In this document: positions 1 to 64,000 of the stretch, one piece after another
Position numbering within the stretch: position 1 is the first letter of the stretch
How the letters are laid out: the number at the start of each line of letters is the position of its first letter
Assembly: GCA_039545295.1 (NCBI GenBank)
Contig: BCIK01000011.1
Coordinates: forward strand, 724,853-788,852
Reading direction: 5' to 3'
DNA: 64,000 bases
From: Udeniomyces pyricola
Lineage: Eukaryota; Basidiomycota; Tremellomycetes; Cystofilobasidiales; Mrakiaceae
The notes under the pieces: model-generated
The model's database searches: none
What the model saw: the letters and a program-made list of their open reading frames with translations, nothing else
Told to the model about the DNA's origin: nothing
Position numbers and translations under genes: made by a program

Positions 1-494
1 TTACCGTCCCAAGTGACCTGTGAACGTTCGAGTGGAGACTTTGGATACGTACGGATGTCAGGATCGAGCGAGATGAGCCAGAGGGAACGTGTTGTTGTTG
101 GCTGTGTTGGAACGAGGACTTTCAGATGAGGCAAAACGGCGGCATATTTTGCTTGCTTACATGGCCATATGAAAAATAAAGGGGGAGGGGGGGGGGGGGG
201 GGGGAGCTAGTGTAGCTGCCAGAAATGGCAGGAAGGTGGATTGGATCGCGCGAGGGGCGTAGGAAAAACATTCATGAAGATATCGAAAGAAAGCAAAAGA
301 AAGGGGAAAAAGGGAAAGGAAAGAGGGGGAAAAAAGGCGAAGGAGAAGATAAGGGGTAGGTAGGTTCGAGAAAAAAAGGAAAGAAAGATGGAAAGAACAA
401 GGAACAAAACGAAACATAGACGAACGACATGACAAGAGACCAAAAAAAAAAAAGGAAGAAGAGAAAGAAATGACGAGAAAACTTTTTTCACGAA
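1..494. other. Left-edge noncoding DNA with poly-G tract
   Basis: No convincing gene. The stretch lies 3' of the minus-strand WDR75 gene and should hold its 3' UTR and polyadenylation region. It is purine-rich on the plus strand (GAAAG/GGGAAA stretches), so the WDR75 transcript would be pyrimidine-rich here. Bases 1-150 are less biased and could belong to the next gene to the left, but nothing can be recognised. Confidence 0.5.
187..204. repeat. Poly-G homopolymer, 18 bp
   Basis: An uninterrupted run of G on the plus strand, about 290 bp beyond the WDR75 stop codon. On the WDR75 transcript strand it is poly-C. It is one of several G/C homopolymers of 18-20 bp found only in noncoding DNA of this window. 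Confidence 0.9.
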
Positions 495-3400
495 TCAGTC
501 TTTCGACTTGCGTTTCCTACCTCCTCCTGACGCACCCACGCCGGGAGAATCCTGATCCATCGCGGCGCTTCCAGCAACAACTTTCGAAGTGGGCGTGGCC
601 GTGTTCTTCTTAGCGGACGAAGAGGAAGGAATCGTTCCGCTGCCGTTGAGGGATCGACGAGGCGTGGCAGAGGAAGACGAAGGGGGTTTGAGAGAGCCGT
701 TGTTAGATTTGGTACTAGAAGGGAGACCGTTGGGTTTAGAAGCGGCTGCTTGTTGAGGGGAAGGAGCGGGAGGTGGTGGGTGGGTGGAGTCGATGGAACT
801 CGCTGTGAATCGTGAATATATCAGAGTCGGGAATGATTTGACAGAAGAGGAAGATTTAGTCAGCAAGAGCATTGGTGCAGACTTGAGACGCAACAACAAC
901 AAAAAAGAGAATACAGAGGAAGATGATTGTTGCAAAGACGTACCAAAGAGATCCCGGAAGAGACTAGCGAGTCCCGCAACGTGCTCATCGTCAACCGATC
1001 GAACACCCCGAGCAGCGGCTTCTGCGGCTGCGATTCGAGCCGCTTCGGTTCCTTCGTCCACTTCCATTCCATCACCCTCCTCTTCCTCTTGAACGTCTTC
1101 CTCCTCATCTCCATCCTTCCTCAAGTCAAGCACACCCTCCAAAACTTCCTCGTAGATCATGCCCATGTCTGGAAGAACCATGGCAGAACCTTCAAAGAGG
1201 TCCACAAGCGACTTGTAGGCCTTGGGTGCCGTGATGGGACGCGCGCCGACAGCAGCAGTAGCAGCAACCATCGTGGGGGTACCAAAGATTTCATCGAACA
1301 ACGACCGACCGGAAGTCGTTCCATCAGCCGGCGCGCTCGCCGTCGCAAGAGACTGAGTCGAATCGGATGAAGCTTCGAGGTTAGGAAGCGTCTTTTTGTC
1401 GCCGACAAGGAGAACGTCCCACGTGTTGGTGATGACGAGGAGAGCGATCGAAGTCTCTTCGACGGAGAGCGTCGAGGAGGTCGAAGGTGTCGTCGAAGGT
1501 GGGATGGGGTACGCGGCGAGGGACCGAACGAGTTGAGGAACCACTCGTTGACGAACGGGCAGTGGGGATTGAGCGGAAAAGACGGAAAAGGCCGTCGAGG
1601 AGGATGTCGATTGCTCAGAAATGGTGAAGGAAGCGCTGCAAGGATGGCTAACGAGGTGCTCGATAGGCTGGTTGGGCAACGACCAAAGAACTATAGAAAG
1701 GGAATGTAAGGATGAAAGTCAGCAGTGACTCTCATCAAAGCTCACTTAGTAGGTCAAATCCTTGACATGCGTCCATCGAACTACTCACCTGAACCGTTGA
1801 CAAGATCCCAAGTGACCAATCCCTTCTTAGCTCCCGCGCCGACGATCCATCGACCGTCCTTACCAGAGAAAACAACCTTCTTGATCTCGGTCTTGCCAAA
1901 CTCGGAGCAAGCGAGCGTGCCTCGGAGGGTCGAGCTGATAGGGTCCCAAAGGGTCACGACAGAACCCTGGGCGAGCGCAAGGATCGCCCCGTCAGGTGAC
2001 CATGCGGAATCGTAGATAGGAAGCGATCGATGAGAGAAGAGAGTATGGGGTTGGAAGAAGGCTTTATGACCAAAAAAGACAAAGAAAAGACCAAGTTAGC
2101 ACAAGTGTTCAGGATGAAAGGGGGAGGAAGAACATGGACGACACGACGACGACGACGATGCAAATGTCCCATCAGAATTGCAGAACTATGGGGATCCACA
2201 TGCACTTTGCGGTATTTATGGGAAACTTCGCGCCCCCTCTCGAGACGATCGGGGGCTTGAAGGGATGTGTTAAGTTTTCATCATGGGGACATGCTCGTCG
2301 TTGGGTCGTCGCGTCGTATCGCACATGTGTATGAATATGCGGACAGTCGCATGGGTCGGAGAGAACGGGACAAAAGCTCACCTTGATACGCGACACAGGC
2401 GAAGCACAGCAAGAAGTGACAAACAAACAAAAGATCAGGTCAGTAACGTCATCCAGCGCAAACAGAACAGACGGATGTGTGAGTAAGAAAAGTGAGCCAG
2501 AAAAGGTGCCCTCAGCAAAGAAAGAAGAAGAGGTTGTGTCTACAGCATGTGTTTAAGACTGTTGAGCTTTTGAACCCGAAGGTCCGGTTTGTTCATCATT
2601 GGGCGGTGGAAGCTCGATGGGTCGTCGAGAAAAGGGAGGATGGGACGTCGACCAAAGAGATGAGATATATGAACAAGCGGCTTACCTTAGTGGGGTAACG
2701 ATCCAACGAAGCAAGCAGTCGAGAAAGAGGGGAGACGGGATGAAAACGGAATGACCGTTAGTATCCAGTATCTTTTTCAACAGAAAGATCGGAGGCATGT
2801 GTGCACAAGATTGGGGGAAGGTGAAAAGAGATGGGAACGAGGGATCCTCAGAAATAAAGAAGAAGGGTTTGTCTACAAGCTTGTATTAAGACTGTTGAGC
2901 TTTTAAACTATTGTTTGTTTTGGTCATCATAGGACACTCGTAGGGTGGAGAATGATGATGGGTAGGAGATGGGGAGAAGCTTGCAAGGCTTGAAATGACT
3001 GCTTCGATTGAAGAAACGATGCTTACCTGCGAAACAAAAAAAGGGGGAGGGGAAGAGGGAGAAGAGGCGTCAGTAAGGAGTAGATGGAAGAACCAGTATA
3101 CTTCAAGCAAGATGATCGAACGCAACGACGTTGACGATGAGAATACCCTCAGCAAAGAAAGAAGAAGAGGTTGTGTCTACAGCATGTGTTTAAGACTGTT
3201 GAGCTTTTGAACCCGAAGGTCCGGTTTGTTCATCATAGGGTATTCTCGATCGCACCATCGATGTCTCGACTGTCTCCTCAACCAACTCAGAGAGCGCAGA
3301 GAAGATGAACAGGATATACACACCTTCGATTCGACCGCCTTTGTATCGGATTCGCTTCTCGCGCCAGAGTCGAGCGGTACCTTCGACGTCGGTCGAGACG

Positions 3401-5808
3401 AGCATCGTCGAAGTCTGCTTGTCGGCGGCAAAGACTTGAACGGGTGTCGGAGAGAAGGTCAAGGAAGTGATGGAGCTCGTGTGAGGGTTCGCGAGTCGAG
3501 TGGTCAGGACGTAACTAGACGGGTCGAAAAAGGAGATGTGTCAGCCCAAATAGCATTGCAAACGGACACAATGCAAAAGATTGCCTAGTAGAAAACGTAC
3601 GTCTTGAGATTCTCATCCCAACGCCAGGCCTTGAGCATCCTCTCTTCGGCACCACCTTCCTCCTCATCGGCATCACGAATTTCACTCGTGGCCATCCACT
3701 CGGCGCTCTCTCCGTTCTGTCCAGTAGAGGAGAGCACAGCGCGTTCGACGCGAGCCGGATCGACGGGCTTGTCGTCGGCGGCAGAGACACGGTTGGAAGG
3801 GGAAACCTCGAGCTCGAGAAGCGCCGTCTGGAGGCTGGGCGAGAAAAGTTGCAAAGACGAGGGATGAGACGAGGGAAGAAGAACCGAGGCAGTTTGAGGG
3901 TGGAAGGCGAGGGGCGTGGGAGACGAAGCGGGGGGAGAAGGAGTGGGTTCTAGATGGGCGAATCGAAAAAGAGCGAAAAAAAATATATTGTTCAGCATCG
4001 GTACTAACAACCAATGAGTGGGCAAGTTAGAAGCAGAGGCGCGTACCGGTTCGAGAGCTCTCGTAACCACCCTTGATCATCCTACCACCTCGACCATCAC
4101 CTCCGACCTTCTTGACGGCACCGTCGAGCAAACCGACCCAACTCTCCTCCTCCCTCGCCTGGGCGGGCGGTCGAACCGCGACGCTGACGATGGGGCCACC
4201 CAGCCTCGGGGCAAACTCTTTAGCGCCGGTGGCGATGTTCCAAACAACAAGAGTAGCCTCCTGACCAACGGAGAGGACGCTCGTACCCGAGGTGTTAAAG
4301 GCGATGGCCGAAACGGCATGGGCGTGCCAGTGAAGCGTTTGCGTCGGGGTTTTGCGAATGCCGAGAGCAGACGCTCGAAGGGCAGCATCATCAACGTTCT
4401 TCTGACTCGACGTACGACTCTGAGCGACGTCGGGCAAGCAGTACCACAGCCGAACGACACCCTGAGAGTCACCGGTAGCGAACCAGTCCTCGGTTGGGTG
4501 AAACGCGCCAGTGGTGAGGACGTCGGGCGAGACAAACTTGGAGAAGCCGAGCGAGAGGTCGTTGGTTCGGATGCAGTACGCCTTGCGCTCGCCGAGAGCG
4601 ACGAGGAACTCGCCAGAGGGGGAAAGAAGCAGAGCAGAGCACGGTCGAACTCGCTGGATCTTGGTGTGTGCGAGTTGAGGGCGGTTGAAAGCTTTCTTTC
4701 CTGGAGCGGCAGTGGGCTTGGAGCTGGGCGCAAAGTCGACCTTCCAGATGGTGGATTGAGTACCGTCTTCTGACTTGGCTGAAGTAATGGTGAAAGAAAA
4801 AAGGATCGAGATGCGTCAGCAAAATTCCGTTTGGAAGGGAGGGAAGAGGGCAGCAGCGCGGATGAGCCTGCGCGCTAACATGCGAGGATACTCGAATACT
4901 CACAGTCTTTTCCGCCACTGGACTTGGTTGCAGCGTACCAACTACCGTCCGAGCCTGCAACGAGGTGGGTGATGGGACCAGCAATCTTGAGGGTTCGCAC
5001 AAGCGATCCATCCAGATAATCCCAAACCTTGAGCGTGCCGTCAAGGGACGCCGTCACGAGCTGAAGCGGGTTGGTCGGGTTGAGGCAGTAGGCGCTGATG
5101 GCAGCGGTGTGACCATCCTTGCCAATCGATAGGGTCGAGACGGGCTGGCACGTCGTGGACGAGTGGATACGAAGGGTGGACCCATTGGAAAGGAAGAAAT
5201 GGCTATTTTGCACGAAAGAGAAAAGAGGGAAGGAAGAGAAGAAAAAAAGGAGAAGAAAAAAAAAAGACGGGATAGAGGCCAAGCGAACAAGAGCCTTGAG
5301 TATTGCATTCGAGCTTCATGATCGTGTATTGTCCATGTTTTGAGTAGGAACAAGGTGGTATGTTGAAGACTTACGCGGCATCCTTGGTGAAAACGGGAGG
5401 GTGTTTGGGCACCGAAGAACCCACGACGAGGGAAACCCCCCAAGTCTCGAGGGCCGAGTGGTCGACAGCGTTGGGGTGGATGGCGCTTGCGGATAATCCT
5501 AGGCTGGTAGAGGCGGCGTGGGCGGCACGAAGACGACCTTTGTCCTTGCCATGCTTCTTGCCGGTTTTGGGGGTAGCGGTGGTGGGAGCGGTTGAGGTGT
5601 TGGAGGGAGAGCCAGAGGCAGCGGGGGGCAAAAGACTGGCGGCCTTTGAGAGCGAGGAAGGGGTGTGGGCGTGCTTGGGGGTGTGGGTGATGTGAAGGGT
5701 TGGGTGCTGCTTTGGGAAGGCTGGCGATGGCTTTGGGGTCGCCTTGGACTTGTCGCTCGAGATGAGGGGTACCTTTGAGCCGGCCTTGAGAGGGGTGGCA
5801 GACGACAT
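495..5808 (-). CDS. NAN1: WDR75/Nan1-like WD40 protein of the U3 snoRNP (SSU processome), snoRNA host
   Basis: Predicted nucleolar WD40 protein of the t-UTP/UtpA module, which acts in rDNA transcription and early 18S processing. About eight coding exons give roughly 1,100 residues, starting MSSATPLKAG at 5808. Exon 1 (to about 5376) is a basic Lys/Thr/Pro-rich tail. WD repeats follow: TASLDGTLKVWDYLDG, FATGDSQGVVRLWYCLP, VGQEATLVVWNIATG, VSTDVEGTARLWREKR, and AWSPDGAILALAQGSVVTLWDP. The C-terminal part has an acidic block and ends in GGRKRKSKD, a nuclear-localisation-like tail. Arrangement and spacing match WDR75/Nan1 (Utp17). Exon 5 ends in phase 1 at 3324 and exon 6 begins at 2061, keeping frame. 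The 1.26 kb between them is an array of four snoRNA-bearing introns. A conserved Trp/Cys segment of the family, expected at this junction, was not found, so a missed microexon is possible. It is transcribed divergently from the uL1m gene. Confidence 0.85.
2164..2292 (-). ncRNA. Intronic box C/D snoRNA, predicted guide for 5.8S rRNA G75 (U96-like)
   Basis: Lies in the last of the four array introns (2062-2381). Read on the minus strand, box C ATGATGA is at 2284-2278 and box D CTGA at 2175-2172. They are enclosed by a perfect 7-bp terminal stem, ATGTCCC (2292-2286) with GGGACAT (2170-2164). The ten bases directly upstream of box D (2185-2176) are the exact antisense of AAUUGCAGAA in 5.8S rRNA. 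By the box D+5 rule the target is the G in AAUUG, which is position 75 in human 5.8S, a known 2'-O-methyl site guided by U96/SNORD96. Box C to box D spans 113 nt, long but within range. It should be released from the debranched intron lariat. The rRNA match is from memory of the conserved 5.8S sequence and was not searched. Confidence 0.8.
2376..2384 (-). promoter_or_regulatory. Recursive (ratchet) splice site 3
   Basis: On the minus strand acceptor CAAG (ending at 2382) is followed directly by donor GTGAGC (starting at 2381). A TTACTGAC branch-point sequence lies near 2438-2447. The stretch from there to the acceptor is pyrimidine-rich and has no other AG. Confidence 0.62.
2508..2604 (-). 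ncRNA. Intronic box C/D snoRNA, copy in array intron 3
   Basis: Lies in the intron 2382-2685. Minus-strand box C ATGATGA is at 2599-2593 and box D CTGA at 2515-2512, with a 4-bp terminal stem GCCC/GGGC. The segment 2509-2599 is identical over 91 bp to 3146-3236. An internal antisense element AAGCUCAACAG is complementary over 11 nt to the conserved LSU rRNA segment CUGUUGAGCUU. It is followed by a degenerate D' (CTTA) and a C'-like TGTAGA. The bases upstream of box D do not match any rRNA segment I recall, so the D' guide is the likely functional one. Confidence 0.78.
2681..2690 (-). promoter_or_regulatory. Recursive (ratchet) splice site 2
   Basis: On the minus strand acceptor TAAG (ending at 2686) is followed directly by donor GTAAGC (starting at 2685). 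A consensus TACTAAC branch point lies near 2755-2764. No AG occurs in the roughly 70 nt between it and the acceptor, so the first usable acceptor abuts the donor. AAG is a weaker acceptor than CAG. Confidence 0.62.
2843..2936 (-). ncRNA. Intronic box C/D snoRNA, diverged copy in array intron 2
   Basis: Lies in the intron 2686-3026. Minus-strand box C ATGATGA is at 2930-2924 and box D CTGA at 2851-2848. The terminal stem is short and weak (three Watson-Crick pairs plus one G-U). It is a clear paralogue of the other two copies: most of the body has diverged, but an 18-nt block around the LSU antisense element (2887-2904) and the C'-like TGTAGA are unchanged. Conservation of the guide amid divergence supports function. 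The weak stem leaves open that it is decaying. Confidence 0.65.
3021..3030 (-). promoter_or_regulatory. Recursive (ratchet) splice site 1
   Basis: On the minus strand an acceptor CAG (ending at 3027) is followed without a gap by donor GTAAGC (starting at 3026). Upstream are branch-point sequence TTACTGAC (near 3068-3076) and a long pyrimidine tract with no other AG. This is the textbook form of a zero-length exon: joining upstream exon 5 here regenerates a donor. Confidence 0.75.
3142..3244 (-). ncRNA. Intronic box C/D snoRNA, copy in array intron 1
   Basis: Lies in the intron 3027-3323. Minus-strand box C ATGATGA is at 3236-3230 and box D CTGA at 3152-3149. A perfect 7-bp terminal stem AATACCC (3244-3238) with GGGTATT (3148-3142) encloses them. 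The body is identical over 91 bp to the copy at 2509-2599. The flanking stem differs in sequence but still pairs, so the stem changed in a compensatory way. The D'-type antisense element reads the LSU rRNA segment CUGUUGAGCUU (plus-strand 3196-3206). Box C to box D is 88 nt, typical for the class. Confidence 0.82.
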
Positions 5809-6407
5809 CTCGAGATGGAGGGCGAGAAACTTTGGCGAGTGGGCGGGCGGAATTCGATTCGACGCTCGAAACCAACGCTCCCTGTCACGCCGTCGTCAAG
5901 GGCGATGTCTATGCATGGCGGTCGTCGATGTGCCCCGTGTTTAGTGTGGTACAGTGATATATATCTATATACCCCCCATTCATCATCATCATCGTCCCAT
6001 GCCTGTCGTCGCTGCACGATTTGAGTCTATATATGCGTCAACATGATGACAGTTATCGAGTTATCGTTGTTCGAGATGTATGGTCTACATAGTAGACTGA
6101 TAGGGCAGTGCCAGATTGGGCTGTATATATCTGATGAATGCAATCCAGACCACAATCATATATCATATATTATATAATAATATCATATTATATATATCAT
6201 ATAATATATAATATGATATATATATATATTCATCCTCCAAGAATGATGGCCCATGCACATTGAACCAGACCGCTTCGAACCAACCCTCTCGACTCCGACC
6301 GACCGTCGACAACCCATCACCCAGACAGACGTACTACTCGGATCATACACAACCATCCATTATCCATCCCGCTTCGTCTTCATCCACCCCATCCCTCCTT
6401 CATCGCC
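5809..6407. promoter_or_regulatory. Divergent promoter of WDR75 and uL1m genes
   Basis: About 600 bp between two divergent start codons, so it should hold both promoters and 5' UTRs. An AT-only palindromic block (6156-6233) sits near the middle. A CATCATCATCATC run lies at 5985-5997. No specific factor site can be assigned. Confidence 0.6.
6156..6233. repeat. AT-only imperfect inverted repeat
   Basis: About 78 bp almost entirely of TATAT/ATAAT/TATCATAT words. The left part (TATATCATATATTATAT) mirrors the right part (ATATAATATGATATA) around a centre near 6190. It could extrude as a cruciform or act as an easily melted element between two divergent promoters. Confidence 0.75.
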
Positions 6408-8419
6408 ATGGCCACCTCCCTCCGTCTAGCTCTTCCCCGTGCTTCTGCTCGTTGCATTCTTACCCCAGTCTCCTCGCCCGTTAGTCCTGACTCATCGCCT
6501 CCGCCCGCTCCTCTTCCAACGCGACCGTCGCGCTTTATACACGTCCTCATATTCACTACGCTTCTCTCCCTCTCTCTCTCTCTCTCTCTCCCTCTCTTTC
6601 GCTCTCTCTCTCTCTCTTTTTCTCTCGACCCCACGTCCACCTCCTCGCCATCTTCCAGTTCCTATCTCTTCCCTCCAGATCGATATCCACTTCCTCCACC
6701 CGTCTCGCCCCGCCCAAGAAGAAGGATTCCGCCCGTGTCAAAGCCCTCGAAGGCCAAAAGAGAGCCGAAGCCTGGGCTTCCGGTCCTAACGCCATGCCGC
6801 TCCAGGACGTTCAACGACTGCTTCGGGTGCGTAGGCAGTCATCAACCGAACTTTGAATTGGGAAAACATGAAGAAAAAGACATACCGAAATGAGATCTAG
6901 GCGTGCATGCCACAGCTGATCGGGGATTGACGTTCGATACTGATCTTTGGGTCCTGCCGCCTGCTCCTTACCTTTCGCGTCGCCCGTCGTCTGGTCTTCC
7001 CCTTGCTGATCTCGTAGGCTTGGTCGTGTGGTCGTCCGAACGTTTCCGCGGACCTTCACATCTGGGTCACCCCCGACAACAAGATTCCTTCCATGAGGGG
7101 TCGAACCAAGCTGCCTTTTGACCCGAAGCAGAAGGTCGACAAGATCCTCGTCTTTTGTCCACCGGACCAGGTCCAAGGCGCTTTGGAGGCAGGTGCTGTC
7201 GAGGCGGGTGGAAAGGAACTCTTTGACAAGGTCGGTCCGTGTGAGAGCACATAAAGGGGAACTTCGGTCGAGCTCAATCAGGACATCCTGAGCTCGTGAT
7301 GAAGCCTTTGGCAAGATCCCGCTCGACACTGAAGCTCATTCGCGTCCTGCTTTCGGTTTCCGTTTCGCTTTTTTGGACACGTCAACGCAGTTGCTCTCTG
7401 GCACTATTCCTCTTCCATCGGCTATCATCTGCCATACCTCCCTCGCCGATGATGTCAAACGCACACTTGGTCGGTTCCTCGGTCCCAAGAAGCTCATGCC
7501 TAACGCCAAGACGGGGACCATCGTGGACGATGTCGTCCAGGCAATCAAGGGAAACGCCGCGACCATCGAGTGGAGGGTTTCCAAGAACAATGATTTCTCG
7601 CTGCGTAAGTCCCGGCATCAAACTGACAGGATGCATGGTAGTCTGAACCAGCTGGGGACACAATACTACTGTGTTGTGCGGGTTGGGGTGAACATCATAC
7701 AAGCGAAACAAACGAACTCGCATACTAACTTGTTCTTTTATCTCTTCTATGCTTTCCTTTCATCACAGAAATTGGACGCGTAAGTCCTGTTTCCGACATT
7801 TGCACAGCTTCCTGTGGCCCGATCTTCGATGACGACGTCCTTGCGTGACTGGCGGATCACTCCCCCATTCTTCCCGTGGCATCGCTCTCATTTGTCTTCA
7901 TGCCTGAAATCCCCTCCTTCCTCGCCTCCCCTCCCCCCATTCATTCCCTTCTCCTCATCATTTTATTGTTCTTCACAACCAACAGCCGAGCTTCACTCCC
8001 TCTCAACTCAAGGCCAACATCGAAGCGGTCCTCGCCGATCTTTGGCATTGTGCTCCCAAAGCAGATGCTATGTCTATGGAAAAGTCGAAAAGTATGTCGC
8101 CGTTCCCACATATATATATATAAGAAGCAGGGGCTTCTGTTCTTTTTCTCTCTCTTCTCCCTATCTTTTTTTTTCTTCTTCTTTTTTTGCTTCGTTCCCT
8201 CTGGACACGTTGCTTTTTCGTCTTCTACCTCTCTCGCTTTCTTGCTTTCTTTGCCTTTTCTGTTCGCTTTCGGCGTTGCATACTGATCCTCGTTTACTCT
8301 TACTTCAAATCTTCTTTTCCCTATCAGTCGTGCAAGTGGAGGCGATCTGTCTCTCGTCGACGAGCGGTCCGGGTTACTTTATCAACGACCTCACGTTGAA
8401 CACTACTCAACTCGGCTGA
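6408..8419 (+). CDS. MRPL1: Mitochondrial large-subunit ribosomal protein uL1m
   Basis: uL1 of the mitoribosome, which forms the L1 stalk at the E site. Exon 1 (6408-6479, MATSLRLALPRASARC...) and exon 2 (6659-6826) join in phase 0. They give an Arg/Ser-rich presequence ending RSISTSSTRLAPPKKK, so import into mitochondria is expected. Later exons encode DLHIWVTPDNKIPSMRGRT, KILVFCPPDQVQGALEAG, and the uL1 core RTLGRFLGPKKLMPNAKTG. The C-terminal part is SQLKANIEAVLADLWH and GPGYFINDLTLNTTQLG. The GPKxLMPN(P/A)KxGT motif is the family hallmark for rRNA binding. Intron 1 holds a long CT microsatellite. The exon edges between 7200 and 7400 are uncertain. It shares a divergent promoter with another ribosome-assembly gene. 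Confidence 0.88.
6562..6620. repeat. CT microsatellite in uL1m intron 1
   Basis: Nearly continuous (CT)n/(TCTC)n on the sense strand, inside intron 1 (6480-6658), extending its pyrimidine tract. It adds apparent open frames but no protein. Confidence 0.9.
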
Positions 8420-9431
8420 GAACCGAGGACAGATAGATGAATGAATGACCAAAAAGTACCTCAAGATCCAATGAGTCACAGATCGAGAGCAAAGGGAAAC
8501 GATATACTGTGTATAAATGTCAAACTGTGCAAAGAGGAAGTGAACAAAAGTAGCCACTAGCAATTGCTATACTACGTACGTCGGCCCGGAGCTAGGTGGG
8601 TTCTTTTTTTTTTTTGACACAAAAACTGACATGTTGAGAAGCACGATTATGTTTGTTGCAGTCGCATGTCTATGTACGTTACGTCCAATCCAAGCAAACC
8701 TTTCATTGTCGCCCGCGCCGCTTGCATCATGTGCAACGTGTTTTAGGTTCCAAATGCATGACTAACACGCCAGGCATGACTCGATCATATAAAAGGGTTG
8801 CTTATATGCCTTGGGTGACCGATTCATGATCAAATCGATTACAATCAACGTTATACAACAATCAACGCCACGTTTATGATCTATTGATCGATGTCACCTG
8901 GCTTGACACGTACAAGTCGCAAAACATACTGGCTGACAGCAGAAAAAAAAAAAGAAAAAAAAGAGACAAAAACAGAATCAAGACGAAATTCAGATTGCTC
9001 GGTTCCGAACGGGTCCTGGTCGACGTTTGGCAGATTCAGCTCGCTTAGATGAGTCATGCAACAGCTGCTGCTGACACGATGCGCAGAACAATGACTCCCG
9101 TCCTCTCTATCCAGCGCCCAGCAGCCTCGACTGGTCCCTGCTCGTTCTCGCTTGCCAGGTTGGATGATGACTGATTGATCTGAGTCAGACACGGGTCGCT
9201 CGATCTGACTGTGTTGCTATACACATGATCGCTCTTGTATCATGCAGCTTAACTCATGATTTCTTGTAGGAGGATTTGTTCACCCATAAACCACTACTCG
9301 CAACTAGCTACCGTCGAAGCTCTTTATCATCAATCTCTTCTATCAGGGACCATCGCTTCCTACCGAATACAACATCTAGGACCATCACCCCATACTCCAT
9401 AATCCAACTCGAACCAAACATTCTCTTCGCG
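8420..9431. other. Intergenic region, no gene seen
   Basis: About 1 kb between two tandem plus-strand genes. It should hold the uL1m 3' end and the promoter of the downstream membrane-protein gene. There is a short T run near 8607-8617 and an A-rich run near 8942-8963. A minus-strand open frame around 8881-9192 lacks an ATG start and looks random. Confidence 0.6.
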
Positions 9432-10097
9432 ATGCTGTCTTCAATCACCAACTCCATACACGTCCTCTTTGTCCCCGCCTCGTCACTCCTGCTCTTGTCG
9501 GTCATCAAGCCCTCCCAGGCGGTTCCTATCCAAGATATGCCGATCGCGACTACACTCCCATCTGCAAACCACCATCCAACTTCCACGTCTTCCTCCACCT
9601 CACCATCATCATCATCAGCATCACCAATCACTAGACCGTCAACGACGACACTACTCGATATCCTCCTCCCTATCCTCTTATTTCTCTTCATCAGCCTCAT
9701 CATCATCTTCACTCACAAGAGGTACCGTCGCCGTCAATCAACCACCACTACCACTTCTCCCAACGCATCCTCATCCTCACCATCACCTACATCTTCCAAC
9801 TCTCCAAACGGGATCAACTCTGCCTCTTTCGGATATTCCTCGCCTACCAAGAAAGACCTGCCGTTATCCTCATCGCCATTACCGACGTTGACTACGTCTA
9901 GGAGTCCTTCAACGACGAGCGGCATGCAGATGGAGATGGAGCTTCTTCCGACGATCCGCATGGAGTCGAGGTCGACGACTTTGACCGTTGGGAGTGGGGT
10001 AGGGGTACCACAGGTGCCTCCGCCGAGTTATACCCCGAGGCGGGTTCAAGGGGGCAGGATGGGTAATCATGGATCAACGATTGTGGAAAGTGCTTAG
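9432..10097 (+). CDS. Small single-pass membrane protein with PPxY tail
   Basis: Intronless, 221 residues from the ATG at 9432. A signal-peptide-like N-terminus (MLSSITNSIHVLFVPASSLLLLS, cleavage likely near SQA-VP) is followed by a Ser/Thr/Pro-rich lumenal or extracellular part likely to be O-glycosylated. One strong membrane segment (LLDILLPILLFLFISLIII, about residues 77-96) is closed by the basic stop-transfer HKRYRRR. The cytosolic tail is Ser/Thr-rich and ends with PPPSYTPRR, a PPxY motif that binds WW domains of Rsp5/Nedd4-type ubiquitin ligases. The layout resembles fungal Mid2/Wsc-like or generic type I sensors, but no family domain is seen. An upstream in-frame extension to about 9276 has no ATG before 9432. 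Function unknown. Confidence 0.65.
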   Translation: MLSSITNSIHVLFVPASSLLLLSVIKPSQAVPIQDMPIATTLPSANHHPTSTSSSTSPSSSSASPITRPSTTTLLDILLPILLFLFISLIIIFTHKRYRRRQSTTTTTSPNASSSSPSPTSSNSPNGINSASFGYSSPTKKDLPLSSSPLPTLTTSRSPSTTSGMQMEMELLPTIRMESRSTTLTVGSGVGVPQVPPPSYTPRRVQGGRMGNHGSTIVESA

Positions 10098-10382
10098 TTT
10101 AGTTGAGGGATTAAGGATGATAAGATGATGTCATGACTGGTTGATCGTTGGATTGTAGTGTGAGATCCAAGCAAGAACAAGCCACGATGACAATAATAAT
10201 GATAAAAAAGAGAATGGGGATTTCTCTGGAAATATACCGCGGCGTGAAACAAACAAAGAACGGAAACCCGACTTGACAAAGAGTCATGATCGAATTCCAT
10301 CACCCACGACGGCCTTCTCTTGTCCTGTCACGCCTGCAATCCCATCTCAACCACACACCCACACACCATCATCACGCACAGC
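10098..10382. promoter_or_regulatory. Short spacer and epsilon-COP promoter
   Basis: 285 bp between tandem genes. No distinct motif was recognised. The CACACACC-rich, pyrimidine-biased DNA just before 10383 looks like a 5' UTR. Confidence 0.45.
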
Positions 10383-12413
10383 ATGGACTCCGATCAACTC
10401 TTTCACCTCCGACAGCTCTTTTACCAAGGTTCGGCCATCTGACATGTTCGAACCTCTCCTCTCTCTTCATCAGACGAATTACGCTAAACAACATGCTCAT
10501 CACGTCTCATTGGTCCCCCCCCCCCCCCCCCCGCCCTCCAACTTGTCGTCAAACGCGATTCCTCCCTTTCCTAGGCAGCTACGATTCTTGTTTGTCCTTC
10601 CTTCTTCTGCTTCTCCGTCACATCTCTCCCCATCTTTGTGTTTCAAGACTGACCCAAGATCCCACACCTACGCTCTCACTACAGGCATCTCCACTGGGAC
10701 ACCTCTTCTTGCCTCTTCCCCTTCCTCGTCGTCCTCTCTAGCGGCGACAACGCCAGAGCAAGTATCCTTGACCGTCTACGTCGCCCGCGCCCATCTCGCC
10801 CTCAGCCCGCCCCAAACGGATCGGGCTATTGAGATCCTTGCAGGGCTCGTCGATGACCATGTCGAAGCTAAAGGTTGGTTCCTTTTTGGATGTGTTTCAG
10901 ATCTCTCCCCTCCGGTTCTCTTCTGCGGGTTAAATACCATGAGTGTCTGAATGGATCAGAAGGGAGAGATCCATTCCCAATGTTCCCCATCTTCATACGT
11001 CTCCATCCTCACACCCTTCCTTTCCTTCGAACCCCTTGCCCCCCTCTCTCTCTCTCTCTCTCTCCTTCTTCTTCCTCTTCTTCTTCTTCTCCTCGTTTCA
11101 AAGCCATCACCCATCTAGCCGAATACCTCTCCTCTCCTTCTCCTACCTCTCCCTCTCTCGACTCCCTCCGCGACATCCTCATCGAACTCGAAGAAGAAGA
11201 CCAACATCCATCGTTATCAGAAGAAGGCCCCGCTATCGCCAAGGGAGCAGCGGCGACGGCGTTTTTCCTCGCGGGTGAATTGGAGGAGGCCGTAGATGTG
11301 TTGGCGCAGGAGAATAGGAATTTGGAGTGGTGAGTCCTTGAAGAGAGAGAGAGTAGTTGGAGGATAAAGAGAGAGAGAGAGAGAGAGATTTAGGGGAACT
11401 CAATGTTCCAGACGCGTCTTCAATGCGCGGCGCGGATGGAATGACGCTCTCTTCCTCCTCCTCCCCCCCCCCTACTCCCTTTGTCCAAGACACGTTGACT
11501 GATCCTTCTTCCCATCTTGGAACCTCCATCCCATGTATGTCGCTCATATAGTGTGGCGCTTCTGGTCCAGATCTATCTCACCATGAACCGATTGGACCTC
11601 GCGAAGCGGGCGTACGAGGGCGCCAAGACGTGGGGGGAGGATTCGTTGCTCGTTCAGTTGATGGAAGCTTGGATCGCTATGCGGACTGTACGTCTCTTTT
11701 TTTTTCTTTTCTTTCAATGTATACAGGCGCGTTTCGTGGGCTGGAAGGAGAAGAAAAGGAAGGAAAAGGGAGAAGAAAAAGAAAGAAGAAAGAAGAAAGA
11801 AAGAAAGAAAGAAAGAAGGAAACAGAAGGGGGGCCAAGCAAGGGAGATTCCCGCCCTGTTTGGTTTCTTTCTTTCTTTCTCCTGGTCTTTTTTTTTTTTT
11901 TCACCCGACCTCTTGCGTTATCGAAACCTGTTTCTATCATCTTCTGTTTGTTTGTTCTTTGTTTGTCGCTCTTGTGACTGATTTCCCCCCCCCCCCCCCC
12001 CCCCTTCTGTCTCCCCCTTCTCATCTCCCTGTCTCTCTCCTCGCCTTCGCCTTTCTCAGCAAGGTCCCTCACTCCAACAAGCCTACTACGTTTACGATGA
12101 ACTTCTCTCTCTTCCTCACGGTCGAACGCCAACCCTTCTCGCCTCGCACGCCGCCGCTCATTTCCTTCTCGCTCATTACGACGAAGCTAAAGGCGACGTC
12201 GAAAATCTTCGAACCTTGCTTCTCGAGCAACAGGAAGGAGGAGGAGGAGGAGGAGGGGTAGGAGGACCAGCGTGGGAAGGGGTGTGGAAAGCGGTTTTGG
12301 GCGTCAAAGGTGGAGGAGGAGGAGAGGGAATCACCGTCGGAAGGAGCGAGGAAGAAGAAGCTTTGGAGAGGAAATTCGAGGCGGCCGCAAAGAAGTTTGG
12401 GGTGGAAGTTTAA
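10383..12413 (+). CDS. SEC28: Coatomer epsilon subunit (epsilon-COP)
   Basis: Subunit of the COPI B-subcomplex that stabilises alpha-COP in Golgi-to-ER vesicle coats. MDSDQLFHLRQLFYQG starts at 10383 and matches the family N-terminus (elFhvRq.FyqG.Y). Exon 1 is 10383-10428, exon 2 is only 15 nt (10575-10589), and exon 3 starts at 10685. Together they read FYQGSYDSCISTGTPLL in frame. Downstream exons encode the TPR-like solenoid: YVARAHLALSPPQTDRAIEI, CVALLVQIYLTMNRLDLAKR, LQQAYYVYDELLSLPHGR, and AAHFLLAHYDEAKGDVE. The end is LERKFEAAAKKFGVEV. Introns carry two poly-C tracts (10515-10532 and 11985-12004). A Gly-rich insert sits near the C-terminus. The small exon 2 is inferred from frame and splice motifs. 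Confidence 0.85.
10515..10532. repeat. Poly-C tract, 18 bp, epsilon-COP intron 1
   Basis: Eighteen consecutive C on the sense strand between exon 1 and the microexon, lengthening the pyrimidine tract of the intron. Confidence 0.9.
10575..10589 (+). other. 15-nt microexon of epsilon-COP
   Basis: The bases GCAGCTACGATTCTT lie between acceptor CCTAG and donor GTTTGT. Exon 1 ends in phase 1, exon 2 keeps phase 1, and exon 3 resumes in frame. Together they restore the family motif FYxGxY. Without it the conserved Gly-Ser-Tyr is lost. Confidence 0.7.
11985..12004. repeat. Poly-C tract, 20 bp, epsilon-COP late intron
   Basis: Twenty consecutive C on the sense strand in the intron before the exon starting near 12058. 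The same intron holds T-rich and GAAA-rich tracts. Confidence 0.9.
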
Positions 12414-13127
12414 AGAAGGGAAGAAAAGAATGTGTGTGTGTGTGTTTGTGTGTGAGAGGGAGAGAGAGATTGGGGAAAGGTTGGGTTGGGATGGAATGAT
12501 GACCTGGGTTGGTTTGGGTTAGGAGCAGCTATATTCTTTTGGGTGGGTGAAGAGAAAGGGGGGGGGGGGTTNTGGGGGGGGGGNGGNGGAGGAAAGTTAA
12601 TCGTGTATCAAGGAACACGATTATATATGATTGGAGGTTTTTTTTTTTTGATTGAGCTACGTACATAGTTATTGTCACCTGGCCCTGATGGGCTAGTACG
12701 TATGCAACTAGGGACCAGATGACATGAATAAGACTCTTGAGTACGGCAATACATGCATGTCATCCTGCCATACATCTGTCTTCCCAGCCGATATATAAAT
12801 ATATATATATATCATATATCAGAGGGCCATGCGAAATATACCATCATGTATATATGGATACGTTGGTTTACTCCTTGAGGCTGATATATACTAGTGAATA
12901 TGTAGTCCCGGTGACATCATGCCCGAAACGGCTGGGCTCTCTCTATATATATCCGAGGAAATTTCCGTATATAGATCTATATATATTATCTGTGTAGATT
13001 AAGTAGATACAATCCGATCGTGTTTTTTTTCCCAACAACTCTCACATCCCTTCGACCCCTTACCCCCCTCTCTTGAGGGAAAAAAAAAGCGGGAAAAGGA
13101 AAAGGAAAACAAAAGAAACAAAAACTC
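12414..13127. other. Convergent intergenic region with G-rich unresolved bases and AT-rich block
   Basis: Shared 3' region of epsilon-COP (+) and the acyltransferase (-). It has a (GT)n stretch near 12430, a poly-G stretch with three ambiguous bases (N at 12572, 12584, 12587), and a T run near 12638. Many ATATATA words lie between 12790 and 12990. No gene is supported. Small open frames here are low-complexity. Confidence 0.6.
12558..12590. repeat. Poly-G tract with ambiguous bases
   Basis: Runs of G interrupted by T and three N calls. The N calls mark a homopolymer that the assembly or sequencing did not resolve, so its true length is unknown. Confidence 0.85.
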
Positions 13128-15173
13128 CTATTCCAATCTCCTAATGAGGTCCTCCAACCTCCCTCGGATCCCACGCATGACGTCCTCGGAGACGACGCCT
13201 TGTTCCCAACTGAAACTCACTGCTAGTCGTCGAGTTGTTGCTGCGCTCTCTTCTTCGAGATCGGAGTGGGTGTGAGCGTGAGCGTGAGAGGAGGTGGTGA
13301 GGATGGAGAGGACGAAAGCGGGACCGAGAGCTTGAGCGGGTTGAGTGAAGAGGATCTGGTCGTTTCTGTCGAGGAGGACCAGAGGAGGAGAGGCAGAGGA
13401 AGAAGCAGGACGGGGTGGTGTCAATGTCGATAAGGGATCGACGTCGATGGGAGGAAGAAGACCGAGATTGGAAATCTCAAACGTCGTCGACCGAGGTTGA
13501 TCGAGTTTCGTTCGGAAAAACGTCGGCCAACTGCTTATAGACGAGATTGACGAAGAAGACGAGATCGACGAGGACGCCGATGGTGGAGAAGTTCCGATGA
13601 GCCTCTTAGGGATGTAATTTAGCATCCCCCAAGGTTTGACGGAACCTCTTAATTGGACTGGATCGCGAAGGATCTGAAAGTGTCGCCGGGCTTCGTCAAA
13701 CACGTCGCTCAGGGATATTGAAGGCATCATTAGGTCAGAGGTGGGGGTACCATTCTTCAAGGCAGGTACTTGAACGGTCAGGGCCCCGACGTAGGTTCCC
13801 ATGGTATTGGAAGGTAATGAACGAGGAGTGATGAGTGCTCGTGCGTTGACAGCGATCAGAGAGGATAGGTTCAATGGCATCGTTGGGCTTTCAGATGATA
13901 CGGAAGAAGATGTCGACTGCAAGGAGCTGAGAGTCGAGGTGAGGGCGAAACATGTAGCGGCGTGAAGGAACGATGTGATGGAAACGCCTTCTTGACGACA
14001 TCGCTCGAGAAGGCGCGTTGGGTCGCCAAGGAACAATGAAGTTTGACGTTTCTGTCGAGGATGAGCCGGGAGGCCAGACATCGTAGTAGATACGGCGCCT
14101 GCCCAGATAGGAGAGGGTGTTGGCCGAAGAAATTGAGGGAGATGAGGAACGACGAGGGAGGAAAAGATTTCTCTGACTAGGTCGAGTTTGGATGGCGTCA
14201 CGTCGATAAGGGATTCGAGGGATGGAGGAAACGTTTCAGAAGGTGGTACGGGGTCAAGTTGGAGTGATTTGGCGAGTGAGTTGGAAGATGAGGGTAAAGC
14301 ATGGTCAGATGACGAGCAATGAAGCGGTGCTTTTGAGTGGTGAGCGAGTGTCTTCAACAGCGACCGGGTGACGGTCCAAGCGGCTCCTCCATCATAGAGA
14401 CAATGGTGACCTAAGAAGCCGACGATGACGGTCGATCCAACAAGACCATAACAGACTCTCCAAAGGGGTTTCTCGATGTCTTCGATGGCGAGATCAACTT
14501 GCATGATTCGCTCCGCCGCTAGATCAAAGATGCGCTCGATGTCTCGTTGGCCTTGAGATTGTCTGTCGTCTGGTATCGATGGCTGCTGAATCACCGCGCC
14601 CTCTACGAGCCCGTCAAATGCGGGGCCGATGTCAATGAGCGCATGTTCAAGGGTGAGGTTGGACAGCCACGCAAACGATGGGGTTTCGGAGTGAACGTCA
14701 ATGACGGTCGCAAAGAGGATCGGGTGAGTCGAAGCGAGCGAGATAAGAGACTGAGCGAGGATGGTTTGGATGTTCACGCTGCGCTCTGGGGCTGAGGTGG
14801 TATTAGTTGATGCCTCCGAGGACGCGGATGGGAAAGGACAATCAAAGGAAGCCAGAATGATAGGAGCGGGTTGCGAGCCGATGAGAGATCTATGATTATA
14901 GGCGGTTGCGGCGAGCCAGACGTGTTGATGATGTTGGAGATATGGGCATACATGTACGTTCAAAGATATCGTCAGCTTTTGATGGACGTTACGATCATGC
15001 GATGATGCAGATGCATGCGGTGAGCACTTTCAGCCCGGCGGATGGATCTGAGGTTGATTGAGTGGACATGTGAAATGAAGTCTAGCTGACCGAGTGAGGC
15101 TGTATCGTTCGCTAAGCCCCAGTGGCCTGATGGGATGATGGAGCGGCTGGGCGAGGGTCGGCTGCGACGGCAT
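13128..15173 (-). CDS. AATase-like O-acyltransferase (condensation/BAHD-type fold)
   Basis: Probable acetyl-CoA-dependent acyltransferase. The large exon (to about 14960) carries the catalytic HHxxxDG motif as HHCLYDGG, and before it TLEHALIDIG and KPLWRVCYGLVG. No ATG lies in that frame before the conserved start. The N-terminal exon probably begins with the ATG at 15173 (MPSQPTLAQPLHHPI), because it then reads RPLGLSERYSLTR. That is the usual opening of the alcohol acetyltransferase (AATase) family, which continues into HVWLAATAYNH in the large exon. The intron joining the two could not be fixed: the donor is near 15078 and the acceptor near 14980. The substrate is unknown. It is divergent from a cell-wall protein gene. 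It ends LEDLIRRLE at 13128. Confidence 0.7.
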
Positions 15174-15617
15174 GGGCAGGATGGGACGGAGGCGGTGTAG
15201 TTGTTAGTTGGTGGTCAGAGGAACACAGGATCGACGTCGCTGCCAAGGCAAGTGAGTACTGATCAGTGGCGGTCAACTGCGGGCAAAAAAGTAGACTGGA
15301 TGAAAGCAGGAAAGAGAGTTGCGACGCGCGGCGACGCGACGCGACGATTACCAATTAGATGTCAAAGGACGCGTTGTTGATTGAGGAGTGACTACCTGAA
15401 TGCGGAGAAGGAAGGGGGGAAAGGTCAGTCACGCTTTAGTCGGTCGATGGTCCCCCCGCCTTTTCGTTGAACGGTTTACTTTCTTGCTTTTCATCTTGCA
15501 TCATCATCCCTTTCTTTCTCTCTTCCTCTCACTCTCACTCTCTCTTTTTCCTTTCACACACCTACAGCCCCCCACACACACACACACTCACTCAGTCCAC
15601 CCACAGTCCTTTCAACC
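15174..15617. promoter_or_regulatory. Divergent promoter, acyltransferase and Kre9-like genes
   Basis: About 440 bp between divergent starts. The plus-strand half (15490-15617) is a CT/CA-rich tract (CTCTCACTCT, CCCCACACACAC) typical of a pyrimidine-rich fungal promoter or 5' UTR of a highly expressed gene. A GCGACGCGACGCGACG stretch at 15330-15345 is GC-rich and near-repetitive. Confidence 0.5.
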
Positions 15618-17188
15618 ATGCTCGCTTCTACCGTCCTTTCTGCCCTCGCCCTCGCCGCCGCCGCCTCGACCCAGGCCATTCAAGTCACTTACCCTACCAA
15701 GTACGACACCTGGTCCACCTCGGGCTCTCAGGTGAGCATATCCCCTTCAGTCCATCTGTGTCCTTGTCTACATTTGGCTTCCCAAAGCTACGGCTCGACC
15801 GTATCGTCATCCATGATGACAAGCACCTGAAAAGCAAATAGCAAGAGGCCCAAGCTGATCAACATGCTCTCGCTTTCCCTCATAACTCTCTCAACTCGTG
15901 CTACCATCTACCCTTTTCGATGATGCAAACTCCAGGTCGTCAAGTGGGACTCTGTCTCAACTGACCCGACGTCGTTTGCCATGGTCCTCGTGAACCAGGT
16001 GAGGCCCCGTTTTGCCTACTTAACTGGAGGCGCGTGCGGTGTCTGAAAGGGGACACAGGGGGGGGGGGTTTGAGGAGGGGCAAAGGAGGGGGCGGCGAGC
16101 TTGCGCTTGTTTTGCGAAACACTTGGCTCTTCGACTCGCAGTCCGTCTCGTCGTCTTCCTGTGCCGGACCATCCATGTCATACGCCGTCCAAAGATAGCC
16201 AAAAGCTGCTTACGTCTAAAACAGGACGCATCTCCATCGACCGAACCTCATGTTAATAGGGGAATTGTGCTCGAAATAGACATGGAACCAACTGACCAAC
16301 CATCATCTTGTCGCCCAAACTTGGGGGTTTCTCGTTGTTTACGTTCAGGATTCTTCTTACCTCGCCTCCACGACCACTTTGAGCGACAACACTACCACCT
16401 CATCCAACCAGGCCAGCGTCAGCTTCCCCAACGGTGACTTCCCCGTTGGCACCCAGTTCCAGGTCAACTTCATCAAGAATATTCAGTCGGAGAACTCGAT
16501 CCTCGCCCAGTCGGCCTACTTCAACATCACCCAGTCGGCGACCTCGTCTTCGTCGTCTTCCTCGTCTGCGTCTTCCTCGTCTTCGTCCTCGTCTTCCTCG
16601 TCTGAGTGAGTTTCTTGGTTTTTGTTTCTTTTCTCCAGTCCAGGAGGGGGGGGGGGAAGTCCTATGTATAATCTTGTGCTCCACGCATTCAGCTAACATC
16701 GCGTCCTCTTTCTCCATTCATGCATCATCCGTCGGCTTTTCTTCCGTTTGTCGTCTTCAGTAGCGCCAGCACGGCTGCTCTATCCTCCATGACCAAGGCC
16801 GCTGCCTCTTCCGCCTCGGCTGCTGCGTCGTCCGCTACCGACTCGGCGTCGGCCGCTTCCGGTTCGGGAGGACTCAACATTCCCGTACGTGTGGTTCACC
16901 TGGTCATGTCCCCTCGAGGCCTCTCATCTCGAGCAAAGAACAAGACAACTATATCTGACTTGTTTTTTTTTTCCTTCTTTGTTTCTGCTTTCTTCCTTTC
17001 TCCTTGTTTTGAACTCCTCGCGACTCCCTTTGTTGGTTTCGTTCGTCGTGACACCTTGGCCTTTTGTCGATGTTCCTGTTCTTCAGTCTGCTTCGACCAC
17101 CAACACCTCGGGCGCGTTCTCCTCCGTGACCCTCACTCCGACCTCGCTCCTCGCCGTCCTCGGCCTCATCGGTGCCGCTCTCATCTAA
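15618..17188 (+). CDS. Kre9/Knh1-like Ser/Thr-rich GPI-anchored cell-surface protein
   Basis: Predicted secreted wall or membrane protein. The signal peptide MLASTVLSALALAAAASTQA begins at 15618. The Kre9/Knh1-type N-terminal beta-sandwich domain follows: IQVTYPTKYDTWSTSGSQ, VVKWDSVSTDPTSFAMVLVN, DFPVGTQFQVNFIKN, and ILAQSAYFNITQSAT. Then come a long Ser tract and Ala/Ser/Thr-rich stalk over several exons. The C-terminus SLLAVLGLIGAALI is a hydrophobic GPI-attachment signal ending at 17188. Five exons are visible, with introns near 15732-15935, 16000-16350, 16608-16760 and 16885-17090. Introns hold G runs of about 10 bp. The family includes small basidiomycete GPI proteins of unknown role. 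Assignment to beta-1,6-glucan assembly as in yeast Kre9 is not established. Confidence 0.8.
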
Positions 17189-17884
17189 ACATGCAAGAAA
17201 ACTCGCCCACTGCTTCCTTTCTCTCTCTCTCTCCTTGCTCTGTTTCTTATATGTGCCTATCGGCATGGACATTCGAAATCTTTTTTTTTTTTTCTTCTTT
17301 TTTTCTTCTTGGTTTGCTACTCCCTCTCGACCCCACTCCTTCTCCGGTAGTGTCCTCTCTTTGTTCTCTTCTCGCATCCACCTGGAACTCCCCCTCTTCC
17401 TATGGCTAGCTTCTTCAGCTTCACACTTATACACGTGTTTCCGTTCCTGGCCGTCTCCTTCGCCTGCCTACATGCCTCTCTCTTTTTGCAAACATCCCAC
17501 CCCATCTGTTCTCTTGATTGCCCATGTGACTTGCCCAAGCAAAAAAAACCCCTTTGTGTTCATTCCCCTTGGATTACAGCCATCAGAAGAAAAAAAGCCA
17601 CATATACAGAGAGAGAGAGAGACATGAAGGAAGGAAACATTGGGATCTGAGTTTGGTTTTTCTAGAGAGAATCAGGAGGAGAATCCAAAGAGAGATTGAG
17701 AAAGAAAAGAAAGGGAGAAATTGAAGAAGAATAAGAAGGAAGGACGAACAAAAGAAAGGAACACAAAAAAAAAAGAGAGAGAGAAGAAGAAGAACAAGAA
17801 GATTGATAAAGTAAAGAGATCTGCCATCGACTTTTAAAATTATCGCGAAGCTTGCTCGGACGAAAAATAAAATAAAATAAAAAA
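17189..17884. other. Convergent 3' region, low complexity
   Basis: About 700 bp between the 3' ends of the GPI-protein and golgin-like genes. The left half is CT/T-rich, and the right half is GA/A-rich with many AAGAAG and GAGAGA runs, as expected for back-to-back 3' UTRs. No gene is supported. Confidence 0.6.
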
Positions 17885-20800
17885 TCAGATGACGATGAGA
17901 TCACCTTCGCAGCATTTACACCAGATGATGCCTTCGCGATCGGAGAATTGAGGAGGAGGAAGAAGTTGGAATGGGGAGGCAGCATGCAGAGGAGGGTCGA
18001 CGAAGGAAGATGAAGTAGAAGGAGAAAGAGTAGAAGAAGAAGGTTCGGGTTCGGTCTCTTCTTCTCCTAGAGAACCGAGATGAGTCGGTTTACTATAGCT
18101 ACTACTGTGATAGTTGTTGTTGTTGTTTCCAGTTATCGTCCCACTCAGATTTGAACTCGTTCCCAACCCGTTCAGAACGGAACTCGAAGTTCCCATCCCT
18201 ATTCCTCCTCTCAAGCCCGCCAGACTGCCTCCTCCGAGAGAAGATGACGACGGAGAAGGGGCCATTCGAGCTTTGAGCATCGACAACGAGACGTTCCTCG
18301 CGTGTTTGGACGAAGCCGAGAGGTCAGCGTCGATCGGTCTCGATGCGTGGAGCGATTCGAAGGGGTTGAGATGCGATCCCGGAGGGGTCGAAGCGGAAGA
18401 AGAGAGAAGTGGGGGTGAGAAAAGGGGGGTGGAAGACGAAGGGGAAGTCGCACGGATCTTGGAAGAGGGTTGTTGGTATTGCTGTTGTTGTTGGACCGTT
18501 TGATGTTGACGTTCAAGCTTGAGGACCTTAGCTTCAGCCAACCCTTGAGCCCGTTGAGCTTCAAACAAGGTCCCTTCCAACTCCCGGATTTGACTCCTCG
18601 CAGCGCTAAGTTCCAATTGCGTACTCGTCGTTACCTCCTCTTCGACTTCCCCTCTCGCCTTCTTCTTTTCCTCCTCCTCCTCCTTTTCTTCCACTCGAGT
18701 GACTTCTCCTTCTTCTCGCTGTTGGTCAGCCAGAGCCGTAACTTGTCGTGATCTCGTCGAGGCCTCCCCTTCCAACCTCGCCACTTCCTCTTTCAACCTC
18801 TCGACTTCCCCTTCCAACACCTCTCCATTCCTCAGGACCGTCTCCTTGGCTTCTCTCGCCTCTTCGACTTGCTTCCTCAGCGCCGGGAGCGCTTGAATTT
18901 CCAGTTCGGTCAGCTGGCTAGCGGTCGAGGCGAGTTCGGCGGTTCGGGTGGAGAGGGTCGATTCGAGATCGGCAACGTTGGTTGTCAGGGACGTCTGCGC
19001 CATGCGAAGGGAACCGATCTCTGACGTGAGAGTCTCGAGGTTGGTCTTGGCAAGGGTAGATTCAGCAAGAAGGGTAGTGATTCTGTCAAAGAAGGAAGAA
19101 CGAGGAGGGGAAAGATCAAGGGGAATGAAGAGCAACGAGCACAAGTGTCAGTTACGAGTTAATTCAGTGAAGCCTCCCTTCCCCCCCCCCCTCCCCCCAT
19201 CCCCCCAACGAACGCACGAAGACGGAAAGCAAACAAACTGGACTGAGACTTACTCTTTCTCCAATTCCTTAACTTTGTCCTTACTTTCCTTTTCTCTTTG
19301 TCCACTTTTGCTCCCTTCGCCTTTCAACCTCTCCACTTCTCCCCTAACCTCCTCCAGTGCCTCTCTCAACCCCTCCTGAACTTTCTTCTCCGCTTCGGCT
19401 TCCCTCTTCCACCCTTTCTCTTCCCTCTCCATCCTCTCCCCAACTTCAATCCTCTCCTCTTGGACCTCGACCAACTTGCCTCTCATCTCCTCCAACTGCT
19501 CCATCGCTTTCGTGTTCTCTCCCTGCAACGCTCCGACCCGAGCGAGGGCATTCGTGAGTTTCCCTTCGAGGATCGTCGCTTTCGACTCGAACGCTTGGGT
19601 CTCCTCCTCCCTCGCGTCGGATCGGTCCTGGAGTTCACTGTGCGTGGTTTGGAGTTGAGAGAGTTCGGCTTGGGTGGAGGAAAGTTCGGTTTGGAGCGTT
19701 GAGACGTGGGATTCAAGGGTTGGAATGGTCGTTTTGAGGGCGGTTTGGTGCGTGGTGGTGAGTTCGGAGAGGGAGGTCGTCGTTTGGGTGTGAATAGCTT
19801 CGAGGGCCTCGAGGGACGACGTCGTGGTTGAGAGGCTCGTCTCGAGTGTAGTGGACTTGAGAAGAAGGTCTTGGTTCGTCTGTGAAAAAAAAAAAGATGA
19901 AGATAGAGATTGGTTCAAGATATAGAATGTATACGAACAGAGGGGGGTGGAGGAAGTGAGGAAAGAGAGATTAATAAGACGGTTCATAAAGTTGTTTTCT
20001 TCGAATCCTTTGAGGTAAGAAAAGTCCTGCCTTGCAAGCGATAGAAGAAAAGATGACGATAAGAAAAAAGAAAAGAATGACCCACTTTTTTCAACCTTCC
20101 GACTTCCCTCTCCAATCCCGTTTCTTTCTCTCTCACCCTCTCCAACAACCCCTCCAACTCCTTGACCCTTCCTTCGCCTTCTTCCAATCCTTTCATCCTC
20201 TCTTCCATCGTTTGCACCTTGGTCGTCATCTCTTCCCTCTCCCCTCTCAACATCTCAACTTCATCTTTCAATCCTTCCCCTTCCCTCACTCTCCGTTCTA
20301 AGCGTTCACTTCCCGCTTGCAAGTCCCGTCGTTCTTGCTCCAACACCTCTATCCGCGCCTCGAGTCGTCGACAGGTCTGTTGGGCTGAGCCCAAGGAACC
20401 CTGGGCTTCCGCATGCGATGATTCGGCGAGCGAGAGTTGGGAGGTCAAGGTGGAAAGTTGGGTTTGGAGTGATTGCTTGTCGGCCACTAGGAGGGAAAGT
20501 GTGGATTGTTGGGACGCGATCCGCGCGTGAAGGGGTGCAGTGTCTTCTTGGATAGCAGCGGGGGCGGGAGATGGATTGGTCGAAGGGGACGGTTCGACAG
20601 TTCCAGCGGCAAGAGATGCGATGTTGGATGATGAAGGCAGTGCTGCTGCTGATGATGATGGTGATGAAGTTGAAGAGGTGTCGGGCAAAGGTGATGATGA
20701 TGGCAAAGACGACATGGTCTCCGACGCTGGCTCTGAAGACACATCTTCTTCCTGCGTATCTTTCTCCGTCATCTCCTTCTCCGGATTGAGGGGACCTTTG

Positions 20801-21630
20801 GCGACCTCTTCGTTTGACAATGAGGCGACGACAGGATTCTCCGAGGAGGACGTGTCGACGTCAATGACGGAAGTCAAGTCGGCAGGCAGAGAAGCTAAAT
20901 CGACCAGTTCGGGGTCGTTGGCTGCAGTAGGCGATGTAGATGCTTCTGGATCAGGAAGAAACGGCTCTTCGTCCGCGTCGTCTTCAATGGAAGGGAAGAG
21001 TGTCGAAGCAGATGGCGGGTGGACAGCATCAACAGAAGGAGAAGACGTATGAGCTGATGTCACATCCTCCTTTGGCCCATCTCCAGCAACAACCGGAGTT
21101 GACGTTGGCGACCTGTACGCGAGGATTGACACGAAATCAGTCTCTATATGCATTTCGTTTCGGCCTTGGTCTTGGACGCGACTGGGATGAACGACTTTAC
21201 TTTTGGGCATCTTTTTCACGCGCTTGATCGTCTGGAGCGACGGGGGTCGCTGATGATAGAGGAGCTGATTTAGGGGCGTCCTGGGGAAGCTCATCCTCTG
21301 CTGGGTCTTGGATGTCGAGCGACGCCCTCGAAGACGGACTCGGACTGATGGTCGTGGACGCCGAGATGGCAGATGCCGTAGATTTCTTGTTGGCAGCTTT
21401 GGATTTCTTGGCTTGGTTCTTTTTGAGCTGTGGAGAGAGGACGATCGAGAGGTGGAACAAGGAGAGAGTAAGGCGCGCAGAGAAAAGAGCGAGATGAAAG
21501 GAGTGAGATGACAGATCGTACGAAAGGAGTGCGAGACAGAAGAGGGTAAGATGAGATGAGCACCAACCAGGGCTTTCGCACGGGCGACTCGAGCGGCCTT
21601 GTCCTCGGCGTCCTGAGTGGCATCGGCCAT
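17885..21630 (-). CDS. Golgin-like long coiled-coil protein
   Basis: Starts MADATQDAEDKAARVARAKA at 21630 and runs through about five exons to 17885, roughly 1,000 residues. A basic N-terminus (LKKNQAKKSKAANKKSTAS) is followed by an acidic Ser/Pro-rich disordered part. Continuous heptad-type coiled coil follows across three exons (ARIEVLEQERRDLQAGSE, TLESHVSTLQTELSSTQAEL, LEGEVERLKEEVARLEGE). The C-terminal 200 residues are Ser-rich with a Gln run and HARNVSLSMLKARM. The last residues are REGIIWCKCCEGDLIVI, a Cys-containing hydrophobic end. The design (basic head, long rod, short conserved tail) suits a tether or golgin such as Imh1/Rud3-type proteins, but no GRIP or GRAB domain is clear. Function is inferred only from architecture. 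Introns contain C-rich tracts (near 19180). Confidence 0.65.
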
Positions 21631-22130
21631 GGTGATAGGCTAGCTGAGAATAGGGGGGAAGGTGAAGCGATCTGGTAGCGCGTAAGCAGGACGAATGTTG
21701 GAAGCAACTCTAGCAACAGTGGCAACAGGCCGGTTGGGTTGACCGTGGTACCACAATACGCGGTTAACGGTTGGCAAGATCGTCAACGTTAGTAGCCTAG
21801 GCAGGTGTAGATCATCAGGATATTTCCCACATATTTGCATAAAATGATCCTCCCCCATCCCCCTCATCATGACACTCCTTCTGTATGTTCTCGTTCCACG
21901 ATGCTCATACACCATTTGTTGGACCTGGTCGCAAGTGCTGCTGACATCTGCTGGTCAACATAATGTTGACACATCGAGGTGACATATATAAATGCTTGGA
22001 CCGATCACACCTGATGCTAGCTTAACTAGTCGACACAGTAATACATGTCCTGGCTGGCCGACGTGTCGACGTTCGACTGCGTTGACTTTCTTTGGACCTG
22101 GCAACCGTGACCCCATCGATACAGCAGGCC
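21631..22130. promoter_or_regulatory. Divergent promoter, golgin-like and ALG3 genes
   Basis: 500 bp between two divergent ATGs. No repeat or recognisable motif. Base composition is unremarkable, and it should contain both promoters. Confidence 0.5.
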
Positions 22131-24714
22131 ATGGGTTCATCCTCGCCACCCTCTCATCCTTCCCAACGTTCTCGCACTCCGTCTCCAACCCATGTCTCTC
22201 CTCGTCGGTCGCGTGCCAGCCGTGTCGTCCTGTTGCAACGCCTTCGAGCCCTACTCGTCGCACCACGCTTCTTTTGGCCCGTCGCGTCCACCATATGGCT
22301 CGGCGAGCTAGTTTTGGGCTTAGCCATCATTCGCTTTGTTCCTTGTGAGTCAGACCTGCAAGACTTACTCTCAATGAGTTCTTGTAGAGCCATTGACGTA
22401 TGACAGGACAGCGATCGAAACAGTCTTGCCGGGAAGGTTGCAATGAGATCTCGGACGTGTTGCCTTTCTCTCATCTTTTTCACCACCACCTGTCTCGTAA
22501 CATCAATTGACACGGTTTGTACAACTTACCTTGCATACCAGATACTGAAATCGACTACCAAGCCTATATGGAGCAAGTCCAGGGTTTCCTCGCCGGCGAA
22601 AGGGATTATTCCAAGCTCGAAGGGGGGACCGGACCGCTAGTGTACGTGTGATGATAGGCATGTCGGTTAGGATAACCTCCAAGTCTATGAATCTGGCACT
22701 GATCTGGCTTAGAGAGGAGTAGTAGAATACGTGTTCTTCGTTCGCGTGGATTGAAGCCAACTCTTACTTGTCTTGTCCTTCAACAAAATCCACCAGGTAC
22801 CCGGCGCTCCATCTCTACATCTTCACTTTCCTCTCCAAGCTCCCCTCATCTCTACCTAAGACACCACTTCTCTCCCTCATCTTCCCTTCCAAAACCCTTC
22901 CCCCACACCTTCTTCCTCAACTTGTCTTTCTCGCGCTTTACCTTTTCCAACTCCTCGTGACCGCGTCGATCTACCGCCAATCCGGCATCCCGCAGTACTG
23001 GCTTGTCCTCCTCGGTCTCGGCAAGCGAGCTAAGAGCATCTACATGCTTAGGCTATTTGGGGATTGTTGGGCGATAGCTTTCTTGTGGGTAGCAGTGGGG
23101 TTGATGATGAAGGGTAGGTGGAGATGGGGCAGTACAGGATTTAGGTACGCATTTCGATCCCCCCCCCCCCTCGTCCTTTCTCTTTGGATACAATTCCAGT
23201 TGGTCTGATCAAGGCCAACATCCGGCCCTCATGAGCGCATTCATGTTCTCACATGTGTCTGTTGGTTTATGTGGTGGTCATGACATGTCCTCAATTTCGA
23301 TGCTACAGTCTTGCCCTAGGAGTCAAGATGAATATCCTGCTTTTCCTTCCGGGTCTACTCGTCGTTTGGTGGAAAGCCCTAGGTCCCCGGGAGTCGGTCC
23401 TGAACCTCGGTCTCATCTTACTTGTCCAGGTAAGCAGTATAGCACAGGAAAGGCGAGATCAAAGCAGGATATAGACGGTGTCAGCTTTGATTCCTGTTCA
23501 GGCCCTCTTGTTCCTTGTGCCCAAGGCTTCGTACGCGTCGTCTTCGCAGTTGGTCATCAAAATAACTCAGCTCTAATTCCACTTCCTCGTTTCCTCTTGT
23601 TTTTCCTTTTTCTTTTTACTCTCGAAAGCTTCTCCTTCCTCTCCCCTTCCTGTTCTCTCCCCATTCTCCCACCGTCTACTTTACGTCCGCCTTTGATCTC
23701 TCTCGCTCGTTCCTCTACATCTGGACTGTTAACTGGCGGTTCCTCTCGCCCGAAACGTTCCTTTCGCCGACGTTTCACCAGGCGCTTGTCGCGGGTCAAA
23801 TGGGAGTCCTGGCGGTGTTTGGATGGAGATGGTGCTGGAGTGAGCAAGGGGGTGTGTTGGGGGTGGTGGTACGGGGGCTAAGAGGGGCATGGACGGGCCA
23901 TGGGAGGGAAACGAGCGAGAATGAGGATGAGGTGAGCATCGACGAGGAGAGATTCGCCATTAATGGGAGAAGCATGAGCCAAAGGGGTGAGTCGTCATTC
24001 CAAGACAGAACCATTTTGTTTCTCCTTCGATCTTCCAACAATCAACGATCCCCACCCCCCCTCCCCCCTCACCTTTCTCCTCTAAAGCTAATCCTTACCT
24101 TCTTTCGTGTATCATGGTAGAAATCCCTGCGATATTGTTCACATCGAACCTAGTGGGCCTCATCTTTGCACGCTCGCTGCACTACCAATTCCAAGCGTGG
24201 TACTTCCATTCCGTCCCGTTCCTTCTCGCTCTCGCCTCGCGTTACCCGCTCAGTCTTCGGTAAGATCTTCGTTTCGCTCGTAACCGGCCTTGAGATGGAG
24301 AATCCAACAATCAAGGAGGTGGATACAGAGAGAGAGAGGTCGAATATACTCTGACCATTTTACCCTCCTGCTCTTTGTCCAAACGTTCTCAATTCTCCCT
24401 TCACCCCTCTCCCTTCTCTTCCTCCCTCTTCTGTATTTCCCAACACGCTCCTTCTCTATCACCTCGAACCTGCTCATTGCAGTCTGCTCATCTTCATTCT
24501 CATCGAAAACGGGTGGTCGACATACCCATCAACGACGCTCTCGTCGCTCCTGCTTCTGGCCGCCAACGTCACGCTGCTCCTAGGTGTCTGGCTAGGGGAC
24601 GCAGAAGGAAGGCACGGTGGAAGAGGACTCATCCCACGACGACGGCGAGGAGGACGAAGTAAAATGAATCAGGTTGAGGGTTTGCGTATGAGAGGAGTTG
24701 GGAGAAAGGAGTAA
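22131..24714 (+). CDS. ALG3: Dol-P-Man:Man5GlcNAc2-PP-dolichol alpha-1,3-mannosyltransferase
   Basis: ER-membrane enzyme that adds the sixth mannose, the first on the lumenal side, to the N-glycan precursor, using dolichyl-phosphate mannose. The cytosolic N-terminus ([15 protein letters not shown] at 22131) leads to a first membrane segment and the lumenal signature loop [36 protein letters not shown], in which the acidic EID is the conserved catalytic-loop motif. Further exons give [31 protein letters not shown], and [24 protein letters not shown] sequence in the exon near 23690-23930. The rest are [20 protein letters not shown] and a basic, retention-like C-terminal tail ending at 24714. 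About eight exons. Several introns have poly-C or T tracts (12 C near 23161-23172). Confidence 0.88.
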
Positions 24715-25075
24715 AAAAAACCATTAGGGAGAGCCAATGGGTCTTGATAAGAAAGGAAATATGTAAAGTGGAGTGGCAATGAAAATGCCTTTGGTTTTGG
24801 TTTTGTTTTGTTTGTGTGGACGATCACGAGAATGGGAGCCGATTTCTCTGAGGTCTACGAAATTTTGGAGGACGCATGACTGTCTTTGCAGTTGGCGTTT
24901 CGTCGTTGGCAATCACCGGGAAAACCAGTGATATACTCGTATCAACTCAATTGAACCATCTTCAAATTCTTGCTTCGTCCTTGATGACACAACAAGCCGG
25001 TTGACTCGCTTTATGTTCATCAATTACAGAAGGAAAGAAGAAAACCAGAGGACAAATCTGATCATCTGATCGCTC
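24715..25075. other. Convergent 3' region
   Basis: About 360 bp between the ends of ALG3 and the NUDCD1-like gene. It holds a TTTTGGTTTTGTTTTG stretch near 24792. No gene is seen. Confidence 0.55.
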
Positions 25076-27547
25076 TCAAATCAACCCCCTAGTCACAATC
25101 AACCCTTTCTCACACAACCCCACCAAAACCTTCTCTTCCTCCCCTTTAGAACCCTTCACTACCACACCTTTCACCCCCAACAACGCGCCTTGATCTTCCT
25201 CTCCTCCAAACTTCAGGACCCCACTGGGAGCGGTGAGTCCTCCCTGGGCATCGTAGTATACGAAGCAATCGCCTCCGGATGAGATGTCCGCGTTGGAGGG
25301 CGTCGAGAACGCCAGCACGGCCGCGGGCGGAGAGGAACCCCCGAGCGAAGCCGCCGAAGGGTAAGGAGAACCAGCGACGGTGTGGAGGATGAATTTGGTA
25401 TCGCGTTTGGAAGAGAGAACGAAAGAGAGAGCCGGGAAGGTTTTGAGATGGGTAAAAGGGGAAGGGGTGGACATGCTCGTGGGAGGCTGGAAGAGGAGAG
25501 CGTCGACCTGGAACGTGAGATGAGATGCAAAATATGGATTAGTTCCAGCCCAGAAGAAAAAAAAAAAGGGATTAGCGAAGGGGTCATGTGTTATTAATTA
25601 CGACCGTGATGAGATATCAAGGACGATGGAGCAAGAATCTGATGCAACGTACGGATTGCTTGATTAACACTGCAGGTAGAGTTTCCCCTGCTCCCAAGCT
25701 GTTTCCACCACTCATCCGAGCTCCTCTACTCCAACCGAGAGCTCCTCCAACCCACACTTCGCTTCCTCCCATCGCTCTGACCCGAACGTGTGGAAGCTGG
25801 TCTTGAGCCTGATCCATATCGTCTTGTACATCGACGACGGTCCATCGAATCTCCTTACTTCCTTCATTCCCACTTCCAGCACCCCCTTCTTCCTCTGCCT
25901 CTTCCGCAATCTCATCGATATCCATCTCGTCCCTCAGCAGCGAAGAGATCCCTCCCGGAAGCGTCACACCATCCTGAGCGCCCCCTGCCGGCGCGTCCGC
26001 CGAGAACTTGAGAAGATTCTCCGCGATCGCCGCACGCGTCTCATCAGATAACGTCTCGGCCACATCGGGATAGCCTAGCGAAGCGACGCCGATTGACGAT
26101 GAATCGGATGACGTCGCCACCGAGGGAGGTTCGGACGAAGCCGACATGAACGCGCTGGGTAGGAAGAGGTGGGTCCATCGGGTTTGGGCGTTGATCTTTT
26201 CGAGCTCAAAGGTGAGTTCCGACGAATGGGGATCGTATGTCCATGTTGATTCGTCGGATCGGATGGTGTCCCACATGCGTCGGGGCGTTTCAAATCCTAG
26301 CGCAGGCTCGCCTGATATGGCCAGCGAGATTGTCTTGGGCAGGATCGAGACTGACAAAGACGATTTGGAAGTGGAGGCAGGAAGGGTTACAGTGAGGGTC
26401 AAGGTGGTCGAATCCTGAGTCCATCGCAGAGGAAGTTGCGCCAAGTGCTTTGGAACGAGCTCGATCGGTTGGGATAGAGTTGAGGAAGTGGTCGAGGATG
26501 GGTCAGGCCGGTAAGTGCATGACGAGCCGAAGAGAAACTGGCCGTTGGAGTACTGAGTGTATGTCGGAACATCGGATCCTTGAATCGTCCATCGAATCTC
26601 GAGTCGTCGAATTGAGTCAGTGGCAACTGAAGAAGAAGTGGCATCGACCTTGGTCGAAGACGCGTCCTCAGCGCGTTCATCAGCACCTTCTCCTTCCTCT
26701 TCTCCCTCCATCTCTTCAACGTTCAACCCTTCACTCCAGTCCTCTGCAACAACAACACAGAGAACTTCGAAGCCTTCTTCCTTGCCGCATTTCCCCCCTT
26801 GAGCTTCTCCCCTGATGACGGCACTAACGATGGCCGTTCGTCCATCCTTGCCGACCCATTCGACGCGGAACGGGCGGAGGTTGCCATTGGAATCGAGCAG
26901 CTCATGAGCCGGACCGAGCTTGCCACTCAAAGCTGTTGAAGAGGGAGTGATGAGCGTAGGATAGAGACGGCCGTAGCCATCTGAGACGAAGTAGGTTGTA
27001 GGAGAGGAGGCGTGGACGGAAGGGTATTCGGGTGGAGGCGAAGCCGAGTTGGTCGCAGATGGGAGAGGCTGAGGAAGTTGACAGATTTGAGAATAGACGG
27101 GTGTAAAAGTCTGTTGAATCGGATCCATGGTGTGAAAGGAGCAGTAGGTCAGACATCGGTGGTATTGAACACCCGAAACAGAAGGTGCGTCAAGGAGAAG
27201 AGAAAGCTGCGAAGCGTCGCGGTCCACGCTCTGTCCGAAGTTGATTAGTTTGAGACTTTTGGAGTTCTCACCTGTTCATCAAGTCTTGCACCCCAAGCAG
27301 TCCAGTTCTCATCGACCCAGCCTAGCCAGCCACCCCACCCGGCGGCAAGATGATCGTGCCGAATGCGGGCTTGGACTTCGCGAAAGGAGAGAGTCGTTCC
27401 AAGATGGACGCGACCTTGAGTGACGGAGGCAGCCGGATGGGGGAAAGCGTGGAAGGTGGATTGAAGGTTGGGAAGGGTGGCGAGCTTGTAGGTTTCGAAT
27501 TTGGGGTTGGAATGAGTCTTGTTGACAGGGAAGGCAGCGGACGACAT
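25076..27547 (-). CDS. NUDCD1-like protein with CS (p23/NudC) domain
   Basis: Three exons from MSSAAFPVNKTHSNPKFETY at 27547 to 25076, about 750 residues. The N-terminal half has beta-propeller-like segments (YFVSDGYGRLYPTLI, RVEWVGKDGRTAIVSAVIRG). A CS domain follows at roughly residues 370-470: LPLRWTQDSTTLTLTVTLPA, LPKTISLAISGEP, and STWTYDPHSSELTFELEK ending WTHLF. The C-terminal part (DDMDQAQDQLPHVRVRAM, FILHTVAGSPYPSAAS, GDCFVYYDAQGGL) is again propeller-like. The order propeller, CS, propeller matches human NUDCD1 (CML66), an Hsp90-co-chaperone-type NudC family member linked there to COPI. It lies convergent to ALG3 and divergent from the SET-domain gene with only about 280 bp between starts. 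Confidence 0.82.
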
Positions 27548-27824
27548 GTGGGGTGGATGGGCCGAGACTGTGTAACAATTCGTATGGTTGGTCGGAAGGA
27601 AGCTTGTGATTGTTGGATTGTTGAATAATACGCCCGATATGCGACGTCAGCTTGTGGTGATGGTACGTGCGCTCTGATGTACATCATCACCGTCATCATC
27701 ACGCAGTCAGTCGTGGCGTCAAATTTGCTTTTCGCTCCTTGCGTCGTATCCTGATTCACTTTAACATTCTCTCATTATCCTTCATTTGAAGCAACTCTAC
27801 AAAGCCTACGATTGCATTCAATCA
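27548..27824. promoter_or_regulatory. Compact divergent promoter, NUDCD1-like and SET genes
   Basis: 277 bp between two divergent ATGs. It is presumed to drive both genes. A CATCATCACCGTCATCATCAC stretch is the only notable sequence. Confidence 0.5.
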
Positions 27825-29184
27825 ATGACCTCGGATCTTTCCCTCCCGGACGGCTTGAAAAGATCACTCCCGATCCCACTCGAAATCCCGGCCAAAGGCC
27901 CTCACGCTGACCTTCTTTTTCGCACTTGGACCCTTGTTCGTTTGTATAATCTACGCTGCCGGTGCTCATCAGTTTGAGCTGCAACTGACTTGGGTAGTTG
28001 ACCTTGCCTTGATGGCCCACGCTTTTCTATTTGCTGCAGTACGTTGAGGATCTTTGCGGGCCGACCGGAGAAGCGCTTGACGAGGCGCCATCGTCCGCCG
28101 GTCGCGACAATTCCTCTGATGACAGTCACGATTCCGATAGCATCGATAGTCAATGGGATGGGGGACTCTCCAGCGGGTGCTCGTGCATTGGTCTTGGCCA
28201 AACGTGTGGTCTTGAAGCGGAAGTTCGATGCGAATGCATCGGCAATTTTGTTGGTCCAATGTTCCATCTCAGTCATGCCAATCAACTCGATTACTGACGA
28301 TTGAAACTTTAACACGGTACTTCTGTAGGGTAAGTCACTTGGACAGATTTCACTGTCAGACGCATGCGTGGGGTGGTATACTAGATGACTCGCTGACGCT
28401 TTCGACCGCGGTCATCATCAGGTCACTTTTTCCTACCTCCAAGATCTGATGGATCAGGTCTACCAGTGCTCTCACCCAATTACCCTCCTCATATTCCCCT
28501 CACTATCTGCACTCCTTCTTGCTCATGTTCCTCAACCTGCCTCCACCGCCTTCCACTTCCCTCGATGACCCCTCCACCTTTAATCCTTCGTCTTTGCCCC
28601 AACATTGACTCTTTCGGGCTCTTTGCGACGACATCGATCGTCAGAGGCACATTCATCTGTACTTATGCAGGAGAGGTCATCGACGATGCAGAGTGTGAGA
28701 GGAGGTGGACGAATTATCGAGGGGACATGAACTATATCTTTTGTCTCAGGCTCAAGGATAGTCATGGTCAAGGCAAACGGATCAACATCGACCCGACTCG
28801 GCTTGGAGGAATCGGGTTAGTATGAAGATTCCTTTTTTTCTTTACTTTCGGATCACGCAATTATTTTCTCCTTGGATACATAACTGATAGCTTAGACAAT
28901 CCTTCTTCCTTAGTCGGTTCCTCAATCACTCGCACGCTCCCAACATCAGTCCTCTCCCGATTTTTGGGGTCCCGACTCACCAAACAACCCCCCGGATCGC
29001 GTTCTTTGCTGACCGAGATATCTCAGGGGGCGAGGAGCTCGTCTGGGACTATGGTGATGGAAGGCATAATGACTCCAGCTGTGTGGATGGGGGCCTAGAC
29101 GATCGTGGTGGGGTCGTGCAGCGGACGGTCTGTAAATGTGGAGGCGAAGGGTGTGATGGGTGGATGCCATATCAGATAGTGTGA
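27825..29184 (+). CDS. Clr4/DIM-5-like SET-domain histone H3K9 methyltransferase
   Basis: Predicted nuclear lysine methyltransferase with pre-SET, SET and post-SET in order. The first exon starts MTSDLSLPDGLKRSLPIPLE at 27825. The next (from about 28040) has an acidic linker and the first pre-SET cysteines, GCSCIGLGQTCGLEAEVRCE, like the Clr4 triangular zinc cluster. The cluster continues as TPSCSCSSTCLHR. SET motifs: FGLFATTSIVRGTFICTYAG (then EVI), RFLNHSHAPN and GGEELVWDYGDG. Post-SET: TVCKCGGEGCDGWMP, ending at 29184. The usual NHSC is NHSH here, so the fourth post-SET zinc ligand would be His. No chromodomain is present, as in DIM-5. About 350 residues. It points to heterochromatin-type H3K9 methylation; substrate is inferred from family only. 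Confidence 0.83.
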
Positions 29185-29549
29185 TTGTCAGTATGACTAG
29201 ATACACTTTACAGCATTCGACGGTAACTGGTAGGGCTACTTTCCAGTGAGGCAAAAAGGAAAGTTGAAAGTTTATCTCTGACACAACTGCTTTTGATGAG
29301 GGAGCGTTGGGTCGCTTGCTGGGTCATGCTGCCATTGATCGTCGTTAATTGATCAATCCGAAGATTGAAGACTGCGCTGGCGTCGAACGTTGACTGGGTG
29401 CCGGAAATAGCCGAATGCGGACTCTATCCGATTCGGGCGTTCCAATCCATGCCCAGTGTTCAGGACGACAGCGTTTCGCTGTGCTTAGTTGAGCATGCCT
29501 TGCTCCCGAATCCATCGCATCAAATTCGTCTCTACATCACCCAGTCAAC
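29185..29549. promoter_or_regulatory. Spacer and promoter of methylisocitrate lyase
   Basis: 365 bp between tandem plus-strand genes. It should hold the SET-gene 3' end and the next promoter. No motif was recognised. Confidence 0.5.
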
Positions 29550-32173
29550 ATGCTCAGATCTCTCATACCTACATCTGCTTACCAACTCTCCAGGTCTCAG
29601 CCCTTGCTTCGTCGCTCCATGGCCTCATCTCCAACCACCAGTCTCGCCGGCGCCACGACCACACTCGATGCGTTTGCCTCTCGGTGTGAGGCCCTCGCAT
29701 CCTCTTGGCAAACCGACCCCCGGTGGAAAGATCTCAAGAGAAGATACACTCCCGAGGACGTTGCATCCAAGCAAGGTGAGGTAGTCGACCCTTCTTCACT
29801 GTAGTACATCTTGATGTCGCGAGCGTCTAACGACCTAGCAGCTAGCATCGGCTAATCGGCCCATGGTACCCAGGGTTCCCCGAAAGTCCTATCAGCCATC
29901 GTCGTTGCCCACCATGTTTTTCATGCTGATTAGATCTTCCCCTTTTATGACTTTCTGTCAGGCTCTCGCGTACTTGCTCCTCCCATTTCCAACGAGCCTG
30001 CCAAAAAGCTATGGTCGCTTCTGAAGGAGCGAGAAAGTCAGGGCCAGCCGGTTCATACGATGGGAGCCATTGATCCTGTTCAAGTTTGTCTTTTCTCTGT
30101 CTGGTTTCCCAATCAAGAAGATTCTTTGGAGATCTCTAACATTGATACCTCTTGTTGAATTCCCATAATCCCTTGCCATGATTGGCGACGTTGACTCACA
30201 TAGCTTACGCAGCAAGCTCGGGCCGGCCTTGAGGTGGTCTATGTATCCGGTTGGGCTTGCTCAAGGTACGGAACCCAGCGTTCCAAGATCTAAGAGTTGG
30301 CTGGCAGTTTATTAGAATTTCCTAATCTAATTTAAATCCTGGCTCTGGCAGTGTTTTGACCACGGGCAACAACGAGTTAGGTCCTGACCTGGCGTGAGTT
30401 CGGGCACACTGTCAGCTGAAGGCGGGTCTACTTCTCATCTTGTTCATGCCATCTGAGTGCTTTGCTTATGTCTTTTGTTTAGAGACTATCCCTATACGAC
30501 CGTCCCGAATCAAGTTCACCGGCGTGAGTGCACTCTTCACGGGCGAGAGATTCGTCATGCCTGAACGTGTAGCAGTTGAGCTCATTGATTTCTCGTTGAA
30601 TTCTTGGGACAGTCTGGCGAGCCCAAGACCTGCACGACCGCATACACTACGACGAGCTCGTGACGACCAAGAAACCTGACGGTATGCCACTTGATCACCT
30701 GAAGCGATGGTCTTGAACTGATGGTTCTGCGCTGACATTTTGGCTGTGACTGCAGAACCCGCCGTCGATTATCTCAGACCGATCATCGCGGATGGTGATG
30801 CCGGGTAAGAGACAAAGCTGTGATATCATCCCTTTCAATATGCATATCGATTGGCGCATCTGACGGTTGCTTCCATTCCGTGTGCTCTATAGGCATGGGG
30901 GAGTGTCCTCTGTCATGAAGCTTGCCAAACTTTTTGCCGAATCAGTACGTATATTTCACTCCCCCTTCGTCATGTCGGGTTCACACTGATACACACAGCC
31001 GCCGGAAAACTCATCGCCTTTTGAACATTCTCTAGGGTGCTGCTGGTGTGCATTTTGAAGATCAACTTCATGGCGCAAAAAAATGTGGACACCAAGCGTG
31101 AGTGGGCTCCTCACGCCTACCTAGCTGTCCTATAATCGTCACTCATTCACCACTTCGAATAACACATCTTGATATAGTGGTAAAGTCCTCGTCCCTACCT
31201 CGGACCATATCAACCGACTCATCGCTGCTCGTCTCCAATGGGATATCATGGGCGCAGAGAACATGTGCGTTACCCGTCAACTTTTCTAATCTTGATCGCT
31301 ACCCGTGATTGGATCCTGGGTGTGCCGTTGCTTCGTCGTTTAACGCATCCTATATAACACGTTCTGGGAAATCAGTCTCATTGCTAGGACCGATGCCGAG
31401 TCATCGCGCTTGCTCTCGTCCAACACCGACCCTCGAGAGTAAGTCCATCTCGACTGATTTCATCGCGTCTCGCCAGCTCGCTCCTCGTCTGACCTGAAAC
31501 CAAATGGCTCCTGCGATATGACCAGCCATGAAAGCATCCTCGGTACGGTATCGCCCACTTTGGAGTCGCTTCCAGAGCTCATCGCTCGTCTGACCGAGGA
31601 AGGCGCACCGACAGCCGACGTTGAAGCAGCGGAGGACGCTTACATTTCGCGAGGCGGAGGCCTTATCACGTTTAACCAAGGTCTGTTACCTATCCTCCTG
31701 GTTGTCAACAGTGCTGTGTTTGACAACTTGAGTGTGTGTATCTCAGCTCAACCGCGTGGCTCTGGTTCCATATCTCAGCCGTCGAGACCCACATCTCAAA
31801 GGTGTTCTCTCTCTCCAACTCTACTGCCTCAACCAGCCCTTCGGACCTCTACCAGAGGTTCCTGTCCCAAACCGAAAGCAAGGGTCATTCCGCTTCGCGT
31901 CAAATCTTACAAGAGCTTTTGGAGAAGGAGACGGGGATTTATGGTTCGAGCCAGACGGCACTCGTTTGGGACTGCGAGTCGGTCCGAACGAGTGAGGGCT
32001 TCTATCGAACAACGGGAGGGGTCGAGGTATGTCATCAATATTTTTCATTTGGTTTTCTTGCCTCGTTGGGGTTGTCATTGTTTTCTGGATTTGTGAACTT
32101 GACGCAGAGGTGGCTCATGGTTTGCGGACGGGTTGATCAACCTCTTTCTCATCATCTATTAACTGTTTCTCCT

Positions 32174-32218
<45 letters not shown>

Positions 32219-32318
32219 NNNNNNNNNNNNNNNNNNNNNNNNNNNNNNNNNNNNNNNNNNNNNNNNNNNNNNNNNNNNNNNNNNNNNNNNNNNNNNNNNN
32301 NNNNNNNNNNNNNNNNNN

Positions 32319-32356
<38 letters not shown>

Positions 32357-33885
32357 CGTTTCTTCCTTTCTTATTCGACCTCAGACCGCTGTCAAACGAG
32401 CCCTTGCCTACGCTCCTTACGCCGATCTTCTCTGGCTTGAGACTAAGGAACCCAACCTAGCTCAAGCCCAATCGTTTGCGCGACAAATTCGAGCCGTCTA
32501 TCCCGGCAAGTAAGTACCCTCGATTTATTCCTTCCAAAACCAAATTCCTTGCACCTCAAAAGGCTTCCAACCCTTTCTAAGAGCGAACATCTGTCGACTC
32601 TGAGTCGGACGGATATCATTGCTGATGTGATTTTTGTTGTTTGTTGTTTTGTTGTTCTTATCCTTGTTTGGAATATCCGCTCCGCTTCGCTCTGCTGCGT
32701 TCTGTTCTGGATCGGACTCGACCATCGGCAATCGTTCGGTGTACGTTTTTAAGGATGCTCGTCTACAACTTGTCTCCTTCCTTCAACTGGGCCGGTCATG
32801 GCTTTACAGAAGATACCCTCAAGTCGTTTGTGTGGGACTTGGCGAAAGAAGGGTACGTTTCCAATTGTTTTCTTTTTCTTTTTCTTATCCCTTATCCCTT
32901 ATCCCTTCCTCTCTTACTAGGAGAGGAGATGACTGATGACGAGATGGGTTGGATCGGTTGCGGTGGGCGTTTGGATGGATGGATGGATGGATGAATGGAT
33001 GAATGGATGGGCATTCCGAGCGATCAGATTCGTCTTGCAACTCATCTCGTTGGCCGGACTCCATTCGACGGCTACGATCACATGTACGTTTCTTGCTTTT
33101 TTATATATCTCTTTTCCTTCTCTCTTGCTTTTCTTTTCTTTTCTTTTTTCCTCTCGTTTGTTCGGTTGTTTATCTGTTTGTTATGTCTTGTTGTCGGTTC
33201 TCTTCTCTCCCTTATTCACTGAGGAGTTTGACTCCCTGCCTAAAATACGAAATCTGATCATCGACCTCCCGGCCTGCCCCTCCCCTTCCTCTTTCTCCAA
33301 ACCTTATTGAAAAAAAGATCAACTCGCCCAAGCCTTCAAGACAGACGGCATGCACGCCTACGTCTCCCTCATCCAAGCTCGAGAACGTGAACTTGGTGTC
33401 GACGTTCTTAAGCATCAAACATGGTAACGTCCTCCTCCCTTCCTCCCTTCCTTCCTCCCTTCCCCCCCCCCCCTCCCTCCCTGCCTTCCTTTCGTCCCCC
33501 CGAATCTCTCCTTTTTCTTTTTCTTTTTTTTTTCGCTTCTTCTTCCCTTTCTGAGCCTTACTTTCTGGAAACGGGCGCTAATCCCCCCCCCCCTCCTCAC
33601 GTTCCAATTCCCTTTCTCTCTCCTGCCTTGGTCCTTCTTCTCGTCTTCCTCTTATTTGTTTTCCTTTTCCTTTACCTTCACCTTCACACATCTAACACAC
33701 ACACACACCCCCCCTCCCCCACCCGCTCACTCTCCTTTCCTTCCTTTCCTCTTATCCACCCACCCACCCACCATCCATCCATCAAAAGGTCCGGAAGCGC
33801 CTACTCGGACCGCGTTCTCCAAGCGATCGCCAATTCAAGCACGACCAAATCTGGCGGCCAAGGCTCGACGGAGCATACGTTCTAA
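29550..33885 (+). CDS. Mitochondrial 2-methylisocitrate lyase (isocitrate lyase family)
   Basis: Cleaves 2-methylisocitrate to pyruvate and succinate, the last step of the methylcitrate cycle for propionyl-CoA. Starts [20 protein letters not shown] (29550), a mitochondrial presequence, followed by about fourteen exons. Recognisable pieces: VYVSGWACS and [19 protein letters not shown], where the VLTT form is typical of methylisocitrate rather than glyoxysomal isocitrate lyases. Others are [16 protein letters not shown], the catalytic signature HGAKKCGHQ (general K-K-C-G-H), [29 protein letters not shown] and [14 protein letters not shown]. The C-terminus is [12 protein letters not shown] at 33885. 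A 100-N gap lies in one intron (32027-32384), flanked by poly-T, with no coding loss expected. The isocitrate lyase alternative is less likely because of the presequence and VLTT motif. Confidence 0.85.
32175..32356. repeat. Poly-T with 100-N assembly gap
   Basis: 44 T (32175-32218), then 100 N (32219-32318), then 38 T (32319-32356). All of it is inside an intron of the methylisocitrate lyase gene with donor GTATGT at about 32027 and acceptor CAG at 32384. The round N count marks a scaffold gap, so the true length is unknown. Confidence 0.92.
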
Positions 33886-34249
33886 AAAGAAAAAATCCGC
33901 ACGATTCCTACATATGTACTATCACTACTATGTATGACTATCTCAGCCATCCATGCCGATCGATCATATATGGTCAAGGTCTCCTTTATATCGAGCTAAA
34001 CCCCTTTCAAGTCTTTAATTTATGTTGCTTTCTCTTCCTTCTCAAATCCACACTGTCTTTGACCAAAAGCAGAAAAAAAAAGTAAAAAGAAAAGAGAAAA
34101 GAACATTGGATACAGCTGTCAAAATACGAGAACAAAGGTGATGTGATAGAGGACTAGAGCATAAGGGCGTCGTGACATGAGATGAGAAACAAGCTAGCAA
34201 GGCCGGCAACGACCAATTTCATCGAAAGCTAGCGTCGATGAGGCTTTGT
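33886..34249. other. Convergent 3' region
   Basis: About 360 bp between the 3' ends of methylisocitrate lyase and phosphoketolase. A short A-rich tract lies near 34073-34100. No gene is seen. Confidence 0.55.
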
Positions 34250-37200
34250 TTACTGAGGAATCTCCGAGCACCACTCGGGGTCCTCACCCTCTTTCTCGGT
34301 GTACTGAAGAGGGAGAGCAAGGGGCAGGAATGAGAAAAAGAGACACAAGTGAGCCCAAACCAATGAGGGAGTGTTACTTTGGGTAAAGGCGGGAAAGGGG
34401 AGGAAAAGGGGCGATCGAGGATAGATGAGGGCAAAGATGAGAGGAGGATCATGGAGGGAGATAGAAACGCACCTTCCTGTGCTCGACAAGAGCATGCTTC
34501 CAAGTGCCTTGGAGAACATGAGCCTTGGGTGCAACGGGTCCGTGAGGGTTGTTGGCACCGACAAGGCCGATAGCGATCGAAGCAATATCGAATCGGGAGG
34601 CCTTGTTCTATCGGAGTGATAGCAGACCATGGGAACAAGTGACGAAAGCGGAGATGATGAGGTCAAGAGAGCAACGGCTAGCGTCAACAGACGGCTTCCT
34701 GAAACAGCTTGGAAGAGTGAAGAGAGCCAGGTTATAGCACTCACCATCCTGAGCATGCTCCAGGGACTAGTAGTAGTACCTGTACAGTGCAGATGAATGC
34801 TAATATTTCAGCTACGCAGGAGCAAAGTTAAATGACCAAAAAGGCAACAAGACAGAAAAGACGTCAACCCGTACCTTCCTCGATGTAACCCAAAACCGAA
34901 AACCTCTCTCGGTTCACGCCGTTCGAGCCAAGAAGGCCGTAGACGTTCATCGGATAGCCATGGTAGTTAAAGACGACGGGCTTGTCCGGCGTGAAGAGGT
35001 TGGCGAATGCCTCGTCGGTCAGCGCATGAGGGTGCGAGCCATCTCGAGCGAGGATCATCTACAAAAGAGGATTAGTAGTTGGGGAGGCAATCCAGGACGA
35101 CAAAGCATACAGAAATATATCGGTATGTCAGTGGTATGGACAAGTTGTTCGAACGCGTAACACTACAGAGTCAAAAGTACACGCACGAGATCGTGAACGT
35201 TGACCATTCGGACTCGGACGCCCTCCTTTCGGAGCAAAGCGGAGGCAGCCTAGCAATGATGTGGAGTATGAAAAAGTGAGGTTTAGTCTTCCAGCTGATT
35301 GTGCACCCTTTCTGCCAATAAGGGCACAAAGACAATGAAGCAACGAGGAACGACAGCTTACGATAGCCTCAAAGGTAGTCTCGACACCACATCCGACGAT
35401 AACGACATCCGGGTCGACGCCGTTGTCGGTCGAGAACTTGTTCCAAACGCTCGCCCCGGCAATGCAGTGGGCATCAGCCTCCTCGGGCGTAAGCCAGTTG
35501 GTGGTGGGGTTCTTGGATCCAACCAGGACTGAGATGTTTACCCAAGGTACGAGAAGACAAGGGTCAGCCAAAGGGAGGGTCATGAGTTACATTGGAGCAT
35601 GCTAGGATCAAAAACCCGTCTTCATCGGAACGCGTAGACGTACGATTGACGTAGCTCTTGGATCGGAGCATGTGGGCGATGGTGCTGACGGCCGTGTTGG
35701 CGTCGGCGGGGAAGTACACGCGAGCTTGGAATGCAGGCAAAGCCAGCAACGAGGTGATGAAGCCGGGGTTCTCTGTGGAAAAAATCAAAAAGTGGTTGGG
35801 CGATAATCAGCATGCCAGCAAAGACTCCCGAAAGACTCGACCGACGGGACACTTCACGTACGATGAGAGTAACCATTGTGCTCCTGTCGCCAGAGGGTCG
35901 ACGTCTCAATGTAGTTCAACGAGCTCGTGGGGCCCCTCCAGTTCGTCTCCTGACCCGTCTTGATAAATTTGGCGTACTGTTCGGCCATCGTGGTGATGAT
36001 ACCCAGGAACGACTCGTACGATGGGAACAATGCGGTTCGGCCCGTGAGAGTGTAACCTTGCATGAGCCCTTGAAGTGTGTGCTCCGAGAGCATCTCAATG
36101 ACCCTACCTCCGTTGTTGGCCGTCTCAGGGTCCCACTGGAAGCATCGGTGGGTCTTTTGGAAGACGGCGTCGAGCTTGTTAGAGGCGAGCTCGTCGGGCG
36201 AGAAGATACGGAATGTCGTGGGGTTTCTTTCAACGGCGGCTAGGAGGTAGTCCCCGATGGCTTTCATGGCAGAGACCTGAGGTGACCCAAGCCAAAGAGC
36301 AGCGATAATCAGCACAAGGACTTGAAGTTTCTCGTTCTGCAACGCAACGTCAAGGGTCATCGCTCACCTCCTTGCCCTGGGGGTGGCTGAGCTCCTTCCA
36401 AGGGGGAAGGTCGAGAGGCTGGTGACCCTCGTAGACGGATTTGACCCAGCCAAGTCGCTTCTCAGGCTTAGAGGGAATGATCTTGAGAGCCTTGTCGTTG
36501 ATGACATTGACAGGCATGGATGAGGCTCCTGGGAGGTCGACATTGTTGTTAGAAGTGTTGAAAAGATCCTTGGGGTCATACTTGGAGAGCCAGTCTTGGA
36601 GAGCTTGCAGCTGCGAGTCATCGTCGGCCGCCTTGGGGAGAGGGACCTGATGAGCGCGCCAGGAACCGACCATCTGGATGTTGCCGTCGAGTCGGGCAGG
36701 ACCAGTCCATCCCTTGGGGGTCCTGAGAATGATCAGAGGCCATCGCGGCTTGGTGCTGCGGAAGACAAGAGGCGGAGGAAGAGCATAGTACAACCCAAGA
36801 CAACACAAGATCACACGCATCAGTCAAAGTTCTGTTGAATTCGATTGTTTGAACGGCCTAAATCGGCAACGAACATGGGGTTGCCTCCGCGAGCAGCTTC
36901 CTGGATTCGCCTAATCTCCTTGTGGGCCCAGGCGAAGCTCGCAGCCTGAGATACAGCATGTAAGAGAAAGACGAGTGTGAGTACCGCCCAGATGGGGTAG
37001 TGATGGCGAACTTTGCATTCTTGGAGACGAATCGACGCACCATGTCGAGGTTAACCGACTTTTCAAGATCGAGCTCCGACGCATTCTCGGGGAGGTTGGC
37101 TCCGTATTCGACGACGCGAACTTGGTAGCCATACCCTGCAAAATTGCGAAGAATGAGAAGGCCGAGATCAGACCATGGCCATCTACTCGTCAATCGGCCC

Positions 37201-39003
37201 GATGACGCAACATACCAGTGTAGAGACACGCAAGCTCGAGGTCATCCATCGTTCCCGGAATGGTTCGCTCAGAGATCTACAGGACATGCCGAGGAGCACA
37301 GCCAGACAGTTCTTGTGAGTCTTTAGCTTGTACATGCCTCACGGCACATGAAGTCAAACCGATAGGTCAGCTCACCTTGAAGCCGTTGACGTGCAAGACG
37401 GGCAAGATGGCGCCGCTTTCCTTGGGATCAAGGTACTTGTGAGCGTGCCAGGCAGCAGCGGTGGGACCAGTCTCACTTTCACCATCACCGATGACCTAAA
37501 GGTTATGATTACACAAGCGTGGAGAGCAAAACAGAATGCAGAAGGTCAGATTCGTTTCAAACCCAGCCTGCCAGACAAGATCCCGGAGCAAGGGGGTTTC
37601 CGCAGGAAAGCTCCGACTGAAATGTCCGACTGACAGCGACAGAAATTCGGTTGGGCGCATCCAGAACCGATCCAAACGCGACGGCAAGAGCGTATCCCAA
37701 CTCTCCTCCCTCATGGATACTTCCGGGTGTCTCGGCATTGACATGCGAGGGGTATCCTCCAGGGAAGGAGAACGCTCGGATAAACTTGGCGAATCCCTCT
37801 CGGTTGAGGCCGTGCTTGGGGTCAAAGTGGCTGATGGCTCCTTCCTATTGCGCGTCAGAGAAAGGGGAGTGAGCTAGAGAGTGGAGCCTTCCGATATTTG
37901 CGAAGGCCATGTAATGATGGAGAGGTTCACGAACGAGGTAGAGAGTCGCGAGGAGCGCAGGGGCTCCATGGCCAGGGCCAGTGACGAAGATGAATTCAGT
38001 GTCCTGGGACGCGGCATTGATCAAAAGTTCTGGAGGGGTAATGAAGATCCAAAAGGATCATCCATGTTGAATTGAAGAAGTGAGTATGGTCCGAAGAGAA
38101 CATGATTGATCGGTCAGAGACCCGGACGACAGCGATCCTCAACGGTCTGTCGAGTTCGAAGAACCTACGAGTATGAGCGTAGACAAAGTTGAGACCGGGG
38201 CAAGTTCCCCAGTGACCGAGCAGTCTCTACAAAGATTAAACCGGATGCCAAAGCGTCAGCCGAGAATGACTGGTTGACAACAGCGACCAGATGAATGAGA
38301 TAGGCGAAACACAAAGCGTGTTCTAAGTTTGGACAGAGGAAGTGGAGGGCCAAAGGAAAGCACCTTTTTTATGTGCTCATGCTTGATGTCCTGTTCGAGG
38401 AAAGCGTTGTCTCGGAGAAAGATCATAGCGGCGGCCATGTAGTTGGCGCTGATGATATCAAGTGACAAGCAAGGGAAAACAAAAAGGATAACGAAGGGCA
38501 TACGCAGTCCGTTTTATCGTCAGCCTTTACTAGCTCCGCGCTCAGCCGACCTCTGTTCTGGGTCATCTAGAGAAAGATGGCCATATCTATGCAAATGTGA
38601 GGCATCAGGCTGATTGACTGGAGAGGCCGACTCACGCTCGCTGGTACTCGAGAAGATCCGACATGTCAAAGGATCCCTCGGCTTCTTTGGGGTTGAGCTG
38701 AACGAGGAGCTGGCTGACGATGTCCGAAGAGAGAGAAGACGGCTTGGGAGCGGTCGACCCATCGAACTCGGTGTGCTCGAATGAACCTCCTTCGGCTGGC
38801 AGATGGGAACCATGGACCCAAAGGGATAGGGAGATCAAGGAGATGAGACGGAAAGGAAGGGGGCGGGAGGGCCAACGAAGGGCAGAAGGGGATGAGATGC
38901 ATAAAGTACAAGTCAGCTTGACGAACGATGACGACGAAACGCACGTGGAGAGAGGACTGATCCGGCAAGGTATTCGGCACGGACCTTGGGCTTTGGTGGG
39001 CAT
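34250..39003 (-). CDS. Xylulose-5-phosphate/fructose-6-phosphate phosphoketolase
   Basis: Thiamine-diphosphate enzyme that splits xylulose-5-P or fructose-6-P with phosphate into acetyl-phosphate plus a triose or tetrose phosphate. Starts MPTKAQ at 39003 and runs through many short exons to WCSEIPQ at 34250, about 800 residues. Core pieces: [53 protein letters not shown], and the family signature EGGELGYAL. Then come the ThDP motif [83 protein letters not shown] and VFNYHGYP. All expected domains are present (N-terminal ThDP, middle, C-terminal). Introns are mostly 60-130 bp. It gives a route to acetyl-CoA that bypasses pyruvate decarboxylation, with phosphotransacetylase or acetate kinase encoded elsewhere. 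Confidence 0.9.
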
Positions 39004-40127
39004 GATGTAAGATGTGGTGGGGAGTGTTTAGTTTAAGTGATGGATACAGTGAGGATGAGACAGAGAGACGACTGGCAAGCGGGCTGATGGGTGTTAGAAG
39101 GAAGAGTCAAGGCAGAGGAAGATGCCAGAAGATGATGCAGAAGAAGAGGGGAAACGATTACGGCACAACCAAATCGTCCGGGCTCCGAGGGGGGGGGGGG
39201 GGGGGGGGCAGCTCGTCGTCATTTTCAGTGTGAGCCAGTCAGTGTCAGCCAGTGTGAGCCAGTGGGCCAGCTCCATGGAATCTCCCCTTTGCCGTCCACA
39301 TCGCATGAGTGGAGCCCCTCCACTTCTCTCGCTCAACTTCGTCATCCCCAAGTCGACGTTTTCCAGGGCAATCGACTTCTCCAGCGCCTTATCAAGATGA
39401 TAACGTTTGGGAAGATGCCATCAGAGATCATGCCTGAATATATATATATATATATACATCCACCTGCACATGCACATAAGTCCCGGCCTATATACTGCCT
39501 GCCGGTCGACCGTTCTTGGGTGCAGCTCGGTGATCTACGAATGCAGCAATAGCTAGTTGCCATCAGATGAGATCGGATCGAGAGAAGAAACAGCAGACGA
39601 TGAGATCATGACCGGTCATGGTCAATCAAGGAGTACTTGAATGTATCAATGGCGACTTGCATACCACTTGAATTCGACCAGGCGCGCAGTCATTTGCCTC
39701 TGAGGCTCAACCACAAAGTAGGAGTGTATGCAGTGGGTTCCATCCAAAAAGGTAAGGAAGAGGTTGATGAGGATTACAGTAGAATGACGAACAAACGTGA
39801 GAAAGAAGAAGAAGAGGAAGAAAAAAAAAGCAGCCAATCGGAAAGGGCAAAGAAAGAGGATGCTGAGAGATGGACATGGGATAGAAAAGAGCCTGTAAAG
39901 GAACATGGCGGAGAAAAAGAAAAGAGGTCTGAAACAGTCGAATGTATAGTGATCTGGTGGCGAACTTGAATCACCCAAAGACAGAAAGAGAAAGAAGACG
40001 AGAAAAAAGTATGCTAGTGAATGTCTTTGGATGGCGTGAAAGCAATTGCAGTGCGATGAACTCGACGTATATGAGAGACAGTTGGTCGTTGAACGTTGAT
40101 GTTGAGAGACAAGGAATGGATTGACCC
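39004..40127. other. Phosphoketolase promoter and upstream region
   Basis: About 1.1 kb between two minus-strand genes, containing the phosphoketolase promoter and 5' UTR. Features: a 20-bp poly-G (39189-39208), an imperfect direct repeat of GTGAGCCAGTCAGTGTCAGC words at 39229-39266, an ATATATATATATATAC tract at 39437-39457, and a GAAGAAGAAGAGG run near 39805. No gene is supported. Confidence 0.55.
39189..39208. repeat. Poly-G tract, 20 bp
   Basis: Uninterrupted G run about 190 bp upstream of the phosphoketolase ATG. It is poly-C on the phosphoketolase strand. Confidence 0.9.
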
Positions 40128-42205
40128 TCAATTGTCTTCAGGATCGCGACCAATAGAGAACAAAAGCGAGGATCCGAGCCTTTCGACATGTCCGTCGAAC
40201 GTCCTACAAGCGAACACGATACAACAATAGATGCTCAGTCGAGCTTATCGACCTCGCGAAATGACCGCCCATGGCTAGAAAAGAAGGAGAAAAGTTGGAA
40301 ACCAAGTAACTCACCATTCACGCGGCACGATGGTCTCCAAAACGGTTGGGTTGCGATAGTCCAACGCACCCATATTATATAAGAAATGGTCATATCTGCC
40401 GTAGTCTGCTCTCGACCAGCTGCGCTTCGATTGGGGCACGTTGGGATGTTCAGCGAGGAATCGTCTCTCAAGAGTTTCCTCATCGACGATCCGGTTTCCA
40501 CTGATTGGTTCAAGGCCAAGCATGGGATGAGACGAAAATGTCAAAGATCAGGTCGAGGCTCGGTGTACCACCGACCATCCTCGCAGGTCAGTACAGACGG
40601 TCGCTGGCCATGGTGCCTGAGGTGAACTTACGCTTTGGCAGCGGCTGAATAAAACTCGTATACAGTGACACCATCGTCGTTGATAGCGCAACCAAACCTT
40701 TCCATCGATTGTCCCCTGAACGACTTGATACCCATAGTCTACAACCAGTCGAGGAGAATCGCATCAGCAATATGGTTCGACAGAGGCGACGAAAGTCTTA
40801 GTGAGCATTGGCCGGGACCGAAGAAACTTACCTTGAGAGGAGGAAAACATGCAAACTGATGAGGAGGCACAAGACACACACATATGAGGTTCTCCATTCA
40901 GTGACACCTATGATCCTAGATCGACAACATTCCAGCAAGATGTGACACTAACCGCATAGGCAATACTCGGAAGCTCGTCGATTCTCTTTTCGTCTCCCTT
41001 ACCGTGAAGTTTGGTTTTGATGGCTGAAGGTCGACCGGACACATCCGTGAGCTTTGGACTGATGGTTATTGCTAGCTTCTTACTCGATAGTTGTTCGGCG
41101 TCGATCGGTGATGTGGTTGGCAACGCCTTGAGGAGGTCTGTGGGATCAGCTCAGCACCAATTAGAGGACAACAATATTTTTTTTAGCATGGCTGACCCTG
41201 ACTGACCACAGGTATTATCAAATGCTCAGTTGTAGTCAGAACTATTTAACAGCCTGATCGTTTGATTTACGCAACGCACTTTGTGTTAAATTCACGTCGT
41301 TTTCGTACGCATACGCCTGGCAATTGGCGACGTGACTTACAATCCATTGCCAACTCCGATGTAGATCTCGACCATGTTTCGGTCGATTATAGCCTGCTTG
41401 TGTGGCAACGACTTTCCAGCTAGCATCAGTTGGGTAGCAAATGGCTTTAATCAGTTTACTTGTGCATGCATAGGCGATATGGGTGCGAAGATCGAGAGGG
41501 TCGAAGTATCCTTTGATGCGCAAGAGAATTGCTGCGGGAAGCGCCGATGGGGAGGTCAGAGGTGCTGAGGTCTGGCCAGTGGTCTTTGGTTTCGAAGATG
41601 AGGTCGCCTTTGTCGCCTTTGGTTTCTTATTCGAGGGCGGATCAGCTGATTTAGGGTCCACGATGGATTTCCAGAGAGCGAATTGCGCAATGCAAAAATC
41701 GAGACATAATGAAGGATAATGGGGGGGGGGGGGNAACGACGCTCAAGTCAGTCCATGAGCCTTTTCTGGCTCAAGCTTATTGCCACACAAGTGCACACCA
41801 GGCGAACAGTACGCTTTCTGCGGCTTGAATATCAACGATGCCTAGTGACGCATCTTTTCCTTTCATCCCGCATCGGCAGACGGATCCAACAGACATGCGT
41901 GCAACGCCAGTTGAACACTTTTCCCCCTATTGGCGTCATCCGACGGAGGTTCACGGACCATATGTAAACTTACCGACGACTTCATTACTAGGAGATCTTT
42001 CCCGTTTGGATGATGTAGAGATCTTCTTGGAAGAGGACAAGCCAGTTCTGGCAGTGGAGCTCGTGGCAGGTCGCTTCTCCTTTGCGTCCAGGTCGTTCTG
42101 GAGAAGCGCCTTGAGCTCAGCCTTATGGGCTCTCGAGCTGAACGGGATGGACCGAGCGGTGAGCTCATGTCGGAGTAGAGCGACGGTATGTTTTGAAATG
42201 TCCAT
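40128..42205 (-). CDS. SAP-like plus F-box-like protein, function unknown
   Basis: Starts MDISKHTVALLRHELTARSI at 42205. Residues about 5-40 (VALLRHELTARSIPFSSRAH, then KAELKALL) look like a SAP helix-turn-helix DNA-binding motif, followed by a Ser/Lys-rich linker. The next exon (about 41667-41260) has SPSALPAAILLRIKGYFDPL then DLRTHIAYACTSKLIKAICY, an F-box-like helical segment, and GRDLHRSWQWIVSH. Later exons: ELPSIAYA, RGQSMERFGCAINDDGVTVY, YGRYDHFLYNMGALDYRNPT and IVPREW. The last junction reads W-TFDGHVERLGSSLLFSIGRD in frame, ending at 40128. About six exons, roughly 450 residues. A substrate adaptor for an SCF ligase is possible, but both domain calls are by eye. One ambiguous base at 41734 is in an intron. 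Confidence 0.55.
41721..41734. repeat. Poly-G tract ending in an ambiguous base
   Basis: Thirteen G followed by N, in the first intron of the SAP/F-box gene. It is another homopolymer whose length was not resolved. Confidence 0.85.
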
Positions 42206-43148
42206 CGTGCAAGGAGAAGAGGAGAGGTGAGGTGGAAGACAAGATAGATGAAGGTAAGGGAGTGGGCGTTGGAATGTTGGATATCCAGGCGGGTTCGGGA
42301 GTGTCAAATGAGGACTGCCTAATTGAATAATAGTCCAGCTAAAATGTCCATGGTCTTAGGATCGACCGGAAGCTTGTACGTTCATACTTCTTTCTGCCTT
42401 GACTTGATCGCACAGGGCTTGAAAGTCAACGTTGCTACGACAAACATCGAACATGCATAGGTCGGCCCGGCGTACAGCGCACAGTGGGCTCATCATAATT
42501 ACTGTGACGTTGACACGTCGAGGCCGATCCGGGGCAGTCTGTCGATTGTCGTCGCGTCGAAGCAGGAATGGACAGCTGACGCGTCGCGTGCGCGAGAAAT
42601 CGTACGTCTCGATCCTTCTCGCGACCGTGGACAGCGCGCACTCTCTCTCACTCAATCTCTGGTCCCTTAATTCTTTGACTCATCGTCTATACTCAGTGAT
42701 CAGTCCTGAGCCACCCTGACTGAGGGTCTAGATTTGTCACATAGGGCTGATACTTTCCGTCTGAAGCTCCAGCCTTGCCATAGGGAAAAGCTAGTCGACT
42801 CGATCATGCACGACCCATTTGGTCCGGCGCAATCGCATGATCATGCGCCTTCGCCCTGACAGAAGCTTGACGGGATTGGATGCTCGTCTCGATAGTAGAA
42901 TATGCTACTGTTTTCATAGACTTGTGGCGTGAAGGACTCTTGATCTATGAGTGAAGGAACGAAAAGAATGAAAAGAATGACAACGTGTGTCGACGTTTTA
43001 TAAGCTACATCAACGTACAGCCTTGGAAGCTCCCAACCCAAGATTCCGTCTTACCCACCACCACCACGCCTCACCTCCGCAGAAGCAGCCAAGCCGCCAT
43101 CCATTCCTGCTACACTTCTCCGAGCTCCCACCAATCTCTCTTCACTCC
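42206..43148. promoter_or_regulatory. Divergent promoter, SAP/F-box and COA5 genes
   Basis: About 940 bp between divergent starts. No repeat, RNA gene or further protein gene was recognised. Several CGTCGA/GACGCG words occur between 42510 and 42620. Confidence 0.5.
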
Positions 43149-43697
43149 ATGGCTCCCGTCGTTCCTATACCCTCGGCCTTTGCCACCAATTTCGAAGACA
43201 AAGCCTGCGCTGGAATTCGCGCCGATTTCATCAATTGCGTCCTGCACTCCGCGTGTGTCCTCCGTCAGCACAAGACACCTCAGGACTGCATCAAGAACAA
43301 TCCAGACGACCTCCCACTCGATTGCCAGTACCTCAGGAAGAGTCTGACGTATTGTAAACTGGGAATGGTGGGTTTGATGTGCTCTTGTTTTCGATCAACT
43401 TAGGCCTCCTTCACCTTTCTCTGCCGATTCTGGTCGAGGTTTCATGTATTCTGCTCCTGACACTAATGCTTGTCCCTATCGCTGTACCCTCTGCTTTGGC
43501 ACTTCCCCTCACTGATTTCCTCCCACCAGCTTGATATGCGTAAACGTTTCCGAGGAAATCCGTCCACGACCAATAATAGAAAGGAGGGCGAGCCAGCCGT
43601 GAGCATCATTGGGTTCAACCACCCGACCCGTCCCAGAGCGAAGGAGTCGATCGACCCCGAGCCTCAGCAGCCGCCAAAGCCAGAGGTCCGCGTTTGA
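43149..43697 (+). CDS. COA5: Cytochrome c oxidase assembly factor 5 (Pet191 family)
   Basis: Small mitochondrial intermembrane-space protein needed for complex IV assembly. Exon 1 (43149-43367) starts MAPVVPIPSAFATNFEDKAC and exon 2 starts at 43530 with LDMRKRFRGN, joined in phase 0. About 129 residues. The Cys pattern CAGIRADFINCVLHSACVL, CIKNN, LDCQYLRKSLTYCKLGM is the Pet191 twin CX9C-type helix pair oxidised by Mia40/Erv1. The MDMRxRFRGN-like segment after the last Cys is also a family hallmark. The basic/Pro-rich tail (HPTRPRAKESIDPEPQQPPK) is longer than in yeast. Confidence 0.9.
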
Positions 43698-44028
43698 TGA
43701 GACAAACAAGGAAAATGTTCATTTCGGACGCACAACTGGGGAATGGTGTTGAGGGGTGTGTCATTAGACGGGTGAAGGGTGGGTTAGACAGAAGAACGGC
43801 GAAGGCTTCTTTTCTTCCACGCCTCTTCCACCTTGACATCTTGTCTCGACGTATATACCTTTGCTCTCCATACACATACGCACCCTCATATCTCCCCATT
43901 CATAACCTTTCTGTCATAGAGTTCATCCATTCCCAGCTATTTCTGTACTATCACTCCAGCCCATCTTCTGTTAACGATCTAATGCCCCCCGCCCCCATTC
44001 CCTCCTGCTCATGTCTTTGGCCTGACGC
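43698..44028. other. Convergent 3' region
   Basis: 330 bp between the ends of COA5 and the AcpS gene. No gene or notable repeat is seen. Confidence 0.55.
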
Positions 44029-44505
44029 TTATGACCCTTCAACGACTACACCCGCAACCAGATAGTCTCCATCGTGACTTATGCTGAGATGACCCGAGAG
44101 ACCAGCCGAACCGAGCGCGCTTGATTTCTCAAACACAATAGTTGGCTTGTCGGCACCAGCGCGTTTGAGTACGGAGACGTCTTTCCAACTCGGCTTGAAC
44201 GAGGGATAAACGGCTTTGTAGATGGCCTCTTTGGCCGCCCAGCTGATGAGGAGATTCACAAGAAGGAACATGGTGGTCAACAAGACGCGCGACCACGATT
44301 GATTTGGGTAGAAAGAAAGAAGGCGGACGGACCGAACAGCGAGGTATCGGGTGGATTCAGGCGAGGGTGAAGGCAGGGTCCGCCAGGCCGTGAGCTCGTC
44401 CTGTGTGAGGATCCTATCGGCGAGGCGGTCTGGGCCTCTGCGGGCGACAAGCGAAGTGATGCGCGGGAGATGTAGGAGATCGATCCCGAAGCCGAGGATG
44501 GTCAT
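44029..44505 (-). CDS. PPT2: Holo-[acyl-carrier-protein] synthase (4'-phosphopantetheinyl transferase, AcpS/Ppt2 type)
   Basis: Transfers 4'-phosphopantetheine from CoA to a conserved Ser of an acyl carrier protein, probably mitochondrial ACP as for yeast Ppt2. Two exons. Exon 1 (from 44505) reads MTILGFGIDLLHLPRITSLV and RGPDRLADRILTQDELTAWR. The intron has donor GTCCGT and acceptor CAG. The junction restores R-WAAKEAIYKAVYPSFKPSWK, the second family motif (F/W-AxKEAxxKA), with codon CG|C. The Mg-binding Asp of GIDLLHL and Glu of AKEA are present. The C-terminus is GHLSISHDGDYLVAGVVVEGS, also typical. About 125 residues, the usual AcpS size. The donor GTCCGT is unusual but the frame requires it. 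No clear presequence, so the compartment is inferred. Confidence 0.85.
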   Translation of the reverse strand: MTILGFGIDLLHLPRITSLVARRGPDRLADRILTQDELTAWRTLPSPSPESTRYLAVRSVRLLSFYPNQSWSRVLLTTMFLLVNLLISWAAKEAIYKAVYPSFKPSWKDVSVLKRAGADKPTIVFEKSSALGSAGLSGHLSISHDGDYLVAGVVVEGS

Positions 44506-44849
44506 GCATGGGAGTTGAGTGACGGGTTCTGGAAGGTCACTGCCGAGTTACGGGGACGATGATCATGACGATCTGAACCAAGGGCAGCTGGCCAACGGGC
44601 AACAGCTGTATGCCGGGCGAGGAGGCGTATGATCGATCATCATCACGAGAGACCGGCCGGAGGGCACAGCTTTCGGGCATCTCTGCCAAGCCTCGGCGAG
44701 TTTCTTAGATAACTCAGGATAAATGCAGTTTAGTTCTCTCCCCAATTTCTTCTACATTCAATTTAAGCCTGCATCTCCACCGGCAATTCTCCGCTTACCA
44801 CCACCACCGCCCCCTTTCTTTGTTCCCCCTGTCTACTTCCCACCCTTCG
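44506..44849. promoter_or_regulatory. Divergent promoter, AcpS and Ca2+/H+ antiporter genes
   Basis: About 345 bp between divergent starts. No specific motif was recognised. The antiporter side (44765-44849) is C-rich, as for a 5' UTR. Confidence 0.5.
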
Positions 44850-47800
44850 ATGAATACAACCTCGCCCATCTTTGCCAACAAGCCCAACATTCCCATTCCC
44901 TCCGACGACCCTTCCCCTGCCGAGGACGAGCCCGATATACGACCGCCCTCGAATAATCATACTCACCATCAGCCATCGTCTCACCATCAAGATGAACACC
45001 ACAATACCCACCCTCGCCTCCAATCGCCGGATCAGTCTCGGGCCGTTGACGAACCCGACGAGAAAGACGATGTCGACGTTGCCGTTGACGTGACTTCCGT
45101 CCGGGAGAGTGAGAAGCCGCAGCCAACGTCTGCTGTCTTCAACAAGGTGAGCTTATCGTTTTGATCGGCCTGATACGGAACGAGCAAGAGGAGAGAGCAT
45201 GCAGATATGAGAAGCGAGGAGACGAGCGAGAGGGGAGTGGGTGGCGGATGCTGTGTAGCAGCGATGGTGAGACGGTGGTGGAGAAGGCGAATGTCTTGGC
45301 GGCCTGAACCTCCCTCTGACGCGATTGTTTTTTCTTTCTTTAATTTTTTAGCTCCTCGGTGGCCTCCAACTATACGAGAGAAACACCAAACATGCTCAAG
45401 TTAGCCTCCCGATCGTCTTCGACATACTGACTCTGCTTTGATCTTGATACTGATGTCGTCCCTTCTCCTCTTGTTTGACAATCACAGAGCGATCCTGCCG
45501 TCGGCGTAAAGCGAGGTGAGTTCCACATGGGCTAATTAATGCCTGCTCTCTGGCTTATCTTTTTCCTCCCTTCCATAACAAGCAATCTCTTGGCTAATCG
45601 TGTCCCCGCGTGCTGCTTTCCTTTCTTGCCTGGTTCTTCCTTCCTTCTTGCGGCTGTCTCCGGTTCATAGAGGAACCTACGTTTGCCTCACGACCTGGCT
45701 CTATACGCAATGTCGTCAAGCGAGCGCCGACTGCTCCACATGCGTCAACGACGTTCAAGTTGCCCTTCGGTGAGTGTGTGGCCTCTCGAGGCTCACTAAG
45801 GCATTCATCGAACAGCCTCCAACTGACTGATCTCTCCAAACCTCTGTAGGCGAAGGCCCATCTGTCGGCCCGACGCCCGTTCAGCCGTTCAACAATGGCG
45901 ACCAGATGTCTGCGCCCCGCCCGCCTCTTAAAGACATCCTTTTCAAAAATAACAAGAAGCTCGCTAGCGATGAGCGACTTACCTGGCCCGTTGCTGGCTT
46001 GAATGTTATCAAGGCGAGCTGGCTCAACGTCATGGTCGTGTTCATCCCCGTCTCATGGGCCCTGCACTTTTCAGGAGCGTCCGAGACGCTCGTCTTTGTC
46101 TTCTCCTTCCTCGCCATCGTTCCGCTCGCCTCACTCCTTGGATTCGGGACTGAGCAAGTCGCCCTCCGGGTCGGAGACAGTCTGGGAGGGTGAGTTACCC
46201 TGCAATGATCTTGTAAAAACGATGCGATATGCTTCTTTTTTTCTGACCAGCCTTTCTCACCTTCTCATCTTATGTCCCCCGTTTGTGTCTTATCCCTCGT
46301 AGATTGCTCAATGCTACCTTTGGCAATGCTGTCGAGCTGATCATCTCGATTCTTGCTCTCGTCAAGGGTGAAATTGACATTGTCCAGTCTTCGTACGTTT
46401 GCGTCTAAATGGCTCAATGGTTTGCACCCTCCTTACCTCCCGCTAACAGACTTGCCTTGTTTCTTCTACCGCAGGATGATTGGATCCATCTTGTCCAATA
46501 CCTTGCTCGTTCTCGGCATGTGCTTGTAAGTTTTTCGTGTTCTTGTCCAGGATTTGTACTTGAAGTTTTATGTGTCTGACACCTTCTGCCTCCACCCTCT
46601 CCAAGCTTCGCTGGTGGTTTGAGATTCCACGAGCAAGGCTACGGCATCAGGGCCGCTCAGCAAAACATCTCTCTTCTTGGTATCACCGTGGCTGCCATCA
46701 CTCTTCCTTTGGTAAGTCGTCACATTTCCGCCCAGCCAAGTCAAACAAGTCGATCTCTGTTTGCTGACTGCCCTGTTGCTCTGACCTCGATATATGCAGG
46801 CGTTCCATGCCGCCTACGGAGCTGACTCATTCGAAAACCCTGAAGGCGTCGAGTTGGCCAACCTTCTGTCCATCTCCCGAGGTATCGCTGTCATGCTTCT
46901 CTTTGTCTACGTGTGAGTATCCAATACCTTTTGTCCTGTTTTTGTGATATTTCCTGCTACTGGGCAGAGCTGAACTTAGGGTTCTTGTTTGCGCCTTGAT
47001 ACAGTGGATATCTCATTTTCCAGCTTTACACCCATGCCTATCTCTTCAAGACGGTGACCCCTTACCAACGTCGACGACTCGAGGAGAATGAATCCGACAT
47101 CGTCTCTCCGCCAGGTTCTCATGTCTTTCCTCGACCTCATTGGATTCCCTCGCTCGGCGGCTCGTCCTCTTCTTCGTCCTCCACTCGGACTCGAAGGAGT
47201 AGTCTTGGCACGACCGCTCACGCTGTCGTAGGCGAAGATGGCATTGAACGCATGACTACACGCCAATCCGACTTGAGCAGCATCGCCAGTGAGGACGAAG
47301 AGGAAGAGCTCGAGGTCCCTAAGCTCACAGCCATTCAAGCTATCTTGTTGCTCGTTGTGGTGACCGTGCTGACTGGATTGACGGTACGTCTTTGATCGCG
47401 TTCCTACGAGTTGAAACAGATCGATCGTGACGAGACCTCAATATTCAATCGCTGACTGGCTGTTTGTTTTTCCGCCTCCATCTGTAGGCCGAGTGGCTCA
47501 TTGACTCCATCGACGGCATGACATCGACTGGCCACGTCTCGCGGGAGTTTGTTGCCCTCATTCTTCTGCCTCTTGTCGGAAACGCCGCCGAACACGTCAC
47601 AGCTGGTGAGTTCTCACCATATACACCAGGTCCGGGTTTAAAGCGTTCTAGTCTGTGAGATGTGATACTGACGGTCTCCGTACGGTATCTGCTTTGTCTT
47701 CGTTCGTGACAGTCGTCGTTTCGATCAAGGACAAGATCGATCTCTCCCTTTCCATCGCCGTCGGCTCGAGCTTGCAGATCGCTCTTTTCGTCATCCCGTT

Positions 47801-48283
47801 CCTGGTGTTGTTGGCATGGTGCATCGGCCAACCGTTGACCCTCAAGTTTGATCTGTTCGAAACAATCTGCCTTTTCTTGACGATTCTCATTGTCAATTGG
47901 GCAATCCAAGATGGTACGTTTGACTTTAATTTTTTTTTCTTCGTGAAACGGTCTGGGGTTATTTGCCAATGCGTGTGATTGGTGGAGTACTGACGATGGT
48001 ATTTTGGTCTCACTCTGCTTTTTTCTTTAGGACGTTCCAATTGGAACGAGGGCTTGATTCTCATGGTCTGCTACGCCATCATCGCGCTTGTTACATGGGT
48101 CAGCGATCCTTTCATTCATTTTCCCGATCAGACTTATCATCACCGTCACTTGATCCCTGTCCTGACATTCTTCCTTCTGTGTCTCCCTCCCTTCCCCTCC
48201 TTCTTCTTCGTGTGCGTTCACAGTACTACCCTGGCCAAGCCGCTATTGCTGCCATGCAAGGTTCTAATCCTATCGTCGCTTGA
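44850..48283 (+). CDS. VCX1: Vacuolar Ca2+/H+ antiporter (VCX1/CAX family)
   Basis: Exchanges cytosolic Ca2+ for vacuolar H+. Starts [20 protein letters not shown] at 44850. The first several small exons encode a long hydrophilic N-terminal tail rich in His/Asp/Pro that may be autoinhibitory or metal-sensing. The transporter core begins near [20 protein letters not shown]. The two CAX ion-selectivity repeats are present: [19 protein letters not shown] and [19 protein letters not shown]. Eleven or so hydrophobic segments are seen. The central cytosolic loop (about 47050-47330) carries a Ser run and an acidic stretch [11 protein letters not shown], the usual acidic motif between the halves. The C-terminus is [13 protein letters not shown] at 48283. 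About eleven exons. Closest by design to basidiomycete Vcx1. Confidence 0.9.
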
Positions 48284-49221
48284 GGAAAATCATAATTTTC
48301 TCATGAATCTTCACCGACTGCGCGCCCCTTTCTCCCCCCCCTCCCCTCCTTTCCCCGGCTGTATCGCCCTCTTTATCCTATCCCCAATTGTCTCACTTGG
48401 TTTTTTTTTCTTTGCTCGGCTCTGGGAGATCCTGTGTATACATATGCGTTTTGCTCGAATTTGTACATTTAACAATAGGTCGAGAAATAGTCGAACAGGC
48501 ATATCGAAAGGACGCAATATCAATGACCAATCGGAAGAGAAGGGGTGACTGCCAGGCATGTTCATAGTCGACTACCTACTACGTACGTAGGGATCATTCA
48601 ATGAGATTGATAGAGAGAGAAGAAGAAAAAAAAAAGGATTGGCAGAATAAGTGAAGGAAGGACCCTGGAGCCGAAGAGTGAAACGTTCATTTATATGAGG
48701 GATTGGTCGATGATGATGATGATGATGATTTGGATTGAAAAGTCTGCTGCGCGCGGCATGAGAAGCTGAAGCGATGATGATAAGTAGTAGTACGTTCCGA
48801 GGATCGTGAGAAGACTTGCCCCCCCCCCCCCCCAAGAAATGAAATGAAAAGAGAGCGAAAAGACAGGAATGGACGAAGGAGAAGAAATAACGGAGCAGAG
48901 AAAGGTTTTTTTTTTTTTTTAAAAAAAAAGAAGAAATAGAGACAAACAAAAAAAAAACCCCGGAAATAGAAGAAGAAAAAGAAGAAGAAGAGAAAGAGAA
49001 AGAAGGAGAGTATTGTGAGCAGAACTAGCTAGCTAGCTAGCTGTTATATAATGATTATGTGATGTGAAACTTGAGGACCTTGACCTGTCCCACACAAAGG
49101 TGTGACATGATGATACCATGAGGATGATGGTCTTTTTGACTTTCCCTACGATGATCCCACACTTTCCTTCTCTCAAGCCTTGCATCAAACGAAACCAAAA
49201 ACCCATCGTGGTCGGGTATGA
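48284..49221. other. Convergent 3' region with low-complexity tracts
   Basis: About 940 bp between VCX1 (+) and the large acidic protein gene (-). It contains (GAT)n near 48710-48728, a 14-bp poly-C (48821-48834), T and A runs near 48906-48930, long GAAGAA stretches (48960-49010), and a palindromic AGCTAGCTAGCTAGCTAGCT at 49025-49042. No gene is supported. Confidence 0.6.
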
Positions 49222-52200
49222 TTACTCCCGGCTCAACTGTTGTGTCGTCGTCGTCGTCGTCGTCGGCGGCGGCGGCGGAGGCATCCTGATCATGCCCATG
49301 ATACCCCCACCTTCCTCGAAGCTCTTCACGAGATCCCCGACACTCTTCTTCTTCCTCCCACCTCCCCCCCTGGCACCTTGGTTTTTGGCGGTTGGGATCC
49401 CGATGGGCCTTGTATGGGTGATTGGAGTCGAGGAGGTAGAGGGTGGAGGGAGGGGATGGTTCGAAGGAGGAGGAAGGGAAGGAGGAGCTGGAAGACCCGT
49501 AGATGATCGAGGTGGGTCTTGGAACAGAGGGGTCGAAGTCGAAGTAGAAGAAGAGGCAGCAGGACGAGCAGGTCGGGTTGGAAACGATAGAGGTTTGGAG
49601 GAGGAAGGGATGGTGGACTGTGTATTGGTGGGACGACGTCGAGGGAGAAGAGATGGGATTGGGGTCTGAGTGGTGGTGGAAGGGATGGAGGTGGAGGTGG
49701 TGGTTGATGATATGATCGTGGATGGACGGGAAGTTGAGAGGTTGGAAGATCGGGTTACGGCAGATGGGGTTGATGTTGGGAGAGTCGTCGAGATGTCATG
49801 AGTTGAAGACAGAGGTCGAACGGGGGTAGGGAGGGAAAGCGTAAAGGACCCTGGATGGATCTCAACGGCTGAATCATCGGGTTGTTGTTGTTCTTGAGGC
49901 CGCCTTACCTGCCGTGTTACATGTTCCTGACTGGGACGTCCATCATCGTCTTGGCTGGTTTCGTTGAAGTCTGCAACAACGGGTGCATCTAGGTATCCTG
50001 AGTCGACCTTGCTTCCTCCATTCCCAAACCAACCCCCAAAAAACGTCGCAATCGACCCAACAATCCCATGCCCGCTCTTCTCTCCTTTCGCAATCTTCTT
50101 CTTCCCGTCAGTCCCTTTGCTCATCGTACTCCGAGCCGCCGCTGAGGTTGACGCGAGTGCAGAAGAAGGAGCTTTATGCGGACTGCTCAAGGTGAGGGAC
50201 TGGCCGAGGTGGGATCGACGTTTCTTGAAGTTCCCTCGAGAGCCGACAAGAGAGGAAGAAGTTGGGTGTTTGCGAGGATGGGAAGGATATGACCTCGAGC
50301 TGAAGGATGCATGAGAGCGGTTCGCGTCATTGAGTCGGCGTTGCAGAATGGACGAAATTCGGGTGAGGATCTTAGATCTGTTGAGAAAAGAAATGGGGGG
50401 GGGGGGATGACGAGTGTTCAAGATGACACGCAAAGAAGTGAAGAGAGCAAAGTTCAGGAGGGCACCAAAGCCAGATACCAAAGTCAGATACGTGGCCGGT
50501 GAGTGCTATGATGACGATATAAGATGACTGGAGTGACTAGGAATCAAGAACGTACTTTGACCACTCCTCCACCAAATCATCCTGTTCGAGCTTGACCTCC
50601 TTCAGAAACCTTGCCACAACTTTCTCCTCATCGACTTGGTCTACCCCTTTGCCTTTACTGTCGAGGCACGCCATGAGACACCTCCAATCCTGCGGTCCCC
50701 AAGCCCGATCTGCCGTCTTCTTCTTGAGATGTTGACGCGACCTCGCCGTTGGCTGCGCCCGCGTTCTCGTCTGTTCGGCAGCAGAGGTGTCTCGGCCGCC
50801 AAAGGAGAGGGAGGTATTACTCTGGTTGAAACTTCCTGGAATGGGCAACTCCTCTCCTTCTTCTTCCTCCTCATCGTCTTCTTCGTCTTCCTCACCCTCC
50901 TCATACCCGGAACGACGCGTGATGTCCATCATGAATGTGTCTCCGATGACTTGAGCCTCCACAGCGATCTCTTGTTCAGCTTCCATGAGAAGCTCTGGAG
51001 CGGAGAGCATCGAGACCTCTGCGTCGGTGAAGAAGGAGAGAGCATGGCCAGTGGAAGAACGTCGACGACGGCGGGAACGGGAGGTTTGGTTGAAAGCGTG
51101 GGAGGAGGTGATGGAGGTGTTGGATCGATTGGACGAAGATGGTCGGGGAGGAGGAGGAAGGGATGGATCATGCTCAATGTAATCGTGGAACTGTCACAAG
51201 CCAATGCACCGGTCAGGACGAGAAGAAGTAGGAGGGTAAGCTTAGCAAAACGAGACAAACCCTGACAGTCCACAAATGCAGTCTCCCTTTTTGGGAATGA
51301 TGCAACGCTGAAACTGACCATTTTGAGAAACGCCGTCGCTCTCGCCGCTTCCCGCGGATTGTTACTCGTGATTTTGATATACGTTTCGGCCTCCTCCTCA
51401 TCATCCTCACCGTTCCCCCTATCGCTGCCACTCGAGCCCGTCGTGATCTCGGCCTCGATCCTCGTCCCTCGACGTTGGATACCCGAGGCTTCATCGCTCT
51501 GTCTGCGCTGTATAGCACGGTCGAGAAGGTCCTGCTTAGCTTGGGCGCTTGGATGGATAGTCGGGTAGAGGCTCGAGGTAGTTGCTTGAGAGGTGATGGC
51601 TTCACGATGATGAGTATCTGAGTCCGAGGCGCTGAAGTCTTGGTCAATACGATGGATGTTGGACGAAGATTGCGAAGTGACGGTAGTGGGGATTGCGGTG
51701 GAGTTAGCAAAAACCAGGGCCGGAAGGGATGTATGAATGTCGGTGGACTTTACGGCAGAAGCGGATGTCGAATTGGAGATGGGTGTCGAGCTCATAGGCT
51801 GAAATTTGGGGTTGAGCCTGGAGCCTCCCGCACTCTTGCCTCCAACAGCGCTTCGAACGGCTGCAAGGGGTGATCCGAAGCCGTTGCTTCGCTCAAGGGC
51901 ACCAAGTCGTTGAGCCGCAGCGGCTCGACCTCGTGGAGCTAACGGGTGAGGCGAGCTCGTCGTAGGAAGATGGGGGGGATCAAGCGATTGGTGAGGGTCA
52001 AGAAGAAACGAAATCGACGTGTTGCCTTCTCCATCAGGATGGAACGTATCGTTGAGATCGACAATGAAGTCTCGTGGATTGTGGAAGAAGGAGGTCGAAT
52101 TGGCGATAAGTTCCGAGTCCGAGTCGTCTGCATCGGATGCAACGTCGTCGTCTTGTCCGAGATCGAACGAGGCGTCAATGTCCGAGAGCGAGGATGAGGT

Positions 52201-55200
52201 TGATTGAGTGGGAGAGCCAGGGGCAGAGTTAGAGATGGTGTGTGGAATAGGTGAAGGATGGACGTCATGGATAGGCAGAGCTTGAGAGGGTGATCGGCCA
52301 GGGGGAGCAGCTTCGAGAGGATCAAACTCCCTTTCGGCCTCGTCGCTTGCAAAGGACGCATCGTCGTCATCGCTGTAGAGGTCGGAGTTAGGCTTGTCGT
52401 TGGTGTAGACCTCTTCGTCGATGACTTCCTCGACTTGACCGTCTTGATCCCCCGTGGAAGAGGCTTCAACGACACCGCCCGTCTCCTCCTCGACGAAGGA
52501 CCGCTCTTCTTGGTCCTCAGCCTCTTCCACCTCGTAAGTCGAGAGCTCCTGAGCATACTCCTCCCGTGACGGCAGTTCTTGAACAGCAATTAGGTGGTGA
52601 TGATGTTGATGGTGTACAAGGTGTGGGGGAGGGGAGTACGCAGGGGTCGTCGTTCGGTGCTGGTGTGCTGGTTCCAACTGCTGCGCCTGCTCGGATTCTT
52701 CCTTGACGTCCTCCGACCTAGGCTCTTCTTGCTCATTCAGACTGCCTACGAATTGTTCTCCTGCATCTGCAAGTTCGTCAGCAAGGGATTTGTGTTCTAA
52801 ATCGGTGACGAAAGATTCTTCCACGTGATGTTCGTCCCGCGACCTTTCTTCTTCCTCGACAGGCTGAGCTTGTACACTCTCTCCCTCTTGAACCGACCCC
52901 ACCTCCTGCTCCTCTTCTTCCAAAGATCCATCACTTTCCAGCCCCTCCTGGGCCGCTGGTTCCTCATCTTCTTCCTCGGACGAGGACCCAGTATGGTTCA
53001 AAGCGGAGAAGGCTATCGCCTCTCGAATCGCATCCCCTTCCTGTTCCTCCCCTGGCTCCGTGGTTGTCATATTCAAAGACATTGCTTCCTCCTTGGCTGA
53101 AAGAGCCGAATCTGCGTGTTCGACGTCTGATTCATGGTAGTCGCTGAGGAGTGAAGAAGTACGAAGAGGGAGAGCATCGAGTAACGGAGGTTCAAATTGG
53201 TTATGAGCCGATTCGTCGAAACGGTCGTCGGACATAAGCTGATCGTTAGATGAGTGTCGGGTAGAAGGACTGAGGGAAAGACGATTCGGTGCAACATCGA
53301 CGGGGTGGCAGGAACGAGGGGATCGGGAATCGAGTGAAAGGGTAGGCTCGACGTCATCGTGGACCGCGTGGGGGTCGATAGAGAGAGAATCTTCATTCAG
53401 TTGGGAGTTGTCCACAGTCAATGTGGATATGTCGGTGGGGTTATCGAGCATCGAAGCGTCTGCTGCATCGTCCGTTGTGTACATGTCTTCTTCTTCTTCC
53501 TCTTCCTCATCGATCCCACGTTCTAGCGAGCCTTCGTTGCCCTCTTTAACAACGTCTTCTTCCTCCACAAAGACATCAGCGACGAAACTCGATTCGGCGG
53601 TATCGTCCTCGACACTGTAAGGCTCGTCCTCGTCTTCCACCTCCGTCTCATCATGCGTGCCCATGCTCGGGCCAATGCCTTCTTCTTCCTTCACTTCCTC
53701 CTCGTCCTCCACCTCCTGATCCAATGCCACTCCTGCAACTTTGATCTCCTCCCCATCGCCCTCAAAGTTTTCTTCCACGACTTCCAAGGCCCTATCCGGT
53801 AGGTCTTCGTCCGCCTCTCCCATCCCTTCCTCCTCTTCCACCCACTCTCCATGTTCTTCATCAACACTATCTGGGCTCAAACTGCTCCTCATCCTCCTTG
53901 CCCAGCCCATTCCATTTCCTTCTTCATCCTTCCCATCTTCTCCCTCCTGCTCCGCTTCCTGATCACCCATTCCTCCGTCCCAAAACTCATCACTCATCGT
54001 CCTGCGACGTTTCTCCTCCTCTCTCTCCGCACGTTCCTCTCGATCTGCCTCGGACCCCGAGTACGATTCCGGTGTGGGACCCTTGACGAACGTGTAAGGC
54101 GTCATTGGCGGGGCTGGAGTTTGCGCAGCGACCGCCTCATGAATCGTGACGGTAGTCGAGGCACGAAGGTAAGGTGGTAGGGCAGAGCGCGTCGTGGAAG
54201 CAGGAGGGAGAGGAAGGTTGTGGAGAGGCGTGAATGAAGATGCGCCCGTGGAGCTCTGAGATAGTCGACCGATGAGAGGCGTAGCGTTTGCAGTCGCTGA
54301 ATCAGAAGGGGGTGACTGGTATGTCGTTTGACGGGTACTCGTCGTGGCGACGGCTCGAGATAGAGGACGATGAAGCGGGTAGAACTTCGGGACCGGGCTC
54401 TCCTGGTGGTCGCTAATCTGAGGGGACGTCGACCGAGAGGACAACCGGATTGCGTTCTGGCGATGGTTATGGTGAAAGTGAAAGGAAGCGTCTGGGTCGT
54501 CCTCATCATTGTGATTGTGGTCGTACTCCTCTCGCCTTCCGTTCTCGTCATCTTCATGGACCGAACCAGACGGTTTCACCACGGGACTCTCATCCATGAG
54601 ATCGACTTCTGGTTCCTCGACATCCATGCCAAGCTCAATCGCTTCCTCAGCCGAGTTTTCCTCATCCTTGATCTCGTCTGTCTGCACAGCGAGCAATCCC
54701 AACTCGTCCTCCTCTTCGGTGATCATCAAGCCTTCCGTTCCATCTCCATCATCCCATGGAACAAGCCTCCTCTTGCCGACGAGCAGAATTGGATCGTCTC
54801 CGGGACTTCTGGGGGGTGGAGGCGAGTGAGGAGACGTGACGGACCCATGAAGGACGCTGTCGGGCACGAGCGAGAGCGCGCGAGGTACCGGCGCCGACTT
54901 GCGTCGTGAAGCGAGAGATGATACTGAAGTCGATTGAGAGAGCGAGGTCTTTTTGTGTCGGATAGGACGATCCGTTTTAGGTGCTTGACGGATAGCTGAG
55001 GACCCTGCAAGGGGGGTAGAGACGTTCTGGTGATGAGCTGGAGAGGGAAGGCGAACAGATCGACGAGGCTGTTTGCGAGCTTTGGGGTTGGGACTCGGTG
55101 CGATTGTGGATGGTTGAGATGACGTAGAAGCAGTAGGAGCCAGTTGGATTGAGACGGTTCGTTTGCGCGTTCGGGAGAGGACAGTACGAGCAGGCGACAT

Positions 55201-56012
55201 GGGGGGCATCGAGGTGCGACCAGTCGAGGTCGAGGCAGTGGTGTAGGATGATTGCGAACCAGATGCTTTAGCCGGCAGGGATGGAGCCCGTCTAGATGTC
55301 TTGGAACGCGTTTGAGAGTAAGTTGGAAGACTATTTCGGTCGCGAGCTGGCACCGGTTGCGACAGAGGCGAAGCGAGGCGCACGGTCTTGATCGTGTACA
55401 ATCAGGGGAGGCAGACGAAGTAGACGAACAAGCCAAAATGGGGTATCATCAGCAGTTGATGGGTATCTCGTTGTAAGACACTTGACTGCAGATTGTTTCC
55501 AACCATACCTTGGTCCCGTGGTTCTCTTCTCGCGCATCAGTTTGGCTTTGGTGCAGTTCGAGCATCCTCGTGTCCGCGGGGTCGTCGTCCGCATGTCCCT
55601 CCTGTCCTTGGCTGTTTGGAGGGGTAGCGATGCGCGACCGAGTGAATCGAGTCGATTTCTGCATGGATTTGGATAAATACAGTGCAGATGATGTCGGAGG
55701 ACTTGTCGCGTCGATAGGGTTGCTGGGTAGCGAAGAGGGCGGAGGGGAAGGAAGGTGATAGGGTTGATGGGAGTTGACGTTAGCGGAAGAAGGGTTGAGA
55801 CTGAGGGGTTGAGGTCTTTTGCTGAGAGATGTCGTCTGCTTGAGCGGATTTACTGAGCTTGAGAAGTTGGAGGTGTCTGAAAGAGTATCTGGGGAGGAAG
55901 CGACTAGTGGAGGAGAAGCGAGACGCGAACTCGGAGATGCCGAGGTGGTTGGGCGCGCGGTCGTCGTGTTGAGGTCGTACACGCTAGTCGGATCAGAGAT
56001 CTGCCTAGCCAT
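49222..56012 (-). CDS. Very large acidic disordered protein, function unknown
   Basis: Four exons, about 2,100 residues. Exon 1 starts MARQISDPTSVYDLNTTTAR at 56012 and ends near 55509. Exon 2 (about 55391-51320) is one 4-kb open frame. Exon 3 is about 51190-50552. Exon 4 (about 50378-49222) joins by AA|A to read EEWSK-SKILTRISSILQRRLND. The N-terminal quarter is basic with RKQPRRSVRLPSPAHH. The middle is extremely Glu/Asp-rich with many EEEDE runs. A short ordered patch, NPREAARATAFLKM-FHDYIE, spans the exon 2-3 junction. A second module, DRAWGPQDWRCLMACLDS with VVARFLKEVKL, precedes the exon 3-4 junction. The tail is Pro/Ser/Thr-rich and ends in polyproline plus polythreonine. Charge pattern suggests a nuclear or chromatin scaffold, but this is a guess; I recognise no family. 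Confidence 0.7.
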
Positions 56013-56892
56013 CAAAGGAGGGGAGGGATTGCTCAGAGTTGCCCGTTTCGCTTATCGATTGGAGTGGACGCGTAGAAGGCGGCGAAGAGTCAGATAGCGC
56101 CAGTGAGATTGATGCTGGTCAAGTGAAGGCGCGGAGTACGAGTCTGCACTACTTTGTTGTTGACGCTTGGTCGGTGCGAACGAAATCGACGTGAATCTCG
56201 ACGCCACGACGCGCTCACATTGGCTCACAGAGATCATCTCGTCGTGTTTTCTCTTTTCTTTCTCTTCGACGCGTCGCGGGGCGATCGACGACTGGCGACT
56301 GGCCACCGCAAGGTCAACTAACCTGATCACACACATGCCAAGCTTCAGCAATTTGATCTCCCGACCTCTCGCTGCGTTTGAATGATGATTCGATGAGTCG
56401 ACGAGTGCTCAGATTTTACGTTATTAGTGTTATACCACGTCACACATCCAACTGAAGCAGGACGGCTGACAACAGCATGGTGATTATGACTGACGGCGAG
56501 TTACACTACGATCTATATTTAGCTAGCTTACAGTTCGTTACAGCTATAATATATAATATATAATATATGATATATAATATATAATATATAATATATAATA
56601 GCTACTAAGCTGGTTGAGCCAGGAAATTCAAATGTTCAATGTCGAAGCCGTAGTGTCCGGTTCGCCGATCGACGTCATATTGATCGATGATGCATGTGGT
56701 GGAGTCGCCGAGCAAAAGTCCAGCGCCGAGCCGAGACTGTGCACTCTGGCCGAGAGCTTGTTAGATTGGACGAAGCTCCCCTTGGACTGTTTTCCAGCCT
56801 GACTGATAGTCAATAAATCGCCATCCACTCTTTTCACCATCTGCCTTTGCTCTCGTACATATCCATAGCCTATCCAAAGGCCCTTGCCCCTC
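56013..56892. promoter_or_regulatory. Divergent promoter, acidic-protein and PNS1 genes
   Basis: About 880 bp between divergent ATGs. A 65-bp AT-rich palindrome (56540-56604) lies within it. No further gene is supported. Confidence 0.5.
56540..56604. repeat. AT-only inverted repeat flanked by AGCTAT/ATAGCT
   Basis: Begins CAGCTATAATATATAATAT and ends ATATATAATAGCTAC, so the outer arms AGCTAT and ATAGCT are exact complements and the interior is (TATAA)n-like. It is similar in kind and position (divergent promoter) to the block at 6156-6233. Confidence 0.78.
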
Positions 56893-59800
56893 ATGGTCCA
56901 AGAAAAGAGCTACACTCAGAACGACTACTCCCACAGTGCCCCCATCGCTGCCAATCCGGGCTACCCTCAAGCCCCCCAGCCTATCTATTCCTCTCAGCAG
57001 CCGCCATACCCTCCTCCTACCGGCTACCCTCAGCAGTTCGCTCAGCCTCAGCAACAGTATGGCATGAACCAACAGTCGTACCCTCAACAGGCGTACAACG
57101 TTCCTCAGTCGGAGCAGCAGCCACCTGTCAAATACGATGGCCCCCAAGAAGGCGAGCGGTTTAGGCCCAAGAAGGTAACAACCCCCCCCCCCCCCTTCCC
57201 CTTCCCCTCCCCCCTCTTGCCCCTTCTTCACCCCGTCGATCATCCAACCATCTACAACGCGTCCGATCGGATACATCCCGACTGCATAGACTACGTTCAG
57301 GGTGCTCTCTGTAGTCTGATCATGGTTGATCGATGAGACTGATCGGAACAAACTAGGTCGCGTCATGACTGAAGCGAGCAAGCCATTTCCTTCTTTGAGC
57401 CAAGCCCGCAAGCTAACCAACCTTGCTTTCGTACGCGCGTTTCCAACCCTCGGTATCTCACTCCATCTTCCCATCCCTCCTTGCCTCATCTCCCATCAAT
57501 CACATGCTTCTTTCCAGAAAATCAACGACGTGTTCTTTTTGATCTTCTTCGTCGCTACGGTCATGGGGTTCACGGCAGTCTCGGGCATCGCGCTGCACGC
57601 ATGGGCTACCAACGGCGGGCTTGGGGGTGGTCTTGGTACGGGCAATGGAGGTTCAGCCGTAACAATCAATGCAAGCACGGCGTACCTGCTTGCTCTCGTT
57701 GGAGCGGCAGCACTGTGAGTGAGATTCCGTCCTAAAATCAGAATGAATATAGGATTCAACTACCGAGCCCGGCTGACACCCCCTTCTTGTCTATGTAAAT
57801 CCCTGTTTGATTAGCCTACTTTCTGTCCTGTACCTGATGTTGGTCCGGGCATTTACCAAGGCCATCATGGAAATTACGCTCGTTCTCACTGTGCGTCGGA
57901 CGATCGAACCAACCGCTTGCGGGGAGATGATATCACACGTCATCTGAATACGAGCCTCTCTCAATCCTTTTTCTTTCTTTTCTTTCTGTTCTTATTTTGT
58001 CGGGCAGGTCGTTATGAACGTTGGGCTTTGCATCTACTACTGGATCGTTGGCTACTACTCTGGAGCGTGAGTCTCTTCCTCCAAGATCGTGCTTGTCTCA
58101 AGCCTTTACGCAGCATGAAATCGACCTAACCCGACCTGTCCCGTTTCCTCTACAGTATCATCTTTACCATCGTCGCGGTTCTCTCTGTTCTCTCCTACTT
58201 CACCTTCCGCAAACGTATCCCTCTCGCCAAGATTCTTCTCCAAGTCGTCATTGATATCTCCAATCACCACAAGTCGGTCTATCTCGTCTGTATCATTGCC
58301 CTCCTCGTTCAGACGGCACTGTCCGTTTGGTTGGCCTTCACGCTCTCGGCGACTTATATCAAGTGGACCCCAGACTCTGCGGCGTGCTCTGCTACTGGTG
58401 GGTCGTGCAGCTCGGCGACGGTGACGGGATTGGTAGTCTTCGAGAGTGCGTGCACAGTTTTTTTTTTCCTTATTTGTCTATCGCTTGTCAACTGCGGGGA
58501 CATTGACAACATTCCTTTTTCTTTCCATCTTCGTCTAGTTTTCGCTTACCTCTGGATGTCACAAGTAATCGCTAACGTCGCCCTTGCGACGCTTGCTGGT
58601 GGAGCTTACGGGGGCTGGTTCGTCTTGACCTTCTCTTTTCTTTCGTTTCCATCTGATCTCATGTTCTTCATATACATAAAGAAATGGTCACCGACGCTCA
58701 AACTTTCGGCCTTGACACACCATGCTTCATAGGTATTACTACGGCCCCGCGTATGAGGGAGCCATGCCCAAGAGCCCTAACCTTAAGAGTTTCGTCCGAG
58801 CCTCGACGCTCTCGCTCGGTTCTATCGCGTTTGGCTCGCTCATCGTCACCATGTTCGTTTTTTTGTTTTTCACTTGTTCTCGTGTTACGGTTGACAACGC
58901 CTGAGTACCTGTCTTTGTCTGGGACCGGACCTTTTTCCACTTTCTCTCTCAACGTTCAAGCATGTTCTGACCCTTTTTGATCCCTTGAACCTCATTCGCG
59001 TCTTGTCGGTCACGAAACGTTTCTGCGTTCCTCCACTTCCCTTGTTTTCCTGTGCTCGATCATCAGCCTCGAGCTTCTTCGCATGTTCCTCCGAGCTTTC
59101 CGACAGAATGCCGCCGCGGGAGGCGATCAGATCGCTGCCATTTTTGCTTGTCTAGCCGAGTGCTGCTTGGGATGCATTGAGAATTTGGTCGCGTGGTTCA
59201 ACCGATACGCGTATATCGAGGTTCGTTCTGGACAGATCATCTTCTTTCTCTACTTCAGTCATGAAGAATGGGAGGGCTGATGACTAGTTGTTGATGTATC
59301 CCTCGAACATTTGTTGATGGCTCGCTCAGATTGCCTTGTATGGCAAAGCCTACGTGAGTTTCGATTTCATCTAGGCATTTCCTTTTTTTTTTTTCCTACA
59401 CCTCCTGCTTGTGTCCTGGTATCTTCTGTCGTTTGCAAATCCACGGCCAAAAGAAAAGAAGAAGAAAAAAAAAACTCTTCTCCGTTACTTACGCTCGACT
59501 TTGCTACCTTTCTTTCATTACCTCCTTCTTTCCTTCGTCTGCCTGATTGTTATCTAGATTCCTGCTGCCAAGGACACCTGGCGACTCATGAAAGATCGCG
59601 GAATCGATGCCCTCATCAACGATTCCCTCGTTGGCATGACTCTGTGAGTACTCGCCTCCTCTCTCTTTCCAGACGTGATGATATCCTGTCATAGTCTTTT
59701 CTGATTGATCGATTTGTCTTCTCGTTTTTCTCGCATGGTGACGATGGGTAGGACTTGGGGAGCTTATGTTATTGCGGCTTTGACCACGGCGTTTGGATAC

Positions 59801-60292
59801 TTCTACCTTCGATGTACGTCTCTTGCTCAAGGAACTCAATCTCTGTTTGTCTTTGATTTCCCATTCGTCAACTAACCCTTACCTAACTCCTCGCTCTTTA
59901 TCTTCTCTTTCCACTTTGTCTTTCACGTTCAGACACCAACCCATCGTACAATGCCTCGGGTGATTACACGCCCGTGATCATGCTTTACTCGTTCCTCATC
60001 GGCTTCATGTCCGGCAACACGCTCGGTCAAGCGCTCGAAGGCGGTGTGTCAACCATCTTTGTTTGCCTGGGAGAAGATCCCGCCATCTTGGCTCAGAGAA
60101 GTCCCTTGTTGTTCGAGGAGATCAGGAGGAATTATCGTGAGTCGTGACGGGACGTGCTTGGTTCTGTTTTTTTTTTTTACATTGGTTAGAAGTGAGAACG
60201 TTTCGCTTATGTTGACTGTGACGTTGTTTGCTTTCGGTTTTTTTTCTTTTCTTTAAAAAGCTCGGGTCGTTGAAGGTATCCCCAACGTCTAA
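56893..60292 (+). CDS. PNS1: Choline-transporter-like protein (PNS1/CTL family)
   Basis: Multi-pass plasma-membrane protein of the CTL family; transport substrate in fungi is unproven. The ATG at 56893 begins a cytosolic Pro/Gln/Tyr-rich tail (MVQEKSYTQNDYSHSAPIAA, with YPQ repeats). Membrane exons follow: DVFFLIFFVATVMGFTAVSG, YLLALVGAAALLLSVLYLML, VVMNVGLCIYYWIVGYYSGA, and FAYLWMSQVIANVALATLAG. The conserved CTL core is AEGGDQIAAIF-like (AAGGDQIAAIFACLAECCLG) then CIENLVAWFNRYAYIE, a 24-nt exon IALYGKAY, and IPAAKDTWRLMKDRGIDALI. The C-terminal part is DPAILAQRSPLLFEEIRRNY-PRVVEGIPNV at 60292. About thirteen exons. A 20-C tract begins six bases after the stop codon. Confidence 0.9.
57182..57195. 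repeat. Poly-C tract, 14 bp, PNS1 intron 1
   Basis: Fourteen C just inside the 5' end of the first PNS1 intron, after donor GTAACA. Confidence 0.85.
59327..59350 (+). other. 24-nt microexon of PNS1
   Basis: Eight codons encoding IALYGKAY between acceptor CTCAG and donor GTGAGT, phase 0 on both sides. It completes the family motif AYIEIALYGKxxxPAAKDTW. Confidence 0.85.
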
Positions 60293-61286
60293 AACCTCCC
60301 CCCCCCCCCCCCCCCCCTCTCTCTCCTTTGCCCGCACCAACCATGTTCTTTAATCCGTTTATACACTTCCCGATGTAAATCCAACCAAACGAACGCCCCT
60401 CCGAATCTCGTAAGAAAGGAACGACTACCAGCCTATAATACATGCCCTCTTTGCTTGTTCTTCTTCCTCTTTTTGATGATTCTTGTTCTCCGCACACGCG
60501 TGTAGAGAGTCCCTAGGTATCCGAATTCTTTCTTGAGGTCTCTTCCGATTTCATGAATAGATTTCTGTTTTTCCTCAGGAGGGATCCTTTTTCGTTTTCT
60601 TTCTTGACTGGATAATCCCTTCGTAATTATATATATATGTGCCTGGCCTTTCTCCCCGTTCTTCTCATCTGTTTCCTTCCTTTTGAGATCAACCTTGAAT
60701 CAACATGACACCATGACGACCCCCAACGGACCCCTTGATAATTGAAGCTAAGGTCCAAGAGCTTCCAGATGCACGCCAACGGCAAGCAAGCCACGCTCTA
60801 GCCACGCTCTGCACGGCGCTTGGTTTACTGGAGGGTGTAGCTCAACAGCTATGCGCGCATATATTATATGCACGGTTGACGTGAGACCATTATGATGATG
60901 AACTGATATTGATACAAAGGCGCCTATGATGTGATGAGATACTGAGATGGATCCGAGACACGAAGTTGTAGGCGAGAGAGACCTGTCACTAAACTAGAAG
61001 AGAAATCGGTTATGGCACTACACAGTAGAGAAAGAGAGGGAGAGAGAGAGAGAGATGTTCAGGGATTCAGACAGAGAGAGAGCCTAAGACAGCAGCCGGA
61101 GAAGATTGATGATGGCCCACACTTTCATGAAAAGAATAGAAAAAAAGAAGAAAAAGGAAAACTAAAGAGGGTGATGTACACTACATGACAACTACAAAGA
61201 GACCTGAAAACTTGTACAACCCCTCGATGAGTCTTTCCCCCCCCTTCCCCCCCCCCCTTCCCCACCTACCGCCACCGAACTCCAGC
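60293..61286. other. Convergent 3' region
   Basis: About 990 bp between PNS1 (+) and the F-box/LRR gene (-). It contains a 20-bp poly-C, ATATATATATGTG near 60630, and (GA)n near 61036-61056. C-rich stretches lie at 61232-61262. No RNA or protein gene is recognised. Confidence 0.55.
60298..60317. repeat. Poly-C tract, 20 bp, at PNS1 stop codon
   Basis: Twenty C starting six bases past the TAA (60290-60292), so it is in the 3' UTR. Confidence 0.9.
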
Positions 61287-64000
61287 TTACATGATCATAC
61301 AGCTGTTTGACCTTCCAGCCGTCTCCGGTCCATTCCCAATTCCACCACCACCACCTTCTTCACCCGCTGCTCCACCACCACCGCCATTGCCTCCAACATC
61401 CAATACAGGACCCGCTTCTCGCGAGACCCCTCCATCGCCTATGCCCAATGCACCTCCCATCAACACCACCATCCCACCCCCACCTCCACTTCTCCATCCA
61501 ACAAATCTCCTCACTCCACTACCTCCAGCACCACCAGTAACACTTCCCCTTGCCGTACCATTCAAGACGACCATAGTTTCAAGCCGTCTTGTCCCACCGC
61601 CATGACCCTGACCTCCTCCTCGATGATCTTCACCCCTACTACCACCACCTCGAGTCCGACCATTACTCCCCCATTCCTCTTCATCCTCCTCATCCTGCCA
61701 TCCACTCGATCCCTCTCCTCGTTGTCGTCGTCGACGATCTCGCTCAACCATCGCGAGCCTCATGGCTTCCTTACCAACTTCCATCTTCACCCGATCGACG
61801 AGCAACCAGCCTTGGAAACTGAGGAGGACAGGTGCCTTTGGATCGAGCTCGTTCCTGCCCGTCGTCATCATAGTCGTCGATGGCGAGTCGGAAGGGGGCT
61901 GAGAGGGATGATGATGACGATGATGATGATGATGATGACGGTGAGCAGAAGACGAAGAATGAGGAGATATAAAATTAGAAAGATGTGTTGAGGCGCCCGT
62001 GACAGACGCGCCCATCTCTCCTCGTTGAGGTGGAGAATGAACAAATTGATCGTTCTCTTGCAACGCTTGCTGTTGCTGATGTTGCTGGTACTCGAATGGC
62101 GTAAATGCCCACCCGCGGGAACCAGGTCTCGGCCGACTCGGCGAGACAGGATCGGCATAGGCGTTTGTGAGGAGGTGTTTGGAGATGATTCGACTGTCGA
62201 GCACGGAGAGTTGCATGAGTGGAAGAGCACCGGTGGTCTTGTAGGTGTGAGGGACTAGAGCTGGAGTCGAAGTTGTGTCAGTGTTGGGATCGTTGACGAC
62301 TGAGGGGGGTCGAAGACGGTTGGAGGAGAGTCGAAGGAATTCGGAGAGAACCGAGTCGGGAAGGAGCGTATTCTGACAACGAAAAGAAGAAAATTAAGAG
62401 ACAGGTGGAAAGAAGAGATATAAAAAAAAAATAGAAGAGTCAAATCGATGAAAAATGACAAAAGAAATTTTAGCTTAAAACAAAAGGCTTTCGAGGAAGA
62501 AAAGTAGCGGCCGATGTCTCAAGTTGGAGAAAAACTCACGTCGGCTTCCAAGACCCTCAACATGGGACAATGCTTCAACAGCCTTAGAAATCCATCCTCT
62601 GTGAGTCTTCCTGCGAACGCGACATTCAACACCTCGAGACGAGACGACGATGACAGCGAGTTTGAGCCTGGAAACTCGACCTGGGAATTCCCGGGAACGA
62701 CCTCCTCTCGATCGACACCGAGGGCGTCGAGGACACGATCTGTGATTCCCGTCGCATCCTCAAGATCGACCCTCTCCAGTAGCGGGCAAGAGTGCAGAAG
62801 ATCGACCAAAGCTTCATCACCTCTCGTCCCAACACCACCGCCTTGACCTCCTGCTCCGCCGCCTCCTTGGCCTAACCCATCACCTAAACCTTCTCCTCCA
62901 ACACCCATTCCCTCTCTCAGCCGCTCCCCGCTCAGCCAACCTGCGAGTTCAAGAAACTTCAACTCTGGGCTGCTCCCTGCGAGGATCCTCAGGCTACGGC
63001 CCGTCAATCGCATGGAACTGGATAGGTTGAGATGTCGAAGCCGGGTCTGCCGCTTGTAGTAGAGTTGAGACGAAGTCGGATCAAGACCCATCTGCTTCGA
63101 AGTCTGGACGATGAAATGTTGCGAAGATGTTGACGGAGGGTCTTTGAGCGACGGTGAAGCGGGCTGAACGATAAAAGAGAACAGATGCTCGTCTCGAAGG
63201 GAGCGGCAGTGGGAGAGATCGAGGGTGACGAGATGAGGCATGGACTCCGCGAGGAGAGTGAAAAAGGAACTGTCGACGGAAGCCAAATTGGCAAGATAGA
63301 GATGCTGCATGGGCGAAGCGGTAGGATGCTTGGCGAGTTGGCCGACACCCGCCGCAGTGATATTAGTGCATCGTGAGACGTTGAGCGAGGAAAGGTCTGG
63401 GCAGCAGCTTGCAAGGATTGAGAGCGTCGAGTTTGAGACAGATCCTAAGCCTTTGAGGTTGCACGTCTGAAGAAAGGGAGAATTGGCAAGCAAATGATGA
63501 AGGGCGTTGGAGGAGAAGCTGCGACAGCCTTGAAGGTCGAGTCGAGTGAGAAGCGTCGAATCCTCGCTCAACGCAGGAAAAGCCCTCGGGCTAAATACGG
63601 GTCGAGGGATGAAGTTTGGGCGTCCTGCATGGCTCGACTCGTACGAAGCTTGGGTGAGGTTAGAAGTTGAGGCAGAGAGCGCGATGGCGTGCAGAGTCGC
63701 GGACGAAATCGATGCAAAGCCCCGAAGATCGAGCGTCCTCAAGAACGTCGAAGCCCTTGCGGCAATGGTAAGAACAGTTTGGGTTGGTATAGACGTGATC
63801 GAGAGCGGTACTAGGTAAGAGGTCTTTGACGACGCGGTCGAGCGCGCTGGTAGGGCGAGCGAAAGGTGATTGAAAGGCCGGATCGAGAACGTCACCCAGA
63901 GAGTGCCGTCAAAGACCAGAGACTGCCATCCTCTTGAGACCCTGGAGAACTTGATGAGTTCACGTCTGGCACCGACGAGACCGGACCAACGCTCATCCGC
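61287..64000 (-). CDS. F-box/leucine-rich-repeat protein with CaaX box (5' part beyond window)
   Basis: Partial at the right edge; the N-terminus is outside. The visible start reads ARRELIKFSRVSRGWQSLVF then DGTLW, the second half of an F-box that binds Skp1. FBXL/AMN1-type leucine-rich repeats follow: LTRLDLQGCRSFSSNALHHL, LQTCNLKGLGSVSNSTLSIL, LSSLNVSRCTNITAAGVGQL, LVTLDLSHCRSLRDEHLF, LRHLNLSSSMRLTGRSLRIL, and LLERVDLEDATGITDRVLDA. A Gly-rich insert interrupts the late repeats. One intron (about 62540-62375) precedes a low-complexity tail with a His-rich block (from (GAT)n on the plus strand), RGGG repeats and poly-Gly. The last residues, SNSCMIM, form a CaaX box with Met at the end, so farnesylation and membrane attachment are predicted. 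It is a likely SCF substrate adaptor at a membrane. Confidence 0.82.

Follow-up and report, generated by a model that had tools for sequence, protein, structure and literature searches.

A putative array of four head-to-tail, exon-less introns carrying C/D-box snoRNA-like elements in the WDR75/Utp17-like gene of Udeniomyces pyricola

The window, the 64-kb stretch of DNA analysed here, belongs to an assembly of 25.0 Mb in 38 contigs and contains a WDR75/Utp17-like gene whose coding exons 5 and 6 are separated by an intervening sequence of 1,262 nt (3323-2062, minus strand). Judged from its sequence, this region is probably, though with no great assurance, composed of four complete introns lying head to tail, which would be removed by recursive, exon-less splicing with one C/D snoRNA in each lariat. 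Unit 1 (3027..3323, minus strand, as are all four) is 297 nt long, with donor GTGTGT, branch A at 3070 (ACTGACG) and a CAG acceptor. Right after this CAG, unit 2 (2686..3026; 341 nt) begins with donor GTAAGC; it has its branch A at 2758 (ACTAACG) and ends in a weak AAG acceptor. Unit 3 (2382..2685; 304 nt) again starts with GTAAGC directly after this AAG, with branch A at 2440 (ACTGACC) and acceptor AAG, which is followed at once by the donor GTGAGC of unit 4 (2062..2381; 320 nt; branch A 2096, GCTAACT), whose own AAG acceptor adjoins exon 6. The original prediction had described four back-to-back intron units with zero-length exons, each inner border being the first AG after a branch point followed immediately by a donor, and the sequence agrees with it in coordinates, lengths, donors, acceptors and branch points.

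The host gene has eight exons with a reading frame of 3,333 nt, encoding a protein of 1,110 amino acids. Exon 5 (3324..3514, minus strand) ends in GAAG and is joined in frame (G|CC) to exon 6 (1789..2061, minus strand). That the outer exons join in this way had been predicted and is borne out by the full-length protein, by its two Pfam WDR75 propellers, both above cutoff (PF23869, 112.7 bits versus 45; PF23769, 84.2 versus 27), and by its top PDB match (E 6.9e-38), the WDR75 chain of the human structure 7mq8. The alignment with this chain spans the join of exons 5 and 6 and leaves zero WDR75 residues unmatched there, which suggests that no coding exon has been overlooked at this point. A CTRAY branch point is lacking from intron 1 (5374-5203, minus strand; manually placed), whereas the gene's remaining introns have one.

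The prediction of single-cargo introns was given substance by the finding of one C/D-box snoRNA-like element in each unit. When RTGATGA...CTGA elements closed by a terminal stem of at least 4 bp were sought, one was returned per unit, and eight more matches in 408,000 strand-bases, which comprise the window and 14 ten-kb stretches on both strands. The elements, all on the minus strand, are S1 (3149..3236; ATGATGA...CTGA, terminal stem of 8 bp), S2 (2848..2930; 4 bp), S3 (2512..2599; 4 bp) and S4 (2172..2284; 7 bp), and the RUGAUGA C box, CUGA D box and terminal stem of C/D-box snoRNAs are present in four out of four. Rfam matches define described families, not the C/D-box snoRNA class. None of S1 to S4 reached an Rfam gathering score, the best match being snoR116 with 24.1 bits versus 47. 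Upon comparison with shuffled sequences, S4 folded better (z −2.5) and S1-S3 no better than the shuffles. The geometry is similar throughout: in all four units the donor lies 86-97 nt from the C box and the D box 71-89 nt from the branch A, and a branch-point range as narrow as this arises under random placement with P about 0.008.

S4 represents a separate family, while S2 is a paralogue of S1 and S3 (71 of 89 aligned columns identical); whole-genome searches found three copies of the S1-S3 kind and one of S4. S1 and S3 agree in all of 88 nt, and no similarity is detectable between their flanks; the intervening S2 differs in about 20% of aligned columns. This identity suggests gene conversion or recent copying confined to the snoRNA. 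Beyond the identical cores, the stems read ACCC/GGGT in S1 and GCCC/GGGC in S3, the fourth pair being compensatory (A-U versus G-C).

Candidate target sites were predicted in 25S rRNA (CUGUUGAGCUU) and 5.8S rRNA (AAUUGCAGAA). By reading, and as a lead only, the segment AAGCTCAACAG kept in S1-S3 complements 28S CTGTTGAGCTT, which occurs within a published 28S primer (PMC9275221). In S4, the ten bases preceding the D box (TTCTGCAATT) complement 5.8S AATTGCAGAA, again by reading and as a lead only. AATTGCAGAA belongs to the region of the human Gm75 site. Neither the conserved LSU word (exact) nor the 5.8S word (at most one mismatch) had a match in the whole assembly, from which the rDNA appears to be missing or to have been withheld. 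An identity of S1-S3 with snR190/snR107/SNORD12 was considered for binding near 25S G2395 and was not adopted, because the conserved D'-side guide, by yeast numbering, fits about 12-22 nt farther downstream. Passages on these snoRNAs place their binding near 25S G2395 (PMC8536666, PMC11971394).

In the splicing mechanism proposed, each unit removed would bring exon 5 up against the following GT and thereby rebuild a donor (AAG | GTAAGC, GTAAGC and GTGAGC in turn), until in the last step exon 5 would meet exon 6. The rebuilt donors score 5.95, 6.68 and 6.76, versus 5.93 for the original. Each lariat would then be opened by debranching, and trimming would stop at the snoRNA protected by its stem. 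All 24 possible orders of removal keep GT...AG and yield an identical mRNA. By analogy with the published fungal arrays, removal from 5' to 3' would be the likeliest; the strongest acceptor among the units is that of unit 1. Each of the 15 combinations of retained units brings a stop codon 33-48 codons past exon 5, and incompletely spliced transcripts would therefore not yield a full-length protein of altered sequence. Such an arrangement would probably serve to give every snoRNA a short intron of its own with a constant spacing to the branch point of that intron, and to obtain four snoRNAs, three of them of one family, from a ribosome-assembly gene with its protein unaltered.

The strength of the splice sites was assessed with a gene model trained on 221.6 kb of the same genome, which gave 241 predicted introns without RNA support; this set counts the array region as one intron, and percentiles refer to the 240 others. 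Modelled introns have a median length of 117 nt and a 95% quantile of 382 nt, which places the units, with 297-341 nt, at the 93rd-94th percentile. The donors of units 1 to 4 rank at percentiles 57, 48, 75 and 77. Their acceptors rank at 77 (CAG), 0, 7 and 22 (all three AAG), at 44, 73, 59 and 35 nt from the branch A to the unit end, respectively. Modelled acceptors are CAG in 151 cases, TAG in 83, AAG in six (array region included) and GAG in one, so that three of the four unit acceptors belong to a rare type (6/241). The acceptor of unit 2, at border 2686/2685, scores 0.58 nats, below every modelled intron, a rank of 0 that is partly built in because the gene model took only acceptors above 1.0. 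The AAG of unit 4 must be used if exon 6 starts where the frame requires, and a modest AAG acceptor therefore seems to function at this locus.

The weakness of the second border is the main point in favour of mixed acceptor use, a reading we hold to be rather unlikely. Here, any one of the four acceptors may be chosen by the donor of exon 5, and lariats carry either one or two to four snoRNAs; border 2686/2685 is often skipped, with units 2 and 3 leaving together as a 645-nt intron. Readings of the gene model that omit this border outscore those that use it, and the data of Luo et al. 2013, by their own statement, are also compatible with one functional donor choosing among acceptors (PMC3596301). 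The donor at 2685, however, is strong (75th percentile) and is placed right at the first AG past a TACTAAC branch point, a position which is unexplained if the donor is unused.

When zero-length exons were allowed, the gene model returned a single 1,262-nt intron. Without the acceptor cutoff, the single intron scored −6.0 nats and a split at border 1 (3027/3026) only −6.5, followed by −10.6 for the use of borders 1 and 3 (3323-3027, 3026-2382 and 2381-2062); the four-unit reading scored −14.8 and came 7th out of eight, the single intron being ahead by 8.7 nats. The model charges each extra intron about 10-11 nats in prior (start plus length) and is blind to snoRNAs, for which reasons its preference is weak evidence against four units. 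It does favour one polycistronic intron, from which the four snoRNAs would be released through a single lariat or by nucleases acting on the unspliced transcript, the inner AG|GT sites being relics of intron growth. Nucleases can release clustered snoRNAs. We nevertheless consider this improbable: the three AG|GT borders are intact and have branch points, whereas relics should decay, the length would be far over the 382-nt quantile, and each snoRNA lies at a similar distance from its own branch point.

Small exons between the units could also have been missed. Internal acceptor/donor pairs, 0-400 nt apart and keeping the frame, were ranked with the requirement that longer pairs be stop-free, and the three zero-length pairs took ranks 1, 2 and 3. 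Alternatives of 9 nt (3026-3018) and 57 nt (2381-2325) keep the frame and are stop-free; they come fourth and fifth, their donors scoring 0.2 and 3.8 nats versus 5.7 and 6.8 for the zero-length pairs at the same acceptors. Together with the absence of unmatched residues in the WDR75 chain of 7mq8 at the join, this makes missed exons very improbable.

The 1,262 nt contain 76 GT and 42 AG dinucleotides and three AGGT, located exactly at the borders 3027/3026, 2686/2685 and 2382/2381, and every border has a CTRAC branch point upstream with no AG between. The border motif (CTRAC, an AG-free gap of 6-80 nt and AGGTRAG) has three occurrences in the array and two in the rest of the 408,000 strand-bases, and among 20,000 dinucleotide shuffles of the region it appeared not at all in 19,974, once in 26 and never twice, figures which are descriptive because the motif was chosen after the array had been seen. 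The site scores, descriptive likewise since their minima were also chosen afterwards, single out 17 other AGGT sites of 1,672 (443,210 strand-bases) meeting both minima of the three borders, seven of which fall in stretches picked for having such sites (L004-L008); 0.048 are expected per 1,262 nt and at least three there with a probability of about 2e-5. The three borders and the anatomy of the units are beyond chance. It is scarcely credible that the borders are coincidental and the snoRNA-like matches a chance content of one long intron: AG|GTRAG near CTGAC is indeed found elsewhere, without genome-wide enrichment over a reversed control, but two borders were never seen in the shuffles and the snoRNA spacing recurs in all four units.

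The genome was searched for further arrays with several patterns. CTGACN{12,42}YAGGTRAG matched 64 places in the whole genome versus 137 in the control; five AG-free places among the 64, picked by eye, are L004-L008. L004 was rejected as an array, being an ordinary kinase-like exon that starts with GTAAGC. Two C-box patterns matched 45 places (control 5) and 17 places (control 6) and are uninformative on the rarity of the array, since neither recovered it. A corrected pattern of branch point, border and C box found 46 places, including border 1 (control 9). The gap is AG-free in four of these 46, and pyrimidine-rich only at border 1 (93%, versus 42-56% in the others). Borders 2 and 3 are outside the range of the corrected pattern, which would thus overlook any array whose branch points are of the TAAC type or lie farther from the border.

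Elsewhere in the window, an ATGATGA...CTGA element with a 6-bp terminal stem was observed at 15425-15507 (minus strand), between the predicted divergent genes 13128-14953 (minus) and 15618-17188 (plus); it is possibly a C/D snoRNA, possibly a chance match. A SNORD52 match at 20690-20760 (plus strand; 27.9 bits, under the gathering score of 45), adjoined by GATGAT-rich sequence, is probably due to chance. A long purine/pyrimidine (AAAG/CTTT) inverted repeat at 11717-11953 yields sub-threshold Rfam microRNA and snoRNA matches.

As to the origin of the array, the recurrence of one snoRNA in units 1-3 suggests copying. We tentatively propose that a coding gene grew a one-RNA-per-lariat array by repeatedly gaining introns with a snoRNA inside, each at the precise site of an existing splice junction, where insertions would be invisible in the mRNA, and not by loss of exons; we rate this as possible, somewhat short of probable. 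If true, zero-length exons would follow naturally from intron gain at AG|GT, and repeated gain would raise the snoRNA dosage from a ribosome-assembly gene. Among 12 pairwise comparisons of the unit flanks, the upstream flanks of units 3 and 4 gave p 0.005, the downstream flanks of units 1 and 2 p 0.058 and the other ten p 0.125-0.515, which, with 12 tests made, gives no clear sign of whole-intron duplication. For the multiplication of snoRNA introns, units 1 and 3 offer a test case, their snoRNA cores being identical and their flanks showing no detectable similarity. If the array is spliced as proposed, fungal recursive splicing of snoRNA introns would also take place inside a protein-coding gene, by way of three consecutive zero-length exons, and a 1.26-kb reporter, in which every step has a snoRNA readout, would allow its order, kinetics and fidelity to be measured.

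The ratchet points of long animal introns are zero-length exons with AG|GTAAG, a branch point and a pyrimidine tract, at which the donor is rebuilt in each step. A likeness to them had been part of the original prediction and stands as far as the sites are concerned: AG|GT, branch point and AG-free tract are all present, the acceptor at 2686 being weak. It fails on scale, since animal ratchet points subdivide introns of many kilobases and the array measures 1.26 kb with a snoRNA-like element in each piece, and the fungal arrays are closer. Like the stwintrons described in passages on, for example, the Hypoxylaceae, the array is a complex intervening sequence of a fungus with successive splicing proposed; unlike them, it has no interrupted splice element, each unit retaining its GT, branch point and AG (PMC8469720).

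The accompanying view that no fungal array of such a kind had been described was contradicted by the literature. In fungal snoRNA clusters, Luo et al. 2013 report intron-intron-intron structures, supported by 42 EST products and by RT-PCR, and explain them by 5'-to-3' stepwise splicing or by one donor choosing among acceptors (PMC3596301). In Donovan et al. 2016, recursive splicing with an exon size of zero is given for cluster II and a zero-length exon is cited for cluster III of Debaryomyces hansenii (PMC5033589). The principle of exon-less fungal snoRNA introns is thus already known from these examples, which are backed by EST, RT-PCR or RNA-seq data.

Like clusters II and III of Luo et al. 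(snR57-55-61 and snR41-70-51), the array consists of consecutive exon-less introns holding snoRNAs, known here from sequence, whereas the EST and RT-PCR products of those clusters fit a 5'-to-3' stepwise removal (PMC3596301). According to the same passages, the clusters are non-coding host transcripts of Hemi-, Eu- and Archiascomycetes that are explained by exon loss; the array, by contrast, has coding flanks (WDR75/Utp17) and four units, three of which contain copies of one snoRNA, and is a variant outside clusters I-III (PMC3596301). With cluster II of Donovan et al., in Candida parapsilosis and relatives, it shares the zero-size exon between snoRNA introns. That cluster has two pathways, nested sites and a one-base exon, while the array has complete units and all 24 orders work (PMC5033589). 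Single fungal snoRNAs in coding hosts, such as RPL7 and NOG2, are likewise known (PMC8476143). Among the matches listed from the openly licensed literature, none described duplicated snoRNAs in an array that is flanked by coding exons and has three zero-length exons in a row. The WDR75/Utp17 array may thus be new among these fungal systems in its coding host, its run of three zero-length exons and its snoRNA copies.
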